Below the pieces are notes generated by a model. The model was not told the DNA's origin. It saw only the letters and a list, made by a program, of their open reading frames with translations, and did no database searches. From Variovorax paradoxus (GTDB taxonomy: Bacteria > Pseudomonadota > Gammaproteobacteria > Burkholderiales > Burkholderiaceae_C), in contig NZ_CP045644.1 in assembly GCF_009498455.1 (NCBI RefSeq), forward strand, positions 6,451,001-6,515,000: DNA of 64,000 nt, read 5' to 3'. A program made the translations under genes and the position numbers. Below, piece by piece: positions 1-64,000 of the stretch; position 1 is the stretch's first letter; each line of letters opens with the position of its first letter.

Positions 1-840
1 GGCGGCGGCACCGACGGGCTGGCGCGCGCGTTTTCCGAAGCCAGTCGCAAGCACATCTCGCAGAGCATCGTGATCGTCAACCGCCCCGGCGCAGGCGGCG
101 CCATCGGCTGGACCGAGGTGATCAACGCCAAGCCCGACGGCTACAAGCTCGCGGTGCTCACGGTGGAGCTGCTCACGCTGCCGCACCTGGGCCTGGCCAA
201 GTTCAACTACGACGACTTCCAGCCCATTGCGCAGCTCAACGCCGACCCGGCCGCGATCACCGTGAAGGCCGATGCGCCGTGGAACACGATCGAAGAGTTC
301 CTGGCCGCGGCGAAGAAGTCGCCCGAGGGCATTCGCGTGGGCAACTCGGGCAACGGCTCGATCTGGCACCTGGCCGCCGCCGCGCTCGAAGACAAGACCG
401 GCACCAAGTTCGGCCACATCCCCTACCAGGGCGCGGCGCCCGCCGTGCTGGCGCTGCTGGGCGGCCACATCGAAGCCGTGGCCGTGAGCCCCGCCGAAGT
501 CACGACGCATGTGCAGGGCGGCAAGCTCAAGGTGCTGATGGTGATGGCCGACAAGCGCGTGAAGGGCTTCGACAAAGTCCCGACCGCGAAGGAGCGCGGC
601 ATCGACCTGTCGATCGGCACGTGGCGCGGCCTGGGCGCGCCGAAGAACACGCCGCCCGAAGTGATGGCCAAGCTGCGCGAGATCACCGCCAAGACCGCCG
701 CCGAGCCGCTGATGCACGAGGTGATGGACAAGCAGAACCTGGGCTACGTCTACACCGACGGCGCCGTGTTCAAGGAAACGCTCGCCAAGGACAACGCCTA
801 CTTCAAGGCGCTGATCACCAAGCTCAACATCAAGCCGTGA
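1..840 (+). CDS. Bug/TctC-family periplasmic solute receptor (5' truncated)
   Basis: The reading frame is open from the first base, so the start and signal peptide lie outside the window. The visible 279 residues match the Bug (tripartite tricarboxylate receptor, TctC) family: an early GGTDGLAR segment, then VNRPGAGGAIGW, and later HIPYQGAAPAV, the typical ligand-loop pattern. These receptors bind organic acids or other small ligands in the periplasm, usually without an adjacent transporter. A second Bug gene follows after 26 nt, so the two are probably co-transcribed. The ligand cannot be read from the sequence. Confidence 0.9.
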   Translation, partial: GGGTDGLARAFSEASRKHISQSIVIVNRPGAGGAIGWTEVINAKPDGYKLAVLTVELLTLPHLGLAKFNYDDFQPIAQLNADPAAITVKADAPWNTIEEFLAAAKKSPEGIRVGNSGNGSIWHLAAAALEDKTGTKFGHIPYQGAAPAVLALLGGHIEAVAVSPAEVTTHVQGGKLKVLMVMADKRVKGFDKVPTAKERGIDLSIGTWRGLGAPKNTPPEVMAKLREITAKTAAEPLMHEVMDKQNLGYVYTDGAVFKETLAKDNAYFKALITKLNIKP

Positions 841-866
841 ACGCCCCACGACAAGGAGACACTGCC

Positions 867-1859
867 ATGCAACGCCGCACACTCATCCAGTCCGCCCTCG
901 CCGTTTCGCTCGCCGCGGCCCTGCCCGCCTTCGCGCAGGGCGGCAGTACCTGGCCCACGGGCAAGGCCATCACCTACCTCGTGCCCTTCCCCGCGGGCGG
1001 CACCACCGACGTGCTGGGCCGCCTCATCGGGCAGAGGCTCGGCACCGCGCTCGGCACGAGCGTGATCATCGACAACAAGGGCGGCGCCGGCGGCAGCGTG
1101 GGCTCCGAGATCGGCGCGCGCGCCGCGCCCGACGGCTTCACGCTGGTGGGCGGCACGATCAGCTCGCACGCCATCAACGTGAGCCTGTACCCCAAGCTGG
1201 GCTACGACCCGCAGAAGTCGTTCGCGCCCGTGACGCTCATCGGCACCAACCCGGTCGTGCTGGTGGTGAACCAGGCCAGCCCCTACAAGACGCTGAAGGA
1301 CGTGATCGCCGCGAGCAAGGCCAAGACCGGCGGCCTCTCGTCGGCTTCGGCGGGCACGGGCACCTCGCAGCACCTGGCGCTGGAGCTGCTGGGCTTCAAG
1401 TCGGGCGTGAAGTTCACGCACATCCCCTACAAGGGCAGCGGCCCGGCGATCCAGGACGTGATCGGCGGACAGGTCGACATGATGTTCGACACCACCGTGG
1501 TGGCCGGCCCGCACATCCAGAGCGGCAAGCTGCGCGCCATTGCCGTCACCTCGGCCAAGCGCCTGGCCTCGATGCCCGACGTGCCCACGGTCGCCGAGTC
1601 GGGCGTGCCCGGCCTGCAGGACTTCGAGGTGGTGTCGTGGCAGGCGATCTTCCTGCCCGCCGGCGCGCCCGCCCCCGTGGTCGAGCGCCTGCACACCGAG
1701 ATCCGCAAGATCCTCGCGACGCCCGAGATGCAGGACAAGCTCAAGGGCTTCGGCATGGAGCCCGCCGACCTGACGACCGCGCAGATCGCAGCCTTCCAGA
1801 AGGCCGAAGTGGAGAAGTGGGCGCAGGTGATCAAGGCCGCAGGCATCAAGGCCGACTGA
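867..1859 (+). CDS. Bug/TctC-family periplasmic solute receptor
   Basis: A full-length 330-residue receptor. The start is the ATG at 867, preceded by AAGGAG at 853-858. Residues 1-23 form a signal peptide (basic MQRRT, hydrophobic core, AFA-Q cleavage). The mature part has the family hallmarks VPFPAGGTTDVLGR, DNKGGAGG and HIPYKGSGPA. It lies 26 nt behind another Bug gene, suggesting a tandem duplication or a two-receptor operon. No TctA/TctB membrane genes are nearby, which is usual for this expanded family in beta-proteobacteria. The ligand is unknown. Confidence 0.93.
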   Translation: MQRRTLIQSALAVSLAAALPAFAQGGSTWPTGKAITYLVPFPAGGTTDVLGRLIGQRLGTALGTSVIIDNKGGAGGSVGSEIGARAAPDGFTLVGGTISSHAINVSLYPKLGYDPQKSFAPVTLIGTNPVVLVVNQASPYKTLKDVIAASKAKTGGLSSASAGTGTSQHLALELLGFKSGVKFTHIPYKGSGPAIQDVIGGQVDMMFDTTVVAGPHIQSGKLRAIAVTSAKRLASMPDVPTVAESGVPGLQDFEVVSWQAIFLPAGAPAPVVERLHTEIRKILATPEMQDKLKGFGMEPADLTTAQIAAFQKAEVEKWAQVIKAAGIKAD

Positions 1860-1905
1860 CCCGCCCCCTCAGCTGCGGCGCCCGACAACATCCACACCCC
1901 CACAA

Positions 1906-2105
1906 GCGCCCGGTGGGCGGTGTGGTGCGGGCGGCCCCTCTGTGCCGCCGAGGCGCGCAGCGTTTCGCGGATCAGGGCTCGCAGCTGTCTGAGCGGAACG
2001 AAGTGGAGCGAGTTCTGCGAGCCCCCGCGAAACGCGAGCACCGCAGGGCAGCCGCGCAGCGGCCGGCACAGTGGGGCCGCCCGCACCGCACCGCCCACCG
2101 GGCGC
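1906..2105. repeat. Long imperfect inverted repeat with nested stems
   Basis: The 41-nt arms 1906-1946 and 2065-2105 are reverse complements with 2 mismatches. Inside them are CGTTTCGCGG (1961-1970) opposite CCGCGAAACG (2025-2034), and GCTCGCAG opposite CTGCGAGC. The whole 200 nt can therefore fold as one long branched hairpin. It fills the 356-nt gap between the Bug operon and psd, which holds no convincing gene. It may act as a transcription barrier or be an intergenic repeat family. Confidence 0.85.
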
Positions 2106-2215
2106 GTGCCCCGCAAAGAGCGGACCCTCGCGAACCAAGGGAAGCTTCCTACGCTCCCCGAGGGAAGCGCTTTATAGAATGCCCGTCCGATTCCGCATTC
2201 CAGGCCCTTCACAAC

Positions 2216-3061
2216 GTGTCCGATCGCTCCGCAGTTCTGCCCCAATACCTGTTCCCCAAGCAGGCCCTGACCAATTTCGCCGGCTGGGTCGCAGGCAAGG
2301 AACGAGGCGCGGTCACCACCTGGATCATTCGCCGCTTCGTTGCCAAGTACGGCGTCGACATGGGCGAAGCGCTCGAGTCCGACATCCATCACTACAAGAG
2401 CTTCAACCAGTTCTTCACGCGCGCCCTCAAGCCCGGCATGCGCCCGCTCGCGCAGGCCGACCTCGTCTGCCCCGTGGACGGCGCCATCAGCCAGTTCGGC
2501 GCCATCGAGGGCGACCAGATCTTCCAGGCCAAGGGCCACAACTACACGACCACCGCGCTGGTCGGCGGCGACGCGGCGCTGGCCGCCAAGTTCGCGCACG
2601 GCAGCTTTGCCACGCTGTACCTGAGCCCCAAGGACTACCACCGCATCCACATGCCCTGCGACGGGCGCCTGGTGCGCATGATCCATGTGCCCGGCGACCT
2701 GTTCTCGGTCAACCCGACCACCGCGCGCGGCGTGCCCGGCCTGTTCGCGCGCAACGAACGCGTGGTGTGCGTCTTCGAATCGGCCAACGGCCCCTTCGTG
2801 CTCGTGCTCGTGGGCGCCACCATCGTGGGCAGCATGGCCACCGTGTGGCACGGCGTGGTCAACCCGCCGCGCGTGGGCGAGCTGCGCGAGTGGCACTACA
2901 ACGACCAGCAGATCGACATCAAGAAGGGCGACGAGATGGGCCGGTTCTTGCTCGGCTCCACCGTCGTCATGCTGTTCCCGGCGCCCGCGCTGGCCTTCAA
3001 CCCGGACTGGTCGCCCACCCGCGCGATCCGCCTGGGCGAAGCCATGGCCAACTACGCCTGA
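2216..3061 (+). CDS. psd: Phosphatidylserine decarboxylase proenzyme
   Basis: Converts phosphatidylserine to phosphatidylethanolamine at the inner membrane, the last step of PE synthesis. It is 281 residues, normal for the bacterial class. The self-cleavage motif LGST is present with Ser248 as the future pyruvoyl residue (FLLGSTVVM). Other family blocks are SFNQFFTRALKPGMRP, CPVDGAIS and LSPKDYHRIHMP. I chose the GTG at 2216 because it gives the conserved start (V/M)SDRSAVLPQY; the frame is open further upstream but without family similarity. It is monocistronic between the inverted repeat and an HxlR gene. Confidence 0.95.
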   Translation: MSDRSAVLPQYLFPKQALTNFAGWVAGKERGAVTTWIIRRFVAKYGVDMGEALESDIHHYKSFNQFFTRALKPGMRPLAQADLVCPVDGAISQFGAIEGDQIFQAKGHNYTTTALVGGDAALAAKFAHGSFATLYLSPKDYHRIHMPCDGRLVRMIHVPGDLFSVNPTTARGVPGLFARNERVVCVFESANGPFVLVLVGATIVGSMATVWHGVVNPPRVGELREWHYNDQQIDIKKGDEMGRFLLGSTVVMLFPAPALAFNPDWSPTRAIRLGEAMANYA

Positions 3062-3250
3062 TTTGTGAGGCTTTGTCTCGAAACCCGCATGCTGCATGCC
3101 TGCACAGCTATAAAACCAGTAGCATCCTGATCCTTCGCGCTATAGTCGTCGGCCAGTCAGACGGTCCATGACGACCAATCACAAACAAGAGTGCGCCGCC
3201 CCGGCCCGCCCCCGGCCGACGGTCCGCCCAGCTTCGAGGAGATGATGTCG

Positions 3251-3679
3251 ATGAGTACCAAGGAAAACGCAGCCATCAGCCAGTTGCTCGCCCTGCTCGA
3301 AGCCCGCTACGCACTGCGTGTGCTCTGGGCCCTGCGCGACGGCCACGCCCAAACCTTCCGGCTGCTGCAGGACAGCGTCGGCGGCATCACTCCCAACACC
3401 CTCAACACCCGCATCAAAGAGTTGCGCGAAGCCGGCGTCGTGAGCCACGGCAGCGACGGCTACTGCCTCACGCTGAGCGGGCAGGACCTGCTCAAGCGCC
3501 TGTCCGACCTGCAGGCCTTCGCCGCCAAATGGCAGTTGGGGCAGAACAAGAAGGCCGCGGGGCCGGCCGCCGCTCAGCCGGCCTCTGCCGAGGCGCCCGC
3601 ACCTGTGACGCCCGCGCCTTCCGCACCCGACGCAGCACCTCCCGCCACGACGCCGTCCGGCTCCGGCAGCCAGGGCTGA
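3251..3679 (+). CDS. HxlR-family winged-helix regulator with Ala/Pro-rich tail
   Basis: A 142-residue protein. Residues about 5-95 form a winged helix of the HxlR type (RYALRVLWALRDG, then TPNTLNTRIKELREAGVV as recognition helix and wing). The last 40 or so residues are a low-complexity Ala/Pro/Ser tail, unusual for HxlR proteins and probably disordered. The start is uncertain: GAGGAG at 3236-3241 favours ATG 3251, but ATG 3245 and 3242 are also in frame. TATAGT at 3141-3146 could be a -10 element. The effector and targets are unknown. Confidence 0.8.
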   Translation: MSTKENAAISQLLALLEARYALRVLWALRDGHAQTFRLLQDSVGGITPNTLNTRIKELREAGVVSHGSDGYCLTLSGQDLLKRLSDLQAFAAKWQLGQNKKAAGPAAAQPASAEAPAPVTPAPSAPDAAPPATTPSGSGSQG

Positions 3680-3757
3680 CGCGGGGGCCGTTCGAGCCTC
3701 GGTAAACTCCGCGGCTCCGATTCCTCTCCCCTTTCATCGACGCAAGGAGCGTTTCCC

Positions 3758-4108
3758 ATGCCCACCACCCCCTCCGGCCTGCAATACGAAGACACCGAAG
3801 TCGGCACCGGCGCTGAAGCCAAGGCCGGCCAGCACGTGCATGTGCACTACACCGGCTGGCTCTTCAACGACGGCGTGCAAGGCGCCAAGTTCGACTCCAG
3901 CCGCGACCGCAACGACCCCTTCGCGTTCTCGCTGGGCGCCGGCCAGGTCATCAAGGGCTGGGACGAAGGCGTCGCCGGCATGAAGATCGGCGGCAAGCGC
4001 ACGCTGATCATCCCCGCTGCGCTGGGCTACGGTGCCCGCGGCGCCGGCGGCGTGATCCCCCCGAACGCCACCCTGAAGTTCGACGTCGAACTCCTCGACG
4101 CACATTGA
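3758..4108 (+). CDS. FKBP-type peptidyl-prolyl cis-trans isomerase
   Basis: A 116-residue single-domain FKBP12-like foldase that catalyses cis-trans isomerisation of Xaa-Pro bonds. The full FKBP core is visible: VHYTGWL, KFDSSRDR, FSLGAGQVIKGWDEGV, ALGYGARGAG, IPPNATLKFDVELL. There is no signal peptide, so it is cytosolic. The start ATG follows AAGGAG (3744-3749). A strong terminator at 4235-4258 follows, separating it from the heat-shock operon. Confidence 0.95.
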   Translation: MPTTPSGLQYEDTEVGTGAEAKAGQHVHVHYTGWLFNDGVQGAKFDSSRDRNDPFAFSLGAGQVIKGWDEGVAGMKIGGKRTLIIPAALGYGARGAGGVIPPNATLKFDVELLDAH

Positions 4109-4233
4109 TTTAGCTCGCCCCCAGGCTGCGCGGCACTTCGTGTCCGCTGCGCCAACCCCCTACCGGGGGCGACACCAGCGGCCCGGCAAAGCCGGTTCCG
4201 CGGTGTCTCTCGCGAAAGTCACTTCGCCCCCTC
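4109..4233. repeat. Comamonadaceae-type intergenic palindromic sequence
   Basis: A GC-rich stretch with nested stems: GACACCAGCGG (4171-4181) opposite CCGCGGTGTC (4198-4207), enclosing CCGGC-AAA-GCCGG (4183-4195), preceded by CCCCCTACCGGGGG. I recall similar sequence downstream of genes in Acidovorax, Delftia and Variovorax, but could not check copies here. It carries no gene. Confidence 0.55.
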
Positions 4234-4234
4234 T

Positions 4235-4258
4235 TGCGGCCGTTTTGGCCGCATTTTT
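4235..4258 (+). terminator. Intrinsic terminator after the FKBP gene
   Basis: A perfect 7-bp stem TGCGGCC (4235-4241) / GGCCGCA (4247-4253), loop GTTTT, followed directly by TTTTT. This is the textbook Rho-independent form. It ends 4 nt before the grpE promoter. Confidence 0.9.
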
Positions 4259-4261
4259 ACG

Positions 4262-4287
4262 CTTGAAAAGCCCTAGACCAGCCCCAA
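4262..4287 (+). promoter_or_regulatory. Sigma-32 (RpoH) heat-shock promoter of grpE-dnaK-dnaJ
   Basis: CTTGAAA at 4262-4268 and CCCCAA at 4282-4287 with a 13-nt spacer match the sigma-32 consensus (CTTGAA, 13-15 nt, CCCCAT). It sits about 45 nt before the grpE start. The genes behind it are the classical RpoH targets, which supports the call. Confidence 0.85.
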
Positions 4288-4333
4288 GTGGCTGGCTGTG
4301 TTTGTTTTCCGGCGCACGCCGGTTCTTTGAAAA

Positions 4334-4906
4334 ATGTCTGACCCGCAACAATCCGCACAGAATTCTCAAATGCTGCAAGGCGAGCCCAGTCCCGAAGAAC
4401 TGGAGGCCGCGCACGCCGCCAACGAAGCCGAGGCGCTCGACGCCCTGGCCGTGGCACAAGGCGAGCTGGCTGCCCTGCAGGCCAAGAACGTCGAACTGGC
4501 CGACCAGTACCTGCGCGCCCAAGCCGACGTGCAGAACGCCCGCCGCCGCGCCGACGACGAGATCACCAAGGCCCGCAAGTTCGCGGTCGAAGCCTTTGCC
4601 GAGAGCCTGCTGCCGGTGACCGACAGCCTCGAAGCGGGCCTGGCCATCAAGGACGCCACACCCGAGCAGATCCGCGAAGGCGCCGAAGCCACGCTGCGCC
4701 AGCTCAAGAGCGCGCTCGAACGCAACAAGGTGATCGAAGTGGCCCCCGCCGCCGGCGACAAGTTCGACCCGCACCTGCACCAGGCCATCTCGATGGTGCC
4801 CGCCGATCAGGAAGCCAACACCGTGGTCGGCCTGCTGCAGAAGGGCTACACCATCAACGAGCGCGTGCTGCGCCCGGCGCTGGTCACCGTGGCCGCGCCC
4901 AAGTAA
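4334..4906 (+). CDS. grpE: GrpE nucleotide exchange factor
   Basis: A 190-residue cytosolic co-chaperone that releases ADP from DnaK. The N-terminal half is a long charged coiled coil (about residues 15-90) used for dimerisation. The C-terminal part has the conserved block [20 protein letters not shown] and ends in the beta-wing [22 protein letters not shown]. It is the first gene after the sigma-32 promoter and precedes dnaK and dnaJ, the usual beta-proteobacterial order. hrcA is not in the window. Confidence 0.97.
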
Positions 4907-5027
4907 AAGCAAAAGCGGCATCGGCCCACAAGATTCCCACAGGAAATCCCCGCGTCATCCCTTGAATCACGCCGGGTTATCCACAAGTTCATAACAACAT
5001 ATTTTTCCGAATTTCAGGAGTAAGAAC

Positions 5028-6968
<1,941 letters not shown>

Positions 6969-6985
6969 TCTTCAGTCCCTTGCAC

Positions 6986-7019
6986 AAGGCTGGAACACCT
7001 GAACAGGTGCTCCAGCCTT
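6986..7019 (+). terminator. Strong hairpin between dnaK and dnaJ
   Basis: A 16-nt stem with one mismatch (6986-7001 against 7004-7019) with a tiny AA loop region, followed by a short pyrimidine run. It probably attenuates transcription into dnaJ or stabilises the upstream dnaK mRNA, giving more DnaK than DnaJ. Confidence 0.7.
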
Positions 7020-7068
7020 TCTCGCTTCCAGTTCCCCGAGTTCCTGCCGCCCGACCGAATCTGCTGAC

Positions 7069-8208
7069 ATGGCCACCAAACGCGACTACTACGAAACCCT
7101 CGGCGTTCCCAAGAACGCCAACGAGGACGAAATCAAGAAGGCTTATCGCAAGCTCGCGATGAAGCACCACCCCGACCGCAACCACGGCGACACCAGCAAG
7201 GACGCCGAGGCCAAGTTCAAGGAGGTCAAGGAAGCGTACGAAATGCTGTCGGACGGCCAGAAGCGCGCCGCCTACGACCAGTACGGCCATGCCGGCGTCG
7301 ACCCCAACATGCGCGGCGGCCCGGGCGCGGAAGGCTTCGGCGGTTTCGCGGAAGCCTTCGGCGACATCTTCGGCGACGTGTTCGGCGGTGGCGGCCGCGG
7401 CCGCACCAGCAGCGGACGCCAGGTGTTCCGCGGCAGCGACCTGAGCTATGCGATGGAAGTCACGCTCGAGGAAGCCGCCGAGGGCAAGGACGCCCAGATC
7501 CGCATTCCGAGCTGGGACGACTGCGGCACCTGCCACGGCTCGGGCGCCAAGCCCGGCACCAAGCCCATCACCTGCACCACCTGCCACGGCGCGGGCGCGG
7601 TGCAGATGCGCCAGGGCTTCTTCAGCGTGCAGCAGACCTGCCCGACCTGCCACGGCAGCGGCAAGATCGTTCCCGACCCCTGCACCGTGTGCCACGGCCA
7701 GGGCAAGATCAAGAACAACAAGACGCTCGAAGTGAAGATTCCGGCCGGCATCGACGACGGCATGCGCATCCGCAGCACCGGCAACGGCGAGCCCGGCACC
7801 AACGGCGGGCCGCCCGGCGACCTGTACATCGAGATCCGCCTCAAGAAGCACGACCTGTTCGAGCGCGACGGCGACGACCTGCACTGCGTGGTGCCCGTGA
7901 GCGTCACCACGGCGGCGCTCGGCGGCGAGATCAACGTGCCCACGCTCAAGGGCGCGGCCGCCATCGACATTCCCGACGGCACGCAGAGCGGCAAGCAGTT
8001 CCGCCTGCGCGGCAAGGGCATCAAGGGCGTGCGTTCGAGCTACCCGGGCGACCTGTACTGCCACGTGCGCGTGGAAACGCCGGTGAAGCTCACCGAGCAC
8101 CAGCGCAAGCTGCTCAAGGAACTCGACGAATCGCTCAAGAAGGGGGGCGAGAAACACAGCCCGACCGACAAGGGCTGGTTCGACAAGGCCAAGGAATTCT
8201 TCAGCTGA
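7069..8208 (+). CDS. dnaJ: Chaperone DnaJ (Hsp40)
   Basis: A 379-residue type I J-protein that stimulates DnaK ATPase and delivers substrates. The J domain (residues 1-70) has the HPD motif in KHHPDRN. A Gly/Phe-rich linker follows. The zinc domain has four CxxCxGxG repeats ([32 protein letters not shown]). The C-terminal substrate domains follow. It is last in the grpE-dnaK-dnaJ operon. Confidence 0.98.
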
Positions 8209-8222
8209 TATTGCTGCTGACG

Positions 8223-8266
8223 CGCTGACGGCCTTCGTCAGCGCCGGGCCGACGCCCTGTCGGCCC
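8223..8266 (+). terminator. Double hairpin after dnaJ
   Basis: Two consecutive 8-bp stems: CGCTGACG (8223-8230)/CGTCAGCG (8236-8243), then GGGCCGAC (8246-8253)/GTCGGCCC (8259-8266). No T-run follows, so termination would be weak or Rho-assisted. A third stem, AACGGTGC/GCACCGTT, lies at 8321-8341. Confidence 0.55.
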
Positions 8267-8496
8267 GCAGCGTGCCCTCTTTCGGCCGCCGCCGCCTTCC
8301 GGTGGCGCGCCAGGCACGCGAACGGTGCTCCCCGCACCGTTGCGGAACGCGCCGACCGGCGCCCGCGCTTTCTTCCCACGTTTGCATGCGCCAGCCACCC
8401 GCTGTGGAAGTGGCGCGGGGATTGCTTTAATCTTTTTTTGGATATGCAATAAACCAAACGACAGGTCGTGCGTTATTGATGAAAGGCATCGGCTTT

Positions 8497-8514
8497 ATTG
8501 AACCCGGGTTCAAT
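8497..8514. promoter_or_regulatory. 18-bp perfect palindrome, candidate operator
   Basis: ATTGAACCCGGGTTCAAT is a perfect palindrome in otherwise AT-rich DNA, about 180 nt upstream of the sigma-54-like site. That is a plausible place for an enhancer-binding activator or another dimeric regulator. The protein that binds it is unknown. Confidence 0.55.
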
Positions 8515-8694
8515 TAGGAAACCTGTTCGCCGGAGAATTGCAATGAGGACGATAGCCATTCGGCATAGTCATTTCATCCGGGGACAATTACGCGAGCGCG
8601 AGCTTTTCAATTTAGCAGAAACGCCAAAAGCAGTTGCGCATTTTTCGAGGAACTTTACTTGCGAGAGGGGTTCAGAATAAATAAAACATTTGCC

Positions 8695-8710
8695 TGGTTC
8701 TTTCTTTGCT
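8695..8710 (+). promoter_or_regulatory. Candidate sigma-54 promoter of yeaG-yeaH-spoVR
   Basis: TGGTTCTTTCTTTGCT has the invariant GG (8696-8697) and GC (8708-8709) separated by 10 nt, as in the -24/-12 consensus TGGCACG-N4-TTGCW. In E. coli yeaGH is known to be transcribed by sigma-54 with NtrC, so the site agrees with the genes that follow. It would give a 5' leader of about 140 nt. Confidence 0.6.
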
Positions 8711-8862
8711 TTATGCTGATTGAACCGATTCAGTAGACAGTGTGTAAGGGAGTTTTCCACGGCATACGGCCATGGGCGGGGCCCCTCTTCCAAGAGGAGC
8801 GACGCAGTCTCTGGCTGTAGGCATCGGGGTCAAAAGCCCCGCCGACCTAAGGAGGCGCGACC

Positions 8863-10785
8863 ATGGACGTGATCAGCAACTTTGCAGCCCGCTACGAACG
8901 CACCCGCGAGGAAGTTCTCTCGCTGCAGGAATATCTGGATATCTGCAAACGCGATCCGACGGCATATGCAACGGCCTCCGAACGAATGCTTCAGGCCATT
9001 GGCGAACCGGAACTGGTAGATACCCGCAATGACCCCCGTCTTTCGCGGATCTTCGCGAACAAAGTCATCAAGATCTATCCGGCGTTCAAGGAGTTCTATG
9101 GCATGGAAGATGCCATCGAGCAGGTGGTGTCCTATTTCCGCCACGCCGCGCAGGGCCTGGAAGAAAAGAAGCAAATCCTTTACCTGCTGGGCCCCGTCGG
9201 CGGCGGCAAGAGCTCGATCGCCGAGCGCCTGAAGCAGCTCATGGAGCACGTGCCCTTCTATGCGATCCACGGCTCCCCGGTGAACGAATCGCCCCTGGGA
9301 CTGTTCGACACCCTCGAGGACGGTGAGATCCTCGAGAAGGAGTTCGGCATCCCCGTGCGCTACCTGAACCGCATCCTGTCGCCCTGGGCCGTGAAGCGGC
9401 TCGAGGAGTACGGCGGCGACATCCGCCAGTTCAAGGTGGTCAAGCGCTACCCCTCGGTGCTGCGCCAGATCGCGGTCGCCAAGACCGAGCCGGGCGACGA
9501 GAACAACCAGGACATCTCCTCGCTGGTCGGCAAGGTCGACATCCGCAAGCTCGAAACCTACGCCCAGGACGACCCCGACGCCTACGCCTACTCCGGCGGC
9601 CTGTGCCTGGCCAACCAGGGCCTGCTCGAGTTCGTGGAAATGTTCAAGGCGCCCATCAAGGTGCTGCACCCGCTGCTCACGGCCACGCAGGAAAGCAACT
9701 TCAAGGGCACCGAAGGCTTCGGCGCCATTCCCTTCGACGGCATCGTGCTGGCGCACAGCAACGAGAGCGAGTGGAAGGCGTTCCGCAACAACAAGAACAA
9801 CGAGGCTTTCCTCGACCGGATCTACATCGTCAAGGTGCCGTACTGCCTGCGCGCCTCTGAAGAGATCAAGATCTACGAGAAGCTGGTGCGCAACTCCTCG
9901 CTGGCCAAGGCCCCGTGCGCGCCCGGCACCTTGCGCATGATGGCGCAGCTGTCGGTGCTCACGCGCCTGAAGGAGCCCGAGAATTCCAGCACCTTCAGCA
10001 AGATGCAGGTGTACGACGGCGAGAACCTGAAAGACACCGACCCCAAGGCCAAGTCGATCCAGGAGTACCGCGACTACGCGGGCGTCGACGAAGGCATGAG
10101 CGGTGTGTCGACGCGTTTCGCCTTCAAGATCATCTCCAAGGTGTTCAACTTCGACAGCACCGAGGTGGCCGCCAACCCGGTGCACCTGATGTATGTGCTC
10201 GAGCAGCAGATCGAGCGCGAGCAGTTTCCGCCGGAAACCGAGCAGAAGTACATCAGCTACATCAAGGAGCTGCTGGCGCCGCGCTATGCCGAGTTCATCG
10301 GCAAAGAGATCCAGACCGCCTACCTGGAAAGCTACAGCGAGTACGGCCAGAACATCTTCGACCGCTACGTGACCTACGCCGACTACTGGATCCAGGACCA
10401 GGAGTTCCGCGACGTGGACACCGGCGAAGTGTTCGACCGCGCCTCGCTCAACGCCGAACTCGAGAAGATCGAGCGGCCCGCCGGCATCGGCAACCCGAAG
10501 GACTTCCGCAACGAGATCGTCAACTTCGTGCTGCGCGCACGGGCCGGCAACGCGGGGCGCAACCCGGCGTGGACCAGCTACGAGAAGCTGCGCGCAGTCA
10601 TCGAGAAGAAGATGTTCTCGAACACCGAAGAGCTGCTGCCGGTGATCAGTTTCAACACCAAGAGCAGCGCCGACGAGCAGAAGAAGCACGAAGACTTCGT
10701 GACCCGCATGGTCGAGAAGGGCTACACGGCCAAGCAGGTGCGCCTGCTCTGCGAGTGGTACCTGCGCGTACGCAAGAGTTCGTAG
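8863..10785 (+). CDS. yeaG: PrkA/YeaG-family serine protein kinase
   Basis: A 640-residue AAA+-type kinase, matching E. coli YeaG in length. A Walker A loop (LLGPVGGGKSSIAERL) lies near residue 110 and the PrkA C-terminal domain follows. In enterobacteria YeaG takes part in adaptation to nitrogen starvation and stationary phase; in Bacillus PrkA affects sporulation. The start has a strong SD (AAGGAGG, spacer 7). It is the first of three genes (yeaG, yeaH, spoVR) that recur together in many proteobacteria, behind a sigma-54-like promoter. Confidence 0.95.
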   Translation: MDVISNFAARYERTREEVLSLQEYLDICKRDPTAYATASERMLQAIGEPELVDTRNDPRLSRIFANKVIKIYPAFKEFYGMEDAIEQVVSYFRHAAQGLEEKKQILYLLGPVGGGKSSIAERLKQLMEHVPFYAIHGSPVNESPLGLFDTLEDGEILEKEFGIPVRYLNRILSPWAVKRLEEYGGDIRQFKVVKRYPSVLRQIAVAKTEPGDENNQDISSLVGKVDIRKLETYAQDDPDAYAYSGGLCLANQGLLEFVEMFKAPIKVLHPLLTATQESNFKGTEGFGAIPFDGIVLAHSNESEWKAFRNNKNNEAFLDRIYIVKVPYCLRASEEIKIYEKLVRNSSLAKAPCAPGTLRMMAQLSVLTRLKEPENSSTFSKMQVYDGENLKDTDPKAKSIQEYRDYAGVDEGMSGVSTRFAFKIISKVFNFDSTEVAANPVHLMYVLEQQIEREQFPPETEQKYISYIKELLAPRYAEFIGKEIQTAYLESYSEYGQNIFDRYVTYADYWIQDQEFRDVDTGEVFDRASLNAELEKIERPAGIGNPKDFRNEIVNFVLRARAGNAGRNPAWTSYEKLRAVIEKKMFSNTEELLPVISFNTKSSADEQKKHEDFVTRMVEKGYTAKQVRLLCEWYLRVRKSS

Positions 10786-10866
10786 CGGACAGCGGGAACA
10801 ACGGGCGCGTGCGACGGACCTAACCATCGCACCGCCCACCGTTTTGCAAGGAGCTTTGAAAACATC

Positions 10867-12159
10867 GTGGCCATCCTGCAGCAGATCATCGATCGTCGGC
10901 TCTCGGGCAAGAACAAGTCCATCGGCAACCGCGAGCGCTTTCTTCGGCGCTACAAGGGGCAGATCCAGGAGGCGGTGCGGCGCGCGGTCAGTGGGCGCAA
11001 CATCCGCGAACTGGAGCAAGGCGAAGACGTGACCCTGCCGCGCCACGATGTCTCGGAGCCGGTGTTCGGCCATGCGCGCGGCGGCGACCGCGAGTATGTG
11101 CACCCCGGCAACCAGGAGTACCTCAAGGGCGACCGCATCGCGCGCCCGGAGGGCCAAGGCGGCGGCGGCTCGGGCAGCGGCGAAGCGAGCGACAGTGGCG
11201 AAGGCGAGGACGACTTCGTCTTTCGCCTCACGCGCGAGGAGTTCATGCGCGTCTTTTTCGACGACCTGGCGCTGCCGCACCTCGTTCGCACCCAGATCGC
11301 CGAAGTGCCCGAGTGGAAGAGCCATCGCGCCGGCTTCACGAGCGACGGCACGCCCAACAACCTGCACGTGGTGCGCTCCATGCGCGGCGCGCTCGCGCGA
11401 CGCATTGCGCTGGGCGGCGAACCGCGCAAGGAGCTCAAGCGCCTGGAGGCGCACCTGCTGGTGCTGAAGGCGCATCCGCAGGCCGAGACGGCGCTGATCC
11501 AGAAGGAAATCCGCGAGACCGAGGAGCTCATCGCCGAGCTGCGCCGCACCATGCGGCACGTGCCCTACATCGACCCGATCGACCTGCGCTACCGCAACCG
11601 CGTGAAGACGCCCGTGCCCAGCGCCAAGGCCGTGATGTTCTGCCTCATGGACGTGTCGGGCTCGATGGACGAGGCGCGCAAGGACATGGCCAAGCGCTTC
11701 TTCATGCTGCTGTACCTGTTTCTCACGCGGCACTACGAGCGCATCGACCTCGTGTTCCTGCGCCACCACACGCAGGCACAAGAGGTGACCGAGGAAGAGT
11801 TCTTTCACGCGACCGAAACCGGCGGCACCGTGGTGTCGAGCGCGCTGGTGCTCATGGACGAGATCATCAAGGCCCGCTACGCCAGCGGCGAGTGGAACGT
11901 GTACGGCGCCCAGGCCAGCGACGGCGACAACTGGCACCAGGACAGCGGCCGCTGCCGCGAGCTGCTGGTCGACAACATCCTGCCCGTGGTGCGCTACTAC
12001 GCCTACGTGCAGGTGGCCGAGACCGAGCAGAACCTGTGGCAGGAGTACCAGCAGCTCGAGGGCGTCGCGCCCAACTTCGCGATGCGCAAGGTGTCGGACG
12101 CACAAGACATCTACCCGGTGTTCCGCGACCTGTTCAAGAAGGAAGGGGTGCCCGCATGA
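10867..12159 (+). CDS. yeaH: YeaH/YhbH-family protein (DUF444, VWA-like)
   Basis: A 430-residue protein close to E. coli YeaH: IIDRRLSGKNKSIGNRERFLRRY at the N-terminus, a Gly/Ser-rich linker near residue 97, and a von Willebrand A-like core with the metal-site motif MDVSGSMDEARKDMAKRF. The GTG start at 10867 fits the family N-terminus and follows AAGGAG. It lies 81 nt after yeaG, and its stop overlaps the spoVR start (ATGA), indicating translational coupling. The biochemical role is not established; it acts in the same stress response as the kinase. Confidence 0.93.
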   Translation: MAILQQIIDRRLSGKNKSIGNRERFLRRYKGQIQEAVRRAVSGRNIRELEQGEDVTLPRHDVSEPVFGHARGGDREYVHPGNQEYLKGDRIARPEGQGGGGSGSGEASDSGEGEDDFVFRLTREEFMRVFFDDLALPHLVRTQIAEVPEWKSHRAGFTSDGTPNNLHVVRSMRGALARRIALGGEPRKELKRLEAHLLVLKAHPQAETALIQKEIRETEELIAELRRTMRHVPYIDPIDLRYRNRVKTPVPSAKAVMFCLMDVSGSMDEARKDMAKRFFMLLYLFLTRHYERIDLVFLRHHTQAQEVTEEEFFHATETGGTVVSSALVLMDEIIKARYASGEWNVYGAQASDGDNWHQDSGRCRELLVDNILPVVRYYAYVQVAETEQNLWQEYQQLEGVAPNFAMRKVSDAQDIYPVFRDLFKKEGVPA

Positions 12160-13739
12160 TCACCACCACCGAACGCCCTCCCGGTGCCCCCGTCCTGCCG
12201 CGCAGCACCGACCTACCCACCTCCCGCCTGGAGCGCCTGCCCAGCCCGTCCGACTGGACCTTCGAGCTCATCGAGACGTACCACACCGAGATCGCGAAGA
12301 CCGCGAGGAGCTTCGGCCTGGACACCTACCCGAACCAGCTCGAGGTGATCACGGCCGAGCAGATGATGGACGCCTACGCCAGCGTGGGCATGCCCATGAT
12401 CTACAGGCACTGGTCGTACGGCAAGCAGTTCATCTCCACCGAGAAGAACTACAAGCGCGGCCACATGGGACTGGCCTACGAGATCGTCATCAACTCCGAT
12501 CCGTGCATTGCCTACCTCATGGAAGAAAACACCATGGCCATGCAGGCCCTGGTGATTGCGCATGCGGCCTACGGGCACAACAGCTTCTTCAAGGGCAACT
12601 ACCTGTTCCGCATGTGGACCGACGCGTCGTCGATCATCGACTACCTCGTCTACGCGCGGCACTACATCGCCGAGTGCGAGGAGCGCCACGGCCTCGATGC
12701 CGTGGAAGACCTGCTCGACTCCTGCCATGCGCTCATGAACTACGGCGTCGACCGCTACCGCCGTCCGCAGAAGCGCTCGCTGGCCCAGGAAAGCGCGCAG
12801 CGCGCCGACCGCGAGCGCCACATGCAGCAGCAGGTGAACGACCTGTGGCGCACGCTACCTCGCAAGAGCGAACAGGCCACCGAGTCGGAAGCCGAAGCCG
12901 CACGCCGCTTTCCGTCGGAGCCGCAGGAGAACCTGCTCTATTTCATCGAGAAGAACGCCGCCCTGCTCGAACCGTGGCAGCGCGAGGTGGTGCGCATCGT
13001 GCGCAAGATCGCGCAGTACTTCTACCCGCAGCGCCAGACCCAGGTCATGAACGAAGGCTGGGCCACCTTCTGGCACTACACGCTGCTCAACACCATGTAC
13101 GACCGCGGCCAGCTGGACGACGGCTTCATGATGGAATGGCTCAGCTCGCACACGAGCGTGGTGTTCCAGCCGCCCGTGGGCCACCGTGCGTACAGCGGCA
13201 TCAACCCGTATGCGCTGGGCTTCAAGATGTTCACCGACCTGCGCCGCGTCTGCGAGAAGCCGACCGAAGAAGACCGCCGCTGGTTCCCCGACTACGCGGG
13301 CACCGACTGGGTGAAGACGCTCGACTACGCCATGCGCAACTTCAAGGACGAGAGCTTCGTCGGCCAGTTCCTGAGCCCGAAGACGATGCGCGATTTCCGC
13401 CTGTTCGCCATCCGCGACTACCAGAGCGAATCGGAGCTCGAGGTGTCGGCCATCCACGACGACAGCGGCTACCAGGCGCTGCGCGAATCGCTGTCACGCC
13501 AGTACGACATCGGCAACCGCGAGCCCGACATCCAGGTCTGGAGCGTCGCCACGCGCGGCGACCGCTCGCTCACGCTGCGCCACACGCAGCGCAACAACCT
13601 GCCGCTGAACGACAGCGCCGAAGAAGTGCTGAAGCACGTCGCAAGGCTCTGGGGCTTCGACGTGCACCTGGAAAGCGTCGACAGCGGCGGCCGGGTCAGC
13701 CGCAGCTGGAAGGCTGCTGCGCCCAAGCAGAACTACTGA
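12156..13739 (+). CDS. SpoVR-family protein (YcgB-like)
   Basis: A 527-residue SpoVR protein. Conserved blocks visible include PNQLEVITAEQMMDAYASVG, MPMIYRHWSYGKQF, YGHNSFFKGNYLFRMW and NEGWATFWHYTLLNTMYD. Several His/Glu-rich patches suggest metal binding, but no enzyme activity is known to me. The family is named after a Bacillus spore-cortex gene, yet in non-sporulating proteobacteria it accompanies PrkA and YeaH. The ATG overlaps the yeaH stop by 4 nt. It converges on aroQ with only 8 nt between the stops. Confidence 0.93.
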   Translation: MITTTERPPGAPVLPRSTDLPTSRLERLPSPSDWTFELIETYHTEIAKTARSFGLDTYPNQLEVITAEQMMDAYASVGMPMIYRHWSYGKQFISTEKNYKRGHMGLAYEIVINSDPCIAYLMEENTMAMQALVIAHAAYGHNSFFKGNYLFRMWTDASSIIDYLVYARHYIAECEERHGLDAVEDLLDSCHALMNYGVDRYRRPQKRSLAQESAQRADRERHMQQQVNDLWRTLPRKSEQATESEAEAARRFPSEPQENLLYFIEKNAALLEPWQREVVRIVRKIAQYFYPQRQTQVMNEGWATFWHYTLLNTMYDRGQLDDGFMMEWLSSHTSVVFQPPVGHRAYSGINPYALGFKMFTDLRRVCEKPTEEDRRWFPDYAGTDWVKTLDYAMRNFKDESFVGQFLSPKTMRDFRLFAIRDYQSESELEVSAIHDDSGYQALRESLSRQYDIGNREPDIQVWSVATRGDRSLTLRHTQRNNLPLNDSAEEVLKHVARLWGFDVHLESVDSGGRVSRSWKAAAPKQNY

Positions 13740-13747
13740 GGAAAGGG

Positions 13748-14188
13748 TCAGGGCACCAGCGCGGCGATGGCCAGCGTGTAGCCCTTCACCCCCAGCCCCA
13801 CGATGATCCCGCGCGCCGCGGGCGAGATGTACGACTTGTGGCGAAACTCTTCGCGTGCATGCACGTTCGAGATGTGCAGCTCGATCAGCGGCACGCTCGC
13901 GCCCTTGATGGCGTCGTGCAGCGCGATCGACGTGTGGGTGTAGGCACCCGGGTTCATCACCACGCCCAGCATGTTGCCGGCGGCCACCTCGCGGCCTGCC
14001 TCCTGCACCCAGTCGATCAGCACGCCTTCGTGGTTCGACTGGCGGCATTCGATTGCCACGCCGAGCTTGGCACCCGTTTCATGGCACAGCCGCTCCACGT
14101 CGGCGAGCGTGTCGCGGCCGTACTGTTCGGGCTCGCGCGTGCCGAGCAGGTTGAGGTTGGGGCCGTTGAGAACGAGGATTTTCTTCAT
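13748..14188 (-). CDS. aroQ: 3-dehydroquinate dehydratase, type II
   Basis: A 146-residue dodecameric enzyme of the shikimate pathway (3-dehydroquinate to 3-dehydroshikimate). The N-terminus [21 protein letters not shown] contains the catalytic Arg and Tyr; [10 protein letters not shown] and [13 protein letters not shown] are the other signature blocks. It lies just downstream of a LysR gene on the same strand (46-nt gap). Operon membership is uncertain. Confidence 0.96.
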
Positions 14189-14234
14189 GATGGATCGGTG
14201 AAGGAAGCAACCGGATGCCGGCAGATGGCCAAGA

Positions 14235-15242
14235 TTATGGGCGCGCCGCCGGCCGCGCCCGCCGTGCCGAAGGCGACACCGCAGCAGTCGAGCCCACGTA
14301 GTGGTTGTACGAGCCGATGTCCGCCACGCAGCGCGCCATCAGGTCGACGAACGCGCGCAGCTTCTGCCCCATGTAGCGCTGCCGCTGGTAGGCGCAGTAC
14401 AGCCGCCGCGCCTCCGGCGGCCACTGCGGCAGCACCGGCACCAGCACGCCCTGCGCCACTTCGGGGCCCGCAAAGAACACCGGCAGCGGCGCAATGCCCA
14501 GGCCGTCGATGCAGAAGGTCTTCATCACCCAGTGGTCGTTGGTCTCGAAGGCCGGCTCCGTGCGCACCACATGGCGGCCCGAGGCCTGCTGCGACACCAG
14601 CCGCAGCGGCGACGGTGGCCCCGACGGCTCGCGCATCGCGATCATCCGGTGCTGCGCCAGCGCCTCGGGCGTCTGCGGCGTGCCGTGCCGCGCCAGGTAC
14701 TGCGGGCTCGCGTACAGACCGTAGGCCAGCCGGCCCAGCAGCTTGGCGACCAGGTCCGGCAAATCGGGTGGCGCCGAGCCGACATAGCAATCGACCTCGC
14801 CGATCTGCGGGGCCTGCACCCCGTTCGCCACGTCGAGCTGGCAGCGCACGTTCGGGTGCGATTCGAGAAAGATCCGCACCACATGGCAGACGAAGGAGGT
14901 GCTGAACTGCGTGTCGGACAGCAGCGTGAGCCGCCCCGACACCCCGCCCGTGAGCTCCTGCACCTCGGTGCGCGCCGTTTCCAGCCGGCCGCTCACCTCC
15001 CCGAGCAGCCCCTCGCAACGTGCGAAGAACGCACGCCCGGCCTCCGTCGGCGCGATGCGGCGCGAGCTGCGCAGCAGCAGCTGGGCGCCCAGCAGTTCCT
15101 CCAGCCGTGTGAGCTGGCGGCTCAGCGTCGCCTTCGACACGCCCGACAGGCTCTCGGCCTTGGTGAGGCTGCCGCTCTTCATCACGAGCACGAAGGCCTC
15201 GACCAGCGCGAGGTCGATGCGCCCGGCGCTCATGAATGCCAC
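14235..15242 (-). CDS. LysR-family transcriptional regulator
   Basis: A 335-residue LTTR. The N-terminal winged helix is evident ([40 protein letters not shown]), followed by the usual effector-binding domain. The last 20 residues are basic and Ala/Pro-rich. A second in-frame ATG three codons in is an equally possible start. It is divergent from the split Rieske oxygenase locus starting at 15406, so it is the natural candidate regulator of that locus. Confidence 0.9.
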
Positions 15243-15342
15243 CGCGGTGGGCGTCGTCGTTGCAGGAATGAAAAGGAGCGTCTTGGCATGGGGCTTTCAT
15301 CGGTGCGGCGGACACGCTACGGTAGGCGGCACCGCCGACAAG

Positions 15343-15362
15343 GGCATGGCCGATGCTATGCC
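15343..15362. promoter_or_regulatory. Interrupted palindrome in the LysR/Rieske divergent region
   Basis: GGCAT-N10-ATGCC lies 43 nt upstream of the Rieske gene start and 101 nt from the LysR start. Dyads of this spacing resemble LysR-type boxes (T-N11-A), although here the central gap is N10. It is a candidate binding site for the adjacent regulator. Confidence 0.4.
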
Positions 15363-15405
15363 GGTTTGCGGCACCCTTTCTCGCTGCCCCCACGATCAAA
15401 GACCC

Positions 15406-16089
15406 ATGAATCCTTCCGCCGTATCACAGGCCTGGCACCCCGTCGCTCCCTCCGCCGAGGTGCGCGCCGGCGCCAACATCGTCGCCGGCTTTGCGCAAGG
15501 CCAGGAGCTCGCGCTGTGGCGCGCGGCCGATGGCTCACCCCAGGCCTGGGAGAACCGCTGCCCGCACCGCAGCGTGCGCTTCACGCTCGGCCAGGTGACC
15601 GGCGGCGACCGCCTGGCCTGCGCGTACCACGGCTGGCAGTACGAGGCCGGCAGCGGCGCGTGCGTGCGCATCCCGGCACACCCGGCCATGCAGGCGCCGC
15701 GCAATGTCTGCGCCAAGGTGTTCGCCACGGCGGATGCCGCGGGCATGCTGTGGGTGCGCCTTGCAGCCGATGGCCCGCCGGCGCCGGCTGAACTGGCCGA
15801 TGTCGTTCCCGCCGACTGGCACCTCGCCCGCACGCTGACGCTGCGCGTGGCCGCGTCCGAGGTGCGCGATGCGCTGGCGCAGCACGGCTTCACATCGGCA
15901 GCAACGCCCGATGCATGGCAAGGCACGCTGGGCGAATCGCCCGTCGCCGCGCTGCTGCTCGACGCCCAGCCGCAGTTGAGCTTCCTGCACCTGTGGACCG
16001 ACGCAGCCCCCGGCTCCGACGCAATGGCCCGGGTGCACCTCGCAGCGCGCCAGCTGCGCAGCGCCATCGAAGCCGCGTCATCGCACTGA
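15406..16089 (+). CDS. Stand-alone Rieske [2Fe-2S] protein of a split oxygenase
   Basis: A 227-residue protein. Residues 8-110 are a Rieske domain with C52-P-H54 and C72-A-Y-H75 followed by GW, as in aromatic-ring oxygenase alpha subunits. The remaining 115 residues lack the oxygenase mononuclear iron motif; they could be a degenerate SRPBCC remnant (QPQLSFLHLWTD), but this is a guess. The next gene encodes an oxygenase catalytic domain with no Rieske domain, so this protein probably supplies the missing cluster. No reductase gene is adjacent. Confidence 0.85.
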   Translation: MNPSAVSQAWHPVAPSAEVRAGANIVAGFAQGQELALWRAADGSPQAWENRCPHRSVRFTLGQVTGGDRLACAYHGWQYEAGSGACVRIPAHPAMQAPRNVCAKVFATADAAGMLWVRLAADGPPAPAELADVVPADWHLARTLTLRVAASEVRDALAQHGFTSAATPDAWQGTLGESPVAALLLDAQPQLSFLHLWTDAAPGSDAMARVHLAARQLRSAIEAASSH

Positions 16090-16107
16090 AAAGAAGAAAG
16101 AAAAAAC

Positions 16108-16953
16108 ATGCCCTTCGTCACCGACGATCCCAACATGCTCGACGACTGGCTCGTCGTCGGCCCCGCCGGCGGCTTGCCCCGCACGACACGGCTGCTCGGC
16201 GAAACCCTGCACCTGCACGCCGATGCCGACGGCACGCCACACGCCCTTCTCGGCAACGACGCGCTGACCGTTCAATCGCGCTACGGCTTCCTCTGGGTCT
16301 GTCCCAGCGGCCGCCCCGCACGGCCGCTGTTCGCCTTCCCCGAGCACGAAGAGCCCGGTCGCCGCCTCGTCGATTGCGGCGGACTCGGCGTGGCCGTGTC
16401 GGGCCTGCGCGTGATCGAGAACTTCCTGGACATGGCGCACTTTCCCTTCGTGCACCCCGACTACCTCGGCAAGGTGCCGCACACCGAAGTCGCCAAGTAC
16501 AACGTCGAGGTCGATGCCGCCACCGACGAGATCTGGGCCACCGACTGCCGCTTCTGGCAGCCGCGCGCCTCGGCCGCCCACGACACGGGCAGCGAGGTGT
16601 TCTACAAGTACCGCGTGATGCAGCCCTTCTCGGCCATGCTCTACAAGTCGAGCCACCGGCCCGACAAGCTCGACGCCATCGGCCTGTTCCTGCAGCCCGT
16701 GGACGACGAGCACGTCATCGCCCACACGCTGCTCGCCTATTTCGACGACGTGTCGACCGACGCCGAGCTCATCGCGTTCCAGCACACGATCTTCGGGCAG
16801 GACAAGCCCATTCTGGAGAACCACGCCTTCAAGCGCATGCCGCTCGAAGGCCGCGCCGAAACGCCCACGCGCGGCGACACCACCTCCGTCACTTACCGCC
16901 GCTGGCTGCGCGAGCGCGGCATGCGCTTCGGCACCGCGAGGGCCGCCGCGTGA
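16108..16953 (+). CDS. Rieske-type oxygenase catalytic subunit lacking the Rieske domain
   Basis: A 281-residue protein with the mononuclear iron site of Rieske oxygenases: ENFLDMAHFPFVHPDYLG, with N105, D108, H111 and H116, and a later FGQDKPILENH block that would give the third, acidic ligand. Typical alpha subunits are 330-450 residues and carry CxH...CxxH; no such pair is present here. This matches the description of NdmC, the caffeine-pathway N7-demethylase that borrows its Rieske centre from a partner. It lies 18 nt after the Rieske gene and overlaps the GST gene (GTGA). The substrate is unknown. Confidence 0.85.
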   Translation: MPFVTDDPNMLDDWLVVGPAGGLPRTTRLLGETLHLHADADGTPHALLGNDALTVQSRYGFLWVCPSGRPARPLFAFPEHEEPGRRLVDCGGLGVAVSGLRVIENFLDMAHFPFVHPDYLGKVPHTEVAKYNVEVDAATDEIWATDCRFWQPRASAAHDTGSEVFYKYRVMQPFSAMLYKSSHRPDKLDAIGLFLQPVDDEHVIAHTLLAYFDDVSTDAELIAFQHTIFGQDKPILENHAFKRMPLEGRAETPTRGDTTSVTYRRWLRERGMRFGTARAAA

Positions 16954-17597
16954 CCATCAAGCTCTACGACTACCCGCTTTCAGGCAACTGCTTCAAGGTG
17001 CGCCAGATGCTGCTGTGGCTCGGCGTGGACCACGCGAGCGTGCCGGTCGACTTCCATCCCGGTCGCGAGCACAGGTCCGCAAGATTTCTCGAGCAGATCA
17101 ACCCGCTCGGCCAGCTCCCGGTGATCGACGACGAAGGCTTCGTTCTGCGCGATGCACAAGCCATCCTGGTTTACCTCGCGAGCCGCTACGACGCATCGCA
17201 GCGCTGGTACCCCGCCGACCCGAAGCTGCGCGGCCAGGTCGCGATGTGGCTCGCCATGGCCGACGAGATCACGCGCACCGCCTCGGCCGCCCGGCTGCAC
17301 GACGCGCTGGGCTACACGCACCTGGACATCGACGCCTGCCGGCGGGGCGCGCGCGCGGCCTTCCGCGTGCTCGACGACCACCTCGCCGAGCAGCATGCCG
17401 CCACCGGCCTGCGCTGGCTCGCCGCCGCGCCCGAGCCGACCATTGCCGACCTCGCCTGCTTTCCGTACGTGGCGCTGGCGGGCGAAGGCGGCCTCTCGCT
17501 CGACGAGTTTCCCGCGCTGCGCCGCTGGGTCTGGGATTTCCGTCACCTGCCCGGTTTTGTGGGCATGTCGGGTATCTTCCCCGCTGGCCCCGCCTGA
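16950..17597 (+). CDS. Glutathione S-transferase-like protein, possible oxygenase partner
   Basis: A 215-residue GST fold: thioredoxin-like N-domain (KLYDYPLSGNCFKVRQML, NPLGQLPVIDDEGFVLRDAQAILVYLA) and an all-helical C-domain ending WVWDFRHLPGFVGMSGIF. The GTG start overlaps the oxygenase stop, so the two are translationally coupled. In the caffeine pathway NdmE is a GST-like protein needed for the NdmC/D/E complex, and this gene occupies the equivalent position. An ordinary detoxifying GST remains possible. Confidence 0.88.
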   Translation: MTIKLYDYPLSGNCFKVRQMLLWLGVDHASVPVDFHPGREHRSARFLEQINPLGQLPVIDDEGFVLRDAQAILVYLASRYDASQRWYPADPKLRGQVAMWLAMADEITRTASAARLHDALGYTHLDIDACRRGARAAFRVLDDHLAEQHAATGLRWLAAAPEPTIADLACFPYVALAGEGGLSLDEFPALRRWVWDFRHLPGFVGMSGIFPAGPA

Positions 17598-17649
17598 AGG
17601 CGCGCCTGAGTATCCTTGACCCCTTCCGCTCTCTGAAGAACCGAATCCC

Positions 17650-18756
<1,107 letters not shown>

Positions 18757-18775
18757 AGCCGAGGAGGCGCCCGCC

Positions 18776-19708
18776 ATGAACCGCATGGAACCCTTGCGCA
18801 CCATTGAAGCGGGCGTCCTCGAAGTCGCCTATTACGAAACCGGCCCCGCCGACGGCCCGCCCGTGCTGCTGATGCATGGCTTTCCGTACGACATCCACAC
18901 GTACGCAGAGGTCGCGCCGATGCTGGCCGCGCAAGGCTGCCGCGTCGTCGTGCCGTACATGCGCGGCTACGGCGGCACGCGCTTCCTGAGCGACGCCACG
19001 CCGCGCTCGGGCGAACAGGCGGCGTTCGGCGCCGACCTGCTCGCGCTGCTCGATGCGCTGAAGATCGAGCGCGCCGTGCTCGCCGGCTACGACTGGGGCG
19101 GTCGCGCCGCCTGCGTGGTCGCAGCGCTGTGGCCCGAGCGCTGCGCAGGGCTGGTCTCGCTCAACAGCTACAACATCCAGAACATTGCGAAGGCGATGGA
19201 GCCGGACACCGCCGAGAACGAGCACAGCCTCTGGTACCAGTACTACTTTCACAGCGAACGCGGCCGCGCCGGCCTTGCGAAGGACCGCAACGCGATCGCG
19301 AAACTGCTCTGGCAGCTGTGGTCGCCGACGTGGCAATTCGACGACGCCACCTTCGCGCGCAGTGCCGCCGCCTTCGACCACCCCGACTTCGTCGACGTGG
19401 TGATCCATTCGTACCGCCACCGCTTCGGCCTCGTGCCCGGCGACCCGGCCTATGCGGACATCGAGCGCCGCCTCGCCGCACAGCCGACGATCACCGTGCC
19501 CGCCATCACCTTCGACGGCATCGACGACGGCGTGCGACCGCCCGCCGATGCCTCGGCCCATGCGCACCGCTTCAGCGGGCCGCGTTCGCACCGCCTCGTG
19601 CCCGGCGCGGGCCACAACCTGCCGCAGGAAGCACCCCGCACCTTCGCCGATGCCGTGCTTGAACTCGTGCCCGCACTGATGCGCAGCCAGACGACCTCTT
19701 CTTCATGA
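18776..19708 (+). CDS. Alpha/beta hydrolase with Asp nucleophile (epoxide hydrolase-like)
   Basis: A 310-residue alpha/beta hydrolase. The oxyanion motif HGFP is at 34-37 and the nucleophile elbow GYDWGG has Asp106 rather than Ser, as in epoxide hydrolases and haloalkane dehalogenases. The catalytic His is in GAGHNLPQEAP. A large helical cap lies between (about 125-220). It sits 19 nt after frmA and overlaps the frmB start (ATGA), so it is embedded in the formaldehyde operon. Its substrate there is not obvious. The SD is GAGGAGG. Confidence 0.85.
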   Translation: MNRMEPLRTIEAGVLEVAYYETGPADGPPVLLMHGFPYDIHTYAEVAPMLAAQGCRVVVPYMRGYGGTRFLSDATPRSGEQAAFGADLLALLDALKIERAVLAGYDWGGRAACVVAALWPERCAGLVSLNSYNIQNIAKAMEPDTAENEHSLWYQYYFHSERGRAGLAKDRNAIAKLLWQLWSPTWQFDDATFARSAAAFDHPDFVDVVIHSYRHRFGLVPGDPAYADIERRLAAQPTITVPAITFDGIDDGVRPPADASAHAHRFSGPRSHRLVPGAGHNLPQEAPRTFADAVLELVPALMRSQTTSSS

Positions 19709-20589
19709 CCGACACCACCCCGACACTCCTTTCCGAACACCACGCCTTCGGCGGCGTGCAGCGCTTCTTCGAGCACCGCTCGCACGAAATCGGCCTGCCG
19801 ATGCGCTTCTCGGTCTACCTGCCGCCGCAGGCCTTGACTGCCGGCAAGCCCGTGCCCGCCCTGCTCTACCTCGCGGGCCTGACCTGCAACGAGGAAACCT
19901 TCGCGGTGAAGGCCGGCGCGCAACGCATGGCCGCGAGCCTGGGCCTGGCGCTCGTCGCACCCGACACCAGCCCGCGCGGCGCCGGGCCCGAAGGCCTGCC
20001 GGGCGCGAAAGACAGCTGGGACTTCGGCATCGGCGCCGGCTTCTATCTCGACGCCACCGCCGAGCCATGGGCCACGCACTGGCGCATGGAAAGCTGGATC
20101 GTCCACGAGCTGCTGCCGCTCGTGACCCAACACCTGCCCATCGACGGCCAGCGCCTGGGCATCTTCGGCCACTCGATGGGCGGCCACGGCGCGCTCACGC
20201 TGGCGCTGCGGCACCCGGGGCGCTTCCTGTCGCTCTCGGCCTTCGCACCGATCTGCGCGCCCACCCAGTGCCCGTGGGGCCAGAAGGCCTTCGCCGGCTA
20301 CCTGGGCGAGCCCAGCGACGACCGCGCGCAGTGGCTCGCGCACGACGCCAGCGCGCTGATGCAGTCGCAGACCGTGGCGCCCTATCCGCAGGGCGTCCTC
20401 ATCGACCAGGGCCTGGCCGACAAATTCCTCGCCGAGCAGCTGCACCCCGAAGTCTTCGAGGCCGCCTGCTTCGCCGCCGGCCAACCGCTCACGCTGCGCC
20501 GCCATGCGGGCTACGACCACGGCTACTACTTCATCCAGAGCTTCATGGCCGACCACATCGCGCACCACGCGCAGACGCTGAACGGCTGA
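19705..20589 (+). CDS. frmB: S-formylglutathione hydrolase
   Basis: A 294-residue esterase-D-type serine hydrolase that splits S-formylglutathione into formate and glutathione, completing formaldehyde oxidation. The nucleophile elbow is GHSMGGHGAL, the acid lies in IDQGLADKF, and the His in GYDHGYYF. The family block YLAGLTCNEETFAVKAGAQR is present. Its start overlaps the stop of the epoxide-hydrolase-like gene. Confidence 0.96.
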   Translation: MTDTTPTLLSEHHAFGGVQRFFEHRSHEIGLPMRFSVYLPPQALTAGKPVPALLYLAGLTCNEETFAVKAGAQRMAASLGLALVAPDTSPRGAGPEGLPGAKDSWDFGIGAGFYLDATAEPWATHWRMESWIVHELLPLVTQHLPIDGQRLGIFGHSMGGHGALTLALRHPGRFLSLSAFAPICAPTQCPWGQKAFAGYLGEPSDDRAQWLAHDASALMQSQTVAPYPQGVLIDQGLADKFLAEQLHPEVFEAACFAAGQPLTLRRHAGYDHGYYFIQSFMADHIAHHAQTLNG

Positions 20590-20635
20590 ACGCAAAGGGG
20601 TGCGGTTCGCACCCGGCGTGGCTATCATGGTCCGC

Positions 20636-21130
20636 ATGTCTGCCGCCGAGATTCCCGCCTTCGAGTTGCGCTCGCGCGATGGCGGCGCCGAAGAGAACAT
20701 GGTGCTCGCCGGCATCTGGCGCCGCGCCTGGGTGTCGGCCAACCGGGGCGCCGCCCACGTCGAGCCCATCGGCCACTGGCTGCGCCGCGTTCAGACCGAA
20801 TTCATCCCGCCCGCCGACGTGGTGCTCGCCGAGCGCGACGGCCAGGTGCTGGCCTTCATGGTGCTGCTCACGGCGCGCGAGTACGTGGCCCAGTTGTTCG
20901 TCGAACCGCACCTGCGCAGCCAGGGCCTGGGCAAGGCGCTGCTCGACGAGGCCTGCGTGCGCATGCCGCACGGCTGGCGGCTGCACGTGGCCGTCACCAA
21001 CACCGAGGCGCAGCGCTTCTACGAACGCTACGGCCTCGTGCGCGGCGTGGTCGACCGGCACCCGGGCAGCGGGCGCGAACGCATCGCCTACCATTGGTCG
21101 CCTGCCCGCGCGCCCTGGCGCACGGGCTGA
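20636..21130 (+). CDS. GNAT-family N-acetyltransferase
   Basis: A 164-residue acetyltransferase with the acetyl-CoA loop LRSQGLGKALLDEACVRM and the C-terminal NTEAQRFYERYGLVR block. ATG 20636 is preferred because sequence further upstream adds no family similarity; ATG 20627 and GTG 20600 are alternatives. TATCAT just upstream could be a -10 box, in which case the transcript is nearly leaderless. The substrate is unknown. Confidence 0.82.
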   Translation: MSAAEIPAFELRSRDGGAEENMVLAGIWRRAWVSANRGAAHVEPIGHWLRRVQTEFIPPADVVLAERDGQVLAFMVLLTAREYVAQLFVEPHLRSQGLGKALLDEACVRMPHGWRLHVAVTNTEAQRFYERYGLVRGVVDRHPGSGRERIAYHWSPARAPWRTG

Positions 21131-21157
21131 CACCGCCCTCTTCCTTCTTCTTTCCTC

Positions 21158-21553
21158 ATGCGCATCCGCATCGATCACATCGCCCTCTGGACCACCGATC
21201 TCGAACGCTGCAAGCGCTTCTACGTCGACTACTTCGGCGCCACCGCCGGCGCGGGGTATGTCAACCCGACCAAGGGCTTCGCCTCGTGCTTCCTGAGCCT
21301 GGGCGACGGCGCGCGCATCGAGGCCATGACCACGAGCACCCTGTCGCCCGTGGTCGCCGAGCCTGGCGCGCAACGCATGGGCTGGACGCACCTCGCGATC
21401 TCGGTCGGCTCCGACGCCGAAGTCGATGCGCTCACGCAGCGGCTCAAGGCCGACGGCTACCCGCTGCTCGACGGCCCGCGCCGCACCGGCGACGGCTACT
21501 ACGAGAGCGTGGTGCTCGACCCGGACGGCAACCGCATCGAGATCACTTCATGA
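21158..21553 (+). CDS. VOC/glyoxalase-family protein
   Basis: A 131-residue vicinal-oxygen-chelate protein with two beta-alpha-beta modules. All four candidate metal ligands are present: His in IDHIALW, Glu in RIEAMTT, His in WTHLAIS and Glu in NRIEITS. It resembles lactoylglutathione lyase but could be another VOC enzyme. Its stop overlaps the next start (ATGA). Confidence 0.85.
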   Translation: MRIRIDHIALWTTDLERCKRFYVDYFGATAGAGYVNPTKGFASCFLSLGDGARIEAMTTSTLSPVVAEPGAQRMGWTHLAISVGSDAEVDALTQRLKADGYPLLDGPRRTGDGYYESVVLDPDGNRIEITS

Positions 21554-21942
21554 GTGTCTTTGTCCAGAGCCTGCACGAGACCTTCGAACGCCTCGGCCGC
21601 ATCGAAACCCGCCGCATGTTCGGGGGCCATGGCGTGTGGCACGAGGGCCGCATGATCGCGCTCGTCGCCAAGGACACGCTGTACCTCAAGTCCGATGCCG
21701 GCAGCGCCGCGCACTTCGACGCGCTGAACCTGCCGCCCTTCACCTACGTGCGCGCGGGCAAGGAGATGCCGATGTCGTACCGGCTGGCGCCGGCCGACCT
21801 GTTCGAAGACCGCGAGGAAGCCGCCCGCTGGGGCCGCCTCGCCTACGAAGCCGCGCTGCGTTCGGGCCAGCCGCCGAAGCAGAAGAAGACCAAACCCCAA
21901 CCCAAGACAACCCCCAAGGCCGCGAAAGCGAAGACCCGGTGA
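21550..21942 (+). CDS. TfoX N-terminal domain protein
   Basis: A 130-residue protein with the TfoX N-terminal fold (RRMFGGHGVWHEGRMIALVAKDTLYLKSD, then PMSYRLAPADLFED). The last 30 residues are Lys/Pro-rich and may bind nucleic acid. The C-terminal TfoX domain of competence regulators is missing, as is common for these small homologues. It overlaps both neighbours by 4 nt. Confidence 0.85.
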   Translation: MSVFVQSLHETFERLGRIETRRMFGGHGVWHEGRMIALVAKDTLYLKSDAGSAAHFDALNLPPFTYVRAGKEMPMSYRLAPADLFEDREEAARWGRLAYEAALRSGQPPKQKKTKPQPKTTPKAAKAKTR

Positions 21943-22568
21943 ACGAACAGAACAACGACAACAACCCCAGCCACCGGCTCCCTCCGCTGCCTGAGCGCGA
22001 ACAGATCGCGCTGCTCGACCCCTTCGACAGCCTCGAACTGAAAGACATCGTGGTCGTATCTTCGCTGGCCGAGGCCGAACGCGCCGCAGACGAATTGCTC
22101 ACGGCCGGCGTGGCCGGCTTCGACACCGAGTCGCGCCCCACCTTCGCCAAGAACGAAGTGTCGACCGGCCCGCACGTGGTGCAGTTCGCGACGCGCGACA
22201 CGGCCTGGCTGTTCCAGCTGCACCGCGACGAGTGCAACCACGTGGTCGCGGGCCTGCTCGCCTCCACCGAGCTGCGCAAGGTCGGCTTCGGGCTCTCGAG
22301 CGACCTGTCGATGATCCGCCTGCGCCTGGCCATTGCGCCGCAGGCCGTGTTCGACATCGACGACGAGTTCCGCCGGCGCGGCTACCGCCGGTCGGTCGGT
22401 GTGAAGACGGCGGTGGCGCTCATGTTCAACCAGCGCTTCGCCAAGTCGCGCAAGGCGACCACGTCGAACTGGGCGCACAAACAGCTCAGCGAATCGCAGA
22501 TCCGCTATGCGGCCAACGACGCCTATGCGTCGCTGCGCGTGTTCGACGCGCTCTTTCCGAACGGCTGA
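21939..22568 (+). CDS. RNase D-like 3'-5' exonuclease
   Basis: A 209-residue DEDDy exonuclease domain. Exo I is FDTESRP (D, E), Exo II includes KVGFGLSSDLSMI, and Exo III is YAANDAYASL with the Y-x3-D signature. There is no HRDC domain, so it is not full-length RNase D. The GTG start overlaps the TfoX gene stop. It probably trims RNA or DNA ends; the specific substrate is unknown. Confidence 0.88.
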   Translation: MNEQNNDNNPSHRLPPLPEREQIALLDPFDSLELKDIVVVSSLAEAERAADELLTAGVAGFDTESRPTFAKNEVSTGPHVVQFATRDTAWLFQLHRDECNHVVAGLLASTELRKVGFGLSSDLSMIRLRLAIAPQAVFDIDDEFRRRGYRRSVGVKTAVALMFNQRFAKSRKATTSNWAHKQLSESQIRYAANDAYASLRVFDALFPNG

Positions 22569-22586
22569 CCGAGCGCGCGGCGTCCG

Positions 22587-23315
22587 TCAGTCGCGCCCCG
22601 CTTCGAGGATCGCCTGCGCCAGCCGCAGCGGGTTCGAGAAGAACATCTCGTGGCTGCCCGGGCACTCCACGAGCCGGAACAACCCGAGCCGCTCCGACAG
22701 CCGCGGATGCCACGGCAGGCTGTGCGGCAGCGCCGTGTCCTGCAGGCAATTGACGTACGACTTGCCCAGCGCCAGCGCCGCCAGCGGCTGCTGCAGCCGG
22801 ATCTTGTCGGTGAAGGTGCGGTACGGGTGCGGATTGAGCTGGTCGTAGGCGGACTGCGCCAGCGCCAGGTCGGCGTCGTTGATGAAGGCCTCGCGCCAGA
22901 TCTCGAACGGCAACGTCACCGCGTTGTCGTTGGCTGCCGCCACCGCGTCGAACATGCTCACGTAGTGCGGCGGCACCATGTCGTTGAGCGCTTCGCCATC
23001 GAGCGGCACGAAGGCGTTGATGTAGACCAGCCGCCGCAGCCGCGCCGCGATGCGGTCGGCCACACCCGAAATCACCATGCCGCCGTAGCTGTGGCCCACG
23101 AGGCGCACCTGCGTGAGGTCCTTGCCCTCGATGTAGCGCACCACCGACGCGATGGCGTCCTCGAGGCTGGTGCTCGTGCGGCTGTCGCCGGGGTTGTTGC
23201 CTGCCACGGTGGGGCAATGCACGGTGTGGCCGGCCGCGCGCAGGCCGTCGGCCACGGCCTCCATTTCGGCGCCGGTGTGCCAGGCGCCGTGAACCAGAAC
23301 ATAGATGTCGGACAT
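22587..23315 (-). CDS. Alpha/beta hydrolase (esterase/salicylate-esterase-like)
   Basis: A 242-residue hydrolase: VLVHGAWHTG oxyanion motif, nucleophile elbow GHSYGG with Ser76, and C-terminal PGSHEMFF with the catalytic His. The pattern resembles plant MES-type esterases and EstC-like bacterial homologues. The start is at ATG 23315 with GGAGACACCC upstream; an upstream in-frame Met adds 30 residues without similarity. It is divergent from arsR but probably unrelated. Confidence 0.85.
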   Translation of the reverse strand: MSDIYVLVHGAWHTGAEMEAVADGLRAAGHTVHCPTVAGNNPGDSRTSTSLEDAIASVVRYIEGKDLTQVRLVGHSYGGMVISGVADRIAARLRRLVYINAFVPLDGEALNDMVPPHYVSMFDAVAAANDNAVTLPFEIWREAFINDADLALAQSAYDQLNPHPYRTFTDKIRLQQPLAALALGKSYVNCLQDTALPHSLPWHPRLSERLGLFRLVECPGSHEMFFSNPLRLAQAILEAGRD

Positions 23316-23434
23316 GGGTGTCTCCTTCGTTGGATACGTCGGTGGGTGAGGGGCCGACGCGACTGTAGAAAAAACGGTGCATCGCGGATGGCCGCTGCCT
23401 GCCACCCTGATGGCCGATTCGCGCCACCGGCCTT

Positions 23435-23481
23435 TTGACTTCGTGGGTTGCCTCGATTCAATAATTCAAAGATACTTGAAT
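23435..23481 (+). promoter_or_regulatory. arsR promoter with ArsR operator dyad
   Basis: TTGACT at 23435-23440 is a -35 candidate. ATTCAA-AGATAC-TTGAAT (23464-23481) is a perfect 6-bp inverted repeat ending one base before the arsR ATG, and a further ATTCAAT lies just upstream. Small ArsR repressors typically bind such AT-rich dyads over the -10 and start region, so autoregulation is likely. Confidence 0.65.
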
Positions 23482-23482
23482 A

Positions 23483-23809
23483 ATGGAAGAAAACGATGTG
23501 GTTCGCGCCTTGGGTGCACTCGCGCAACCCGTGCGCTTGCGGGTGTTTCGTGCCTTGGTGGTGGCGGGGCCCGACGGGCTGACGCCGGGTGCGCTGACTG
23601 AAGCGCTGGCGGTTTCGGCCACGGGCCTGTCTTTTCACCTCAAGGAGCTGGTGAACGCGAGCCTGGTCTCGCAGGAGCGCCAAGGGCGCAACCTCATCTA
23701 CCGCGCGTCGTTCGAGCGGATGAACGGCCTGCTCGGCTACCTCACCGAGAACTGCTGTCAGGGGGAAGCCTGCCTTCCGGCGACTGCTACTCAGGCCTGC
23801 GACTGTTGA
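23483..23809 (+). CDS. arsR: ArsR-family arsenite-responsive repressor
   Basis: A 108-residue winged-helix repressor (LAQPVRLRVFRALVV, then ATGLSFHLKELVNASLVSQE as the DNA-binding helix). Cysteines sit near the C-terminus (ENCCQGEAC and the terminal ACDC), not in the alpha-3 ELCVCDL motif, so metalloid sensing is probably through the C-terminal Cys pair, as in atypical ArsR proteins. It is the first gene of an ars cluster but separated from arsB by a 308-nt inverted-repeat region. Confidence 0.93.
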   Translation: MEENDVVRALGALAQPVRLRVFRALVVAGPDGLTPGALTEALAVSATGLSFHLKELVNASLVSQERQGRNLIYRASFERMNGLLGYLTENCCQGEACLPATATQACDC

Positions 23810-23869
23810 CATGAAAACTTGGGCTGTTGCACGCCGCGTGCGTGCGCTCTGGCGTGCTCCCGCCGACGG

Positions 23870-24086
23870 GGCACCTTGCTCCGCGAATGTCCTCCGCCCT
23901 TCGGGCTCCCCCTTGATTTCGCTGCGCAAGGCACCCCATCGACGTGAGCGTTGTTCGCAACGTTCGTTGATGGGCGAGCACCAGCAGCGTGCCCCTGTGC
24001 ACAGGGCACTGGGTGCTTCCCGCAGCGAAATCAAGGAGGAGCCGAAGGCGGGGGACATTCGCGGAGGGAAGCACCCGGTGGCCTGT
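23870..24086. repeat. Composite inverted-repeat element between arsR and arsB
   Basis: Core arms 23879-23926 and 24021-24066 are near-perfect reverse complements (both contain the GAATGTCC / TTGATTTCGCTGCG blocks). Nested inside are hairpins around 23935-23973 and 23989-24009. GGGTGCTTCCC (24011-24021) also pairs perfectly with GGGAAGCACCC (24066-24076), allowing an alternative fold. No credible gene is present in the 308-nt gap. It differs in sequence from the repeat at 1906-2105. Confidence 0.8.
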
Positions 24087-24117
24087 GCACGCGCCCTGAA
24101 CAACAACAAGAACTGAC

Positions 24118-25404
<1,287 letters not shown>

Positions 25405-25446
25405 CCCCTTTCATTTTTCTCTCTTCTTTTCTCCAACGAGCCAGCC

Positions 25447-25878
25447 ATGAGCGACATCACGATCTATCACAACCCCGCCTGCGGCACGTCGCGCAACGTG
25501 CTCGCGCTGATCCGCAACACGGGCGACGAACCCACCGTCGTCGAGTACCTGAAGACCCCGCCCGACCGCGCCACGCTCACGCAGTTGATCGCAGCGATGG
25601 GCGTGCCCGTGCGCGACGTGCTGCGCCAGAAAGGCACGCCCTACGACGAACTGGGCCTTGGCGATCCGCCCTGGAGCGACGAACAGCTCATCGACTTCAT
25701 GTTGCAGCACCCGATCCTCATCAACCGCCCCATCGTCGTTACGCCACTGGGCACGCGCCTGTGCCGGCCGTCCGAAGAAGTGCTCGACATCCTGCCGAAG
25801 CCGCAGCAAGGCGCGTTCGCCAAGGAAGACGGCGAAGCCGTGATCGACGCGAAAGGCCAGCGTGTCGCCAAGCCCTGA
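25447..25878 (+). CDS. arsC: Glutaredoxin-dependent arsenate reductase
   Basis: A 143-residue ArsC of the plasmid R773 type. The active site is H8-N-P-A-C12-G-T-S-R, and the conserved [15 protein letters not shown] block supplies the arsenate-binding arginines. It reduces arsenate to arsenite using glutathione and glutaredoxin, feeding ArsB. It lies 42 nt after arsB and overlaps arsH by 17 nt. Confidence 0.96.
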
Positions 25879-26581
25879 CCTCCCCCAGCTCGACGCCGAT
25901 GCGTTCCGCGTTCCCCGCCTGCAGGAGCTGCTGCCCGCGGCACGCGCCACGCATGCGCCGCGCATCCTGCTGCTGTACGGTTCGCTGCGCGAGCGCTCCT
26001 ACAGCCGCCTGCTGACCGAAGAGGCCGCGCGCCTGCTGCGCGCGATGGGCGCCGAGCCCCGCATCTACGACCCACGCGGCCTGCCCCTGCCCGACGGCGA
26101 ACCCGAAGACCATCCGAAGGTGCAGGAGCTGCGCGACCTCGCACAGTGGGCCGAGGGCATGGTGTGGACCTCGCCCGAACGCCACGGCGCCATGACCGGG
26201 ATCATGAAGGCGCAGATCGACTGGATTCCGCTGGCCGTCGGCTCCGTGCGGCCCACGCAGGGCAAGACGCTCGCGGTGATGGAGGTGTCGGGCGGCTCGC
26301 AGTCGTTCAACGCGGTGAACCAGCTGCGCGTGCTGGGCCGGTGGATGCGCATGATCACCATCCCCAACCAGTCGTCGGTGGCCAAGGCCTTTCTCGAGTT
26401 CGACGACGCGGGCCGCATGAAGCCCTCGCCGTACTACGAGCGCGTGGTCGACGTGATGGAAGAGCTGGTGAAGTTCACGCTGCTCACGCGCGACTGCGCG
26501 GACCACCTGGTCGACCGCTACAGCGAGCGGCGTGAGAGCGCCGAGGCGCTGTCCAAGCGCGTCAACCTGCGCAGTATTTAG
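25862..26581 (+). CDS. arsH: ArsH NADPH-dependent FMN reductase
   Basis: A 239-residue flavoprotein. The FMN-binding loop [15 protein letters not shown] and the [20 protein letters not shown] block are characteristic of ArsH. ArsH oxidises trivalent organoarsenicals and reduces quinones or chromate in different species. The GTG at 25862 lies inside arsC (17-nt overlap), indicating coupling. It ends the ars operon. Confidence 0.95.
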
Positions 26582-26730
26582 ATACAAGCCCGGCAAGCTT
26601 CTTGCAACGGGGACGCCCGTTGCCCGGGCAATTCCCATGGCGGCGCGCGGCGCACCGACGTAGATTCCGGCGTAGAACTTGAGCGTCCGTCGCCGTCGCT
26701 TTCCCCCACTTTGGCCCCGCAGGAGTGTCC

Positions 26731-27756
26731 ATGGACGCATGGTCGAGTCAGCAACTGTCCCCGCTGTACAGGCGCGAGGTCTTCCGCTCGCGCGAGGCCG
26801 AAGAGACCGACGCGCGCGTGGCCCGCGAACTGAAGCCGCACCGCAGCGCATGGGGCGCAGGCGATGTCGATGCCATCTTCTGCCGCGCCGAGATGAGCGC
26901 ACTGTCGCTGTGCATCCTGCGCTACGGCTGCGACGTCGACATCGAGCCCGACGCGCTCGGCAAGTTCGTGCTGGTGCAGATGCCGCTGCGCGGCCGTGCC
27001 GACATCCACACCGGCGGGCAGACGCTGCAGATCCATCCCGGCCAGGGCGCCATCATTTCCGCCCACAAGCCGGTGCGCCTGCGCTGGCATGCCGACTGCG
27101 AACAGCTGATGCTGAAGATCGAACTCAGCCGCCTGCAAGAGGTGGCGCGCCACGCCTTTGCGCTGCGCGGCACCGACACCGTGGGCGAGATCGATTTCGA
27201 CATGCCCCTGCGGCTCGACGACGCGGCCGGCACGCAGTGGTGCCGCATGGTCGCGAGCCTGGCTTCGCTGCTGCCGCCGACGGAGTTCGAGCGCTACGAC
27301 CCGCGCTGGCTCGCGCACTGCGAAGACAACCTCATGCTCTACCTGCTGTGCCACCGGCCCAACTCGGTGCTGCAGCAACATGCCGACGCGCAGCGCGGCA
27401 CCGAAGAGACCAGCCTGCGGCAGCTGCGCCTGGCCGAAGAGTTCATGCGCGAGCGGCTCGACGCGCTGTTGTCGCTCGAAGACGTGGCCCAGGCCGCGGG
27501 CGTCACGCGCCGCGGCCTCGCCCTGCTCTTCCGACGCTACCGCGACCTCTCGCCCGGCGAGGTGCTGCGCAACATGCGCCTCGATGCCGCGCATGCGCAA
27601 CTGGCGCGGCACGACGGCGCCAGCGTCACCGAGGTGGCGCTGAACTGCGGCTTCTCGCACCTGAGCCGCTTTGCCGCCTGCTACCGCGAGCGCTTCGGGC
27701 AGCTGCCGCGCGACACCGTGCAAGGCACTTCGCGCCTTTCCGTTTCGAGGCATTGA
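26731..27756 (+). CDS. AraC/XylS-family transcriptional regulator
   Basis: A 341-residue regulator. The N-terminal part (about 50-200) is an AraC_binding_2-like sensor; the C-terminal 100 residues hold two helix-turn-helix motifs (LSLEDVAQAAGVTRRGLALLFRRY and SVTEVALNCGFSHLSRFAACYRERFG). ATG 26731 is preferred over GTG 26725 because AGGAG ends 5 nt before it. It faces no obvious divergent target; its neighbours are arsH and an unrecognised gene. Confidence 0.88.
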   Translation: MDAWSSQQLSPLYRREVFRSREAEETDARVARELKPHRSAWGAGDVDAIFCRAEMSALSLCILRYGCDVDIEPDALGKFVLVQMPLRGRADIHTGGQTLQIHPGQGAIISAHKPVRLRWHADCEQLMLKIELSRLQEVARHAFALRGTDTVGEIDFDMPLRLDDAAGTQWCRMVASLASLLPPTEFERYDPRWLAHCEDNLMLYLLCHRPNSVLQQHADAQRGTEETSLRQLRLAEEFMRERLDALLSLEDVAQAAGVTRRGLALLFRRYRDLSPGEVLRNMRLDAAHAQLARHDGASVTEVALNCGFSHLSRFAACYRERFGQLPRDTVQGTSRLSVSRH

Positions 27757-27819
27757 GCGGAGGCGGGACGCGCCGCAGTCCTGCACCGCAGGGCGCGCGA
27801 TGTCTGGTAGAAAACCCTC

Positions 27820-28911
27820 ATGACCGGCTCACTCGCGGCTTCCCTTATCGACCTCGCGCTCGGACTGAAGCTCTCAGCGGCCGACAAGGCCGCCAGCAAC
27901 CGCTTCTCGCTGGAAGGCGCGAGCTGCCAGCCGGGACCGGACGGTGGACTCGAGATCCGGATACAGCGCATCGAGGCCACCGCACTGCAGCTTGCGTCCG
28001 GGCCGTTCGTGCTGGAGATCGGCCGCATCGCCGTCCACGACCTCGTGGCGCAGATACGAACCGACGCCGGCGCGGCGCGCCTGGATGCCGTGCAGGCGCG
28101 CGAAGTCGAATGTGCGGGCTTGAAGCTGCAGGGCCCCTTGATCCTGGCGCCGCACGTGCGCAAGGCAGACGACGCCTCGCTGACGCCAGACGACGCATGG
28201 CGCCTCGACCCGCTCGGCCAGGCCGAAGGCACGGTCCGCGCACAGATCGCCGATGCGCACCTGCTCTTCGACGCCGACGTGACGGTGCCGATCCGGCACG
28301 GGCAGATCGACTTCAACGATGCGACCGTCGAACACGTCGGCCCCGACTCGCGCATGGGCATCAGCCGGCTGGGACTGTATGTCGATGCGCCCAACGGGCG
28401 CAGCTACCTGTACCAGTTCGCGTCGGCGCCGCTCGCCGGTGTGGAGTTCGAGCACCGCGGCGCGCTGCTGGGCTCGTGGGTCTCCGGGCGCGGCAAGCTG
28501 CAACTGCAGGCATTTGTCGAATCTGCGCTGCGACAAGGCCGCGACAACCTCGACCCGGGCTTGACCACGCAGGCGCGCCTGTTGATGGCCCGCACCGGGC
28601 TCTCGGGCGAGGTCCGGCTCGGCGATGGGCTGCTCGCCATGCCAGGCCTGCAGGTGCATCTGCAGGGGCGCGCTGAAGGGGCCAATGCCATCGCGCTGCA
28701 CTCGAAGTCCGCCGGCCGCGGCTTGACTGCGGACATTGCTTCGCTGTCGGCGCGCGACGCCGCAACGACATGGAAAGGCGCGCAACTCGGCTTCGACGCG
28801 TTGACGGGAAAGCTCAAGGTGCAGCTGCTGGTCGAAGGGCCGCCCATGCGCTTCGTGCTCGAACTGGAAAACGGCAAGCTCACGACGCCTCGATTTGCGT
28901 CGCCGCACTGA
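27820..28911 (+). CDS. Hypothetical protein, 363 residues
   Basis: I do not recognise this protein. It has no signal peptide and no membrane segment. It consists of alternating short beta-like strands with recurring patterns such as LEIRIQRIEATALQL, LEIGRIAVHDLVAQI and RAQIADAHLLFDADVTV, reminiscent of AsmA-like or lipid-transfer beta-groove proteins, but this resemblance is impressionistic. Codon use is like that of its neighbours. It stands alone between an AraC gene and a convergent ABC binding protein. ATG 27820 is the first start in the frame. Confidence 0.7.
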   Translation: MTGSLAASLIDLALGLKLSAADKAASNRFSLEGASCQPGPDGGLEIRIQRIEATALQLASGPFVLEIGRIAVHDLVAQIRTDAGAARLDAVQAREVECAGLKLQGPLILAPHVRKADDASLTPDDAWRLDPLGQAEGTVRAQIADAHLLFDADVTVPIRHGQIDFNDATVEHVGPDSRMGISRLGLYVDAPNGRSYLYQFASAPLAGVEFEHRGALLGSWVSGRGKLQLQAFVESALRQGRDNLDPGLTTQARLLMARTGLSGEVRLGDGLLAMPGLQVHLQGRAEGANAIALHSKSAGRGLTADIASLSARDAATTWKGAQLGFDALTGKLKVQLLVEGPPMRFVLELENGKLTTPRFASPH

Positions 28912-28937
28912 GCGGCGGGCCACGCCGATCGCGCGCC

Positions 28938-30134
28938 TCAGGACTTCATCGCGCACTGCACGGCCGTGCGGTCCTGGTAGCGCTCCAGCACGGTGCCGAT
29001 CACCTTGTTGGCGATGCGCCCGCTCGCGTCCTTGGCGATCACGCGCAGGTAGTAGTTCTGGATCGGGAAGTTGTTCGACCCGTAGCGGAAGTCGCCGCGC
29101 ACCGACTTGTAGTTCGCCGCCTTTATCGCCTTGAGCAGCGCGGGCTTGTCGGCCACCTTGCCGCCGACGTCGCGCACGGCCGCATCCATCGCCATGAGCA
29201 CGTCGTAGGCCTGACCGGCATAGAACGACGGGTTACGCCCATTGTTCTGCTGACGGAACGCGGTCACGAAGCGCTGGTTGGCGGCGTTGTCGAGGTCGAA
29301 CGACCAGTGCGCGGTGTTGAACAGCCCCAGCATCGGCTCACCGACGGCGGGGATCATGTCTTCGTCGGCCGAGAAGGCGGTGGAGATCAGCGCCACGTCT
29401 TTCGACAGCCCGGCACCGACGAACTGCTTGATGAAGCTCACGCCCATGGCGCCGGGTAAAAAGAAGTACAGCGCGTCGGGCTTCGATGCGCGAATCTGCG
29501 CCAGCTCGGCCGAGTAGTCGAGCTGCCCGAGCTTGGTGTACAGCTCGTCGCCCACGCCGCCCTTGAAGGTGTGCTTGAAGCCGTTGATGGCGTCCTTGCC
29601 GCCTGGGTAGCTGGGCGCGATCATCGCGACCTTCTTGAAGCCCTTGTCCGAGGCGAACTTGCCGGCCGACTCGTAGTACGCGTCGTTCGGGTACGAGGCG
29701 CCGAAGAAGTACGGGTTGCAGCGCGCGCCCGAGTAGTCGCTCGGACCGGTGTTGCTCGACAGGTAGGGCACCTTGGCCGCGAAGAGCGGCGGGCCGACGG
29801 CCAGCGCGACCGACGAGCCGACCGGCCCGGTGAACAGGTCGATCTTGTCGCGCAGCAGCATGCGCTCGACCACCTGGCGCGCCATCTCGGGGTTGCCTGC
29901 CGTGTCGGCCTCGACGAACTCCACCGGCACGCCGCCGAGCTTGCCGCCCAGCTGCTTCATCGCGACCGCGAAGCCGGCCTTGGCCTCGGCACCGCCGACG
30001 GCGAAGGGGCCGGACAGGTCCATCGCCAGGCCGACTTTCACGGGCTGCGCGGTCTGGGCCTGTGAGGGCAATGCCAGCGCGCCCACCAGGACGGTGAGCG
30101 CGCACAAGACGGATCGGGGCGTGGCCTGCGACAT
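28938..30134 (-). CDS. ABC transporter substrate-binding protein (LivK-like)
   Basis: A 398-residue periplasmic binding protein of the Peripla_BP_6 type used for branched-chain amino acids, amides and aromatic acids. A signal peptide spans residues 1-26 (LTVLVGALALPSQAQ). Family blocks include VKVGLAMDLSGPFAVGG and FTGPVGSSVALAVGPPLF. No permease or ATPase genes adjoin it. It is divergent from the dioxygenase operon at 30322, so it may bind that operon's substrate. Confidence 0.93.
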   Translation of the reverse strand: MSQATPRSVLCALTVLVGALALPSQAQTAQPVKVGLAMDLSGPFAVGGAEAKAGFAVAMKQLGGKLGGVPVEFVEADTAGNPEMARQVVERMLLRDKIDLFTGPVGSSVALAVGPPLFAAKVPYLSSNTGPSDYSGARCNPYFFGASYPNDAYYESAGKFASDKGFKKVAMIAPSYPGGKDAINGFKHTFKGGVGDELYTKLGQLDYSAELAQIRASKPDALYFFLPGAMGVSFIKQFVGAGLSKDVALISTAFSADEDMIPAVGEPMLGLFNTAHWSFDLDNAANQRFVTAFRQQNNGRNPSFYAGQAYDVLMAMDAAVRDVGGKVADKPALLKAIKAANYKSVRGDFRYGSNNFPIQNYYLRVIAKDASGRIANKVIGTVLERYQDRTAVQCAMKS

Positions 30135-30321
30135 GAAAGATCTCCTCGGAGTGAGTTCGTTGAACGTGGGGGCAGCAGAAATTCAGGCCGCAGTCTCTGT
30201 GCGGCGGTGATGCCCCGCTATCCGTTTCGTGCGGCGCAAACCGCTGCACGAAATGGACAGACAACGCCCCGGCGCGCTCCCCAGAATCGCCGCCGACCCC
30301 ACCACTTCGAGAGACGAACCG

Positions 30322-31584
30322 ATGAGCGACACCATCGACATTCCCACCGGCGACGGCACCCAGACCTTTCGCGGCTACCTGGCCCTGCCGGCCTCGGGGC
30401 GCGGCCCCGGCATCGTGCTCTGCCAGGAGATCTTCGGCATCAACGACTACGTGCGCGAGGTGGCCGACCTCTACGCCGAAGAGGGCTACGTGGTGCTCGC
30501 GCCCGACCTGTTCTGGCGCATGGAGCCCGGCGTCGAGCTGGGCTACTCGCCCGAAGACTGGCAGCGCGCCTTCGGCTTCTTCCAGAAGTTCGACATCGAA
30601 GCCGGCGTGGCCGACGTCACGGCCAGCGTGAAGGCGCTGCGCGCGCACCCGGCCTGCACCGGCAAGGTCGGCGCGCTGGGCTTCTGCCTCGGCGGCAAGC
30701 TGGCCTACCTGGCCGCCGCGCACTCGGGCGTGGACGCGGCCGTGGGCTACTACGGCGTGGGCATCGAAGGCGCGCTCGACCTCGTGCCGAAAATCGAATG
30801 CCCGATCGCCCTGCACTTTGCGGAGCTCGACCAGTTCTGCCCGCCCGAGGCCCGCGCCCAGGTGCTCGAAGCCTTCGCCGGCAAGCCCGATGCGCAGATG
30901 TACGTCTACCCCGGCGTCGACCATGCGTTTGCGCGCACCGGCGGTGACCATTTCGACAAGCCCTCCACGCTCATGGCGCACCAGCGCTCGATGGCGCTGT
31001 TCAAAGACGCGATCGGCCCGGTGTACGACCTCTCGGCGCTGTGGGACAAGCACTGCGAGTACGAGTTCGCCACGCGCGACGTGGTCGCCACCATGGCCAC
31101 GATGGTGAGCGAGCCCTACGTGAACCACATCCCGACCATGACCGGCGGCGTGGGCGCCAAGGAACTGTCGCGCTTCTACAAGCACCACTTCATTCCGAGC
31201 ACGCCGCCCGACACGCGGCTCACACCCATTTCGCGCACCGTGGGTGCGACGCAGATCGTGGACGAGATGCTGTTCAGCTTCACCCACACGGTCGAGATCG
31301 ACTGGCTGCTGCCGGGCATCGCGCCCACCGGCAAGCCGGTGGAAATTCCGCTCGTGGCCATCGTGAAGTTCCGCGGCGACAAGCTGTACCACGAGCACAT
31401 CTACTGGGACCAGGCCAGCGTGCTGGTGCAGATCGGCCTGCTCGATCCGAAGGGCCTGCCCGTGGCCGGCGCCGAGACCGCACGCAAGCTGGTCGACGAA
31501 ACGCAGCCGTCGAACACGCTGATGCCGCGCTGGGAAAAATCGACCGGGCTTACCATCGCCGACCCGGCGCTGCCCTTGGGATGA
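30322..31584 (+). CDS. Dienelactone hydrolase fused to an NTF2/SnoaL-like domain
   Basis: A 420-residue two-domain protein. Residues 1-235 are a dienelactone hydrolase with the Cys-Asp-His triad C122 (GFCLGG), D170 (AELDQF) and H201 (GVDHAF). Residues about 240-390 look like an NTF2/SnoaL cone domain (YEFATRDVVATMATMVSEPYV, then LYHEHIYWDQASVLVQIGL). Ordinary dienelactone hydrolases are about 235 residues. It is the first gene of the oxygenase operon; its stop overlaps the reductase start. DLHs open lactone rings after ring cleavage, but no ring-cleavage gene is in this operon. Confidence 0.88.
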   Translation: MSDTIDIPTGDGTQTFRGYLALPASGRGPGIVLCQEIFGINDYVREVADLYAEEGYVVLAPDLFWRMEPGVELGYSPEDWQRAFGFFQKFDIEAGVADVTASVKALRAHPACTGKVGALGFCLGGKLAYLAAAHSGVDAAVGYYGVGIEGALDLVPKIECPIALHFAELDQFCPPEARAQVLEAFAGKPDAQMYVYPGVDHAFARTGGDHFDKPSTLMAHQRSMALFKDAIGPVYDLSALWDKHCEYEFATRDVVATMATMVSEPYVNHIPTMTGGVGAKELSRFYKHHFIPSTPPDTRLTPISRTVGATQIVDEMLFSFTHTVEIDWLLPGIAPTGKPVEIPLVAIVKFRGDKLYHEHIYWDQASVLVQIGLLDPKGLPVAGAETARKLVDETQPSNTLMPRWEKSTGLTIADPALPLG

Positions 31585-32546
31585 GCGGCGACTCCGACAT
31601 GCTGGCGCTGGTCGTGGACGCGGTCACGCCGCTCACGCCGACCATCAAGGCCTTCGTGCTGCGTTCGGCCAACGGCGAGCCCCTGCCGCCGTTCGCGCCG
31701 GGCGCGCACCTGGGCGTGCAGGTGGTGCAGACCAACGGCCACGCGGGGCAGCGCGCCTACTCGCTCGCCAAGCCGCACGACGGCTCGGACCGCTGCGAGA
31801 TCGCGGTGCTGTGCGAGCCCCAAGGCGCAGGCGGTTCGACCTGGATGCACGCGCTGCAACCCGGCGCCGCGCTGGCCGCGCACGCGCCGCGCAACGACTT
31901 CGCGCTGCACGCGGGCAACACGCCGCCGCTGCTCCTTGCGGGCGGCATCGGCATCACGCCGCTGCTGTGCATGGCGCGCTCGCTGGCGGCCGACGATCGC
32001 CCCTTCGAATTCGTCTATGCCACGCGCAGCGAGGACGCCACGGCCTACCTGCACGAGGTGCGCGCGCTCGGTGGCACGGTGGTGCACGACGGCGGCGACC
32101 CCGCGCGCGGCCTCGATCTGCGTGCCCTGCTGGCCGCGCCCGTGCCCGGCCGCCATCTGCACGTGTGCGGTCCGCGCGGCATGGTGCAGGCCGTGGTCGA
32201 CACCGCCCGCGCGCTCGGCTGGCCCGACGACCACGTGCACTTCGAACTCTTCGCCGGTGCCATCGAACAGGCGGGCGATGCGCCCTTCGAGGTGCGCACG
32301 CTGCGCTCGGGCAAGACACTCACCGTGCTGCCCGACCAGAGCCTGCTCGACGTGCTCATCGCCGCGGGCCTGGACCCGCTGTACGACTGCCGCCAGGGCG
32401 ACTGCGGCGTGTGCGTGGTCGACGTGGTCGAGGGCGTGCCCGACCACCGCGACCACAACCTCAGTCCGCGCGAGAAGGCGGACGGCAAGACCCTGTGCAC
32501 CTGCGTGTCGCGCGCGAAGACGCCGCTCCTGGTGCTCGACATCTGA
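31581..32546 (+). CDS. Phthalate-dioxygenase-type reductase (FMN, NAD, [2Fe-2S])
   Basis: A 321-residue electron-transfer protein. The N-terminal flavin domain contains RAYSLAKPHD; the NAD domain has LLAGGIGITPLLCMARSL and HVCGPRGMVQAV; the C-terminal plant-type ferredoxin has CRQGDCGVCVVDVV plus a later CTCVSRA. This order (FMN-NAD-2Fe2S) is that of PDR and VanB. It passes electrons from NADH to the Rieske oxygenase encoded next. ATGA overlap with the upstream gene. Confidence 0.93.
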   Translation: MSGDSDMLALVVDAVTPLTPTIKAFVLRSANGEPLPPFAPGAHLGVQVVQTNGHAGQRAYSLAKPHDGSDRCEIAVLCEPQGAGGSTWMHALQPGAALAAHAPRNDFALHAGNTPPLLLAGGIGITPLLCMARSLAADDRPFEFVYATRSEDATAYLHEVRALGGTVVHDGGDPARGLDLRALLAAPVPGRHLHVCGPRGMVQAVVDTARALGWPDDHVHFELFAGAIEQAGDAPFEVRTLRSGKTLTVLPDQSLLDVLIAAGLDPLYDCRQGDCGVCVVDVVEGVPDHRDHNLSPREKADGKTLCTCVSRAKTPLLVLDI

Positions 32547-32570
32547 TGACGTTTCAGGAGACCCCACCCG

Positions 32571-33938
32571 ATGAATTCCGTGATCCCCATCATCCCCATC
32601 GCGGCGACAGACCCGATCGACATCCAGTCGCTCGTGCAGCCCGACCGCGTGCACAAGCGCGTCTACACCGACCCCGCCATCTTCGAGCTGGAGATGGACC
32701 GCGTGTTCGGCCAGGCCTGGATCTACATCGGCCACGAAAGCCAGGTGCCCAAGCCCGGCGACTACTTCACCACGCGCCTGGGCCGCGAGCCCGTGGTGAT
32801 GGTGCGGCACACCGACGGCCAGGTGCATGTGATGTTCAATCGCTGCCCGCACAAGGGCGCCAAGCTCGTGCCCGACGGCAGCGGCAGCGCCGGCAAGTTC
32901 CTGCGCTGCCTGTACCACGGCTGGACCTTCAAGTGCGACGGCAGCCTGCTGTCGGTGCCGCTGCGCAGCGGCTACGAATGCACCGCGCTCGACCTGAAAG
33001 ACCCGCAGTACGGCGTGCGCAAGGTGGCGCGCGTGGCCACGCACCGCGGCTTCGTGTTCGCCAGCCTGTCGGAAGACGGGCCGGAGTTGAAAGAATTTCT
33101 GGGCGGCGTGGCCACGTCGCTCGACAACTTCTGCGACCGCGCGCCCGAGGGCGAAGTGGAAGTGGCGGGCGGCGTGCAGCGCGTGGTCCAGCGCAACAAC
33201 TGGAAGATCTTCTTCGAGAACCTGCACGACACCATCCACGCCGTGGCCACGCACGAGTCGTCGTGGCGTGCGGCCAAGGAAGAGCACGAATCGATGCCCG
33301 CCGGCACGCCCAAGCCCTTCGAGGTGGTGATCGTCGACGGCAACGGCGAACCGCTGGAGTTCTGGGAGAAGCTGGAGCTCAAGGGCTACGACCACGGCCA
33401 CGGTTTCATGGAAGGCATCTTCGTGCCGCCGACCGACCCGGTGAGCCTGGCCTACGTGGCCTCGCTCGAAGCTGCGAAGGGTGCCGAGCGTGCCGACGAG
33501 ATCCTGCGCGTGAACCGGCACAACACCATCGTGTACCCGAGCTGCTCGCCGCACACCTCGTTCCAGCAGATTCGCGTGATCCGGCCGCTGTCGGTGGACC
33601 GCACGCTGGTCGAGATCTTCAGCTTCCGGCTCAAGGGCGCGCCCGAGGCCACCTTCCAGCGCACGCTCAAGTACACCAACATCGTCAACGCGCCCTCGTC
33701 GAACGTGATGTCCGACGACCTGGAGGCCTACAACCGCGTGCAGGAAGGCCTGGGCTCCGACGGCGGCGACTGGGTCAGCATGCACCGCGCGGCCGGGCGC
33801 GACCAGCCGCTGCCGGGCGGGCGCGCATCCAACGGCAACAGCGAGATGCCCTCGCGCAACATGTTCGCGGCGTGGGCCGGGTACATGGGTGTCGACACGG
33901 GTGTCGAGACGAACGAACAGACCGGGAGCGCCGAATGA
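32571..33938 (+). CDS. Rieske ring-hydroxylating oxygenase, alpha subunit
   Basis: A 455-residue catalytic subunit. The Rieske centre is C92-P-H94 and C113-L-Y-H116-GW; the mononuclear iron site is in WKIFFENLHDTIHAVATHE. SD CAGGAG precedes the ATG. A beta subunit gene follows with ATGA overlap, so this is an alpha/beta heteromeric oxygenase fed by the upstream reductase without a separate ferredoxin. The substrate is not evident; a carboxylated or sulfonated aromatic is plausible by analogy. Confidence 0.93.
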   Translation: MNSVIPIIPIAATDPIDIQSLVQPDRVHKRVYTDPAIFELEMDRVFGQAWIYIGHESQVPKPGDYFTTRLGREPVVMVRHTDGQVHVMFNRCPHKGAKLVPDGSGSAGKFLRCLYHGWTFKCDGSLLSVPLRSGYECTALDLKDPQYGVRKVARVATHRGFVFASLSEDGPELKEFLGGVATSLDNFCDRAPEGEVEVAGGVQRVVQRNNWKIFFENLHDTIHAVATHESSWRAAKEEHESMPAGTPKPFEVVIVDGNGEPLEFWEKLELKGYDHGHGFMEGIFVPPTDPVSLAYVASLEAAKGAERADEILRVNRHNTIVYPSCSPHTSFQQIRVIRPLSVDRTLVEIFSFRLKGAPEATFQRTLKYTNIVNAPSSNVMSDDLEAYNRVQEGLGSDGGDWVSMHRAAGRDQPLPGGRASNGNSEMPSRNMFAAWAGYMGVDTGVETNEQTGSAE

Positions 33939-34423
33939 ACTTCCGCGACTGGAACGAACAGCAGGACCTCACGCAGTTCCTGCACCACGAGGCACGCCTG
34001 CTCGACGAGCACCGCTGGGACGAGTGGCAGAAGCTCTTCACGCCCGACGGCCTGTACTGGGTGCCGTTGGTGCACGGCCAGGTCGACCACCTCAACCATG
34101 CGTCGCTGTTCTGCGAGGACGCGCTGCTGCGCTCGATGCGCGCGCGGCGGCTCGAGCAGGCGCGCGCCTATTCGCAGCAGCCGCCCACACGCACCGTGCA
34201 CGTGCTGGGCAACATCGCGCTCGAGTCGCGCGACGACGATGCGGTCTGCACCGTGCGCTCGACCTTCCTGCTGCTGGAGTGGCGCAAGACCGAACAGCGC
34301 ACCTTCGGCGGCAGCGTGCGGCACACGCTGCGCCGCGCCGACGACGGCTGGCGCATCCAGACCAAGCGCATCGACCTCGTCAACTGCGACGCGCCGCACG
34401 AAGCCCTGCAGGTGTTCCTGTGA
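33935..34423 (+). CDS. Rieske ring-hydroxylating oxygenase, beta subunit
   Basis: A 162-residue small subunit with the cone-shaped SnoaL-like fold (FLHHEARLLDEHRWDEWQKLFTPDGLYWVPL, and C-terminal GGSVRHTLRRADDGWRIQTKRIDLVNCD). It is structural in alpha3beta3 oxygenases. It overlaps both the alpha gene (ATGA) and the next gene (GTGA). Confidence 0.92.
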   Translation: MNFRDWNEQQDLTQFLHHEARLLDEHRWDEWQKLFTPDGLYWVPLVHGQVDHLNHASLFCEDALLRSMRARRLEQARAYSQQPPTRTVHVLGNIALESRDDDAVCTVRSTFLLLEWRKTEQRTFGGSVRHTLRRADDGWRIQTKRIDLVNCDAPHEALQVFL

Positions 34424-35013
34424 AGGCCGCGCTGCTGGCGATGCATTACCAGAACGACGTGCTACACGTCGACGGCAAGGTGCGCGTGGGCGTGGCCGCC
34501 GACGACCCCGCGCGCCCGCGCCTCATCGCCTCGGCCGCGCGGCTCATCGCCGGTGCGCGCGCGAACGGCGTGCCGGTGATCTTCGTGCGCATCGCCTTCG
34601 CACTCGACTACGCCGACTGCCTGCGCAACTGCATGCTGTTCCGGCGCGTGGCCGAGAGCGGCGCGGTGCAGGAAGGCAGCTGGGGCGCCGGCTTCTACGA
34701 CGAACTCGCGCCGCTGCCGGGCGAAGCCGTCGTCACCCACAAGCGCAACAACCCCTTCTGGGCCAGCGGGCTCGAAGAGGCGGTGCGTGCCACCGGTGCC
34801 AGCCGCTTGTACGTGGCCGGCATCGCGACCAACCACGTCGTCGAGCACGGTGCGCGCCACGCGAGCGACCTGGGCTACGACGTGGCGGTGGTCGCCGACG
34901 CCTGCAGCACCGCGCAGGCGCACCTGCAGGCAGCGAGCCTCGAAACCCTGGCGATGCTCGCGGACGTCGTGCGCGTGGACGATGCGGTCGCGCAGATGGG
35001 AGGCCGGCCATGA
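34420..35013 (+). CDS. Isochorismatase-like hydrolase lacking the catalytic Cys
   Basis: A 197-residue isochorismatase-fold protein. The catalytic Asp (D13 in HYQNDV) and Lys (K108 in VTHKRNNPF) are present. The nucleophile position in the GxxTxxCV motif reads GIATNHVV, with Val140 in place of Cys. True isochorismatases such as EntB and PhzD also lack this Cys, whereas amidases such as PncA need it. So the protein is unlikely to be an amidase; vinyl-ether hydrolysis or a non-catalytic role is more likely. GTG start overlaps the beta-subunit stop. Confidence 0.85.
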   Translation: MKAALLAMHYQNDVLHVDGKVRVGVAADDPARPRLIASAARLIAGARANGVPVIFVRIAFALDYADCLRNCMLFRRVAESGAVQEGSWGAGFYDELAPLPGEAVVTHKRNNPFWASGLEEAVRATGASRLYVAGIATNHVVEHGARHASDLGYDVAVVADACSTAQAHLQAASLETLAMLADVVRVDDAVAQMGGRP

Positions 35014-35795
35014 CGACACTGCAAGGCAAGGTCGCGATCGTGACGGGCGCCGCCGCGCTGCTGGGCAGTGCCATCGTGCGCGCCTTCGCGCAAGCCGGTG
35101 CGCGCGTGGTGGCGGTTGACATCGACACGGCGCGCGGCGCGGCGCTGGCGGCCGACGTGGGCGCGGGCTGCCGTTTCGTCGCCTGCGACATCGCCTCGGA
35201 CGACGCGCTCGATGCGCTCGTGGCCGGCACGCTGCGCACCGAAGGCCGCATCGACTTCCTCATCAACAACGCGGTGGTTTACGGCGACGCGGGATTGAAT
35301 GCCACGCGCGCCGACTGGCTGGGCGCGCTGAACGTCAACCTGGTCTCTGGCGCGATGCTGGTGCAGAAGACCGCCGACGCGCTGGCCGCGCACGGCGGCG
35401 CCATCGTGAACATGGGCAGCGTCGGCGGCAAGTTCGGCGCGGCGGGCCGGGCGCTGTACCCGGCGGCCAAGGCGGCCACCCTGCAGCTCACGCGCAACCA
35501 GGCCGCCACGCTGGCGCCGCGGGGCGTGCGCGTGAACTCGGTGTCGCCGGGCTGGACCTGGTCGGACGCGCTGTCGCGCATGACGAACGGCGACCGTGCA
35601 CGCGCCGACCGCGTCGGCGCGCCGATGCACCCGCTGGGCCGCGTAGGCGACGGCGACGACGTGGCGCAGGTGGTGCTGTTCCTGTGCTCGGACGCGGCGC
35701 GCTTCGTCACCGGTGCGGACATCCCGGTCGATGGCGGCTTCTCGATGCTGGGGCCAGACCAGGGGCGGTCGGCGCGGGACTGGTTCGAGGCGTAG
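35010..35795 (+). CDS. SDR-family dehydrogenase
   Basis: A 261-residue short-chain dehydrogenase. The cofactor loop is VTGAAALLGSAIVRAF (TGxxxxxG), with D59-like acidic residues (VVAVDIDT) favouring NAD. The NNAV motif, catalytic Ser in NMGSVGG and YPAAK (Tyr-x3-Lys) are present. As the last gene of the oxygenase operon, it is likely the dihydrodiol (or alcohol) dehydrogenase that rearomatises the oxygenase product. Confidence 0.9.
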   Translation: MTTLQGKVAIVTGAAALLGSAIVRAFAQAGARVVAVDIDTARGAALAADVGAGCRFVACDIASDDALDALVAGTLRTEGRIDFLINNAVVYGDAGLNATRADWLGALNVNLVSGAMLVQKTADALAAHGGAIVNMGSVGGKFGAAGRALYPAAKAATLQLTRNQAATLAPRGVRVNSVSPGWTWSDALSRMTNGDRARADRVGAPMHPLGRVGDGDDVAQVVLFLCSDAARFVTGADIPVDGGFSMLGPDQGRSARDWFEA

Positions 35796-35802
35796 CAGCG
35801 GT

Positions 35803-36795
35803 TCAGCCGCGCGACTGCCGCAGCGCGCCCGGCGTGCCGCCCAGGTGGCGGCGGCACAGGCGCACGAAGTGCGACGCATCGGCCAAGCCGACGCGCAGGC
35901 CGATCTGCGCCACGCTCAGGCGATCGAAGCGCGCATCGGCCAGCATGCGCTGCGCCACCTGCATGCGGCAGGCGGCCAATGCGTTCGCGAAGGTGGTGGC
36001 GCCTTCCCCTGCTCCACCGCCTTCCGCGAGGCAGCGGTGCAGGCTGCGCTCCGAAATACCGAGCCCCTGCGCCACGGCCGCGGCCGTGAGGCCCGGCTCG
36101 GCGTGGCGCTCGCGCGTGGCGTCGCGCACACGCTGGCGCAAGGCCGCGCGGCCACAGGCGTCGGGCACCGCCACGCCAGGACCGAGTGCCAAGGCCAGCA
36201 ACCCACCGAGCTGGTCGGCCAGCAACGCCGCCGGCAGCGGCGGCCGCAGGGCCACTTCAGGCGACAGCGCCCGGGCAAAGCTGCTGAGCGCCGCGCCCCA
36301 GCCGCTGTGCCCGTCGATGCGGCGCGCCACGTGATCGCCGGCATCGGGCAGCCACGACTCGACCCACGCGGTCGACAACTCGATCGACACGGTGTCGGCC
36401 GACTGCTGCAGGTGGAAGGCGTAGCAGCGCCGCGAATCGACCAGCACCGCGTCGCCGGGCAGCAGGCGCGCCGAGCGTTCCTCCTGCACCGCGACCCAGG
36501 GCGAGTCGGCCTTGCACAGCAGGTAGTAGTAGTTCTGGCGGCTGTGGGCGATGGCGCGGCGCGTGCGGTACACGTCTTGCGCGCTGCCGCGCACCCGGTT
36601 CACGTGCAGCGGCCCGAGCGGTGCGGATTCGAGCGAGGCGCCGAAGCCGCCGCTCACCGGGCTGCTCACGTCCATCTCGAGAAAGCCCTCGCAGACCGCG
36701 CCGATCCAGTAGTCCAGCCGCTGCGGCGGCGGCACCGCGTCGGTCGACCAGGTGTGGATCGCGGCAGGGGTTGCGGGCATGGCGGCGGAAGTCAT
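35803..36795 (-). CDS. AraC-family regulator (FeaR/AraC_binding_2 type)
   Basis: A 330-residue regulator with an N-terminal AraC_binding_2 sensor (residues about 35-190; RQNYYYLLCKADSPWVAVQ) and a C-terminal double HTH (GLGISERSLHRCLAEGG and SVAQIGLRVGLADASHFVRLCRRHLGGTP). ATG 36795 is the family-like start; an upstream Met adds 28 unrelated residues. It is convergent with the oxygenase operon (7 nt between stops) and is its likely activator. Confidence 0.88.
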   Translation of the reverse strand: MTSAAMPATPAAIHTWSTDAVPPPQRLDYWIGAVCEGFLEMDVSSPVSGGFGASLESAPLGPLHVNRVRGSAQDVYRTRRAIAHSRQNYYYLLCKADSPWVAVQEERSARLLPGDAVLVDSRRCYAFHLQQSADTVSIELSTAWVESWLPDAGDHVARRIDGHSGWGAALSSFARALSPEVALRPPLPAALLADQLGGLLALALGPGVAVPDACGRAALRQRVRDATRERHAEPGLTAAAVAQGLGISERSLHRCLAEGGGAGEGATTFANALAACRMQVAQRMLADARFDRLSVAQIGLRVGLADASHFVRLCRRHLGGTPGALRQSRG

Positions 36796-36926
36796 TCCGC
36801 CAACATAGCCAGCCCCGACCCGTTTGCCAAGCGGGTATAGACGCCCTCCGACGCCGCGCCGCGCGGGCGCCCGGCACAATCACCGGCTACTTTTTCCAAC
36901 TGCACATGCACGAAGGGCCCGCACAC

Positions 36927-38351
36927 ATGAGCAAGCAGCAAAGCGATTTCGGATTGATCGGCCTGGCCGTGATGGGACAGAACCTGGTGCTGAACGTGGA
37001 AAGCCGCGGCTTCCAGGTCAGCGTCTACAACCGCACCGAGGCCACCACCGAGGCCTTCATTGCACAGAACCCGGGCAAGAAGCTCGTGGGCGCCAAGACG
37101 CTCGAGGAGTTCGTTCAAAGCCTGGCCAAGCCCCGCAAGATCCAGATCATGGTGAAGGCCGGCGCGCCGGTCGACCAGGTGATCGAGCAACTGATTCCCC
37201 TGCTCGAGAAAGACGACATCGTCATCGACGGCGGCAACAGCCTGTACACCGACACCGAACGCCGCGACGCCTACCTGGCGACCAAGGGCCTGCGCTTCAT
37301 CGGCGCGGGCGTGTCGGGCGGCGAAGAAGGCGCGCGCAAGGGGCCGTCGATCATGCCGGGCGGGCCGCTCTCGACCTGGGAGGTGATGAAGCCGATCTTC
37401 GAGAGCATCGCGGCCAAGGTGGACGGCGAGCCCTGCGTGATCCACATCGGTCCGGGCGGCGCGGGCCACTACGTGAAGATGGTGCACAACGGCATCGAGT
37501 ACGGCGACATGCAGCTGATCTGCGAGGCCTACAGCCTGTTCAAGGCCGCGGGATTCACGACCGACGAGATGGCCGCGATCTTCAACGAATGGAACGAGGG
37601 CGAGCTGCAGAGCTACCTGATCCAGATCACCGCCAAGGCGCTCGAACAGAAAGACCCGGAAACCGGCCAGCCGGTGGTCGACGTCATTCTCGACAAGGCA
37701 GGCCAGAAGGGCACGGGCCAGTGGACGCTGCTGAATGCGGCCGAGAACGCGGTGGTCATCAGCACCATCAACGCCGCGGTCGAGGCGCGCGTGCTGTCGT
37801 CGCAGAAGAAGGCGCGCGTGGCGGCCAGCCAGCTGCTGCACGGGCCGGTGCCCGCGCTGTCGCTCGAGAAGCAGGCCCTCGTGGCCAAGGTGCACGATGC
37901 GCTCTATGCCTCGAAGGTCATCAGCTACACGCAGGGCTTCGACCTCATCCAGACAATGGGCGAAAAGAAGGGCTGGAAGCTCGACCTCGCGGGCATCGCG
38001 TCGATCTGGCGCGGCGGCTGCATCATCCGCGCGCGCTTTCTGAACCGCATCACCGACGCCTTCCGCACCGACCCGGCGCTGGGCAACCTGATGCTCGACC
38101 CGTTCTTTCAGGACCTGCTGAACCGCACGCAGCAGAACTGGCGCGAGGTGGTGGCACTGGCGGTGAGCAATGGCATCCCGGTGCCGGCCTTCAGCGCCTC
38201 GCTGGCCTACTACGACAGCTACCGCACGGCACGGCTGAGCGCGAACCTGCTGCAGGCGCAGCGCGACTTCTTCGGAGCGCACACGTACGAGCGCGTGGAC
38301 AAGCCTGAAGGCCAGTTCTTCCACACGGACTGGCCCGAAGTCATCGAGTAA
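36927..38351 (+). CDS. gnd: 6-phosphogluconate dehydrogenase, decarboxylating
   Basis: A 474-residue NADP enzyme of the oxidative pentose phosphate pathway (6-phosphogluconate to ribulose-5-phosphate and CO2). The nucleotide loop is GLAVMGQNLVLNVESRG; the signature VSGGEEGARKGPSIMPGG and the substrate loop ILDKAGQKGTGQWT are intact. The length is near E. coli Gnd (468). ATG 36927 gives the family start; ATG 36906 is an upstream alternative. It is not linked functionally to its neighbours. Confidence 0.97.
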   Translation: MSKQQSDFGLIGLAVMGQNLVLNVESRGFQVSVYNRTEATTEAFIAQNPGKKLVGAKTLEEFVQSLAKPRKIQIMVKAGAPVDQVIEQLIPLLEKDDIVIDGGNSLYTDTERRDAYLATKGLRFIGAGVSGGEEGARKGPSIMPGGPLSTWEVMKPIFESIAAKVDGEPCVIHIGPGGAGHYVKMVHNGIEYGDMQLICEAYSLFKAAGFTTDEMAAIFNEWNEGELQSYLIQITAKALEQKDPETGQPVVDVILDKAGQKGTGQWTLLNAAENAVVISTINAAVEARVLSSQKKARVAASQLLHGPVPALSLEKQALVAKVHDALYASKVISYTQGFDLIQTMGEKKGWKLDLAGIASIWRGGCIIRARFLNRITDAFRTDPALGNLMLDPFFQDLLNRTQQNWREVVALAVSNGIPVPAFSASLAYYDSYRTARLSANLLQAQRDFFGAHTYERVDKPEGQFFHTDWPEVIE

Positions 38352-38393
38352 GCAGCGCCCTTCCCCGGCACCGGCACTGGTGCCTGCGGCGGA

Positions 38394-39230
38394 TCAGGCG
38401 AGATGCCAGCGCCGGCTGTGCGGCCCCTGCTTCGCGAACACGTGCGCGAGATGCTTCTTGACCGTGTTGACGCTGATGCCGAGCCGCTCGGCGATCTGCT
38501 TGTTGGTCATGTCCCGGTGCATCAGCGACAGCACCTCCTCTTCCCGCGCGGTCAGCCGGACGGCCGGCGTGGTCCCACCGGACGCCCGCCGTCCGCCGCT
38601 GGCCTTCGATCGCAGCAGGGACAGGTACAGCGCCTGCAGCACCGGACCCGGAAAACCCAGCGCGCCTGCCAGCACGGCATCCAACGAGTGTGCGAGCTGC
38701 TCTGCGCTCGCGGCCCACTCGATGCTGCCGCGCGCCTGGCTCCGGATCGCCGCGTCCAGGCCCAGCAGCGAGGGCGCCTCCCAGCCGAGGAGCCAGTCGG
38801 TGGCTGCAAAGCGGCGGCGCAGATCGCCCAGCCGGTTGACGCTCTCCGGCGAAATCAACGCGATGTCCACCAGCAGCAGACGAGGTGCCTGCGGCCGGCA
38901 GAGGACTTCCAGTTCGGCGAGGCTGTTCATCTGCGCGTACGCGACCTCGTACATCCGCCCGACCCGGTGCCGCGAGGCCAGCAGGCCCAACCCGAACAGC
39001 GGGGGTGCGCGGCTGGGGCCGGTGGCGACGAGCACCGGCACGCGGACGTCGGCCGACGGGCGTGGCATGTCGAAGAAGGCGGGTTGAAAACGCTCCGATG
39101 CCCAAAGCTCGGATGGCGCGGATGGCGCCGGGGGAGCGAATGGCGACAGGGGACGCAAGCCTTGCATGACCGCCAGCGGATCGGCGTTCCAAGTGGGTGG
39201 CCCAACAGACGACAGTGGGACTTGTTCCAT
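38394..39230 (-). CDS. LuxR-type regulator with degenerate receiver-like N-terminus
   Basis: A 278-residue protein. The C-terminal 65 residues are a LuxR/GerE HTH (LTAREEEVLSLMHRDMTNKQIAERLGISVNTVKKHLAHVF). The middle part has a receiver-like rhythm (VPVLVATG at the start, then PRLLLVDIALISPESV) but no clear phosphorylation triad, so it may be a pseudo-receiver. It is divergent from the giant secreted protein gene (290-nt spacer) and is the best candidate to control that locus. Confidence 0.85.
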   Translation of the reverse strand: MEQVPLSSVGPPTWNADPLAVMQGLRPLSPFAPPAPSAPSELWASERFQPAFFDMPRPSADVRVPVLVATGPSRAPPLFGLGLLASRHRVGRMYEVAYAQMNSLAELEVLCRPQAPRLLLVDIALISPESVNRLGDLRRRFAATDWLLGWEAPSLLGLDAAIRSQARGSIEWAASAEQLAHSLDAVLAGALGFPGPVLQALYLSLLRSKASGGRRASGGTTPAVRLTAREEEVLSLMHRDMTNKQIAERLGISVNTVKKHLAHVFAKQGPHSRRWHLA

Positions 39231-39358
39231 GGTTTCCCTCCGCGGTGCTCATGGGGAAGGCAGGCGGATCGTAATGATAAAGACCACAACTTTTTGAGGA
39301 CAGGTCCGCGGCGCTCGCAAGGTATCAAAGGGTAAGGACGTGCGGCCGGCACGGCGCA

Positions 39359-39386
39359 TCACCCTGTGGGTGACAACTTTTATCCT
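39359..39386 (+). promoter_or_regulatory. Palindrome and possible -10 upstream of the secreted adhesin gene
   Basis: TCACCC-TGT-GGGTGA (39359-39373) is a perfect 6-bp dyad, followed by ACAACTTTTATCCTAT, where TATCCT (39381-39386) could be a -10 box. ACAACTTTT also occurs at 39286-39294, closer to the LuxR gene. The rest of the 289-nt spacer shows nothing clear. SD AAGGAG lies just before the ATG at 39520. Confidence 0.5.
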
Positions 39387-39519
39387 ATGGACGGGGCGCG
39401 GCCCTGAGGTTCAGCATCCTTGTCTGCTGATAAGTGAACGTGGTTGATCGCCAGCGAGCGCACGTCAATTCGGGAAGCACAGACTCCTATCGGCGCCCTT
39501 TTCCAAACAAGGAGTTCCT

Positions 39520-42500
39520 ATGGCTGCGCTAAACCTGACGACGGGCTCGACCGTCACCCTCGATGAATCCGCCAACTTGCAGAACCTTGCCGCTACTCCC
39601 GCTGCGCCCGGCGACAGTAACGACAATGACATCTCCGCAAGTTCGCTGCCCACCGCCTTCAGCACCCGCCTGACCGCCCAAGGCGCAGGCACGGCCATCA
39701 ACGCGGCGTTGAGCGGCTACAACGGGACCAACACCGGCACCAACGCCTTCACGTTCACCGTGACGGGCACGGTCACCGACATGTCGTTCACGGACGCCAA
39801 CGGCGCACCGCTCAATGGCCAGGACAGCGGCCTCAACACCGCCGACGGCGAAGACATCTTCCTGTACACCGACACGACCAACAACAACGTCGTCTACGGA
39901 AAGACCGCCCTCAATGTCGTCGTGTTCGCCGCCTACCTCGAGGAGACGGGAACCCCGGTGAGTGGCGCCAAGATCTGGACCGTTCAATACGAAGCGATAT
40001 CGAACCCCGATGCGACCAACGCCGACGACCCGGTCGACCTGACGGACAAGATCTTCGTCAGCGTGAGCAAGGACACGGAGTTCAACCTCGCGGACGCGCC
40101 CTCCGGCCAGAACCTGTTCCTGATGTTCACGACGGACACGCCGACGATTGTCGATGGCCGGATCACCAACGTGTCGATCATCGCGACCGGCAGGGACCCC
40201 GCCAACCAGTCCGGTGCCAACTTCAACAGCACCGCCGACGACATCAACATCAACACCGGCGACACGATCAACACCAGCAAGGCCGGTGGGCCGACCACGT
40301 TCGGCACCAACAGCCAGATGATCACCGAGCAGGAAGGCATCCGCTTCACCTTCGTGACCGGCGCCAGGGCGGACGTCACCATTCCGAACCTGGACCAGAA
40401 CGAGGCCGACCTGGAGTCGAACATCGACTTCACCGGCATGTTCGGCGCGACGACGGCCGACTTCGACGTGGTGCAGCTGCAAGGCGGCAAGAGTGCCCAG
40501 GTCAGGATCTCCGCCTTCAGCACGGCGGTGGAGTCGGGCAACAGCTTCGTCGAGGGCTACGCGAACGACACGATGATTTCGATCACGAGCGTGCGCGTGC
40601 TCGACTCCGCCGGGAACGTGCTCGAAACCTACTCGGCCGGTGCCGAGGGCGCACTGAGTTCGACCCTTGCCATCAGCATCACCGGCGGCATCGCGACCAT
40701 CACCGGCGTCGTGGCCGGCCAGTCGATCGAATACACGACGACAGCGAACCACAACCGCGTGCTCATCGAAAACGGGGCGGCCCTCGATGCGTCGGGCAAC
40801 ACCCACGCGGACTTCGACATCGGGGGATTCCGGCTGCTGAGGTCGTCCACCGCCACGGCGGAGATCGGCTCGCAGATGATCTTCGAAGACGACGGGCCGA
40901 GCATCGCGGTGGCCGATACGGCGCCCCCTGACGCCTTGACCGTCGACGAGACGGTTCTGGCGACCAATGCCTCGGCCAACTTTGCCGACAACTTCTCCAG
41001 CACGCCGAGCTACGGTGCAGACGGCGCGGGCACGGTCACCAGCGCCTTCGCACTGAGCCTGAAGACCAGCGGCGCAGACTCCGGCCTGGACGACGTGGCC
41101 ACCGGCAACAGCGTGTTCCTGTTCCTCAACGCCTCGGGCGTGGTCGAGGGGCGCCAGGGCACGGACGCCGTCGCAGCGGCCACAGGCGACATCGTCTTCA
41201 CCGTGAGCGTGAGTGCCACCGGCACGGTCACGCTCGACCAGGTGCGCGCCATCGTGCATCCGAACACCAGCAATCCGGACGATTCGAAGACGCTCGCCGC
41301 GGCCGACCTGATCGTGCTGACGCGCACCGACACCATCACCGACCAGGACGGCGACCAGGCGATGAGCTCGGACTTCCTGAACATCGGCCAGGCCCTGAAC
41401 TTCGAGGATGACGGGCCGAGCATCGGGGTGGCCGACACCGCACCTCCTGACGCACTGACGGTGGACGAAACCATCCTGGCCACCAACGCCTCGGCCAACT
41501 TTGCCGACAACTTCTCCAGCACGCCGAGCTACGGCGCGGACGGCGCAGGCACGGTCACCAGCGCCTACGCACTGAGCGTCAAGAGCGCGGGCGTCGCCTC
41601 GGGCCTGGTCGACACCCTGACCAACCAGAGCGTGGTGCTGACCCTCACCGCCGGCGGCGTGGTCGAGGGACGTACCGCCATCAGCGGTGCGCTGGTCTTC
41701 ACCGTGAGCGTCAGCGCCACCGGCACGGTCACGCTCGACCAGCAGCGTGCGATCGTGCATCCGGACACCAACAACCCGGACGATTCGAAGACGCTGTCTG
41801 CGGCCGACCTGATCGTGCTGACGCGCACCGACACCATCACCGACAAGGACGGTGACCAGGCCATGGGCTCGGACTTCCTGAACATCGGACAGGCCCTGAA
41901 CTTCGAGGACGATGGGCCGAGCATCGTGGTGGCCGACATCGCACCTCCTGACGCGTTGACGGTGGACGAAACCATCCTCGCCACCAATGCGTCAGCCAGC
42001 TTCGCCGACAACTTCTCGAGCTCGCCGAGCTACGGCGCGGACGGTGCGGGCACGGTCACCAGCGCCTACGCACTGACCCTGAAGACCAGCGGCGCGGACT
42101 CCGGCCTGGACGACGTGGCCACCGGCAACAGCGTGTTCCTGTTCCTCAACGCCTCGGGCGTCGTCGAGGGGCGCCAAGGCACGGACGCCGTGACAGCCGC
42201 CACAGGCAGCATCGTCTTCACGGTGAGCGTCAGCGCGACCGGCACGGTCACGCTCGACCAGCAGCGTGCCATCTTGCACCCGGACACCAACAACCCGGAC
42301 GATTCGAAGACGCTCGCCGCAGCCGACCTGATCGTGCTGACGCGCACCGACACCATCACCGACAAGGATGGCGACCAGGCCACGGGTTCGGACTCGCTGA
42401 ACATCGGACAGGCCCTGAACTTCGAGGACGACGGGCCGAGCATCGGGGTGGCCGATATCGCGGCGCCTGACGCATTGACGGTGGACGAAACCATCCTCGC

Positions 42501-45147
42501 CACCAACGCCTCGGCCAACTTCGCCGACAACTTCTCCAGCACGCCGAGCTACGGCGCGGACGGCGCAGGCACGGTCACCAGCGCCTATGCGCTCAGCGTC
42601 AAGAGCGCGGGCGTCGCTTCGGGCCTGGTCGACACGCAGACCAACCAGAGCGTGGTGTTGACGCTGACCGCCGGCGGCGTGGTCGAAGGGCGTACCGCCA
42701 TCAGCGGTGCGCTGGTCTTCACCGTGAGCGTCAGTGCTGCGGGCCTTGTCACGCTGGACCAGCAGCGTGCCATCGTGCATCCGGACACCACCAACCCGGA
42801 CGACTCGAAGACGCTGTCTGCGGCCGACCTGATCGTGCTGACGCGCACCGACACCATCACCGACAGGGACGGCGACCAGGCCATGGCCTCGGACTTCCTG
42901 AACATCGGACAGGCCCTGAACTTCGAGGATGACGGGCCGAGCATCGGGGTGGCCGACACCGCGCCTCCTGACGCCCTGACGGTGGACGAAACCATCCTCG
43001 CCACCAACGCGTCGGCCAGCTTCGCCGACAACTTCTCCAGCACGCCGAGCTACGGCGCGGACGGCGCAGGCACGGTCACCAGCGCGTACACGCTGGGCGT
43101 CAAGAGCGCGGGCGTCGCCTCGGGTCTGGTCGACACCCTGACCAACCAGAGCGTGGTGCTGACCCTCACCGCCGGGGGCGTGGTCGAAGGGCGTACCGCC
43201 ATCAGCGGTGCGCTGGTCTTCACCGTGAGCGTCAGTGCTGCGGGCCTTGTCACGCTCGACCAGCAGCGTGCGATCGTGCACCCGGACGCCACCAACCCGG
43301 ACGATTCGACGACGCTGTCTGCGGCCGACCTGATCGTGCTGACGCGCACGGACACCATCACCGACAAGGACGGCGACCAGGCCATGGGCGCGGACTTCCT
43401 GAACATCGGCCAGGCCCTGAACTTCGAGGACGACGGGCCGACCATCGTGGCCCGCACCGACCTCATCTATTCGAACACCAGCAACCCGGCGCCCGGCGGC
43501 ACGGGCGTCTTCGACTACGAGATCGGCGCCGACGCACGGTCGAGCTACAGCCTCACCAACTCCGACTTTTCAGCGATCACGTTGACCGGCACGGTGGGCA
43601 GTGCGGCGATCGGCAGCCCGACGGTGACCTGGACCTCCGAGACGGCGACGGGCGCCTCGTTCGCCGTGAGCTTCAGCTACAAGCCGGACCCCAGTTCAGC
43701 CACCACCACCAACGCCACCGGCACGCTGAGCTTCGACAAGGTGAACGGCACCTACTCGCTCACGCTGAATGCGCCCATCGCGGGCTTCAACACCGTCTCG
43801 ACCGGCCAGGCCCTGGGCTTCACCGGCTACACGCTGGGGACATCGACGGTCGACCAGACGCAGCCCGACGTGTCGGTGGCCCAGTTGAGCAGCAACTTCT
43901 TCGTGCAGTTCACCGGCTACAACGAGCCGGGCGGCGGCACCGGTGCCAAGAACATCCAGGCGATCGCGCCGGCAGCCCCGTTGGGCACGGCCAATGGAAC
44001 CGCGTTTGCGAACGGCGAACTGTTCAAGCAGGAAGGGACGTGGGTGAGCGTGTCCAACCAGGCCAACGGCGTGGCGAGCGACACGATCCAGCAGGGCGAG
44101 GTGCTGGACCTCGACTTCTTCGCCGCGAACCCGTTCGGCTTCGCGACCACGACGCCGACCACGCAGGCGGCCGGCATGTTCCTGAAGTTCGACGGCATCG
44201 GCAGCGAGGACCTGGTGCTCGTGCTCAAGCTGGTGGACCCGGACGACGGCAGCCGCACGACGAAGGCCATCATCATCGACAACGCCGACATCATCAAATT
44301 CGGCGGCACCATTCCGGCCCCGTACAGCATCGTGCTCGACAACAACGATGGCGCCATCATCATCGAGTCGAACGACTTCAACACCGGCACCGAAAACTAC
44401 GTCATCGAAGGTGCGCAACTGCTGGTGTCGACCGAAGACGTGACGGGCACGGCCATCAACCTCAACCCACTGACCGGGGCCGGCGGCGGCAGCACCACGT
44501 TCCAGGAATTTTCGGGAACGCCTGGCACGGCCAATCCCGAAGCGGCCACGACCGACAACGACGTCATCAAGATCTCGGACATCGGGTTCGTCACGCTCAA
44601 CAGCGGCCAGCTCGACGCCAGCCTGCAGTTCTCGCTGGCGGTCCAGGACGCCGATGGCGACGCCACCGCGACGCAGGTGCTGGACGTCGGCATCGTCGGC
44701 GGCACCGTCTTCACCGGCGGTGCGGACAACGAGTCGATCCAGGGCAGCGCGGGCAACGACACGCTCAACGGCGGCGCCGGCAACGACACGCTGACCGGTG
44801 GACTGGGCAAGGACGCGCTCACCGGCGGCGACGGCAACGACGTGTACGACTTCAATGCCGTGGCCGAGAGTCCGGCGGGTGCCAACAAGGACGTGGTCTC
44901 CGGCTTCACGAGCGGCGCGGACACGATCGACCTGTCGGGCATCGACGCCATTTCGGGCAACGCGAACGCGAACGATGCGTTCAGCTACCTGGCCGGTGCG
45001 GCGTTCACCAACGTGGCCGGGCAGCTGAGGTTCGACGTCGCCACCCAGACGCTTCAGGCCGATGTCGACGGCAACGGCGGCGCCGACTTCGAAGTGCAGC
45101 TGGTCGGTGTCGTGGCGCCGCCACCGCTGGGCGACCTCGTCGTGTAG
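39520..45147 (+). CDS. Giant type I secreted repeat protein (T1SS-143/DUF5801 repeats, RTX tail)
   Basis: An 1875-residue acidic protein without a signal peptide. Residues 1-450 are a Thr/Asn-rich N-terminal region. Residues about 455-1302 are five tandem repeats of 167 or 173 residues, each starting near FEDDGPSI. Residues 1302-1730 are a distinct beta-rich region. RTX nonapeptides (GSAGNDTLNGGAGNDTLTGG) occupy about 1733-1777, followed by a serralysin-like C-terminal secretion signal (FTSGADTIDLSGIDA). It is almost certainly exported by the type I system encoded immediately downstream and acts as a surface adhesin or matrix protein. Calcium binding is inferred from the RTX motifs. Confidence 0.92.
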   Translation: MAALNLTTGSTVTLDESANLQNLAATPAAPGDSNDNDISASSLPTAFSTRLTAQGAGTAINAALSGYNGTNTGTNAFTFTVTGTVTDMSFTDANGAPLNGQDSGLNTADGEDIFLYTDTTNNNVVYGKTALNVVVFAAYLEETGTPVSGAKIWTVQYEAISNPDATNADDPVDLTDKIFVSVSKDTEFNLADAPSGQNLFLMFTTDTPTIVDGRITNVSIIATGRDPANQSGANFNSTADDININTGDTINTSKAGGPTTFGTNSQMITEQEGIRFTFVTGARADVTIPNLDQNEADLESNIDFTGMFGATTADFDVVQLQGGKSAQVRISAFSTAVESGNSFVEGYANDTMISITSVRVLDSAGNVLETYSAGAEGALSSTLAISITGGIATITGVVAGQSIEYTTTANHNRVLIENGAALDASGNTHADFDIGGFRLLRSSTATAEIGSQMIFEDDGPSIAVADTAPPDALTVDETVLATNASANFADNFSSTPSYGADGAGTVTSAFALSLKTSGADSGLDDVATGNSVFLFLNASGVVEGRQGTDAVAAATGDIVFTVSVSATGTVTLDQVRAIVHPNTSNPDDSKTLAAADLIVLTRTDTITDQDGDQAMSSDFLNIGQALNFEDDGPSIGVADTAPPDALTVDETILATNASANFADNFSSTPSYGADGAGTVTSAYALSVKSAGVASGLVDTLTNQSVVLTLTAGGVVEGRTAISGALVFTVSVSATGTVTLDQQRAIVHPDTNNPDDSKTLSAADLIVLTRTDTITDKDGDQAMGSDFLNIGQALNFEDDGPSIVVADIAPPDALTVDETILATNASASFADNFSSSPSYGADGAGTVTSAYALTLKTSGADSGLDDVATGNSVFLFLNASGVVEGRQGTDAVTAATGSIVFTVSVSATGTVTLDQQRAILHPDTNNPDDSKTLAAADLIVLTRTDTITDKDGDQATGSDSLNIGQALNFEDDGPSIGVADIAAPDALTVDETILATNASANFADNFSSTPSYGADGAGTVTSAYALSVKSAGVASGLVDTQTNQSVVLTLTAGGVVEGRTAISGALVFTVSVSAAGLVTLDQQRAIVHPDTTNPDDSKTLSAADLIVLTRTDTITDRDGDQAMASDFLNIGQALNFEDDGPSIGVADTAPPDALTVDETILATNASASFADNFSSTPSYGADGAGTVTSAYTLGVKSAGVASGLVDTLTNQSVVLTLTAGGVVEGRTAISGALVFTVSVSAAGLVTLDQQRAIVHPDATNPDDSTTLSAADLIVLTRTDTITDKDGDQAMGADFLNIGQALNFEDDGPTIVARTDLIYSNTSNPAPGGTGVFDYEIGADARSSYSLTNSDFSAITLTGTVGSAAIGSPTVTWTSETATGASFAVSFSYKPDPSSATTTNATGTLSFDKVNGTYSLTLNAPIAGFNTVSTGQALGFTGYTLGTSTVDQTQPDVSVAQLSSNFFVQFTGYNEPGGGTGAKNIQAIAPAAPLGTANGTAFANGELFKQEGTWVSVSNQANGVASDTIQQGEVLDLDFFAANPFGFATTTPTTQAAGMFLKFDGIGSEDLVLVLKLVDPDDGSRTTKAIIIDNADIIKFGGTIPAPYSIVLDNNDGAIIIESNDFNTGTENYVIEGAQLLVSTEDVTGTAINLNPLTGAGGGSTTFQEFSGTPGTANPEAATTDNDVIKISDIGFVTLNSGQLDASLQFSLAVQDADGDATATQVLDVGIVGGTVFTGGADNESIQGSAGNDTLNGGAGNDTLTGGLGKDALTGGDGNDVYDFNAVAESPAGANKDVVSGFTSGADTIDLSGIDAISGNANANDAFSYLAGAAFTNVAGQLRFDVATQTLQADVDGNGGADFEVQLVGVVAPPPLGDLVV
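40891..43431 (+). repeat. Five tandem coding repeats in A-B-A-B-B order
   Basis: Units begin at 40891, 41410, 41911, 42430 and 42931, with lengths 519, 501, 519, 501 and 501 nt. Type A (519) carries KTSGADSGLDDVATGNSVF; type B (501) carries KSAGVASGLVDTLTNQSVV. Flanking segments are nearly identical between units. This makes the gene prone to expansion or contraction by recombination and to assembly errors. Confidence 0.9.
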
Positions 45148-45167
45148 GCCCAGGCAATGCGTTGAAG

Positions 45168-45197
45168 CGAGGGCGGCCATCATGCCAACCGCCCTCG
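45168..45197 (+). terminator. Hairpin between adhesin and T1SS genes
   Basis: The 9-bp stem CGAGGGCGG (45168-45176) / CCGCCCTCG (45189-45197) with a 12-nt loop lacks a T-run. It may partly terminate or stabilise the adhesin mRNA, giving more adhesin than transporter. Confidence 0.55.
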
Positions 45198-45230
45198 TCC
45201 CCGTGATCGAAGTCGAATGAGCGAGGTGGT

Positions 45231-47039
45231 ATGAAGCCTCCGGAAAAATCGGGCGAATTGCGGCAAGCGGTGACGGCGCTGCGCCCCTACGTCGTGCGGG
45301 CGGCCTGGTTCAGCGTGTGCGCCGGCCTTCTGCTGCTGGCGCCGAGCGCGTACATGCTGGAGGTGTACGGGCGCGTGCTGAACAGCCGCAACGCGTTCAC
45401 GCTGGCCATGCTGACGCTGCTGGTGCTGGCTGCCTACGGCCTCATGGAAGTGCTCGACTGGGCCCGCGCGCAGGTGATGTACCAGGCCGCGCAGGCCCTA
45501 GACCAGGCGATGCGCAACCGCGTGTTCGTCGCCGTCTTCGACGCGGGTCTCATGCGGGTGCCGGGCGGAACGGTGCAGCCGCTCAACGACCTTCGGACCT
45601 TGCGCGAATTCCTGTACGCGCCGCCGTTGCTGGCGCTCATGGAAGCGCCGGTGTCGCTGGTCTTCGTGGGGCTGATGTTCGCCATCAGCCCGGTGCTGGG
45701 ATGGTCCGCTGTTGTCGGCTCGCTGCTGCAGGTGTTTGTCGGCTGGCTCAACGACCGCCGCACACGCCCGCCGCTGGTGGCGGCCAACCGGTGCGCGATC
45801 GATGCGCAGCAGTACGCCGATGCCGTGTTGAGAAACTCGCAGGTCATCGAGTCGATGGGCATGCAGCAGGACGTCCATCGCCGCTGGATGGGCAAGCGAC
45901 GCGATTTCCTGCAGCGCGAGGCCGTGGCCTCGGACCACGCCGGCACCTCGCAGGCCGTCAGCAAGTTCCTGCAGGTCACCACGGGTTCGCTGTTGCTCGG
46001 ACTGGGTGCCTGGCTGCTGCTGAAGAACCAGCTCAACGGCAACGCCGGAATGATGGTGGTCGGATCGATCCTGGGCGGCCGGGCCCTCGCGCCACTGGTG
46101 CAGCTCGTGACGCAATGGCGCGTGGTGGTCAACGCCGGCGATGCATGGCGGCGCCTGGACAGCCTGTTGGGCGCGATCGCCCCGAAACCGGACACGATGC
46201 CGCTGCCGCCGCCCAAGGGCGCGCTGCAGGTCGAAAGCCTCGTGGCCGGCGCGCCCCCGGGCAACGGCCCGGCCCTCCTGAAGAACGTGGCCTTCAGCCT
46301 GGCGCCCGGCGAGGTGCTGGCCGTCGTCGGTCCGTCTGCCGCGGGGAAAACGACGTTGGCGCGCCTGCTCGTCGGCCTGTGGCCCGCGGCGAGCGGCAAG
46401 GTGCGGCTGGACGGCGCCGACGTGTTCGCGTGGGACAAGCGCGAACTCGGCCCGCACATCGGCTACCTGCCCCAGGACGTGGAATTGCTCGACGGCACGC
46501 TGGCCGAGAACATCGCGCGCTTCGGGGAGGTGCGGCCGGCGAAGGTCAAGGCAGCGGCATTGGCCGTCGACCTGCACGCCAGCATCACGGGCCTTCCGCT
46601 CGGCTACGACAGCCCGGTCGGGCCCGAAGGCACCGTGCTGTCGGGCGGGCAGCGGCAGCGCGTGGCATTGGCCCGCGCGATCTATGGCGAGCCCGCGCTG
46701 GTGGTGCTCGACGAACCGAACTCGAGCCTCGACGACGCGGGCGACGCCGCCCTGGCAGCCGCCATCCTGACCCTCAAGGCGCGCGGCACGACCTTCGTCG
46801 TCATGACGCACCGCACCAGCGTGCTGGCCGTGGCGGACAAGATGCTGGTGCTGAGCGACGGCGTCATGCAGGCCTTCGGCCCGCGCGACGAGATCCTGGC
46901 GGCGCTGCGGCAGGCCGGCGACCAGGCGGCGGACCGGACACGCAAGGCAGCCCACAGCGCGGCATCGCGGCATCGCGATGCCGTCGCTTCGCCCGGCAAC
47001 GCCGCGAGCATCGCGCTTCAGGCGCACCCACGGCCATGA
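45231..47039 (+). CDS. Type I secretion ABC transporter, PrtD-like (first copy)
   Basis: A 602-residue inner-membrane permease-ATPase. The membrane half (1-300) has about six hydrophobic segments; the ATPase half has Walker A GPSAAGKT, signature LSGGQRQR, Walker B LVVLDEPNSSLDD and the switch His in VMTHRT. There is no N-terminal C39 or C39-like domain, as in PrtD/AprD exporters. It is followed with ATGA overlap by a second, similar gene. The C-terminal 40 residues are an extra basic, Ala-rich tail. Confidence 0.92.
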   Translation: MKPPEKSGELRQAVTALRPYVVRAAWFSVCAGLLLLAPSAYMLEVYGRVLNSRNAFTLAMLTLLVLAAYGLMEVLDWARAQVMYQAAQALDQAMRNRVFVAVFDAGLMRVPGGTVQPLNDLRTLREFLYAPPLLALMEAPVSLVFVGLMFAISPVLGWSAVVGSLLQVFVGWLNDRRTRPPLVAANRCAIDAQQYADAVLRNSQVIESMGMQQDVHRRWMGKRRDFLQREAVASDHAGTSQAVSKFLQVTTGSLLLGLGAWLLLKNQLNGNAGMMVVGSILGGRALAPLVQLVTQWRVVVNAGDAWRRLDSLLGAIAPKPDTMPLPPPKGALQVESLVAGAPPGNGPALLKNVAFSLAPGEVLAVVGPSAAGKTTLARLLVGLWPAASGKVRLDGADVFAWDKRELGPHIGYLPQDVELLDGTLAENIARFGEVRPAKVKAAALAVDLHASITGLPLGYDSPVGPEGTVLSGGQRQRVALARAIYGEPALVVLDEPNSSLDDAGDAALAAAILTLKARGTTFVVMTHRTSVLAVADKMLVLSDGVMQAFGPRDEILAALRQAGDQAADRTRKAAHSAASRHRDAVASPGNAASIALQAHPRP

Positions 47040-48760
47040 AAACCCCTGCGTTCTTCCACCGCAGCGAGCTGGGGCGCGCGCTTTGGGGATTCCGACGGGA
47101 GTTCCTGCTCGTCGGCGCGTTGAGCTTCCTGACCAACCTGCTCATGCTCGCGCCGACCCTCTACATGCTGCAGATCTTCGACCGCGTGCTGTCCAGCCAA
47201 AGCGAGATGACCTTGCTTGCGGTGTCCCTGATCACGCTGCTGCTTTTCGGCGCACTGGCCTTGTCGGAATGGCTGCGCTCGCGCCTGCTGGTGCGGGCCA
47301 GCCTGCGCTTCGACCGGCAGCTGAGCACGCGGGTGTTCAACGGGAGCTTCCGCGCCTACCTTGGGCAGTCGGCGTCCGTCGCGCCCCGGCCGTTCGCCGA
47401 CCTGAGCCAGATCCGCCAGTTCCTGACCGGCCAAGGCATCTTTGCGCTCTTCGATGCCCCCTGGACGCCGATCTACATCGCGGTGATCTTCTTTCTTCAT
47501 CCCTGGCTCGGCATGCTGGCGCTGGCGTTCGCGCTGGTCCAGGCCGCCCTGGCGTGGTTCGGACAGCGGCGGACCGTTGCGCCGTCGGAAGCGGTCCTGC
47601 AAGCCACGGGCGAGACGATGAGCGAGCTGCAGGGCAAGCTTCGCAACGTCGAGGTGCTCGAGTCGATGGGCATGGTGGGCGCGCTGCAGACGCGCTGGAA
47701 CCGCCAGCATGCGGCCAGCATGGACAAGAGCACTCGCGCGCAGGGCCTGGTGCATCGCGTCGCCGGCTGGAGCAAGTTCATCCGCTACAGCCAGCAGTCG
47801 CTCGCGCTGGGCGCGGGTGCGCTGCTGGTGATCGATGGCCAGTTGTCGCCGGGCGCCATGATCGCGGCGAACGTGCTGATGGGCCGCGCCCTGGCGCCGA
47901 TCGACCAGCTGCTCGGCGCGTGGCGGGGCTTCGTCTCCTGCCGCTGCGCGTTCCAGCGTCTCGACAGGCTGCTGGCCGACTTCCCCGAGCAGCCCCCTGC
48001 CCCCTCCCGCGCCACACCGACCGGCCAGATCAGCCTGCAAGGCGTCTTTGCAGGGGCTGCGGGGCGCGCAACGCCCATCCTGAAGAACATCTCGTTTGCG
48101 ATCCCCGCAGGCACCGTGGTCGCGGTGCTGGGGCCGTCGGGCTCGGGCAAGTCCACGCTGGTGAAGGTCATGGTGGGCATCTGGGCCGCATCGCGTGGCG
48201 CGGTGCTGCTCGATGGTGTGCCGATCGGCGGCTGGAACCGCTTCGAACTGGGTCCGCACCTGGGCTATCTGCCGCAGGACGTTGAACTGTTCGGCGGCTC
48301 CATTGCCGAGAACATCGCGCGGCTCGGCGAGGTCGACTCGCGCAAGGTCATCGAGGCGGCCAGCAGCGCCGGCCTGCACGAGACGATCCTGCACTTTCCC
48401 AAGGGCTACGACACCCCCATCGGGGACGCGGGCCACCTGCTGTCCGGCGGGCAGAGGCAGCGCATCGGACTGGCGCGGGCGCTCTATGGCGACCCGTCGC
48501 TCGTTGTTCTGGATGAACCGAATGCCAACCTCGACGACGCCGGCGAAGCCGCGCTGCTGCGCGCCATCCGGGAGTTGAAGGCCAAGGGAAAAACGGTGCT
48601 GCTGGTGACGCACCGCCAGGGCGCGGTGGGCGTGGCCGACCGCCTCATGGTGCTGAGCGACGGCGAACTGACGGCCGACGGACCGCGCGATGCCGTGCTC
48701 GCGTCGCTTCGCCGACCTCCGCCTGCGGTGCGGCCGGCGGCCCTGGTGCAGTCGGCTTGA
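47036..48760 (+). CDS. Type I secretion ABC transporter, PrtD-like (second copy)
   Basis: A 574-residue paralogue of the preceding gene with the same layout: six membrane segments, Walker A GPSGSGKS, signature LSGGQRQR, Walker B LVVLDEPNANLDD, switch His in LVTHRQ. Both copies keep intact ATPase motifs. Two adjacent half-transporters sharing a 4-nt overlap suggest a heterodimeric exporter, or two exporters sharing one HlyD/TolC pair. Confidence 0.92.
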   Translation: MKTPAFFHRSELGRALWGFRREFLLVGALSFLTNLLMLAPTLYMLQIFDRVLSSQSEMTLLAVSLITLLLFGALALSEWLRSRLLVRASLRFDRQLSTRVFNGSFRAYLGQSASVAPRPFADLSQIRQFLTGQGIFALFDAPWTPIYIAVIFFLHPWLGMLALAFALVQAALAWFGQRRTVAPSEAVLQATGETMSELQGKLRNVEVLESMGMVGALQTRWNRQHAASMDKSTRAQGLVHRVAGWSKFIRYSQQSLALGAGALLVIDGQLSPGAMIAANVLMGRALAPIDQLLGAWRGFVSCRCAFQRLDRLLADFPEQPPAPSRATPTGQISLQGVFAGAAGRATPILKNISFAIPAGTVVAVLGPSGSGKSTLVKVMVGIWAASRGAVLLDGVPIGGWNRFELGPHLGYLPQDVELFGGSIAENIARLGEVDSRKVIEAASSAGLHETILHFPKGYDTPIGDAGHLLSGGQRQRIGLARALYGDPSLVVLDEPNANLDDAGEAALLRAIRELKAKGKTVLLVTHRQGAVGVADRLMVLSDGELTADGPRDAVLASLRRPPPAVRPAALVQSA

Positions 48761-48787
48761 CTCGATTCATCCCGGAGGGAGTTCCAC

Positions 48788-50161
48788 ATGGCCCAACCCA
48801 ACCTTCTCAGAGACGTGACGTCCGCCCCCTCGCCGGCCGCAGACGAGCGATCGAAGAATGCCGATGTCCAAGGCCTCGGCACCGAGTTCGGACGCGCAGG
48901 ACGGATCGGCGTGTGGGCCTTGGCCGCCGGGTTCGGCGGCTTTCTGTTGTGGGCTGCGTTTGCGCCGCTCGACGAGGGCGTGCCGAGCCAGGGGCTGGTC
49001 TCCATCGACACGAAGCGCAAGGCAGTGCAGCACCAGATCGGCGGCATCCTCAAGGAGGTGCGGGTCGGCGAAGGCGACCAGGTGCAAGAGGGCCAGTTGC
49101 TGTTCAAGCTCGACGACGCCGCGGCCAGGGCGAGCTTCGAAACCGTGCGGCAGCGCTACCTCGGGTTTCGCGCCATCCAGAGTCGCCTGCTGGCCGAACA
49201 GGGCGGGCTGGACACCATCGACTTCCATCCCGACTTGCAGGCCGCGGCCAAGGACCCGCTGATCCGCCAGCAGATGTTCAACCAGGAACAGCTGCTCCGG
49301 TCGCGCCGCGCCGCCTTGCGCGCCGACCTGCAATCGATCGAGGAAAACATCCAGGGCCAGCAGGCCTTGTCGCAGGCCTACACCAGCATGCTGGGCAGCC
49401 GCCGGACCCAGCTGTCGCTGCTCGGCGAGGAACTGACCCAGACGCGCAAGATGGTCGCCGAAGGGTATGCGCCGCGCAATCGCCAGCTGGAGATGGAACG
49501 CCAGCTCGCGGAATCGAGCACCTCCATTGCCGAGCTCATCGGCAACACGGGCCGGGCCCGGCGCTCGGTCGCCGAGCTTCGCCAGCGTGCCATTGCGAGG
49601 CAGCAGGAGTACCACAAGGAAGTGGAAACGCAGCAGGCGGAAGTCAGCCGCGAGGTGCTGGGCGACTTCGAGAAGTTCGTCGCCTTGCGCGACGAACTGG
49701 GCCGCACCGAGATCCGCTCGCCCGCTTCAGGCCAGGTGGTGGCGCTGGTGGCGCAGACCGTGGGCGGCGTGATCGCACCGGGACAGAAGCTGATGGACGT
49801 GGTGCCCGCCAACGAGCCCCTGCTGCTTGAAACGAGGGTGCCCCCGCACCTGATCGACCGCATCCACGCCGGCATTCCGGTGGACGTGCGCTTCACGAGC
49901 TTCGCCCATTCCCCGCAGCTCGTGGTGCAGGGCCAGCTGGTGTCGGTCTCGGGCGACTTGTTGACCGACCCCCAGACCAACGCGAGCTACTACCTGGCGC
50001 GGGTGGCGGTGACGCAGGAGGGCCTGAAGAAGCTGGGCAAGCGCTCGCTGCAGCCGGGCATGCCGGTCGAGGTGGTGTTCAAGACCGGCGAGCGCTCGCT
50101 GCTCGTGTATTTGCTGCATCCGCTCACCAAGCGCATCGCCGCCTCCATGACGGAAGAATGA
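48788..50161 (+). CDS. HlyD/PrtE-family type I secretion adaptor
   Basis: A 457-residue membrane-fusion protein that links the inner-membrane ABC exporter to the outer-membrane channel. One membrane anchor lies at about residues 40-60 (IGVWALAAGFGGFLLWAAF). The lipoyl half-motif GLVSIDTKRKAVQHQIGGILKEV, a long coiled coil (about 100-290) and the C-terminal RSPASGQVVALVAQTVGGVI block follow. SD GGAGGG precedes the ATG. It is third in the T1SS operon. Confidence 0.93.
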   Translation: MAQPNLLRDVTSAPSPAADERSKNADVQGLGTEFGRAGRIGVWALAAGFGGFLLWAAFAPLDEGVPSQGLVSIDTKRKAVQHQIGGILKEVRVGEGDQVQEGQLLFKLDDAAARASFETVRQRYLGFRAIQSRLLAEQGGLDTIDFHPDLQAAAKDPLIRQQMFNQEQLLRSRRAALRADLQSIEENIQGQQALSQAYTSMLGSRRTQLSLLGEELTQTRKMVAEGYAPRNRQLEMERQLAESSTSIAELIGNTGRARRSVAELRQRAIARQQEYHKEVETQQAEVSREVLGDFEKFVALRDELGRTEIRSPASGQVVALVAQTVGGVIAPGQKLMDVVPANEPLLLETRVPPHLIDRIHAGIPVDVRFTSFAHSPQLVVQGQLVSVSGDLLTDPQTNASYYLARVAVTQEGLKKLGKRSLQPGMPVEVVFKTGERSLLVYLLHPLTKRIAASMTEE

Positions 50162-50164
50162 CCC

Positions 50165-51505
50165 GTGAAAAAGAACGCGCGGGCATTCACCGCTGTTGCC
50201 GCTGCTGCCGGCCTTCTCTGCGGGCCGGCCTGGTCGATCGACCTGTCGCAGGCGTATGGCGAAGCACTGGCCCAGGACGCGACGATCCGGTCGGTGCGGG
50301 CCGCCACGGACGCCCGGCGCGAGCGCCTGCCGCAGGCCCGCGCGCAACTGCTTCCCAACCTGTCGGCCAGCGTCTCGCGCCATCGGAACTGGCTGGACAG
50401 GACCTCGCCTGACGCCTCGGGGCAGCTCGTCACGTCCAACCTGCGCTACACCAGCAGCAGCGAGGCGCTGACCTTGAGGCAGCCCCTTTTCCGCATGTAC
50501 CAGATGGCCGACTACCGCCAGGCGCAGGCGCAGGTCGACGATGCCGAGGCCATTCTGGAGCGCGAACTGCAGAACGTCGGCGTGCGGGTGAGCGGCGCTT
50601 ACTTCGAAGCTTTGCTGGCCGAGGAGCATCTCGCGCTGGTGCTCTCGCAGAAGACGGCCTACACGACCCAGTTCGATGCCGCGCAGAAGCGGCTCGGCGC
50701 GGGTTTCGGCACGCGCACCGACATCGATGAAGCGCGCGCGGCACTGGACCTCAACGTGGCGCAGGAACTGGAGGCGCGCCAGAATCTGGACTTCACGCGC
50801 AGGCAACTCCAGAGCCTGGTCAATCGCCCGATCGACGGGCTCGCGCCGCTGGACCCGTCGAGGATGCAGCTCGTTCGGCCCACACCCGACCGGGTGGAAG
50901 ACTGGATCGCGCAGGCCGAGCTCACCAGCCCGGAGCTTCAGTCGCTCGCTGCCCAGGTGGAAGCCGCAAAGCATGAGCTGGACAAGGCGCAGGCGGGCCA
51001 CTACCCGACCCTGGACGCCGTCGCCCAGTGGTCCCGCAACGACAGCGACACGATCACCAGCATCAAGACCCGCTACACCAACCGGTCGATCGGCGTGCAG
51101 CTCACCATTCCGCTGTACTCGGGCGGCTACGTGAGTTCCACCGTGAGGCAGGCACTCGCAAACCAGCAGCGGGCCGAAGAGACCCTCGAAGCCTTGCGCC
51201 GCGACCTGGGGGTGCGGCTGCACCGCGAGTTCCGCGGCGTGACCGAAGGCGTGTTGAGGGTCAAGGCCCTGGAGCAGGCGGTGCGCTCCGCGGAGCAGGT
51301 CGTCCTGTCGAACCAGCGCTCGTTCGAGGCCGGCAGCCGCACCTTGCCTGACGTGCTGAACGCGGACCAGCTGAAGGTCTCCGCCCAGCGTGATCTGGCG
51401 CAGGCCCGTTTCGTCTACCTGCTGTCGCGGATACGGTTGCAGGCCCTCGCGGGCGGCGCCAAAGCCGACGTCATCGACGAGATCAACGGCTGGCTTACGC
51501 GCTGA
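50165..51505 (+). CDS. TolC-family outer-membrane channel
   Basis: A 446-residue outer-membrane efflux protein. A signal peptide occupies residues 1-25 (FTAVAAAAGLLCGPAWS), and the mature start IDLSQAYGEALAQDATIRSV is typical of TolC proteins. Two OEP repeats with long coiled-coil helices follow; the second includes QLTIPLYSGGYVSSTVRQA. The GTG start lies 3 nt after the adaptor stop. It completes the export system for the adhesin. Confidence 0.93.
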   Translation: MKKNARAFTAVAAAAGLLCGPAWSIDLSQAYGEALAQDATIRSVRAATDARRERLPQARAQLLPNLSASVSRHRNWLDRTSPDASGQLVTSNLRYTSSSEALTLRQPLFRMYQMADYRQAQAQVDDAEAILERELQNVGVRVSGAYFEALLAEEHLALVLSQKTAYTTQFDAAQKRLGAGFGTRTDIDEARAALDLNVAQELEARQNLDFTRRQLQSLVNRPIDGLAPLDPSRMQLVRPTPDRVEDWIAQAELTSPELQSLAAQVEAAKHELDKAQAGHYPTLDAVAQWSRNDSDTITSIKTRYTNRSIGVQLTIPLYSGGYVSSTVRQALANQQRAEETLEALRRDLGVRLHREFRGVTEGVLRVKALEQAVRSAEQVVLSNQRSFEAGSRTLPDVLNADQLKVSAQRDLAQARFVYLLSRIRLQALAGGAKADVIDEINGWLTR

Positions 51506-51512
51506 CCTGCCC

Positions 51513-52607
51513 TCAGAACAGATTGCCCTGCCCTTGTGCGCCCGGCGGCCGGAAGGCCGAGGTGTCGAGTGCAATCCGCTCGCGGTTGAAGCCCAGCCGG
51601 TTCGTCGCCTTCTGGAAGCGCTGATGAATCAGGTCGGCCCACAGGCCGCTGCCCTTCATGCGCGTGGCGAAGTCGGCGTCGTAGTCCTTGCCGCCGCGCA
51701 TCTCGTGGATGCGCGCCATGACGCGCTCGGCGCGCTGCGGGTAGTGCAGCGCGAGCCATTCCTTGAAGAGCGGCGCCACCTCCCACGGCAGGCGCACCAC
51801 GGTGTAGAAGGCGCTGCGCGCGCCGGCCTCCCAGGCGGCTTCGAGCACCTGCTCCATGTCTTCGGTGATGAACGGAATCTGCGGTGCCAGGCTCACGCCC
51901 ACCGGCACGCCGGCCTCGGCCAGCGTGCGGATGGTGCGCAGCCGCCGGTGCGGCGCGGCGGCGCGCGGCTCGAGCTTGCGCGCCAGCTCGCCGTCGAGCG
52001 TGGTGACCGTGACGTACACGGCCGCAAGCCGGTCGGCCGCCATCGGCGCGATCAGGTCGAGGTCGCGCTCCACGGCGCTCGACTTGGTGACCAGCGCAAA
52101 CGGATGCCGCACTTCGCTCAGCAGCTCGATCACGCCGCGCGTGAGCCGCAGTTCGCGCTCGATGGGCTGGTAGCAATCGGTCGCGGTGCCGATGGCGAGG
52201 TTGCTGGGGCGGTAGCTCTTGCGCCCGAGTTCGGCGCGCAGCACCTCGACGAGGTTGCGCTTGGCGATGAGCTTGGTCTCGAAGTCGAGGCCGGGCGAGA
52301 GGTTCAGGTAGCTGTGCGTGGGCCGCGCAAAGCAGTAGATGCAGCCATGCTCGCAGCCGCGGTAGGGGTTGAGCGAGCGGTCGAACGGAATGTCGGGCGA
52401 CTCGTTGCTGCTGAGCACCGACTTCACGTCTTCGAAGCGCACCTCGGTGGCCAGCGGCAGCAGTTCGGCGGCCTCGGCCTCGCCCTCTTCGAGCGTGCCC
52501 CAGCCGTCGTCGAAGGCGTCGCGCTCGTCTTTGGAGAACCGGTGCGCGAGCCGCGTGGCCGCGCCACGGCCTTTGACGATGTGGATGGGAATCTGGGCGG
52601 CGGGCAT
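51513..52607 (-). CDS. PA0069-family radical SAM protein (SplB-like)
   Basis: A 364-residue radical SAM enzyme. The [4Fe-4S]/SAM motif C-x3-C-x2-C is in YRGCEHGCIYCFARP. The family is related to spore photoproduct lyase, and the block NPYRGCEHGCIYC is typical of PA0069 homologues. The function is not established. I recall P. aeruginosa PA0069 being listed among LexA-controlled genes, and a consensus LexA box precedes this gene, so a DNA-damage role is likely. ATG 52607 has AAGGA upstream; in-frame Mets further up lie beyond the LexA box. Confidence 0.9.
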   Translation of the reverse strand: MPAAQIPIHIVKGRGAATRLAHRFSKDERDAFDDGWGTLEEGEAEAAELLPLATEVRFEDVKSVLSSNESPDIPFDRSLNPYRGCEHGCIYCFARPTHSYLNLSPGLDFETKLIAKRNLVEVLRAELGRKSYRPSNLAIGTATDCYQPIERELRLTRGVIELLSEVRHPFALVTKSSAVERDLDLIAPMAADRLAAVYVTVTTLDGELARKLEPRAAAPHRRLRTIRTLAEAGVPVGVSLAPQIPFITEDMEQVLEAAWEAGARSAFYTVVRLPWEVAPLFKEWLALHYPQRAERVMARIHEMRGGKDYDADFATRMKGSGLWADLIHQRFQKATNRLGFNRERIALDTSAFRPPGAQGQGNLF

Positions 52608-52644
52608 GGCGAATCCTTGGAAGGAGGCAGGAAACAAGTTGAAT

Positions 52645-52664
52645 AACTGTTTATTCATACAGTA
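52645..52664 (-). promoter_or_regulatory. LexA (SOS) box
   Basis: CTGT-N8-ACAG (52647-52662) is embedded in TACTGTATGAATAAACAGTT on the minus strand, matching the LexA consensus TACTGTATATATATACAGTA at nearly every position. It lies about 40 nt upstream of the radical SAM gene start, the right place to repress it. Confidence 0.85.
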
Positions 52665-52698
52665 TTTCACTTTTGACCCGACCATGCCGAGTTTTTTG

Positions 52699-52734
52699 TT
52701 TCTGTCTTGACAGAAATTAAGGAATTCCTAAACT
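52699..52734 (+). promoter_or_regulatory. Operator and promoter of the GbsR/MarR gene
   Basis: TTTCTGTC-TT-GACAGAAA (52699-52716) is a perfect 8-bp dyad. It overlaps a perfect -35 TTGACA (52707-52712), which is followed after 16 nt by TAAACT (52729-52734). Transcription would then begin at or next to the ATG at 52742, giving a leaderless mRNA. The dyad is very similar to that at 53365-53384. Confidence 0.75.
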
Positions 52735-52741
52735 CGACGCC

Positions 52742-53335
52742 ATGGAACTCACCGACATTCAACGCAAGTTCGTTCTGCACTGGGGCGAGATGGGCTCCAT
52801 GTGGGGCGTGAACCGCACGGTCTCTCAGATCCACGCCCTGCTGTTCGCGCACGGCAAGCCGATGCACGCCGAAGAGCTGTCGGAAACGCTGGGCGTGGCC
52901 CGCTCCAACGTCAGCAACAGCCTGAAGGAATTGCAGGCCTGGAACCTCGTGCGCATCACCCACACGCTGGGCGACCGGCGCGACTACTTCGAGACCAGCG
53001 TCGATGTGTGGGAGCTGTTCCGTACGGTGGTGCGCGAGCGCAAGGAGCGCGAGTTCGACCCCACCATCCGCGTGCTGCGCGAGATCGTTGCCAGCCCCGA
53101 TTTCCAGAAGGAGCCGCCCGACGCGCAAGACCGCATCCGCTCCACCATGGACCTCATGACCAAGCTCGCCACCTGGGCCGACGAGATGCTGCGGCTGTCG
53201 CCCGGCACGCTCGACAAGGTGCTCACGCTCGGCGCCAGCGTGCAGAAGTTCGTGCGCGGCGACAGCGCACCGCCACCGCCCCCCGACAAGGGCGACGACC
53301 CCGATGCGCACCACGCCAGCCTGCCGATGATCTGA
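52742..53335 (+). CDS. GbsR/MarR-family transcriptional regulator
   Basis: A 197-residue regulator with a winged helix in residues 20-95 (HAEELSETLGVARSNVSNSLKELQAWNLVRITHTLGDRRDYFE) and an all-helical C-terminal part. GbsR-type regulators often respond to small organic ligands. No SD is visible; the promoter at 52707-52734 suggests a leaderless mRNA. An operator-like dyad precedes both this gene and the operon at 53404, so it probably represses both. Confidence 0.88.
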   Translation: MELTDIQRKFVLHWGEMGSMWGVNRTVSQIHALLFAHGKPMHAEELSETLGVARSNVSNSLKELQAWNLVRITHTLGDRRDYFETSVDVWELFRTVVRERKEREFDPTIRVLREIVASPDFQKEPPDAQDRIRSTMDLMTKLATWADEMLRLSPGTLDKVLTLGASVQKFVRGDSAPPPPPDKGDDPDAHHASLPMI

Positions 53336-53364
53336 GAAAGGCCGAGTCCTTTTTTTGCCTTCTT

Positions 53365-53384
53365 ATTTCTGTTTTGACTGAAAT
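53365..53384 (+). promoter_or_regulatory. Second GbsR-type operator before the DCC/methyltransferase operon
   Basis: ATTTCTGT-TTTG-ACTGAAAT has 7 of 8 arm positions complementary and shares TTTCTGT-TTGAC-GAAAT with the site at 52699-52716. It again overlaps a -35-like TTGACT (53374-53379), with the next ATG 30 nt downstream. Confidence 0.7.
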
Positions 53385-53403
53385 ATCGAGAACCAAGAAC
53401 GCC

Positions 53404-53835
53404 ATGGCCCGCTTCGCCCCCGCCACCTACCCGCTCACGGTTTATTTCGACGCCACCTGCCCGCTGTGCACGGCCGAGATGGGCGCCATGCAGGCGCGCG
53501 ACAGCGCCGGCCGGCTGCATCTGGTCGACTGCTCGTCCGCCGGTTTCGCGGACGGCCCGGCGCCACGGGACGCGCTGATGCGTTCGCTGCACGCGGTCGA
53601 TGCCGCAGGCCAACTGCGCGTGGGCGTCGACGCCATCCGCGCCTGCCGCGCGGCGGTGGGCCTGCCGGCCGGCGGCGCCGTGCTCGACCTGCCGGTCGTC
53701 GGCCGGCTGGCCGACCGCGCCTACGCGGTGCTGGCCCGCAACCGCTACCGGCTGCCGCGCTGGCTGGTGCTGCGGCTCGCGGGGCACGGTGCGATCGCGC
53801 CAACCACCTGCGCCGACGACCACTGCAAGCTCTGA
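53404..53835 (+). CDS. DCC-family thiol-disulfide oxidoreductase (DUF393)
   Basis: A 143-residue protein with the family hallmark YFDATCPLCTAEM (D-x2-C-x2-C) near the N-terminus. The rest is a helical thioredoxin-like region with AYAVLARNRYRLPRWL. A redox role is presumed from the Cys pair, but substrates are unknown. It is the first gene of a four-gene operon behind a GbsR-type operator. Confidence 0.88.
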   Translation: MARFAPATYPLTVYFDATCPLCTAEMGAMQARDSAGRLHLVDCSSAGFADGPAPRDALMRSLHAVDAAGQLRVGVDAIRACRAAVGLPAGGAVLDLPVVGRLADRAYAVLARNRYRLPRWLVLRLAGHGAIAPTTCADDHCKL

Positions 53836-53864
53836 AAAAACGCACATCGCCTGAAGGAGTTTCG

Positions 53865-54821
53865 ATGCCCGACGTCTTCCAGCCCGACTTCCGCCTGCCC
53901 GGCACCGCGCGCACCACGCCGCCCGCGGTCGAAGGCCACGTGAGCCGCGAGGACACGCAGGACTACTTCACCGAGGTCGCCGACGACTACCGCGCCTGGA
54001 GCCCCAGCTACAACATGCACTTCGGCTTCTGGCGCCTGGGCCTGAACCCGCTGCGGCGTGAAGGCATGCTGATCGAGATGAACCGCACCGTCGGTCGCGC
54101 ACTGCGACTCGACATGGCCACCACCGGACCGCGCTGCGTGCTCGACCTCGGCTGCGGCGCTGGCGCCACCTCGCGCACGCTGGTCGGCGACGACCCTGCG
54201 CTGCATGCGGTCACCGTGACCAACGTGCCGGTGCAGAACGGCATCGCCGCGCGGCTCGACGCGCGGGCCGGCGTGGCCGATCGCGTCGCGCACGTCGAAG
54301 CCGACTACACCCGCACCGGCCTGCCCACCGCCCAGGCCGATGGCGCCTGGGCGCTCGAAAGCGCCTGCTACGCCGAAGGCACCGCCAAGGCCGACTTCGT
54401 GCGCGAGGCGGCGCGGCTGCTCAAGCCCGGCGCGCGGCTGGTGGTGGTCGACGGCTTCCTGCTGCGCCGTCAGCCGGGCCGCCTCGCAGGCTGGCTGCAC
54501 CGCCTGTGGGCCGACAGCTGGGCCGTGCCCACGCTGGCCGTGCGCGAAGACTTCATTGCGGCGCTGCGCGCCCACGGCTTCGAGGACATCGAAGTGAAGT
54601 CGCTGCGCTGGCGCGTCGCGCCCAGCGCGCTGCACATTCCCGTGCTGGCCACGCGCTTCACGCTGGCCGAGCTGTGGAAGGCGCGCGGCAAGCTCAGCCC
54701 GTGGCGCCGCAAGCACATCGTGGCCAGCTACTGCGCGCTTGCGCTGGGCATGTTCTGGCGCGACTTCGACTACGCCATGGTGAGCGCCACGCGCAAGGCC
54801 GACGAAAGCGCCGCTGCATGA
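53865..54821 (+). CDS. Class I SAM-dependent methyltransferase
   Basis: A 318-residue methyltransferase. Motif I is VLDLGCGAGATSRTL; the YNMHFGFWRLG segment and the ALESACYAEGTAKADFVREAARLLKPGARLVVVDGF block resemble small-molecule and lipid methyltransferases of the cyclopropane-synthase or tocopherol-methyltransferase type. SD AAGGAG precedes the ATG by 7 nt. The stop overlaps the DUF4166 start. The substrate is unknown. Confidence 0.88.
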   Translation: MPDVFQPDFRLPGTARTTPPAVEGHVSREDTQDYFTEVADDYRAWSPSYNMHFGFWRLGLNPLRREGMLIEMNRTVGRALRLDMATTGPRCVLDLGCGAGATSRTLVGDDPALHAVTVTNVPVQNGIAARLDARAGVADRVAHVEADYTRTGLPTAQADGAWALESACYAEGTAKADFVREAARLLKPGARLVVVDGFLLRRQPGRLAGWLHRLWADSWAVPTLAVREDFIAALRAHGFEDIEVKSLRWRVAPSALHIPVLATRFTLAELWKARGKLSPWRRKHIVASYCALALGMFWRDFDYAMVSATRKADESAAA

Positions 54822-55435
54822 GCGCCACGCCGCTGATCCAACAAGCGCTCGGCCCCGCATGGGCGCACCTCGGCGACGTGATCCGACGGCACTACGCGAT
54901 GACGCCGTTGTCGGCCGAGCATGTGTGCGTGCGCGGCGCCATGCACGAGGTGCACCACGCGCCGTGGGCCGCGCTGCTGATGCCCTTCGGCCGCCTCGTC
55001 GGCGCGCTGGTGCCGCACACCGGCACCGACGTGCCGATCGAGGTGCACTACCGCTGCCGCGCCGACGACCCGCACCTGTACTGGGACCGCATCTTTCACT
55101 TCGCGGGTCGTGCGCCCTTTCACTTCCGTTCGCACATGGAAGCCGCGCCTTCGCAAGGCGGCGAGGTGATCGAGTTCGTGCGCTTCGGCATCGGCATGCG
55201 GCTGGCGGTGAGCGCCGAAGACGGCGCACTGGTGTTCCGCGACAAGGGCTACATCTGGCGCCTTGCGGGGCTGCGCATTCCGCTGCCGCTGGGCCTCTTT
55301 CTCGGCACCGCCTATGTCGAGGAGCGGCCCGATCCGTCCGACCCCGACCACTTCACGATGAAGATGCTGCTGCGCCATCGCTGGTTTGGCGACGTGTTTC
55401 GCTACAGCGGCCGCTTCCGCCTCGGTTCACAATGA
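54818..55435 (+). CDS. DUF4166 domain protein
   Basis: A 205-residue protein that is entirely a DUF4166 domain: LGPAWAHLGDVIRRHY at the start, YWDRIFHFAGRAPFHFRSHMEA in the middle, FTMKMLLRHRWFGDVFRYSGRF at the end. No biochemical function is known to me. The ATG overlaps the methyltransferase stop, so the two are translationally coupled, suggesting a shared pathway. Confidence 0.85.
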   Translation: MSATPLIQQALGPAWAHLGDVIRRHYAMTPLSAEHVCVRGAMHEVHHAPWAALLMPFGRLVGALVPHTGTDVPIEVHYRCRADDPHLYWDRIFHFAGRAPFHFRSHMEAAPSQGGEVIEFVRFGIGMRLAVSAEDGALVFRDKGYIWRLAGLRIPLPLGLFLGTAYVEERPDPSDPDHFTMKMLLRHRWFGDVFRYSGRFRLGSQ

Positions 55436-55442
55436 ACGCACC

Positions 55443-55787
55443 ATGCGCCGCCCCGAAAACCTCTACGCCCAGTACCACGCCCACATCTACTTCGCGCCCG
55501 ACACGCTGGCGCAGGCGCGCGAACTCAGCGAGCGCGCCGGCCGCGAGCTGATGGTGGTGGTCGGCCGCGTGCACGAACGCCTCGTCGGCCCGCACCCGCA
55601 CTGGAGCTGCCAGCTGGCCTTCGACGCCGCCGAGTTCGACGAGGTCATCGGCTGGCTGGACGCCCACCGCAATGGCCTCGATGTGTTCGTGCACGGCGTG
55701 ACCGGCGACGACTTCGCGGACCACACGACGCATGCGATGTGGCTGGGCGAAGAGAGCGCGCTCGACCTGCGGATGTTCCGGCGCTAG
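55443..55787 (+). CDS. DOPA 4,5-dioxygenase-family protein
   Basis: A 114-residue protein of the DOPA-dioxygenase family: YHAHIYFAPDTLAQARELSE at the start, GPHPHWSCQLAF in the middle, and HTTHAMWLGEES at the end supply the conserved His pattern. Fungal members cleave DOPA during betalain synthesis; bacterial members are mostly uncharacterised. It starts 7 nt after the DUF4166 gene and ends 4 nt inside the convergent Rieske oxygenase gene. Confidence 0.82.
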   Translation: MRRPENLYAQYHAHIYFAPDTLAQARELSERAGRELMVVVGRVHERLVGPHPHWSCQLAFDAAEFDEVIGWLDAHRNGLDVFVHGVTGDDFADHTTHAMWLGEESALDLRMFRR

Positions 55788-57133
55788 GCCGCATCGCGGC
55801 AGGCCGCGTTCTGCGTTTCAATTTCGGCGTCCGACGCGCCGCCGTGCACCTTGAAGAACTGCGCGCCCTCGACCTTCTGCCCGATGGCCTTCTCATACGC
55901 CGCGCGCACATCGTCAGGCTGCCCGGCCTGCCCGAAGAAGTCCTTCAGGTACGGCCCCAGCAGCGGATGCGCAGCCAGTTCGGCGCGCGGCAGGCCATGC
56001 AGCATCTCCTCACGGCAGGCCGACGGCAGGCACACGTCGCGGTTCTTTTCGGGGTCGCGAATCAGCCCCTTGGGCTCGTGCGACGGATCGGCCTGCATTG
56101 ATTCGAGTTCTTCAAAAAAGCGCCGACGCATCATCACGATGCCCTTGTCGCTCTGGCCCAGCTTCTCGCGCGTGCGGTCGGTCACGGTGCCCTGCCCCAC
56201 CCACACCACGAAGTCCTGGTTGGCGACATGGCTGGTGATCCAGCGGCCCGTGACCGGGTCCTTGATGGGGCCGTACCACGAGGGAATGCGCTCCTGCACA
56301 TAGGGCTCCTGCTCGTTGGGCACGCGGCTGAGCACCCACAGCACGCTCAGCGTGTGGTGGTCGTCGATGGGCACGCGCCATTCGAAGTGATGGCCGAGGA
56401 AGAAGCCGTTGGGCCACAGCGTGACGCGGCCGGTGGTCCACATCACGTTGTCTTCGCGCTCGCCGCCACGCAGGCGCTTGTAGACGAAGCCGTGCTCGAA
56501 CTCCTCGAAGGCCAGCTTCAGGTGCGTGGGCACGTAGGGGCCTTCGTCGCCCTGCAGCCGCGTGGTCCAGTTGTTGTGCGTCCACTCGAAGTGCACGGGG
56601 TCGATGGAGTTCTCCTGGCACTGGAACCAGTTGCAGGGAATCTCGGCGAACACGGCCTGCGCGAAACCGTTCCTGCAGTTGAAGAGTTCCCAGTCGGGCA
56701 AGAGCGGCGCGGGCTGCGGGCCCATGTAGGCCCACAGCAGGCCGGCCTTTTCCTGCACGGGGTAGGCCTTGATCTTCGTGTTCTTGCGCATGCGCGCGTC
56801 GGGGTCCAGCGTTTCTTCAAAGGGCTGGTGGATGCACTGGCCGCTCGTGTCGTACTGCCAGCCGTGGTAGCTGCAGCGCAGGCCGCACTTCTCCACGTAG
56901 CCGTACGACATGTCGGCGTTGCGGTGCGGGCAGCGGCGGTCGACCAGGCCGTAGTTGCCGCTCAGGTCCTTGTAGAGCACCAGGTCCTCGCCGAGGATGC
57001 GCAGCGGCTTCACGGCCTTGTCGTCGAACTCGCTGGCACCGGCAATCGGGTGCCAGTAGCGGCGCAGGTAGTCGCCCATGGGCTTGCCCGGACCGACTTC
57101 GGTCAGCACGCGGTTCTTTTCTTCGCTCAACAT
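55784..57133 (-). CDS. Rieske oxygenase alpha subunit (phthalate dioxygenase-like)
   Basis: A 449-residue oxygenase. The Rieske site is C68-P-H70 and C87-S-Y-H90-GW; the mononuclear iron site is ENSIDPVHFEWTHNNW (D-x2-H-x4-H). The single-subunit architecture with LRRYWHPIAGASEF at the N-terminus fits the phthalate-dioxygenase/VanA group. No reductase gene is adjacent. It lies 25 nt downstream of a Bug receptor gene on the same strand, so uptake and oxidation of one compound are probably paired. Confidence 0.93.
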   Translation of the reverse strand: MLSEEKNRVLTEVGPGKPMGDYLRRYWHPIAGASEFDDKAVKPLRILGEDLVLYKDLSGNYGLVDRRCPHRNADMSYGYVEKCGLRCSYHGWQYDTSGQCIHQPFEETLDPDARMRKNTKIKAYPVQEKAGLLWAYMGPQPAPLLPDWELFNCRNGFAQAVFAEIPCNWFQCQENSIDPVHFEWTHNNWTTRLQGDEGPYVPTHLKLAFEEFEHGFVYKRLRGGEREDNVMWTTGRVTLWPNGFFLGHHFEWRVPIDDHHTLSVLWVLSRVPNEQEPYVQERIPSWYGPIKDPVTGRWITSHVANQDFVVWVGQGTVTDRTREKLGQSDKGIVMMRRRFFEELESMQADPSHEPKGLIRDPEKNRDVCLPSACREEMLHGLPRAELAAHPLLGPYLKDFFGQAGQPDDVRAAYEKAIGQKVEGAQFFKVHGGASDAEIETQNAACRDAA

Positions 57134-57158
57134 GCTTCGTCTCCTTGTCTGTCTGTCG

Positions 57159-58202
57159 TCAATCGGCGCGGATGCCGAACTCGCGCACCAGCCTGCCGAA
57201 GCGCTGGTCGTCGTCGCTGATCTGCTGTGCCAGCACGGACGGCGCGCCGCCCACGGGCTCGATGCCCAGCGCGGCCATGCGGGCCTGCACGTCGGGCATC
57301 TTCAGGATCTCGTTGAAGTGGCGGTTGAGCGTCTGCACGACCTCGGCCGGCATCGCCTTCGGCCCGAGCAGGCCCATCCAGGCGCTCACGTCCATGTCGC
57401 GATAGCCCAGCTCAAGAAACGTGGGCACGTTGGGCATCAGCTTCGTGCGCTGGCGCTCGGCCACGGCCAGCGGCACGAGCTTGCCGGCGGTGATGTGCCC
57501 CGCCACCGCGCCCGGCGTGATCCAGCCCACGCTCACGTGGCCGCCCAGCGTGTCGTTGACCACCGGCGCCACGCCGCGGTACGGCGCATGCGCGACGGCA
57601 ATGCCGGCGTCCTTGTTGAAGAGCTCGCCCGCGATGTGCATCGGCGAGCCCGCACCCGGCGTGCCGTAGGTGAAGGTCTTGCCGGCCTTGGCACCGGCGA
57701 CGAGCTGCGCCACGTTCTGGATGCCGCTCGTGGGCGCGGTGACCATCAGCACCGGGATGTTGCCGGTCTTCACGATGGGGGTGAAGTCTTTCACCACGTC
57801 GTGCGCCACGCCGGGGCCGGCCTTCAGCACGTGCTGCGCGATGGGAAAGGTGCTGGGCGTGAACAGCAGCGTGTAGCCGTCGGCCGGTGCCTTCGCGACC
57901 CAGGCGTTGCCGATCATGCCGCTCGCGCCGGGGCGGTTGTCGATCAGCACCGGCTGGCCGACGCGCTGCGCGAGCTTCTCGGCATAGGCGCGCGCGATGG
58001 CGTCGGTGTCGCCGCCGGCCGGGTAGGCGACGACGATGGTGATCGGCTTCGCGGGCCACGACTGTGCCAGGGACGCCGTGGCGGCACACAGCAAAAGAAT
58101 GGCTCCTGCAGCGGCACGGAGCGCGTTTCGGTGGTGAAAAATGAGGTGGTTTTCCTTCTCGATGGGACGACGTGGGGTGTCATCGGACTGTAGGAATGCC
58201 AT
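57159..58202 (-). CDS. Bug/TctC-family periplasmic solute receptor
   Basis: A 347-residue receptor with the blocks VVAYPAGGDTDAIARAYA, DNRPGASGMIGNAWVAKAP and HAPYRGVAPVVNDTLGG. A signal peptide (ALRAAAGAILLLCAATASLAQS) begins only at about residue 27; the 26 residues before it look unlike an export signal. The true start may thus be a non-ATG codon further in. No Met lies closer, so I keep ATG 58202. First gene of the pair with the Rieske oxygenase and divergent from iclR. Confidence 0.88.
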   Translation of the reverse strand: MAFLQSDDTPRRPIEKENHLIFHHRNALRAAAGAILLLCAATASLAQSWPAKPITIVVAYPAGGDTDAIARAYAEKLAQRVGQPVLIDNRPGASGMIGNAWVAKAPADGYTLLFTPSTFPIAQHVLKAGPGVAHDVVKDFTPIVKTGNIPVLMVTAPTSGIQNVAQLVAGAKAGKTFTYGTPGAGSPMHIAGELFNKDAGIAVAHAPYRGVAPVVNDTLGGHVSVGWITPGAVAGHITAGKLVPLAVAERQRTKLMPNVPTFLELGYRDMDVSAWMGLLGPKAMPAEVVQTLNRHFNEILKMPDVQARMAALGIEPVGGAPSVLAQQISDDDQRFGRLVREFGIRAD

Positions 58203-58221
58203 CGCGCTGCCAGAAGATATA

Positions 58222-58237
58222 GTTTCACTGAGTGAAC
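58222..58237. promoter_or_regulatory. IclR-type operator palindrome in divergent promoter
   Basis: GTTTCACTGAGTGAAC contains the perfect dyad TTCACT-G-AGTGAA. It lies 19 nt before the IclR start and 19 nt before the Bug start in the 54-nt divergent spacer, beside TATAGT (58218-58223). It is a natural site for IclR control of both directions. Confidence 0.7.
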
Positions 58238-58256
58238 CTTTTTCTTTGGAGGCGGC

Positions 58257-59084
58257 ATGTCAGACACCACCGGTGCGCAGAGCGTGAAGTCGATCGACGC
58301 ACTGCGCCGCGGGCTCGACGTGATGCTGGCGATCCAGCGTGCATCGGCCGTCACGCTGCAGGAGCTGCACCGGCAGACCGGTTTGTCGAAGGCCACGCTG
58401 CTGCGCATCCTGAAGACGCTGCAGCAGGCCGGCTGGGTGGAGCGCAACGAGTTGGAGAAGCGCTACGTGCCCACCTCGGCCACCGGCCAGTCGGGCGCCG
58501 CAGCGGCGTGGCGCACGCGGCTCACGGCCCTGGCCGCATCGCCGCGTGCCACGCTGCAGCGGCTGGTGCCGTGGCCGATCGACCTCGGCGTGCGCGACGG
58601 CACCGCCATGCTGATCCTCGACACCGACCGGCCACGCAACGGCCTCGCGGTGAACTACCGCGCGCTGGGCTTTCGCCCGCCGATGCTGCTGTCGTCGCTC
58701 GGGCGTTGCTACCTTGCGTTCTGTCCCGAAGACGAGCGGCGAGAAATCCTCGCCGCACTGGCGCGTTCACCGAACGATTTCGACCGCGGTGCGCGGCGCC
58801 CCGACAGCATCCGCCGCATGGTGGCGCATGCGCGCGACCAGGGCTACGCGGCGCGCGACCCCACGTCCACCAGCCTCGATTCGCCCGACCGCTTCGGCGC
58901 GGTGTCGGTGCCGGTGCGGCTGGGCGATCAGGTGGTGGGTTGCCTCAGCTGCGCGTGGCTGCCGACGGTGAAGAGCGAGCGCGAGATCGTGACGGCGCAC
59001 CTGGGCGACCTGCAGCAGGCCGCGCAGAGCATCGAGCGCCGGCTGCGACAGGACGGGCTCGGCCTGCCGCCCGCGAGCCCCTGA
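58257..59084 (+). CDS. IclR-family transcriptional regulator
   Basis: A 275-residue regulator with an N-terminal winged helix (VTLQELHRQTGLSKATLLRILKTLQQAGWVE) and a C-terminal GAF-like IclR effector domain (MLLSSLGRCYLAFCPEDERREIL, later AVSVPVRLGDQVVGCLSCAW). SD GGAGG precedes the ATG. It is divergent from the Bug-Rieske pair and likely controls that pair and itself. Confidence 0.92.
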   Translation: MSDTTGAQSVKSIDALRRGLDVMLAIQRASAVTLQELHRQTGLSKATLLRILKTLQQAGWVERNELEKRYVPTSATGQSGAAAAWRTRLTALAASPRATLQRLVPWPIDLGVRDGTAMLILDTDRPRNGLAVNYRALGFRPPMLLSSLGRCYLAFCPEDERREILAALARSPNDFDRGARRPDSIRRMVAHARDQGYAARDPTSTSLDSPDRFGAVSVPVRLGDQVVGCLSCAWLPTVKSEREIVTAHLGDLQQAAQSIERRLRQDGLGLPPASP

Positions 59085-59094
59085 AGAAGAAGCG

Positions 59095-59751
59095 TCAGAA
59101 CTCGGCCTCGAGCTCGTCGATCTCGTCGGGCTCCTGCAGCGCGGCGGCCACCCACTCCGTCATGGCGGGCAGTTCCATCACGCGCTTGCAGTACGCGGCG
59201 CAGGTGCTGTCGAGCGCCACGTCGTAGCTCAGGAAGCGCGTGACCACGGGCGCGTACATCGCGTCGGCCATGCCGGGCTGCTTGCCGAACAGGAAGGGGC
59301 CGCCGTAGGCCTTGAGGCACTCGCGCCAGATGGCGACGATGCGGTCGATGTCGCCCTGCGCGCGCGACCACACCTTGAAGTTCTTGAAGCGGGCCTTGAT
59401 GTTCATCGGCAATGCGCCGCGCATTGAGGCAAAGCCCGAGTGCATCTCGCCGCAGATGGCGCGGCAGTGCGCGCGTGCCGCGGCGTCGGCGGGCAGCAGG
59501 CCGGCCTTCGGCTTGATCTCGTGCAGGTACTCGCCGATGGCCAGCGTGTCCCACACCTTGATGCCGCCGTGCTGCAGCGAGGGCACCAGCATCGACGACG
59601 ACAGCAGCAGCATCTCGGCCTTCATGGCCGGATCGTCGGGCGGAATGACCTTCTCGCTGAAGTCCAGCCCCGCGAGCCTGCACATCAGCCAGCCGCGCAG
59701 CGACCACGCGCCGTAGTTCTTGCTGCTGATCGTGAGAACGGGTTTGGCCAT
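59095..59751 (-). CDS. Glutathione S-transferase family protein
   Basis: A 218-residue GST. The N-terminal thioredoxin-like domain contains ISSKNYGAWSLRGWLMCRLAG, and the SSSMLVPSLQHGGIKVWDTLAIGEYL segment supplies the glutathione-site pattern. The C-terminal helical domain includes FLFGKQPGMADAMYAPVVTRF. Residues 209-218 are acidic. The start is ATG 59751. It is convergent with iclR (10 nt between stops). Confidence 0.9.
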   Translation of the reverse strand: MAKPVLTISSKNYGAWSLRGWLMCRLAGLDFSEKVIPPDDPAMKAEMLLLSSSMLVPSLQHGGIKVWDTLAIGEYLHEIKPKAGLLPADAAARAHCRAICGEMHSGFASMRGALPMNIKARFKNFKVWSRAQGDIDRIVAIWRECLKAYGGPFLFGKQPGMADAMYAPVVTRFLSYDVALDSTCAAYCKRVMELPAMTEWVAAALQEPDEIDELEAEF

Positions 59752-59842
59752 CGCGACACTCCTTGGACGATGCCAAGTGTGTGCAAGCGCCGTGCCATGA
59801 GATGCAATGCTTGTTGGCCCACAACTTGCCTGCAACCGAAGC

Positions 59843-61063
59843 ATGCTGTACCGCGCTTACCAGAACCAGACCGACCTGCTCTCGCCATGGCGACTCACCG
59901 CGCAGTACCTGGGCCGCGCACTCTGGCAGGACGACACCGATCGCACCGCGCTGCGGCGCATGGCCGCACGCTGCGAGGTCTTCTCGCGCATGCGGCTCAC
60001 CCACACGCGGCCCGACTACGGCATCGACTCGGTCATGGTCGACGGCACTGAGGTGCCCGTGCATGAAGAGGTCGCGCTGGTTTCGCCGTTCGGCACCTTG
60101 CTGCACTTTCGCAAAGCGCACACCGATGCGGTGCACCCGCGCGTGCTGCTGGTCGCACCACTGTCGGGCCATTTCGCGACCTTGCTGCGCGAAACCGTGC
60201 GCACCCTGCTGCGCGACCACGACGTGTACCTGACCGACTGGCACAACGCGCGCGACGTGCCGCTGTGGCAGGGCGGCTTCGGGCTCGACGACTACACGCT
60301 GCAGCTGGTGCGCTTCGTCGAGGCCATGGGCCCGGGCGCGCATATGGTGGCCGTGTGCCAGCCCTGCGTGGCCGCGCTGGCCGCGACCGCGCTCATGGCG
60401 GAAGACGACCACCCGGCCACGCCGCGCAGCCTCACGCTGATGGCGGGGCCGGTCGACTGCCGCATCAACCCGACCGGCGTGAACGTGCTCGCAACCAGCA
60501 AGCCCATCGAGTGGTTCCGCCGCAACCTCATCAGCCATGTGCCGTGGCCGCATGCGGGCGCGATGCGGCGCGTGTACCCGGGATTTTTGCAGCTCACGGC
60601 CTTCATGAGCATGAACCCCGAGCGCCACAAGAAGCAGTTCGAGGACATGGAGCGCCTGCTCGTCGAAGGCGAGCTCGACAAGGCCCGCACCATCGCCGAC
60701 TTCTACGACGAGTACCTGGCGGTGAACGACCTGCCGGCCGAGTTCTACCTGGAGACCGTCGAGCGCGTGTTCCAGACCTACGACCTGCCGCGCGGCGTGC
60801 TCACCGTGGGCGGGCGCACCGTGAACCCCGCGGCGATCCGGCGCACCGCACTGCTCACGGTGGAAGGCGAGCGTGACGACATCTGCGCGGTCGGCCAGAC
60901 CGTGGCCGCGCAGGACCTGTGCACCGGCATCCGCCCGTACCTGAAAACGCACCACCTGCAGGCCGGCGTCGGGCACTACGGCGTGTTCAGCGGCAGCAAA
61001 TGGAACACGCAGATCTACCCGCGCGTGCGCGAGACGATCCACGCGGCCGACGAACTCCACTGA
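59843..61063 (+). CDS. phaZ: Intracellular poly(3-hydroxybutyrate) depolymerase
   Basis: A 406-residue enzyme that degrades storage PHB granules to hydroxybutyrate. It matches the Ralstonia PhaZa1 type, which uses a Cys nucleophile: the elbow reads MVAVCQPCVAA with C172 as the likely nucleophile. Other family blocks are YLTDWHNARDVPL and DLPAEFYLETVERVFQTYDLP. There is no signal peptide. The start is ATG 59843. Its presence implies that the organism accumulates PHB. Confidence 0.95.
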   Translation: MLYRAYQNQTDLLSPWRLTAQYLGRALWQDDTDRTALRRMAARCEVFSRMRLTHTRPDYGIDSVMVDGTEVPVHEEVALVSPFGTLLHFRKAHTDAVHPRVLLVAPLSGHFATLLRETVRTLLRDHDVYLTDWHNARDVPLWQGGFGLDDYTLQLVRFVEAMGPGAHMVAVCQPCVAALAATALMAEDDHPATPRSLTLMAGPVDCRINPTGVNVLATSKPIEWFRRNLISHVPWPHAGAMRRVYPGFLQLTAFMSMNPERHKKQFEDMERLLVEGELDKARTIADFYDEYLAVNDLPAEFYLETVERVFQTYDLPRGVLTVGGRTVNPAAIRRTALLTVEGERDDICAVGQTVAAQDLCTGIRPYLKTHHLQAGVGHYGVFSGSKWNTQIYPRVRETIHAADELH

Positions 61064-61471
61064 ACGCAACCCAATCTGGCAAAGACCGCGGGGGCTTTGG
61101 TTGCCCGAACGCCCCCGGCTTCCTACAATCGACCCTATGAACGTCATGGTTTTCATTGCCGGTTTCGATCGCACGGCGGCCTGCGCGGCCCCGGGCGATG
61201 CGCGCGTGCGCGCGCCCGCCGCAATGACGGCGAGGTCGCAGCAGACCCTCGCACATCCCTGAGCCCGGCGGTCAGCCTCCTTTTTTCTTCAGCGCACATC
61301 GACCGTCGGGCACCTGCCCCCCGCGGTCGCGCGCCCCGGCCCTGATCGACTGATCAGCCTGGGCGACGCACCACTTCCCCAGCGTCCGACCTTCTTTCCC
61401 GCCTTCGGCCCCGTGCCGCGTGGAAGAGCCTCGTCCGCTTCGTCGTCGTGTTTCGTCGTGAGGATTTCCCC
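61064..61471 (+). other. 408-nt leader region with promoter and possible short leader ORF
   Basis: TTGCCC (61101-61106), a 17-nt spacer and TACAAT (61124-61129) form a fair sigma-70 promoter. GGGGGC/GCCCCC frame it as a hairpin. Eight nt after TACAAT begins a 41-codon frame (61138-61263) of unknown function. A TTTTTT run near 61282 and the dyad CTGATC-GACT-GATCAG (61342-61357) follow. I see no other gene here. Confidence 0.5.
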
Positions 61472-62161
61472 GTGGTGGCTCTTGCCTGCTCCCCTTTTGT
61501 TTCTTCGCCCGCCTTGCCGCCCTGGCCCGCGTGGCTCTCGTTCGACGCGCTGCGCCGCCACTTCCTGCGCCCGGCCGAGCTGCGCATCGACGTCGACCCG
61601 AAGAAGGGTCGCCCGAGCGAGCCGCTGACACCCGTGTACGAGCGCATGCGCGCCATGGGCGACCGCGTGCAGGACCTGCCCGCGCTGCGCCTGGACGACC
61701 CCGACCTGCGCGCGCGCTTTCGCGAGGCCGACGGCGAGACCTACGTGTACATCGAGGACGTGCGCCACCAGCGGCTGGTCGGCTACACGGTGTTCAACCG
61801 CCTCATCGAACTCGACCGCCGCGCCGACCGCCACCTCCGCGCGCCGCATTCGCAGTACGACCCCGCCTACCAGCGGCGCGGGCTGGCCACGGCCGTGTAC
61901 CGCTGGGCGCTCGGCAGCGGCATGTGCCTGATGAGCGGCGCGCGCCAGTCGCCGGGCGCGCATGCGCTGTGGCTGCGCCTGGGGCGCGACTACACGACGG
62001 GTTTTGTCGACCTGCGCGAGAAACGCCTGAGTTATCTCGGCAACGAGGTGGACGGCGACACGCTGTCGCAACTGCACACGCGCATGTTCATGCTCGGCGA
62101 AGGCTGGACGCTGGAACGCTTCAGCAGCGAAACGCGCATGGCGATGCTCGAAGCGGCCTAA
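61472..62161 (+). CDS. GNAT-like acetyltransferase domain protein
   Basis: A 229-residue protein. The central part has a GNAT acetyl-CoA loop pattern (HSQYDPAYQRRGLATAVYRWAL), and the C-terminal region LWLRLGRDYTTGFVDLR continues the fold. The first 70 residues are unrecognised. The start is uncertain: GTG 61472 with GTGAGGA 8 nt upstream is preferred; GTG 61475 and GTG 61448 are alternatives. Its stop overlaps that of the convergent LysR gene. The substrate is unknown. Confidence 0.7.
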   Translation: MVALACSPFVSSPALPPWPAWLSFDALRRHFLRPAELRIDVDPKKGRPSEPLTPVYERMRAMGDRVQDLPALRLDDPDLRARFREADGETYVYIEDVRHQRLVGYTVFNRLIELDRRADRHLRAPHSQYDPAYQRRGLATAVYRWALGSGMCLMSGARQSPGAHALWLRLGRDYTTGFVDLREKRLSYLGNEVDGDTLSQLHTRMFMLGEGWTLERFSSETRMAMLEAA

Positions 62162-63060
62162 GCCTGCGGCAGCCGCTCACGCAGGAACCCGATGAGCTCC
62201 TGCGCCGCCACATTGCGCATCGGCCCCGGCAGGTAGGCCAGCACCACGCGCCGCTCGATGCGTGGCGCCGACAGCGGCACCACGGCCAGCTCGGGGTCGC
62301 GCAGCGACGAGGTGTACAGCCGCGGCATCAGCCCCAGCGCCTGCCCGCTGCGCACCAGCGCGTAGAGCGTTTCGGAATAGCTCACGCGGTACGGCTGCGC
62401 GCCCTGCGCAAACTGCGCGCGCGCCGGGTCGCCCAGCGCCGGCATGCTGCCGCTTTCGAACAGTACGAGGCGCTCGCTGCCGATGGCCTCCCAGCGCGCC
62501 TCGCCGGCCGCGGCCAGTGCATGGTTGCGCCGCACCACCAGCACCAGCGGGTCGCGGAACAGGTCGATGCATGCCAGCCCGCCCGGCGGTTCGGTGATCG
62601 CGGCCACGGCCATGTCGAGCTGGCCGCTGCGCAGCTCGGCCAGCAGCACCGTGGAAGGCGCGTCGCGCCAGGCCAGCTCCACCTCGCCGCGCTGCTGCAG
62701 GAAGTCGGCCGCCGCCGCCGCGACGCGCGCGCTGGCCGAGGGGATCACGCCCACGCGCACGTAAGCCCGGCCGCGCTGCACCGTGCTTTCGATGTCGCGC
62801 AGCGCCACCTCGAAGGTGTGGACGAGAAAGTCGGTGCGCGCCAGCACCTCGGCGCCGACGGGCGTGAGTTCGAGCCGGTGGGTGGAGCGGGTCAGCAGCT
62901 CGGCGCCGAGCAGCTTTTCCATCTGCTTGATCGCGTTGCTCAGCGCGGGCTGCGTGATGGCGAGCCGGCGCGCCGCGCGTCCGAAGTGCCCTTCCTCGAC
63001 CAGCACCGAGAAACACTGCAGCTGGCGCAGCGTGAGCGCACGCAGGGGCAAGGCGGCCAT
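62158..63060 (-). CDS. LysR-family transcriptional regulator
   Basis: A 300-residue LTTR with the N-terminal winged helix LRQLQCFSVLVEEGHFGRAARRLAITQPALSNAIKQMEKLLG and a standard effector domain (IPSASARVAAAAADFLQQ, later VRSGQALGLMPRLY). It is divergent from an adenosine-deaminase-family gene (85-nt spacer containing a dyad), which it probably controls. Confidence 0.92.
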   Translation of the reverse strand: MAALPLRALTLRQLQCFSVLVEEGHFGRAARRLAITQPALSNAIKQMEKLLGAELLTRSTHRLELTPVGAEVLARTDFLVHTFEVALRDIESTVQRGRAYVRVGVIPSASARVAAAAADFLQQRGEVELAWRDAPSTVLLAELRSGQLDMAVAAITEPPGGLACIDLFRDPLVLVVRRNHALAAAGEARWEAIGSERLVLFESGSMPALGDPARAQFAQGAQPYRVSYSETLYALVRSGQALGLMPRLYTSSLRDPELAVVPLSAPRIERRVVLAYLPGPMRNVAAQELIGFLRERLPQA

Positions 63061-63076
63061 GGGCGTCCTGGTTATC

Positions 63077-63089
63077 GATTCAATGAATC
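63077..63089. promoter_or_regulatory. Palindrome in LysR/deaminase divergent region
   Basis: GATTCA-A-TGAATC is a perfect 6-bp dyad 17 nt before the LysR start and 57 nt before the deaminase start, in an AT-rich patch that also contains ATTATAGAAATTC. It is a candidate LysR binding site. Confidence 0.5.
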
Positions 63090-63145
63090 AAATTATAGAA
63101 ATTCAAAATTTTCCTTATGAGCACGCACTGCCTAGACTGCGCCGC

Positions 63146-64000
63146 ATGACCCTTGCCGCGCCCACGCCCGCCTCCGCTCCTTTCGCGCTCGAAGCGATGC
63201 TGCGCGAGATTCCCAAGGTGGAGCTGCACTGCCACCTCTTCGGCACCGTGCGCCACGCCACCTTCCGCCAGCTCAACCAGCGCGCCGGCGCGCCGCTGGC
63301 CGACGCGGAAATCGACGGCTTCTACACGCGCGGCGAGAAGCCCGTGGGCGTGTTGCGCGTTCTGCGCGCACTCGACGCCCAGCTGGTGCGCAGCCCCGGC
63401 GACCTGTACCAGCTCACGCGCGAATACCTGCAGGACGCGGCCTCGCACCAGGTGCGCTACGCCGAGTTCTTCTGGAACCCGACCGGCACGGTGCACGGCT
63501 CGGGCATTGCGTACCCGCTCGCGCAGGGCGCCATCGTCCGCGCGATCCAGGACGCACAGCAGGAGTTCGGCATCACCGGGCGGCTCATCGCCGCCATCGA
63601 CCGCGAAGCCAGTGCCGAAGCGGCCGTGGAGATGGTCGAGTGGGTCAAGGCCCACCGCTGCGACGAAGTGATCGGCATCGGCATCGACTACCGCGAGAAC
63701 GACCGCCCGCCCGAGCTGTTCGCTCGTGCGTATGCCGATGCGAAGAAGGCCGGCCTCAAGACCACCGCGCACGCCGGCGAGTTCGGCATGCCCTGGACCA
63801 ATGTGCGCACGGCGGTCGAGTTGCTGCAGGTCGACCGCATCGACCATGGCTACACGGTGGTCGACCAGCCCGACTTTGCGCGCCAGTGCGCCGAGCGCGG
63901 CGTGATCTTCACGGTCGTGCCGACCAACTCGTACTACCTGCGCACGCTGCCGCCCGAACGTTGGGCTATTGACCACCCCATCCGCCGCATGCCCGGCCTG
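63146..64000 (+). CDS. Adenosine deaminase-family protein (3' truncated)
   Basis: The first 285 residues of a metal-dependent deaminase. The N-terminal metal motif is KVELHCHLFGTVR (HxH), followed later by HAGEFGM and IDHGYTVVDQPDF, the equivalents of the HAGE and GHG segments of adenosine deaminases. The frame is still open at the window edge; the last metal ligands lie beyond it. The deaminated base (adenosine, adenine or another aminopurine) cannot be told. It is divergent from a LysR gene. Confidence 0.88.
   Translation, partial: MTLAAPTPASAPFALEAMLREIPKVELHCHLFGTVRHATFRQLNQRAGAPLADAEIDGFYTRGEKPVGVLRVLRALDAQLVRSPGDLYQLTREYLQDAASHQVRYAEFFWNPTGTVHGSGIAYPLAQGAIVRAIQDAQQEFGITGRLIAAIDREASAEAAVEMVEWVKAHRCDEVIGIGIDYRENDRPPELFARAYADAKKAGLKTTAHAGEFGMPWTNVRTAVELLQVDRIDHGYTVVDQPDFARQCAERGVIFTVVPTNSYYLRTLPPERWAIDHPIRRMPGL

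Follow-up and report, generated by a model that had tools for sequence, protein, structure and literature searches.

Three adjacent genes of a Variovorax genome probably encode an NdmCDE-type Rieske N-demethylase made of two subunits, putatively acting on an N-methylated purine. Its two oxygenase proteins, P1 and P2, both resemble complete α subunits in predicted models and are reciprocally short of one metal site: sequence and models support a P1 that has kept the [2Fe-2S] cluster site and lost the iron site, and a P2 in which the converse holds. At the level of fold and chemistry, the pair qualifies as a Rieske non-heme iron oxygenase across two chains, by its C-x-H/C-x2-H cluster ligands, its probable 2-His-1-carboxylate site with a bridging Asp, and its Rieske and helix-grip folds. 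It is not a canonical Rieske α subunit, in which both metal sites lie in one chain.

The window, meaning the whole stretch of DNA analysed, comprises 64,000 nucleotides (C1:6451001-6515000) of a one-contig genome of 7.29 Mb. By open reading frames, the three genes form a row at window positions 15406-17597 on the same strand. P1 is a Rieske protein of 227 residues (15406..16089, +; PF00355 and a second folded domain), P2 an NdmC-like oxygenase of 281 residues (16108..16953, +; VanA_C, PF19112), and P3 an NdmE-like glutathione S-transferase (GST) partner of 215 residues with a GTG start (16950..17597, +; GST_N domains). P3 starts inside the end of P2, with an overlap of 4 nt that includes the P2 stop. 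Downstream follow frmA, encoding an S-(hydroxymethyl)glutathione dehydrogenase of 368 residues (17650..18756, +; TIGR02818, 631.2 bits, cut-off 543.95), an α/β hydrolase gene identified by domain search (18776..19708, +), and fghA for S-formylglutathione hydrolase (19705..20589, +; TIGR02821, 410.8 bits, cut-off 281.7). Upstream lie aroQ and, beside it, a divergent gene for a LysR-type regulator (14235..15242, -; domain search). The regulator gene is missing from the corresponding place in several other Variovorax loci, and is therefore no obligatory part of the system. A scan for promoters and terminators gave no promoter-like site and a single terminator-like site, on the opposite strand (shuffle mean 1.6). 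Two further Rieske oxygenases were seen in the window. One, at 31617-33938 (+), is an ordinary benA/HcaE-like protein of 455 residues that scores under the cut-offs and is directly preceded by a VanB-type reductase; the other is a domain at 56810-57055 (-) within an open reading frame of 449 residues, whose sole NCBIfam match at E ≤ 1e-20 lies far under its cut-off.

P2 carries the features of an oxygenase subunit of the NdmC clade, with an iron site and without a Rieske cluster. Residues N105, D108, H111, H116 and D232 are invariant in all 51 aligned rows; the C-x-H...C-x2-H motif occurs in none of these rows, and a Pfam search found no Rieske domain in P2. An iron domain without a Rieske motif, built on N105/D108/H111/H116, is what the initial annotation had described, and the Rieske motif that would have spoken against it was looked for in the 281-residue protein and not found. 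The mononuclear iron is likely held by H111, H116 and D232, with N105 and a bridging D108 completing the site; D232 is the likely third ligand on account of its invariance, and the bridging role of D108 is an assignment that we infer. The N-terminal part of P2 is a vestigial Rieske-like domain without cluster ligands, and the predicted model matches solved Rieske oxygenases across 269 of 281 residues. P2 is 46% identical to NdmC of Pseudomonas putida CBB5 (M1EY73) over 257 residues and falls in one clade with it (support 100/100), 46 of the 51 rows being NdmC-like as against compact oxygenases. The submitter annotation of a close relative, P0019, reads 'putative methylxanthine N7-demethylase NdmC'.

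P1 has a PF00355 domain at residues 10-95 (70.9 bits, cut-off 20.3). Its cluster ligands C52, H54, C72 and H75 are conserved without exception in the 48 homologues aligned, an invariance that is not independent, as the locus rows were chosen from motif-bearing matches and one motif-less match, a Komagataeibacter Rieske protein, was excluded. The pattern N-x2-D-x2-H-x4-H occurs in 0 of the 48 rows. The gene had been read as a Rieske domain alone. The ligands stand, and the bare domain does not: a second folded domain begins at about residue 130 and, in the predicted model, can be superposed on a Rieske-oxygenase catalytic domain, with residues ~139-225 forming a small helix-grip domain without iron ligands. 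The model, predicted at a pLDDT of 95, agrees with solved Rieske oxygenases across 219 of 227 residues; just 102 residues match in the ferredoxin 2qpz. P1 is accordingly no stand-alone Rieske ferredoxin, which would have about 100 residues and a single Rieske domain. The Rieske part of P1 and the N-termini of NdmD form one clade (100/97; 41 of 48 rows), separate from 27 whole oxygenases in a tree built without stand-alone ferredoxins. When the C-terminal domain of P1 was aligned to NdmC with hhalign, the score was reached by 0 of 200 column shuffles and 3 of 60 block shuffles, which retain the short motif; against compact oxygenases, it was reached in 4 of 200 and 3 of 60, respectively. Descent of this domain from a catalytic domain is thus weakly indicated by sequence alone. 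Taken with the models, P1 looks like a degenerate α subunit akin to the NdmD N-terminus. A submitter named a close relative, P0131, 'Methylxanthine N1-demethylase NdmA'. The notion that the Rieske domain is a piece cut from an oxygenase fits poorly with predicted models in which P1 and P2 each resemble the whole α-subunit fold.

Two variants of the Rieske subunit were observed among relatives. Plasmid pKNA08 of Komagataeibacter nataicola from kombucha carries two split sets in tandem; in the first (L113, 6811-7344), Val replaces the second cysteine ligand of the small Rieske protein (LEGVYHGW), and its cluster may be lost or altered. In G422 (L157, 6104-7294, -), a P1-like Rieske protein is fused to an apparent plant-type ferredoxin domain and has no flavin domain, a layout read directly off the sequence.

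We propose the following mechanism. NADH would reduce a VanB-type flavin/2Fe-2S reductase encoded elsewhere in the genome, which would then reduce the cluster of P1. In Rieske oxygenases such as CntA, according to excerpts of PMC7948474, electrons cross from a cluster to the iron in the neighbouring subunit via a bridging carboxylate, over a distance of 12.2 Å in CntA. P1 and P2 would pack head to tail like neighbouring α subunits of normal Rieske oxygenases, and we therefore infer that the electron would pass from the P1 cluster via D108 of P2 to the P2 iron. With O2, P2 would hydroxylate the N-methyl group, which would depart as formaldehyde, and P3 would hold P1 and P2 together. Formaldehyde would combine with glutathione and be passed to FrmA and FghA.

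No reductase domain or gene was found in the trio or in the operon of the window. The genome holds 11 reductase candidates, none clearly matched; among the nine stronger VanB-type matches, two (C1:3664018 and C1:1755906) are not near any listed Rieske match. The candidates do not single out one VanB-type donor of the organism's own. A VanB-type reductase is encoded within the locus in relatives L058, L062, L160-L163 and L167.

FrmA is the likely formaldehyde sink. Where frmA and the GST match are on the same strand, frmA follows within 88 nt in 33 of 34 pairs. For Variovorax, we have withdrawn this linkage as strong independent evidence, because frmA, present in 87 of 101 genomes, is a genus-wide core gene and also occurs at loci without the trio. 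In L161, L162 and L163 (G041, G096 and G094, respectively), a different trio, with a P2 about 46% identical and accompanied by a BMP protein and a reductase, directly precedes a frmA 95% identical to that of the window.

The substrate, left open by the initial annotation, can be narrowed to N-methylated purines through the gene context of relatives. Purine transporters, guanine/8-oxoguanine deaminases, reductases and formaldehyde genes near relatives together indicate N-methylpurine demethylation, and we expect a methylxanthine or methylguanine as substrate, possibly in Variovorax as well. Among the best 80 of at least 557 loci of relatives (the 6 fused ones included), BMP (PnrA-like) ABC transporter genes occur at 35, guanine-deaminase-type genes at 21, TRZ/ATZ deaminases at 11 and 8-oxoguanine deaminase at 9; the loci with purine markers are mostly alphaproteobacterial and mutually related. 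Fused relatives adjoin xanthine permease, HpxO or xanthine dehydrogenase. AtzB-type hydrolases for N2,N2-dimethylguanine have recently been described (excerpts of PMC13054789). No purine gene adjoins the trio of the window, where frmA and fghA are the sole functional hints; a guanine deaminase and a BMP protein lie together 0.37 Mb away in the same genome. A full-text literature search returned no paper combining 7-methylguanine, demethylation and Rieske.

The same two-subunit enzyme and electron path could instead serve a non-purine substrate, namely an aromatic compound or amine from plants or soil that carries an N- or O-methyl group, with formaldehyde still going to FrmA and FghA; we consider this rather unlikely, and yet the strongest of the alternatives. 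Only 3 of the 29 Variovorax loci within the best 80 of at least 557 show any searched purine marker, a BMP gene in each case, and 26 show none. Among solved whole oxygenases, P2 comes closest to SxtT and SxtDIOX rather than to NdmA or NdmB. LysR regulators, like the one beside the trio, are common in aromatic catabolism. A second rhizobial context (L082 and the same-cluster loci L083, L092, L093, L102 and L107) combines Rieske, GST and NdmC-like genes with neighbours named on L082 as 2-hydroxyacid dehydrogenase and 3-hydroxyisobutyryl-CoA hydrolase, and purine genes are absent from those named. Against a non-purine substrate stand the kinship of P2 with a 7-methylxanthine N7-demethylase at 46% identity, the purine deaminases or permeases near other relatives, and the BMP protein that lies directly upstream of the trio in Variovorax L041, L056 and L057, and upstream also in the type-2 loci L160-L163. 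We therefore prefer an N-methylated purine.

P3 is the genome's own top match to the NdmE-like GST (218.7 bits; runner-up 118.7) and shares 51% identity with the GST encoded in an NdmC-D-E set from KF715, the stand-in for NdmE that we compared, so that the cluster does contain an NdmE-like GST gene. It scores below the NCBIfam cut-offs for the named catalytic GSTs (maleylacetoacetate isomerase, maiA, 51.9 bits against a cut-off of 171.05; GstA, 23.9 bits against 198). Excerpts of PMC4408171 and PMC8055839 regard NdmE as a structural protein for which no catalysis is known. We consider it unlikely that the GST is more than a scaffold, binding glutathione by the active site of P2 and trapping formaldehyde, as soon as it forms, in the FrmA substrate S-hydroxymethylglutathione. 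Such capture would account for the need of a formaldehyde-producing oxygenase for a GST, and both the close spacing of frmA behind the GST, in separate and fused systems alike, and the cis-proline motif of the glutathione site, retained in 85 of 89 partner GSTs, speak for it. However, frmA is core in Variovorax anyway, 40 alphaproteobacterial loci gave one frmA match of 27% identity, and the glutathione-site patterns SGNC and RD[AS]QAI are present in just 49 of the 89 partner GSTs. Our preferred assignment for P3 remains that of a partner holding the two subunits together.

The three genes co-occur in Variovorax. We surveyed 101 Variovorax genomes with cut-offs of at least 230 bits for P2, E ≤ 1e-40 for P1 and E ≤ 1e-60 for the GST. 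Before counting, 26 of the 81 Variovorax match rows (E about 1e-36 to 1e-43) were dropped as presumed whole oxygenases, judged in bulk by 37-43% identity, a start at or beyond query residue 31 and likeness to the compact oxygenases L130-L136. P2 is present in 54 genomes, P1 in 50 and the GST in 53, and at these cut-offs neither P1 nor the GST was found in any of the 101 genomes outside the 54 that carry P2. P1 lies within 500 nt of P2 on the same strand at 50 of the 55 P2 loci, the GST lies within 2 kb at 54, and the order is P1-P2-GST at 49; rare adjacency in related genomes, which would have counted against the initial annotation, is not what we see. The co-occurrence of the trio is not due to chance. 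Five P2 loci are without P1 at the cut-off (G041, G053, the second locus of G091, G094 and G096), and a more distant P1-like Rieske match stands beside P2 in all four of those examined (L160-L163; G053 excluded). In G066, the sole P2-bearing genome without a GST, P2 sits at the start of a contig.

This distribution bears on another reading, in which P1 is a Rieske ferredoxin for several oxygenases of the cell and serves P2 only loosely. NdmD serves NdmA and NdmB as well (excerpts of PMC4408171), and the genome has 27 Rieske matches. But P1 is confined to P2-bearing genomes (50 of 50), it has a second domain that is missing from Rieske ferredoxins, and it groups with the NdmD N-termini away from whole oxygenases; we regard a shared ferredoxin as highly improbable and rejected it on the second domain and the strict co-occurrence with P2.

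At five of nine trio-less Variovorax loci examined, aroQ directly adjoins frmA, where the window carries the LysR gene and the trio; the trio is thus a presence/absence module set beside a core formaldehyde gene, which is suggestive but no proof. The aroQ-frmA spacing at the empty sites L178, L180, L181, L182 and L185 is about 65-160 bp.

For the wider comparison, we took the best 80 of at least 557 loci from a species-level genome collection, a biased sample of closest relatives. Of these 80 loci, 69 have a separate Rieske protein (trimmed open reading frames of 200-245 residues) and 6 a fused NdmD; at the other 5, the examined stretch holds no Rieske gene. A GST match is present at 76. The order differs in Rhizobiales: there the Rieske gene lies next to the GST gene, and the NdmC-like gene is in most cases either divergent or some 5 kb off. 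Among 398 genomes sampled across the phylum, 23 gave a match at E ≤ 1e-20, of which 8 resemble whole oxygenases (131-146 bits; one at 91).

P1 and P2 share a frame in the window, with one TGA and 18 nt between them, but there is next to no chance that a stop has split a single oxygenase gene here, or that the pair is a functionless duplicate in decay, a reading rejected on the duplicated shared parts and the variable gap. The Rieske-domain half at the N-terminus is present in P2 as well, and P1 has a C-terminal domain of its own. Of 50 Variovorax pairs, 49 have match ends between 14 and 50 nt apart (360 nt in the remaining one, a partial P1 match), and both motif sets are invariant across the aligned rows.

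In the tree of the Rieske part, the 8 fused rows, the ferredoxin fusion of L157 included, form a clade inside the separate ones (100/96). The fused NdmC rows form a clade at unstarred support only (89/83), including four database rows of unchecked layout. Because fused forms nest within separate forms in the best trees, the sequences suggest that the separate form is older and that NdmD arose by one single fusion. A proven ancestral status is not upheld, as the constraint of separate rows to one clade stands, with p-AU of 0.136 for the NdmC-like tree and 0.31 for the Rieske-part tree. Mirror-tree co-evolution gave r 0.73 for P1-P2 and an equal r 0.73 for P1-FghA (partial r 0.40).

We tentatively hypothesize that split Rieske oxygenases, including CBB5 NdmC/NdmD, may derive from a duplicated α subunit by reciprocal loss of metal sites; that the GST holds the pair and may pass formaldehyde to glutathione; that the separate three-gene form is older and commoner, and NdmD the result of one later fusion to a VanB-type reductase; and that the main natural job would be to salvage the methylated guanines and xanthines that nucleic acid turnover releases, not to break down caffeine. 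Taken jointly, these statements are a real possibility that we hold with some doubt.

The resemblance to NdmC, NdmD and NdmE noted initially is borne out by the relations of all three proteins given above. So is the separation of the Rieske protein from a reductase: P1 ends at 16089, so it is not a Rieske part fused to a reductase as in NdmD. Of the claim to a new arrangement, the separate layout survives, and the idea of a one-off oddity does not, as most of the best 80 loci share it. The abstract of the 2013 founding paper on NdmCDE reportedly states that clusters of split oxygenase and GST occur more broadly. NdmCDE is the already known parent type, and what may be new is the structural reinterpretation as reciprocal loss. 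None of the literature excerpts searched (PMC4408171, PMC8055839, PMC12445004, PMC13054789, PMC7948474, PMC9615114 and PMC13237722) describes an NdmC-type enzyme whose Rieske subunit is a protein by itself. The structure of the NdmCDE complex is still unsolved according to excerpts of a 2026 paper (PMC13237722), and smaller separate subunits may be easier to handle structurally. What appeared to be a speciality of caffeine degradation would become an enzyme design of wide distribution, and rhizobia and Variovorax are predicted to have a soil pathway for methylated purines. A Rieske oxygenase of this kind would have its two redox centres separated by nature, so that each can be mutated, titrated and timed alone; with the centres on separate chains, inter-subunit electron transfer and the requirement for the GST become directly testable.

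Several known systems resemble the trio in part. Kunugi is said to have placed the Rieske centre of a Micromonas chlorophyllide oxygenase on one chain and the iron on the other in 2013. To our knowledge, it has no GST partner. The enzyme, chlorophyllide a oxygenase of Micromonas pusilla, likewise consists of two polypeptide chains (excerpts of PMC9615114), but unlike the trio it is eukaryotic and acts on a chlorophyll substrate. SxtT and GxtA (SxtDIOX), the top solved matches of P1 and P2 by sequence and fold, differ in being single-chain α subunits acting on saxitoxin-type compounds. The nearest whole relatives of both P1 and P2 among the 27 compared are compact Comamonadaceae Rieske oxygenases of about 325 residues (L130-L136; 34-48% identical to P1 and 36-39% to P2), which in contrast have both metal sites in one chain. 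The one member of this family that was tested scored against no NCBIfam model at E ≤ 1e-20. Knowing the substrate of the family would help with questions of ancestry. The pKNA08 cluster of the kombucha isolate K. nataicola shares the separate Rieske protein, NdmC-like protein and GST and also encodes a VanB-type reductase, but differs in having two tandem sets with NdmA-like oxygenases alongside. The closest parallel is NdmCDE, the methylxanthine N7-demethylase of P. putida CBB5, a tight complex of three proteins that acts on 7-methylxanthine. In it, as is probable here, a cluster-less oxygenase receives an NdmD-type Rieske centre in trans and has a GST partner. In the CBB5 cluster, frmA and frmB are nearby (excerpts of PMC4408171), as frmA and fghA follow the trio. 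The two systems differ in the Rieske part, which in NdmD is fused to an FMN/2Fe-2S reductase and here is a separate protein of 227 residues, in an operon without a reductase.
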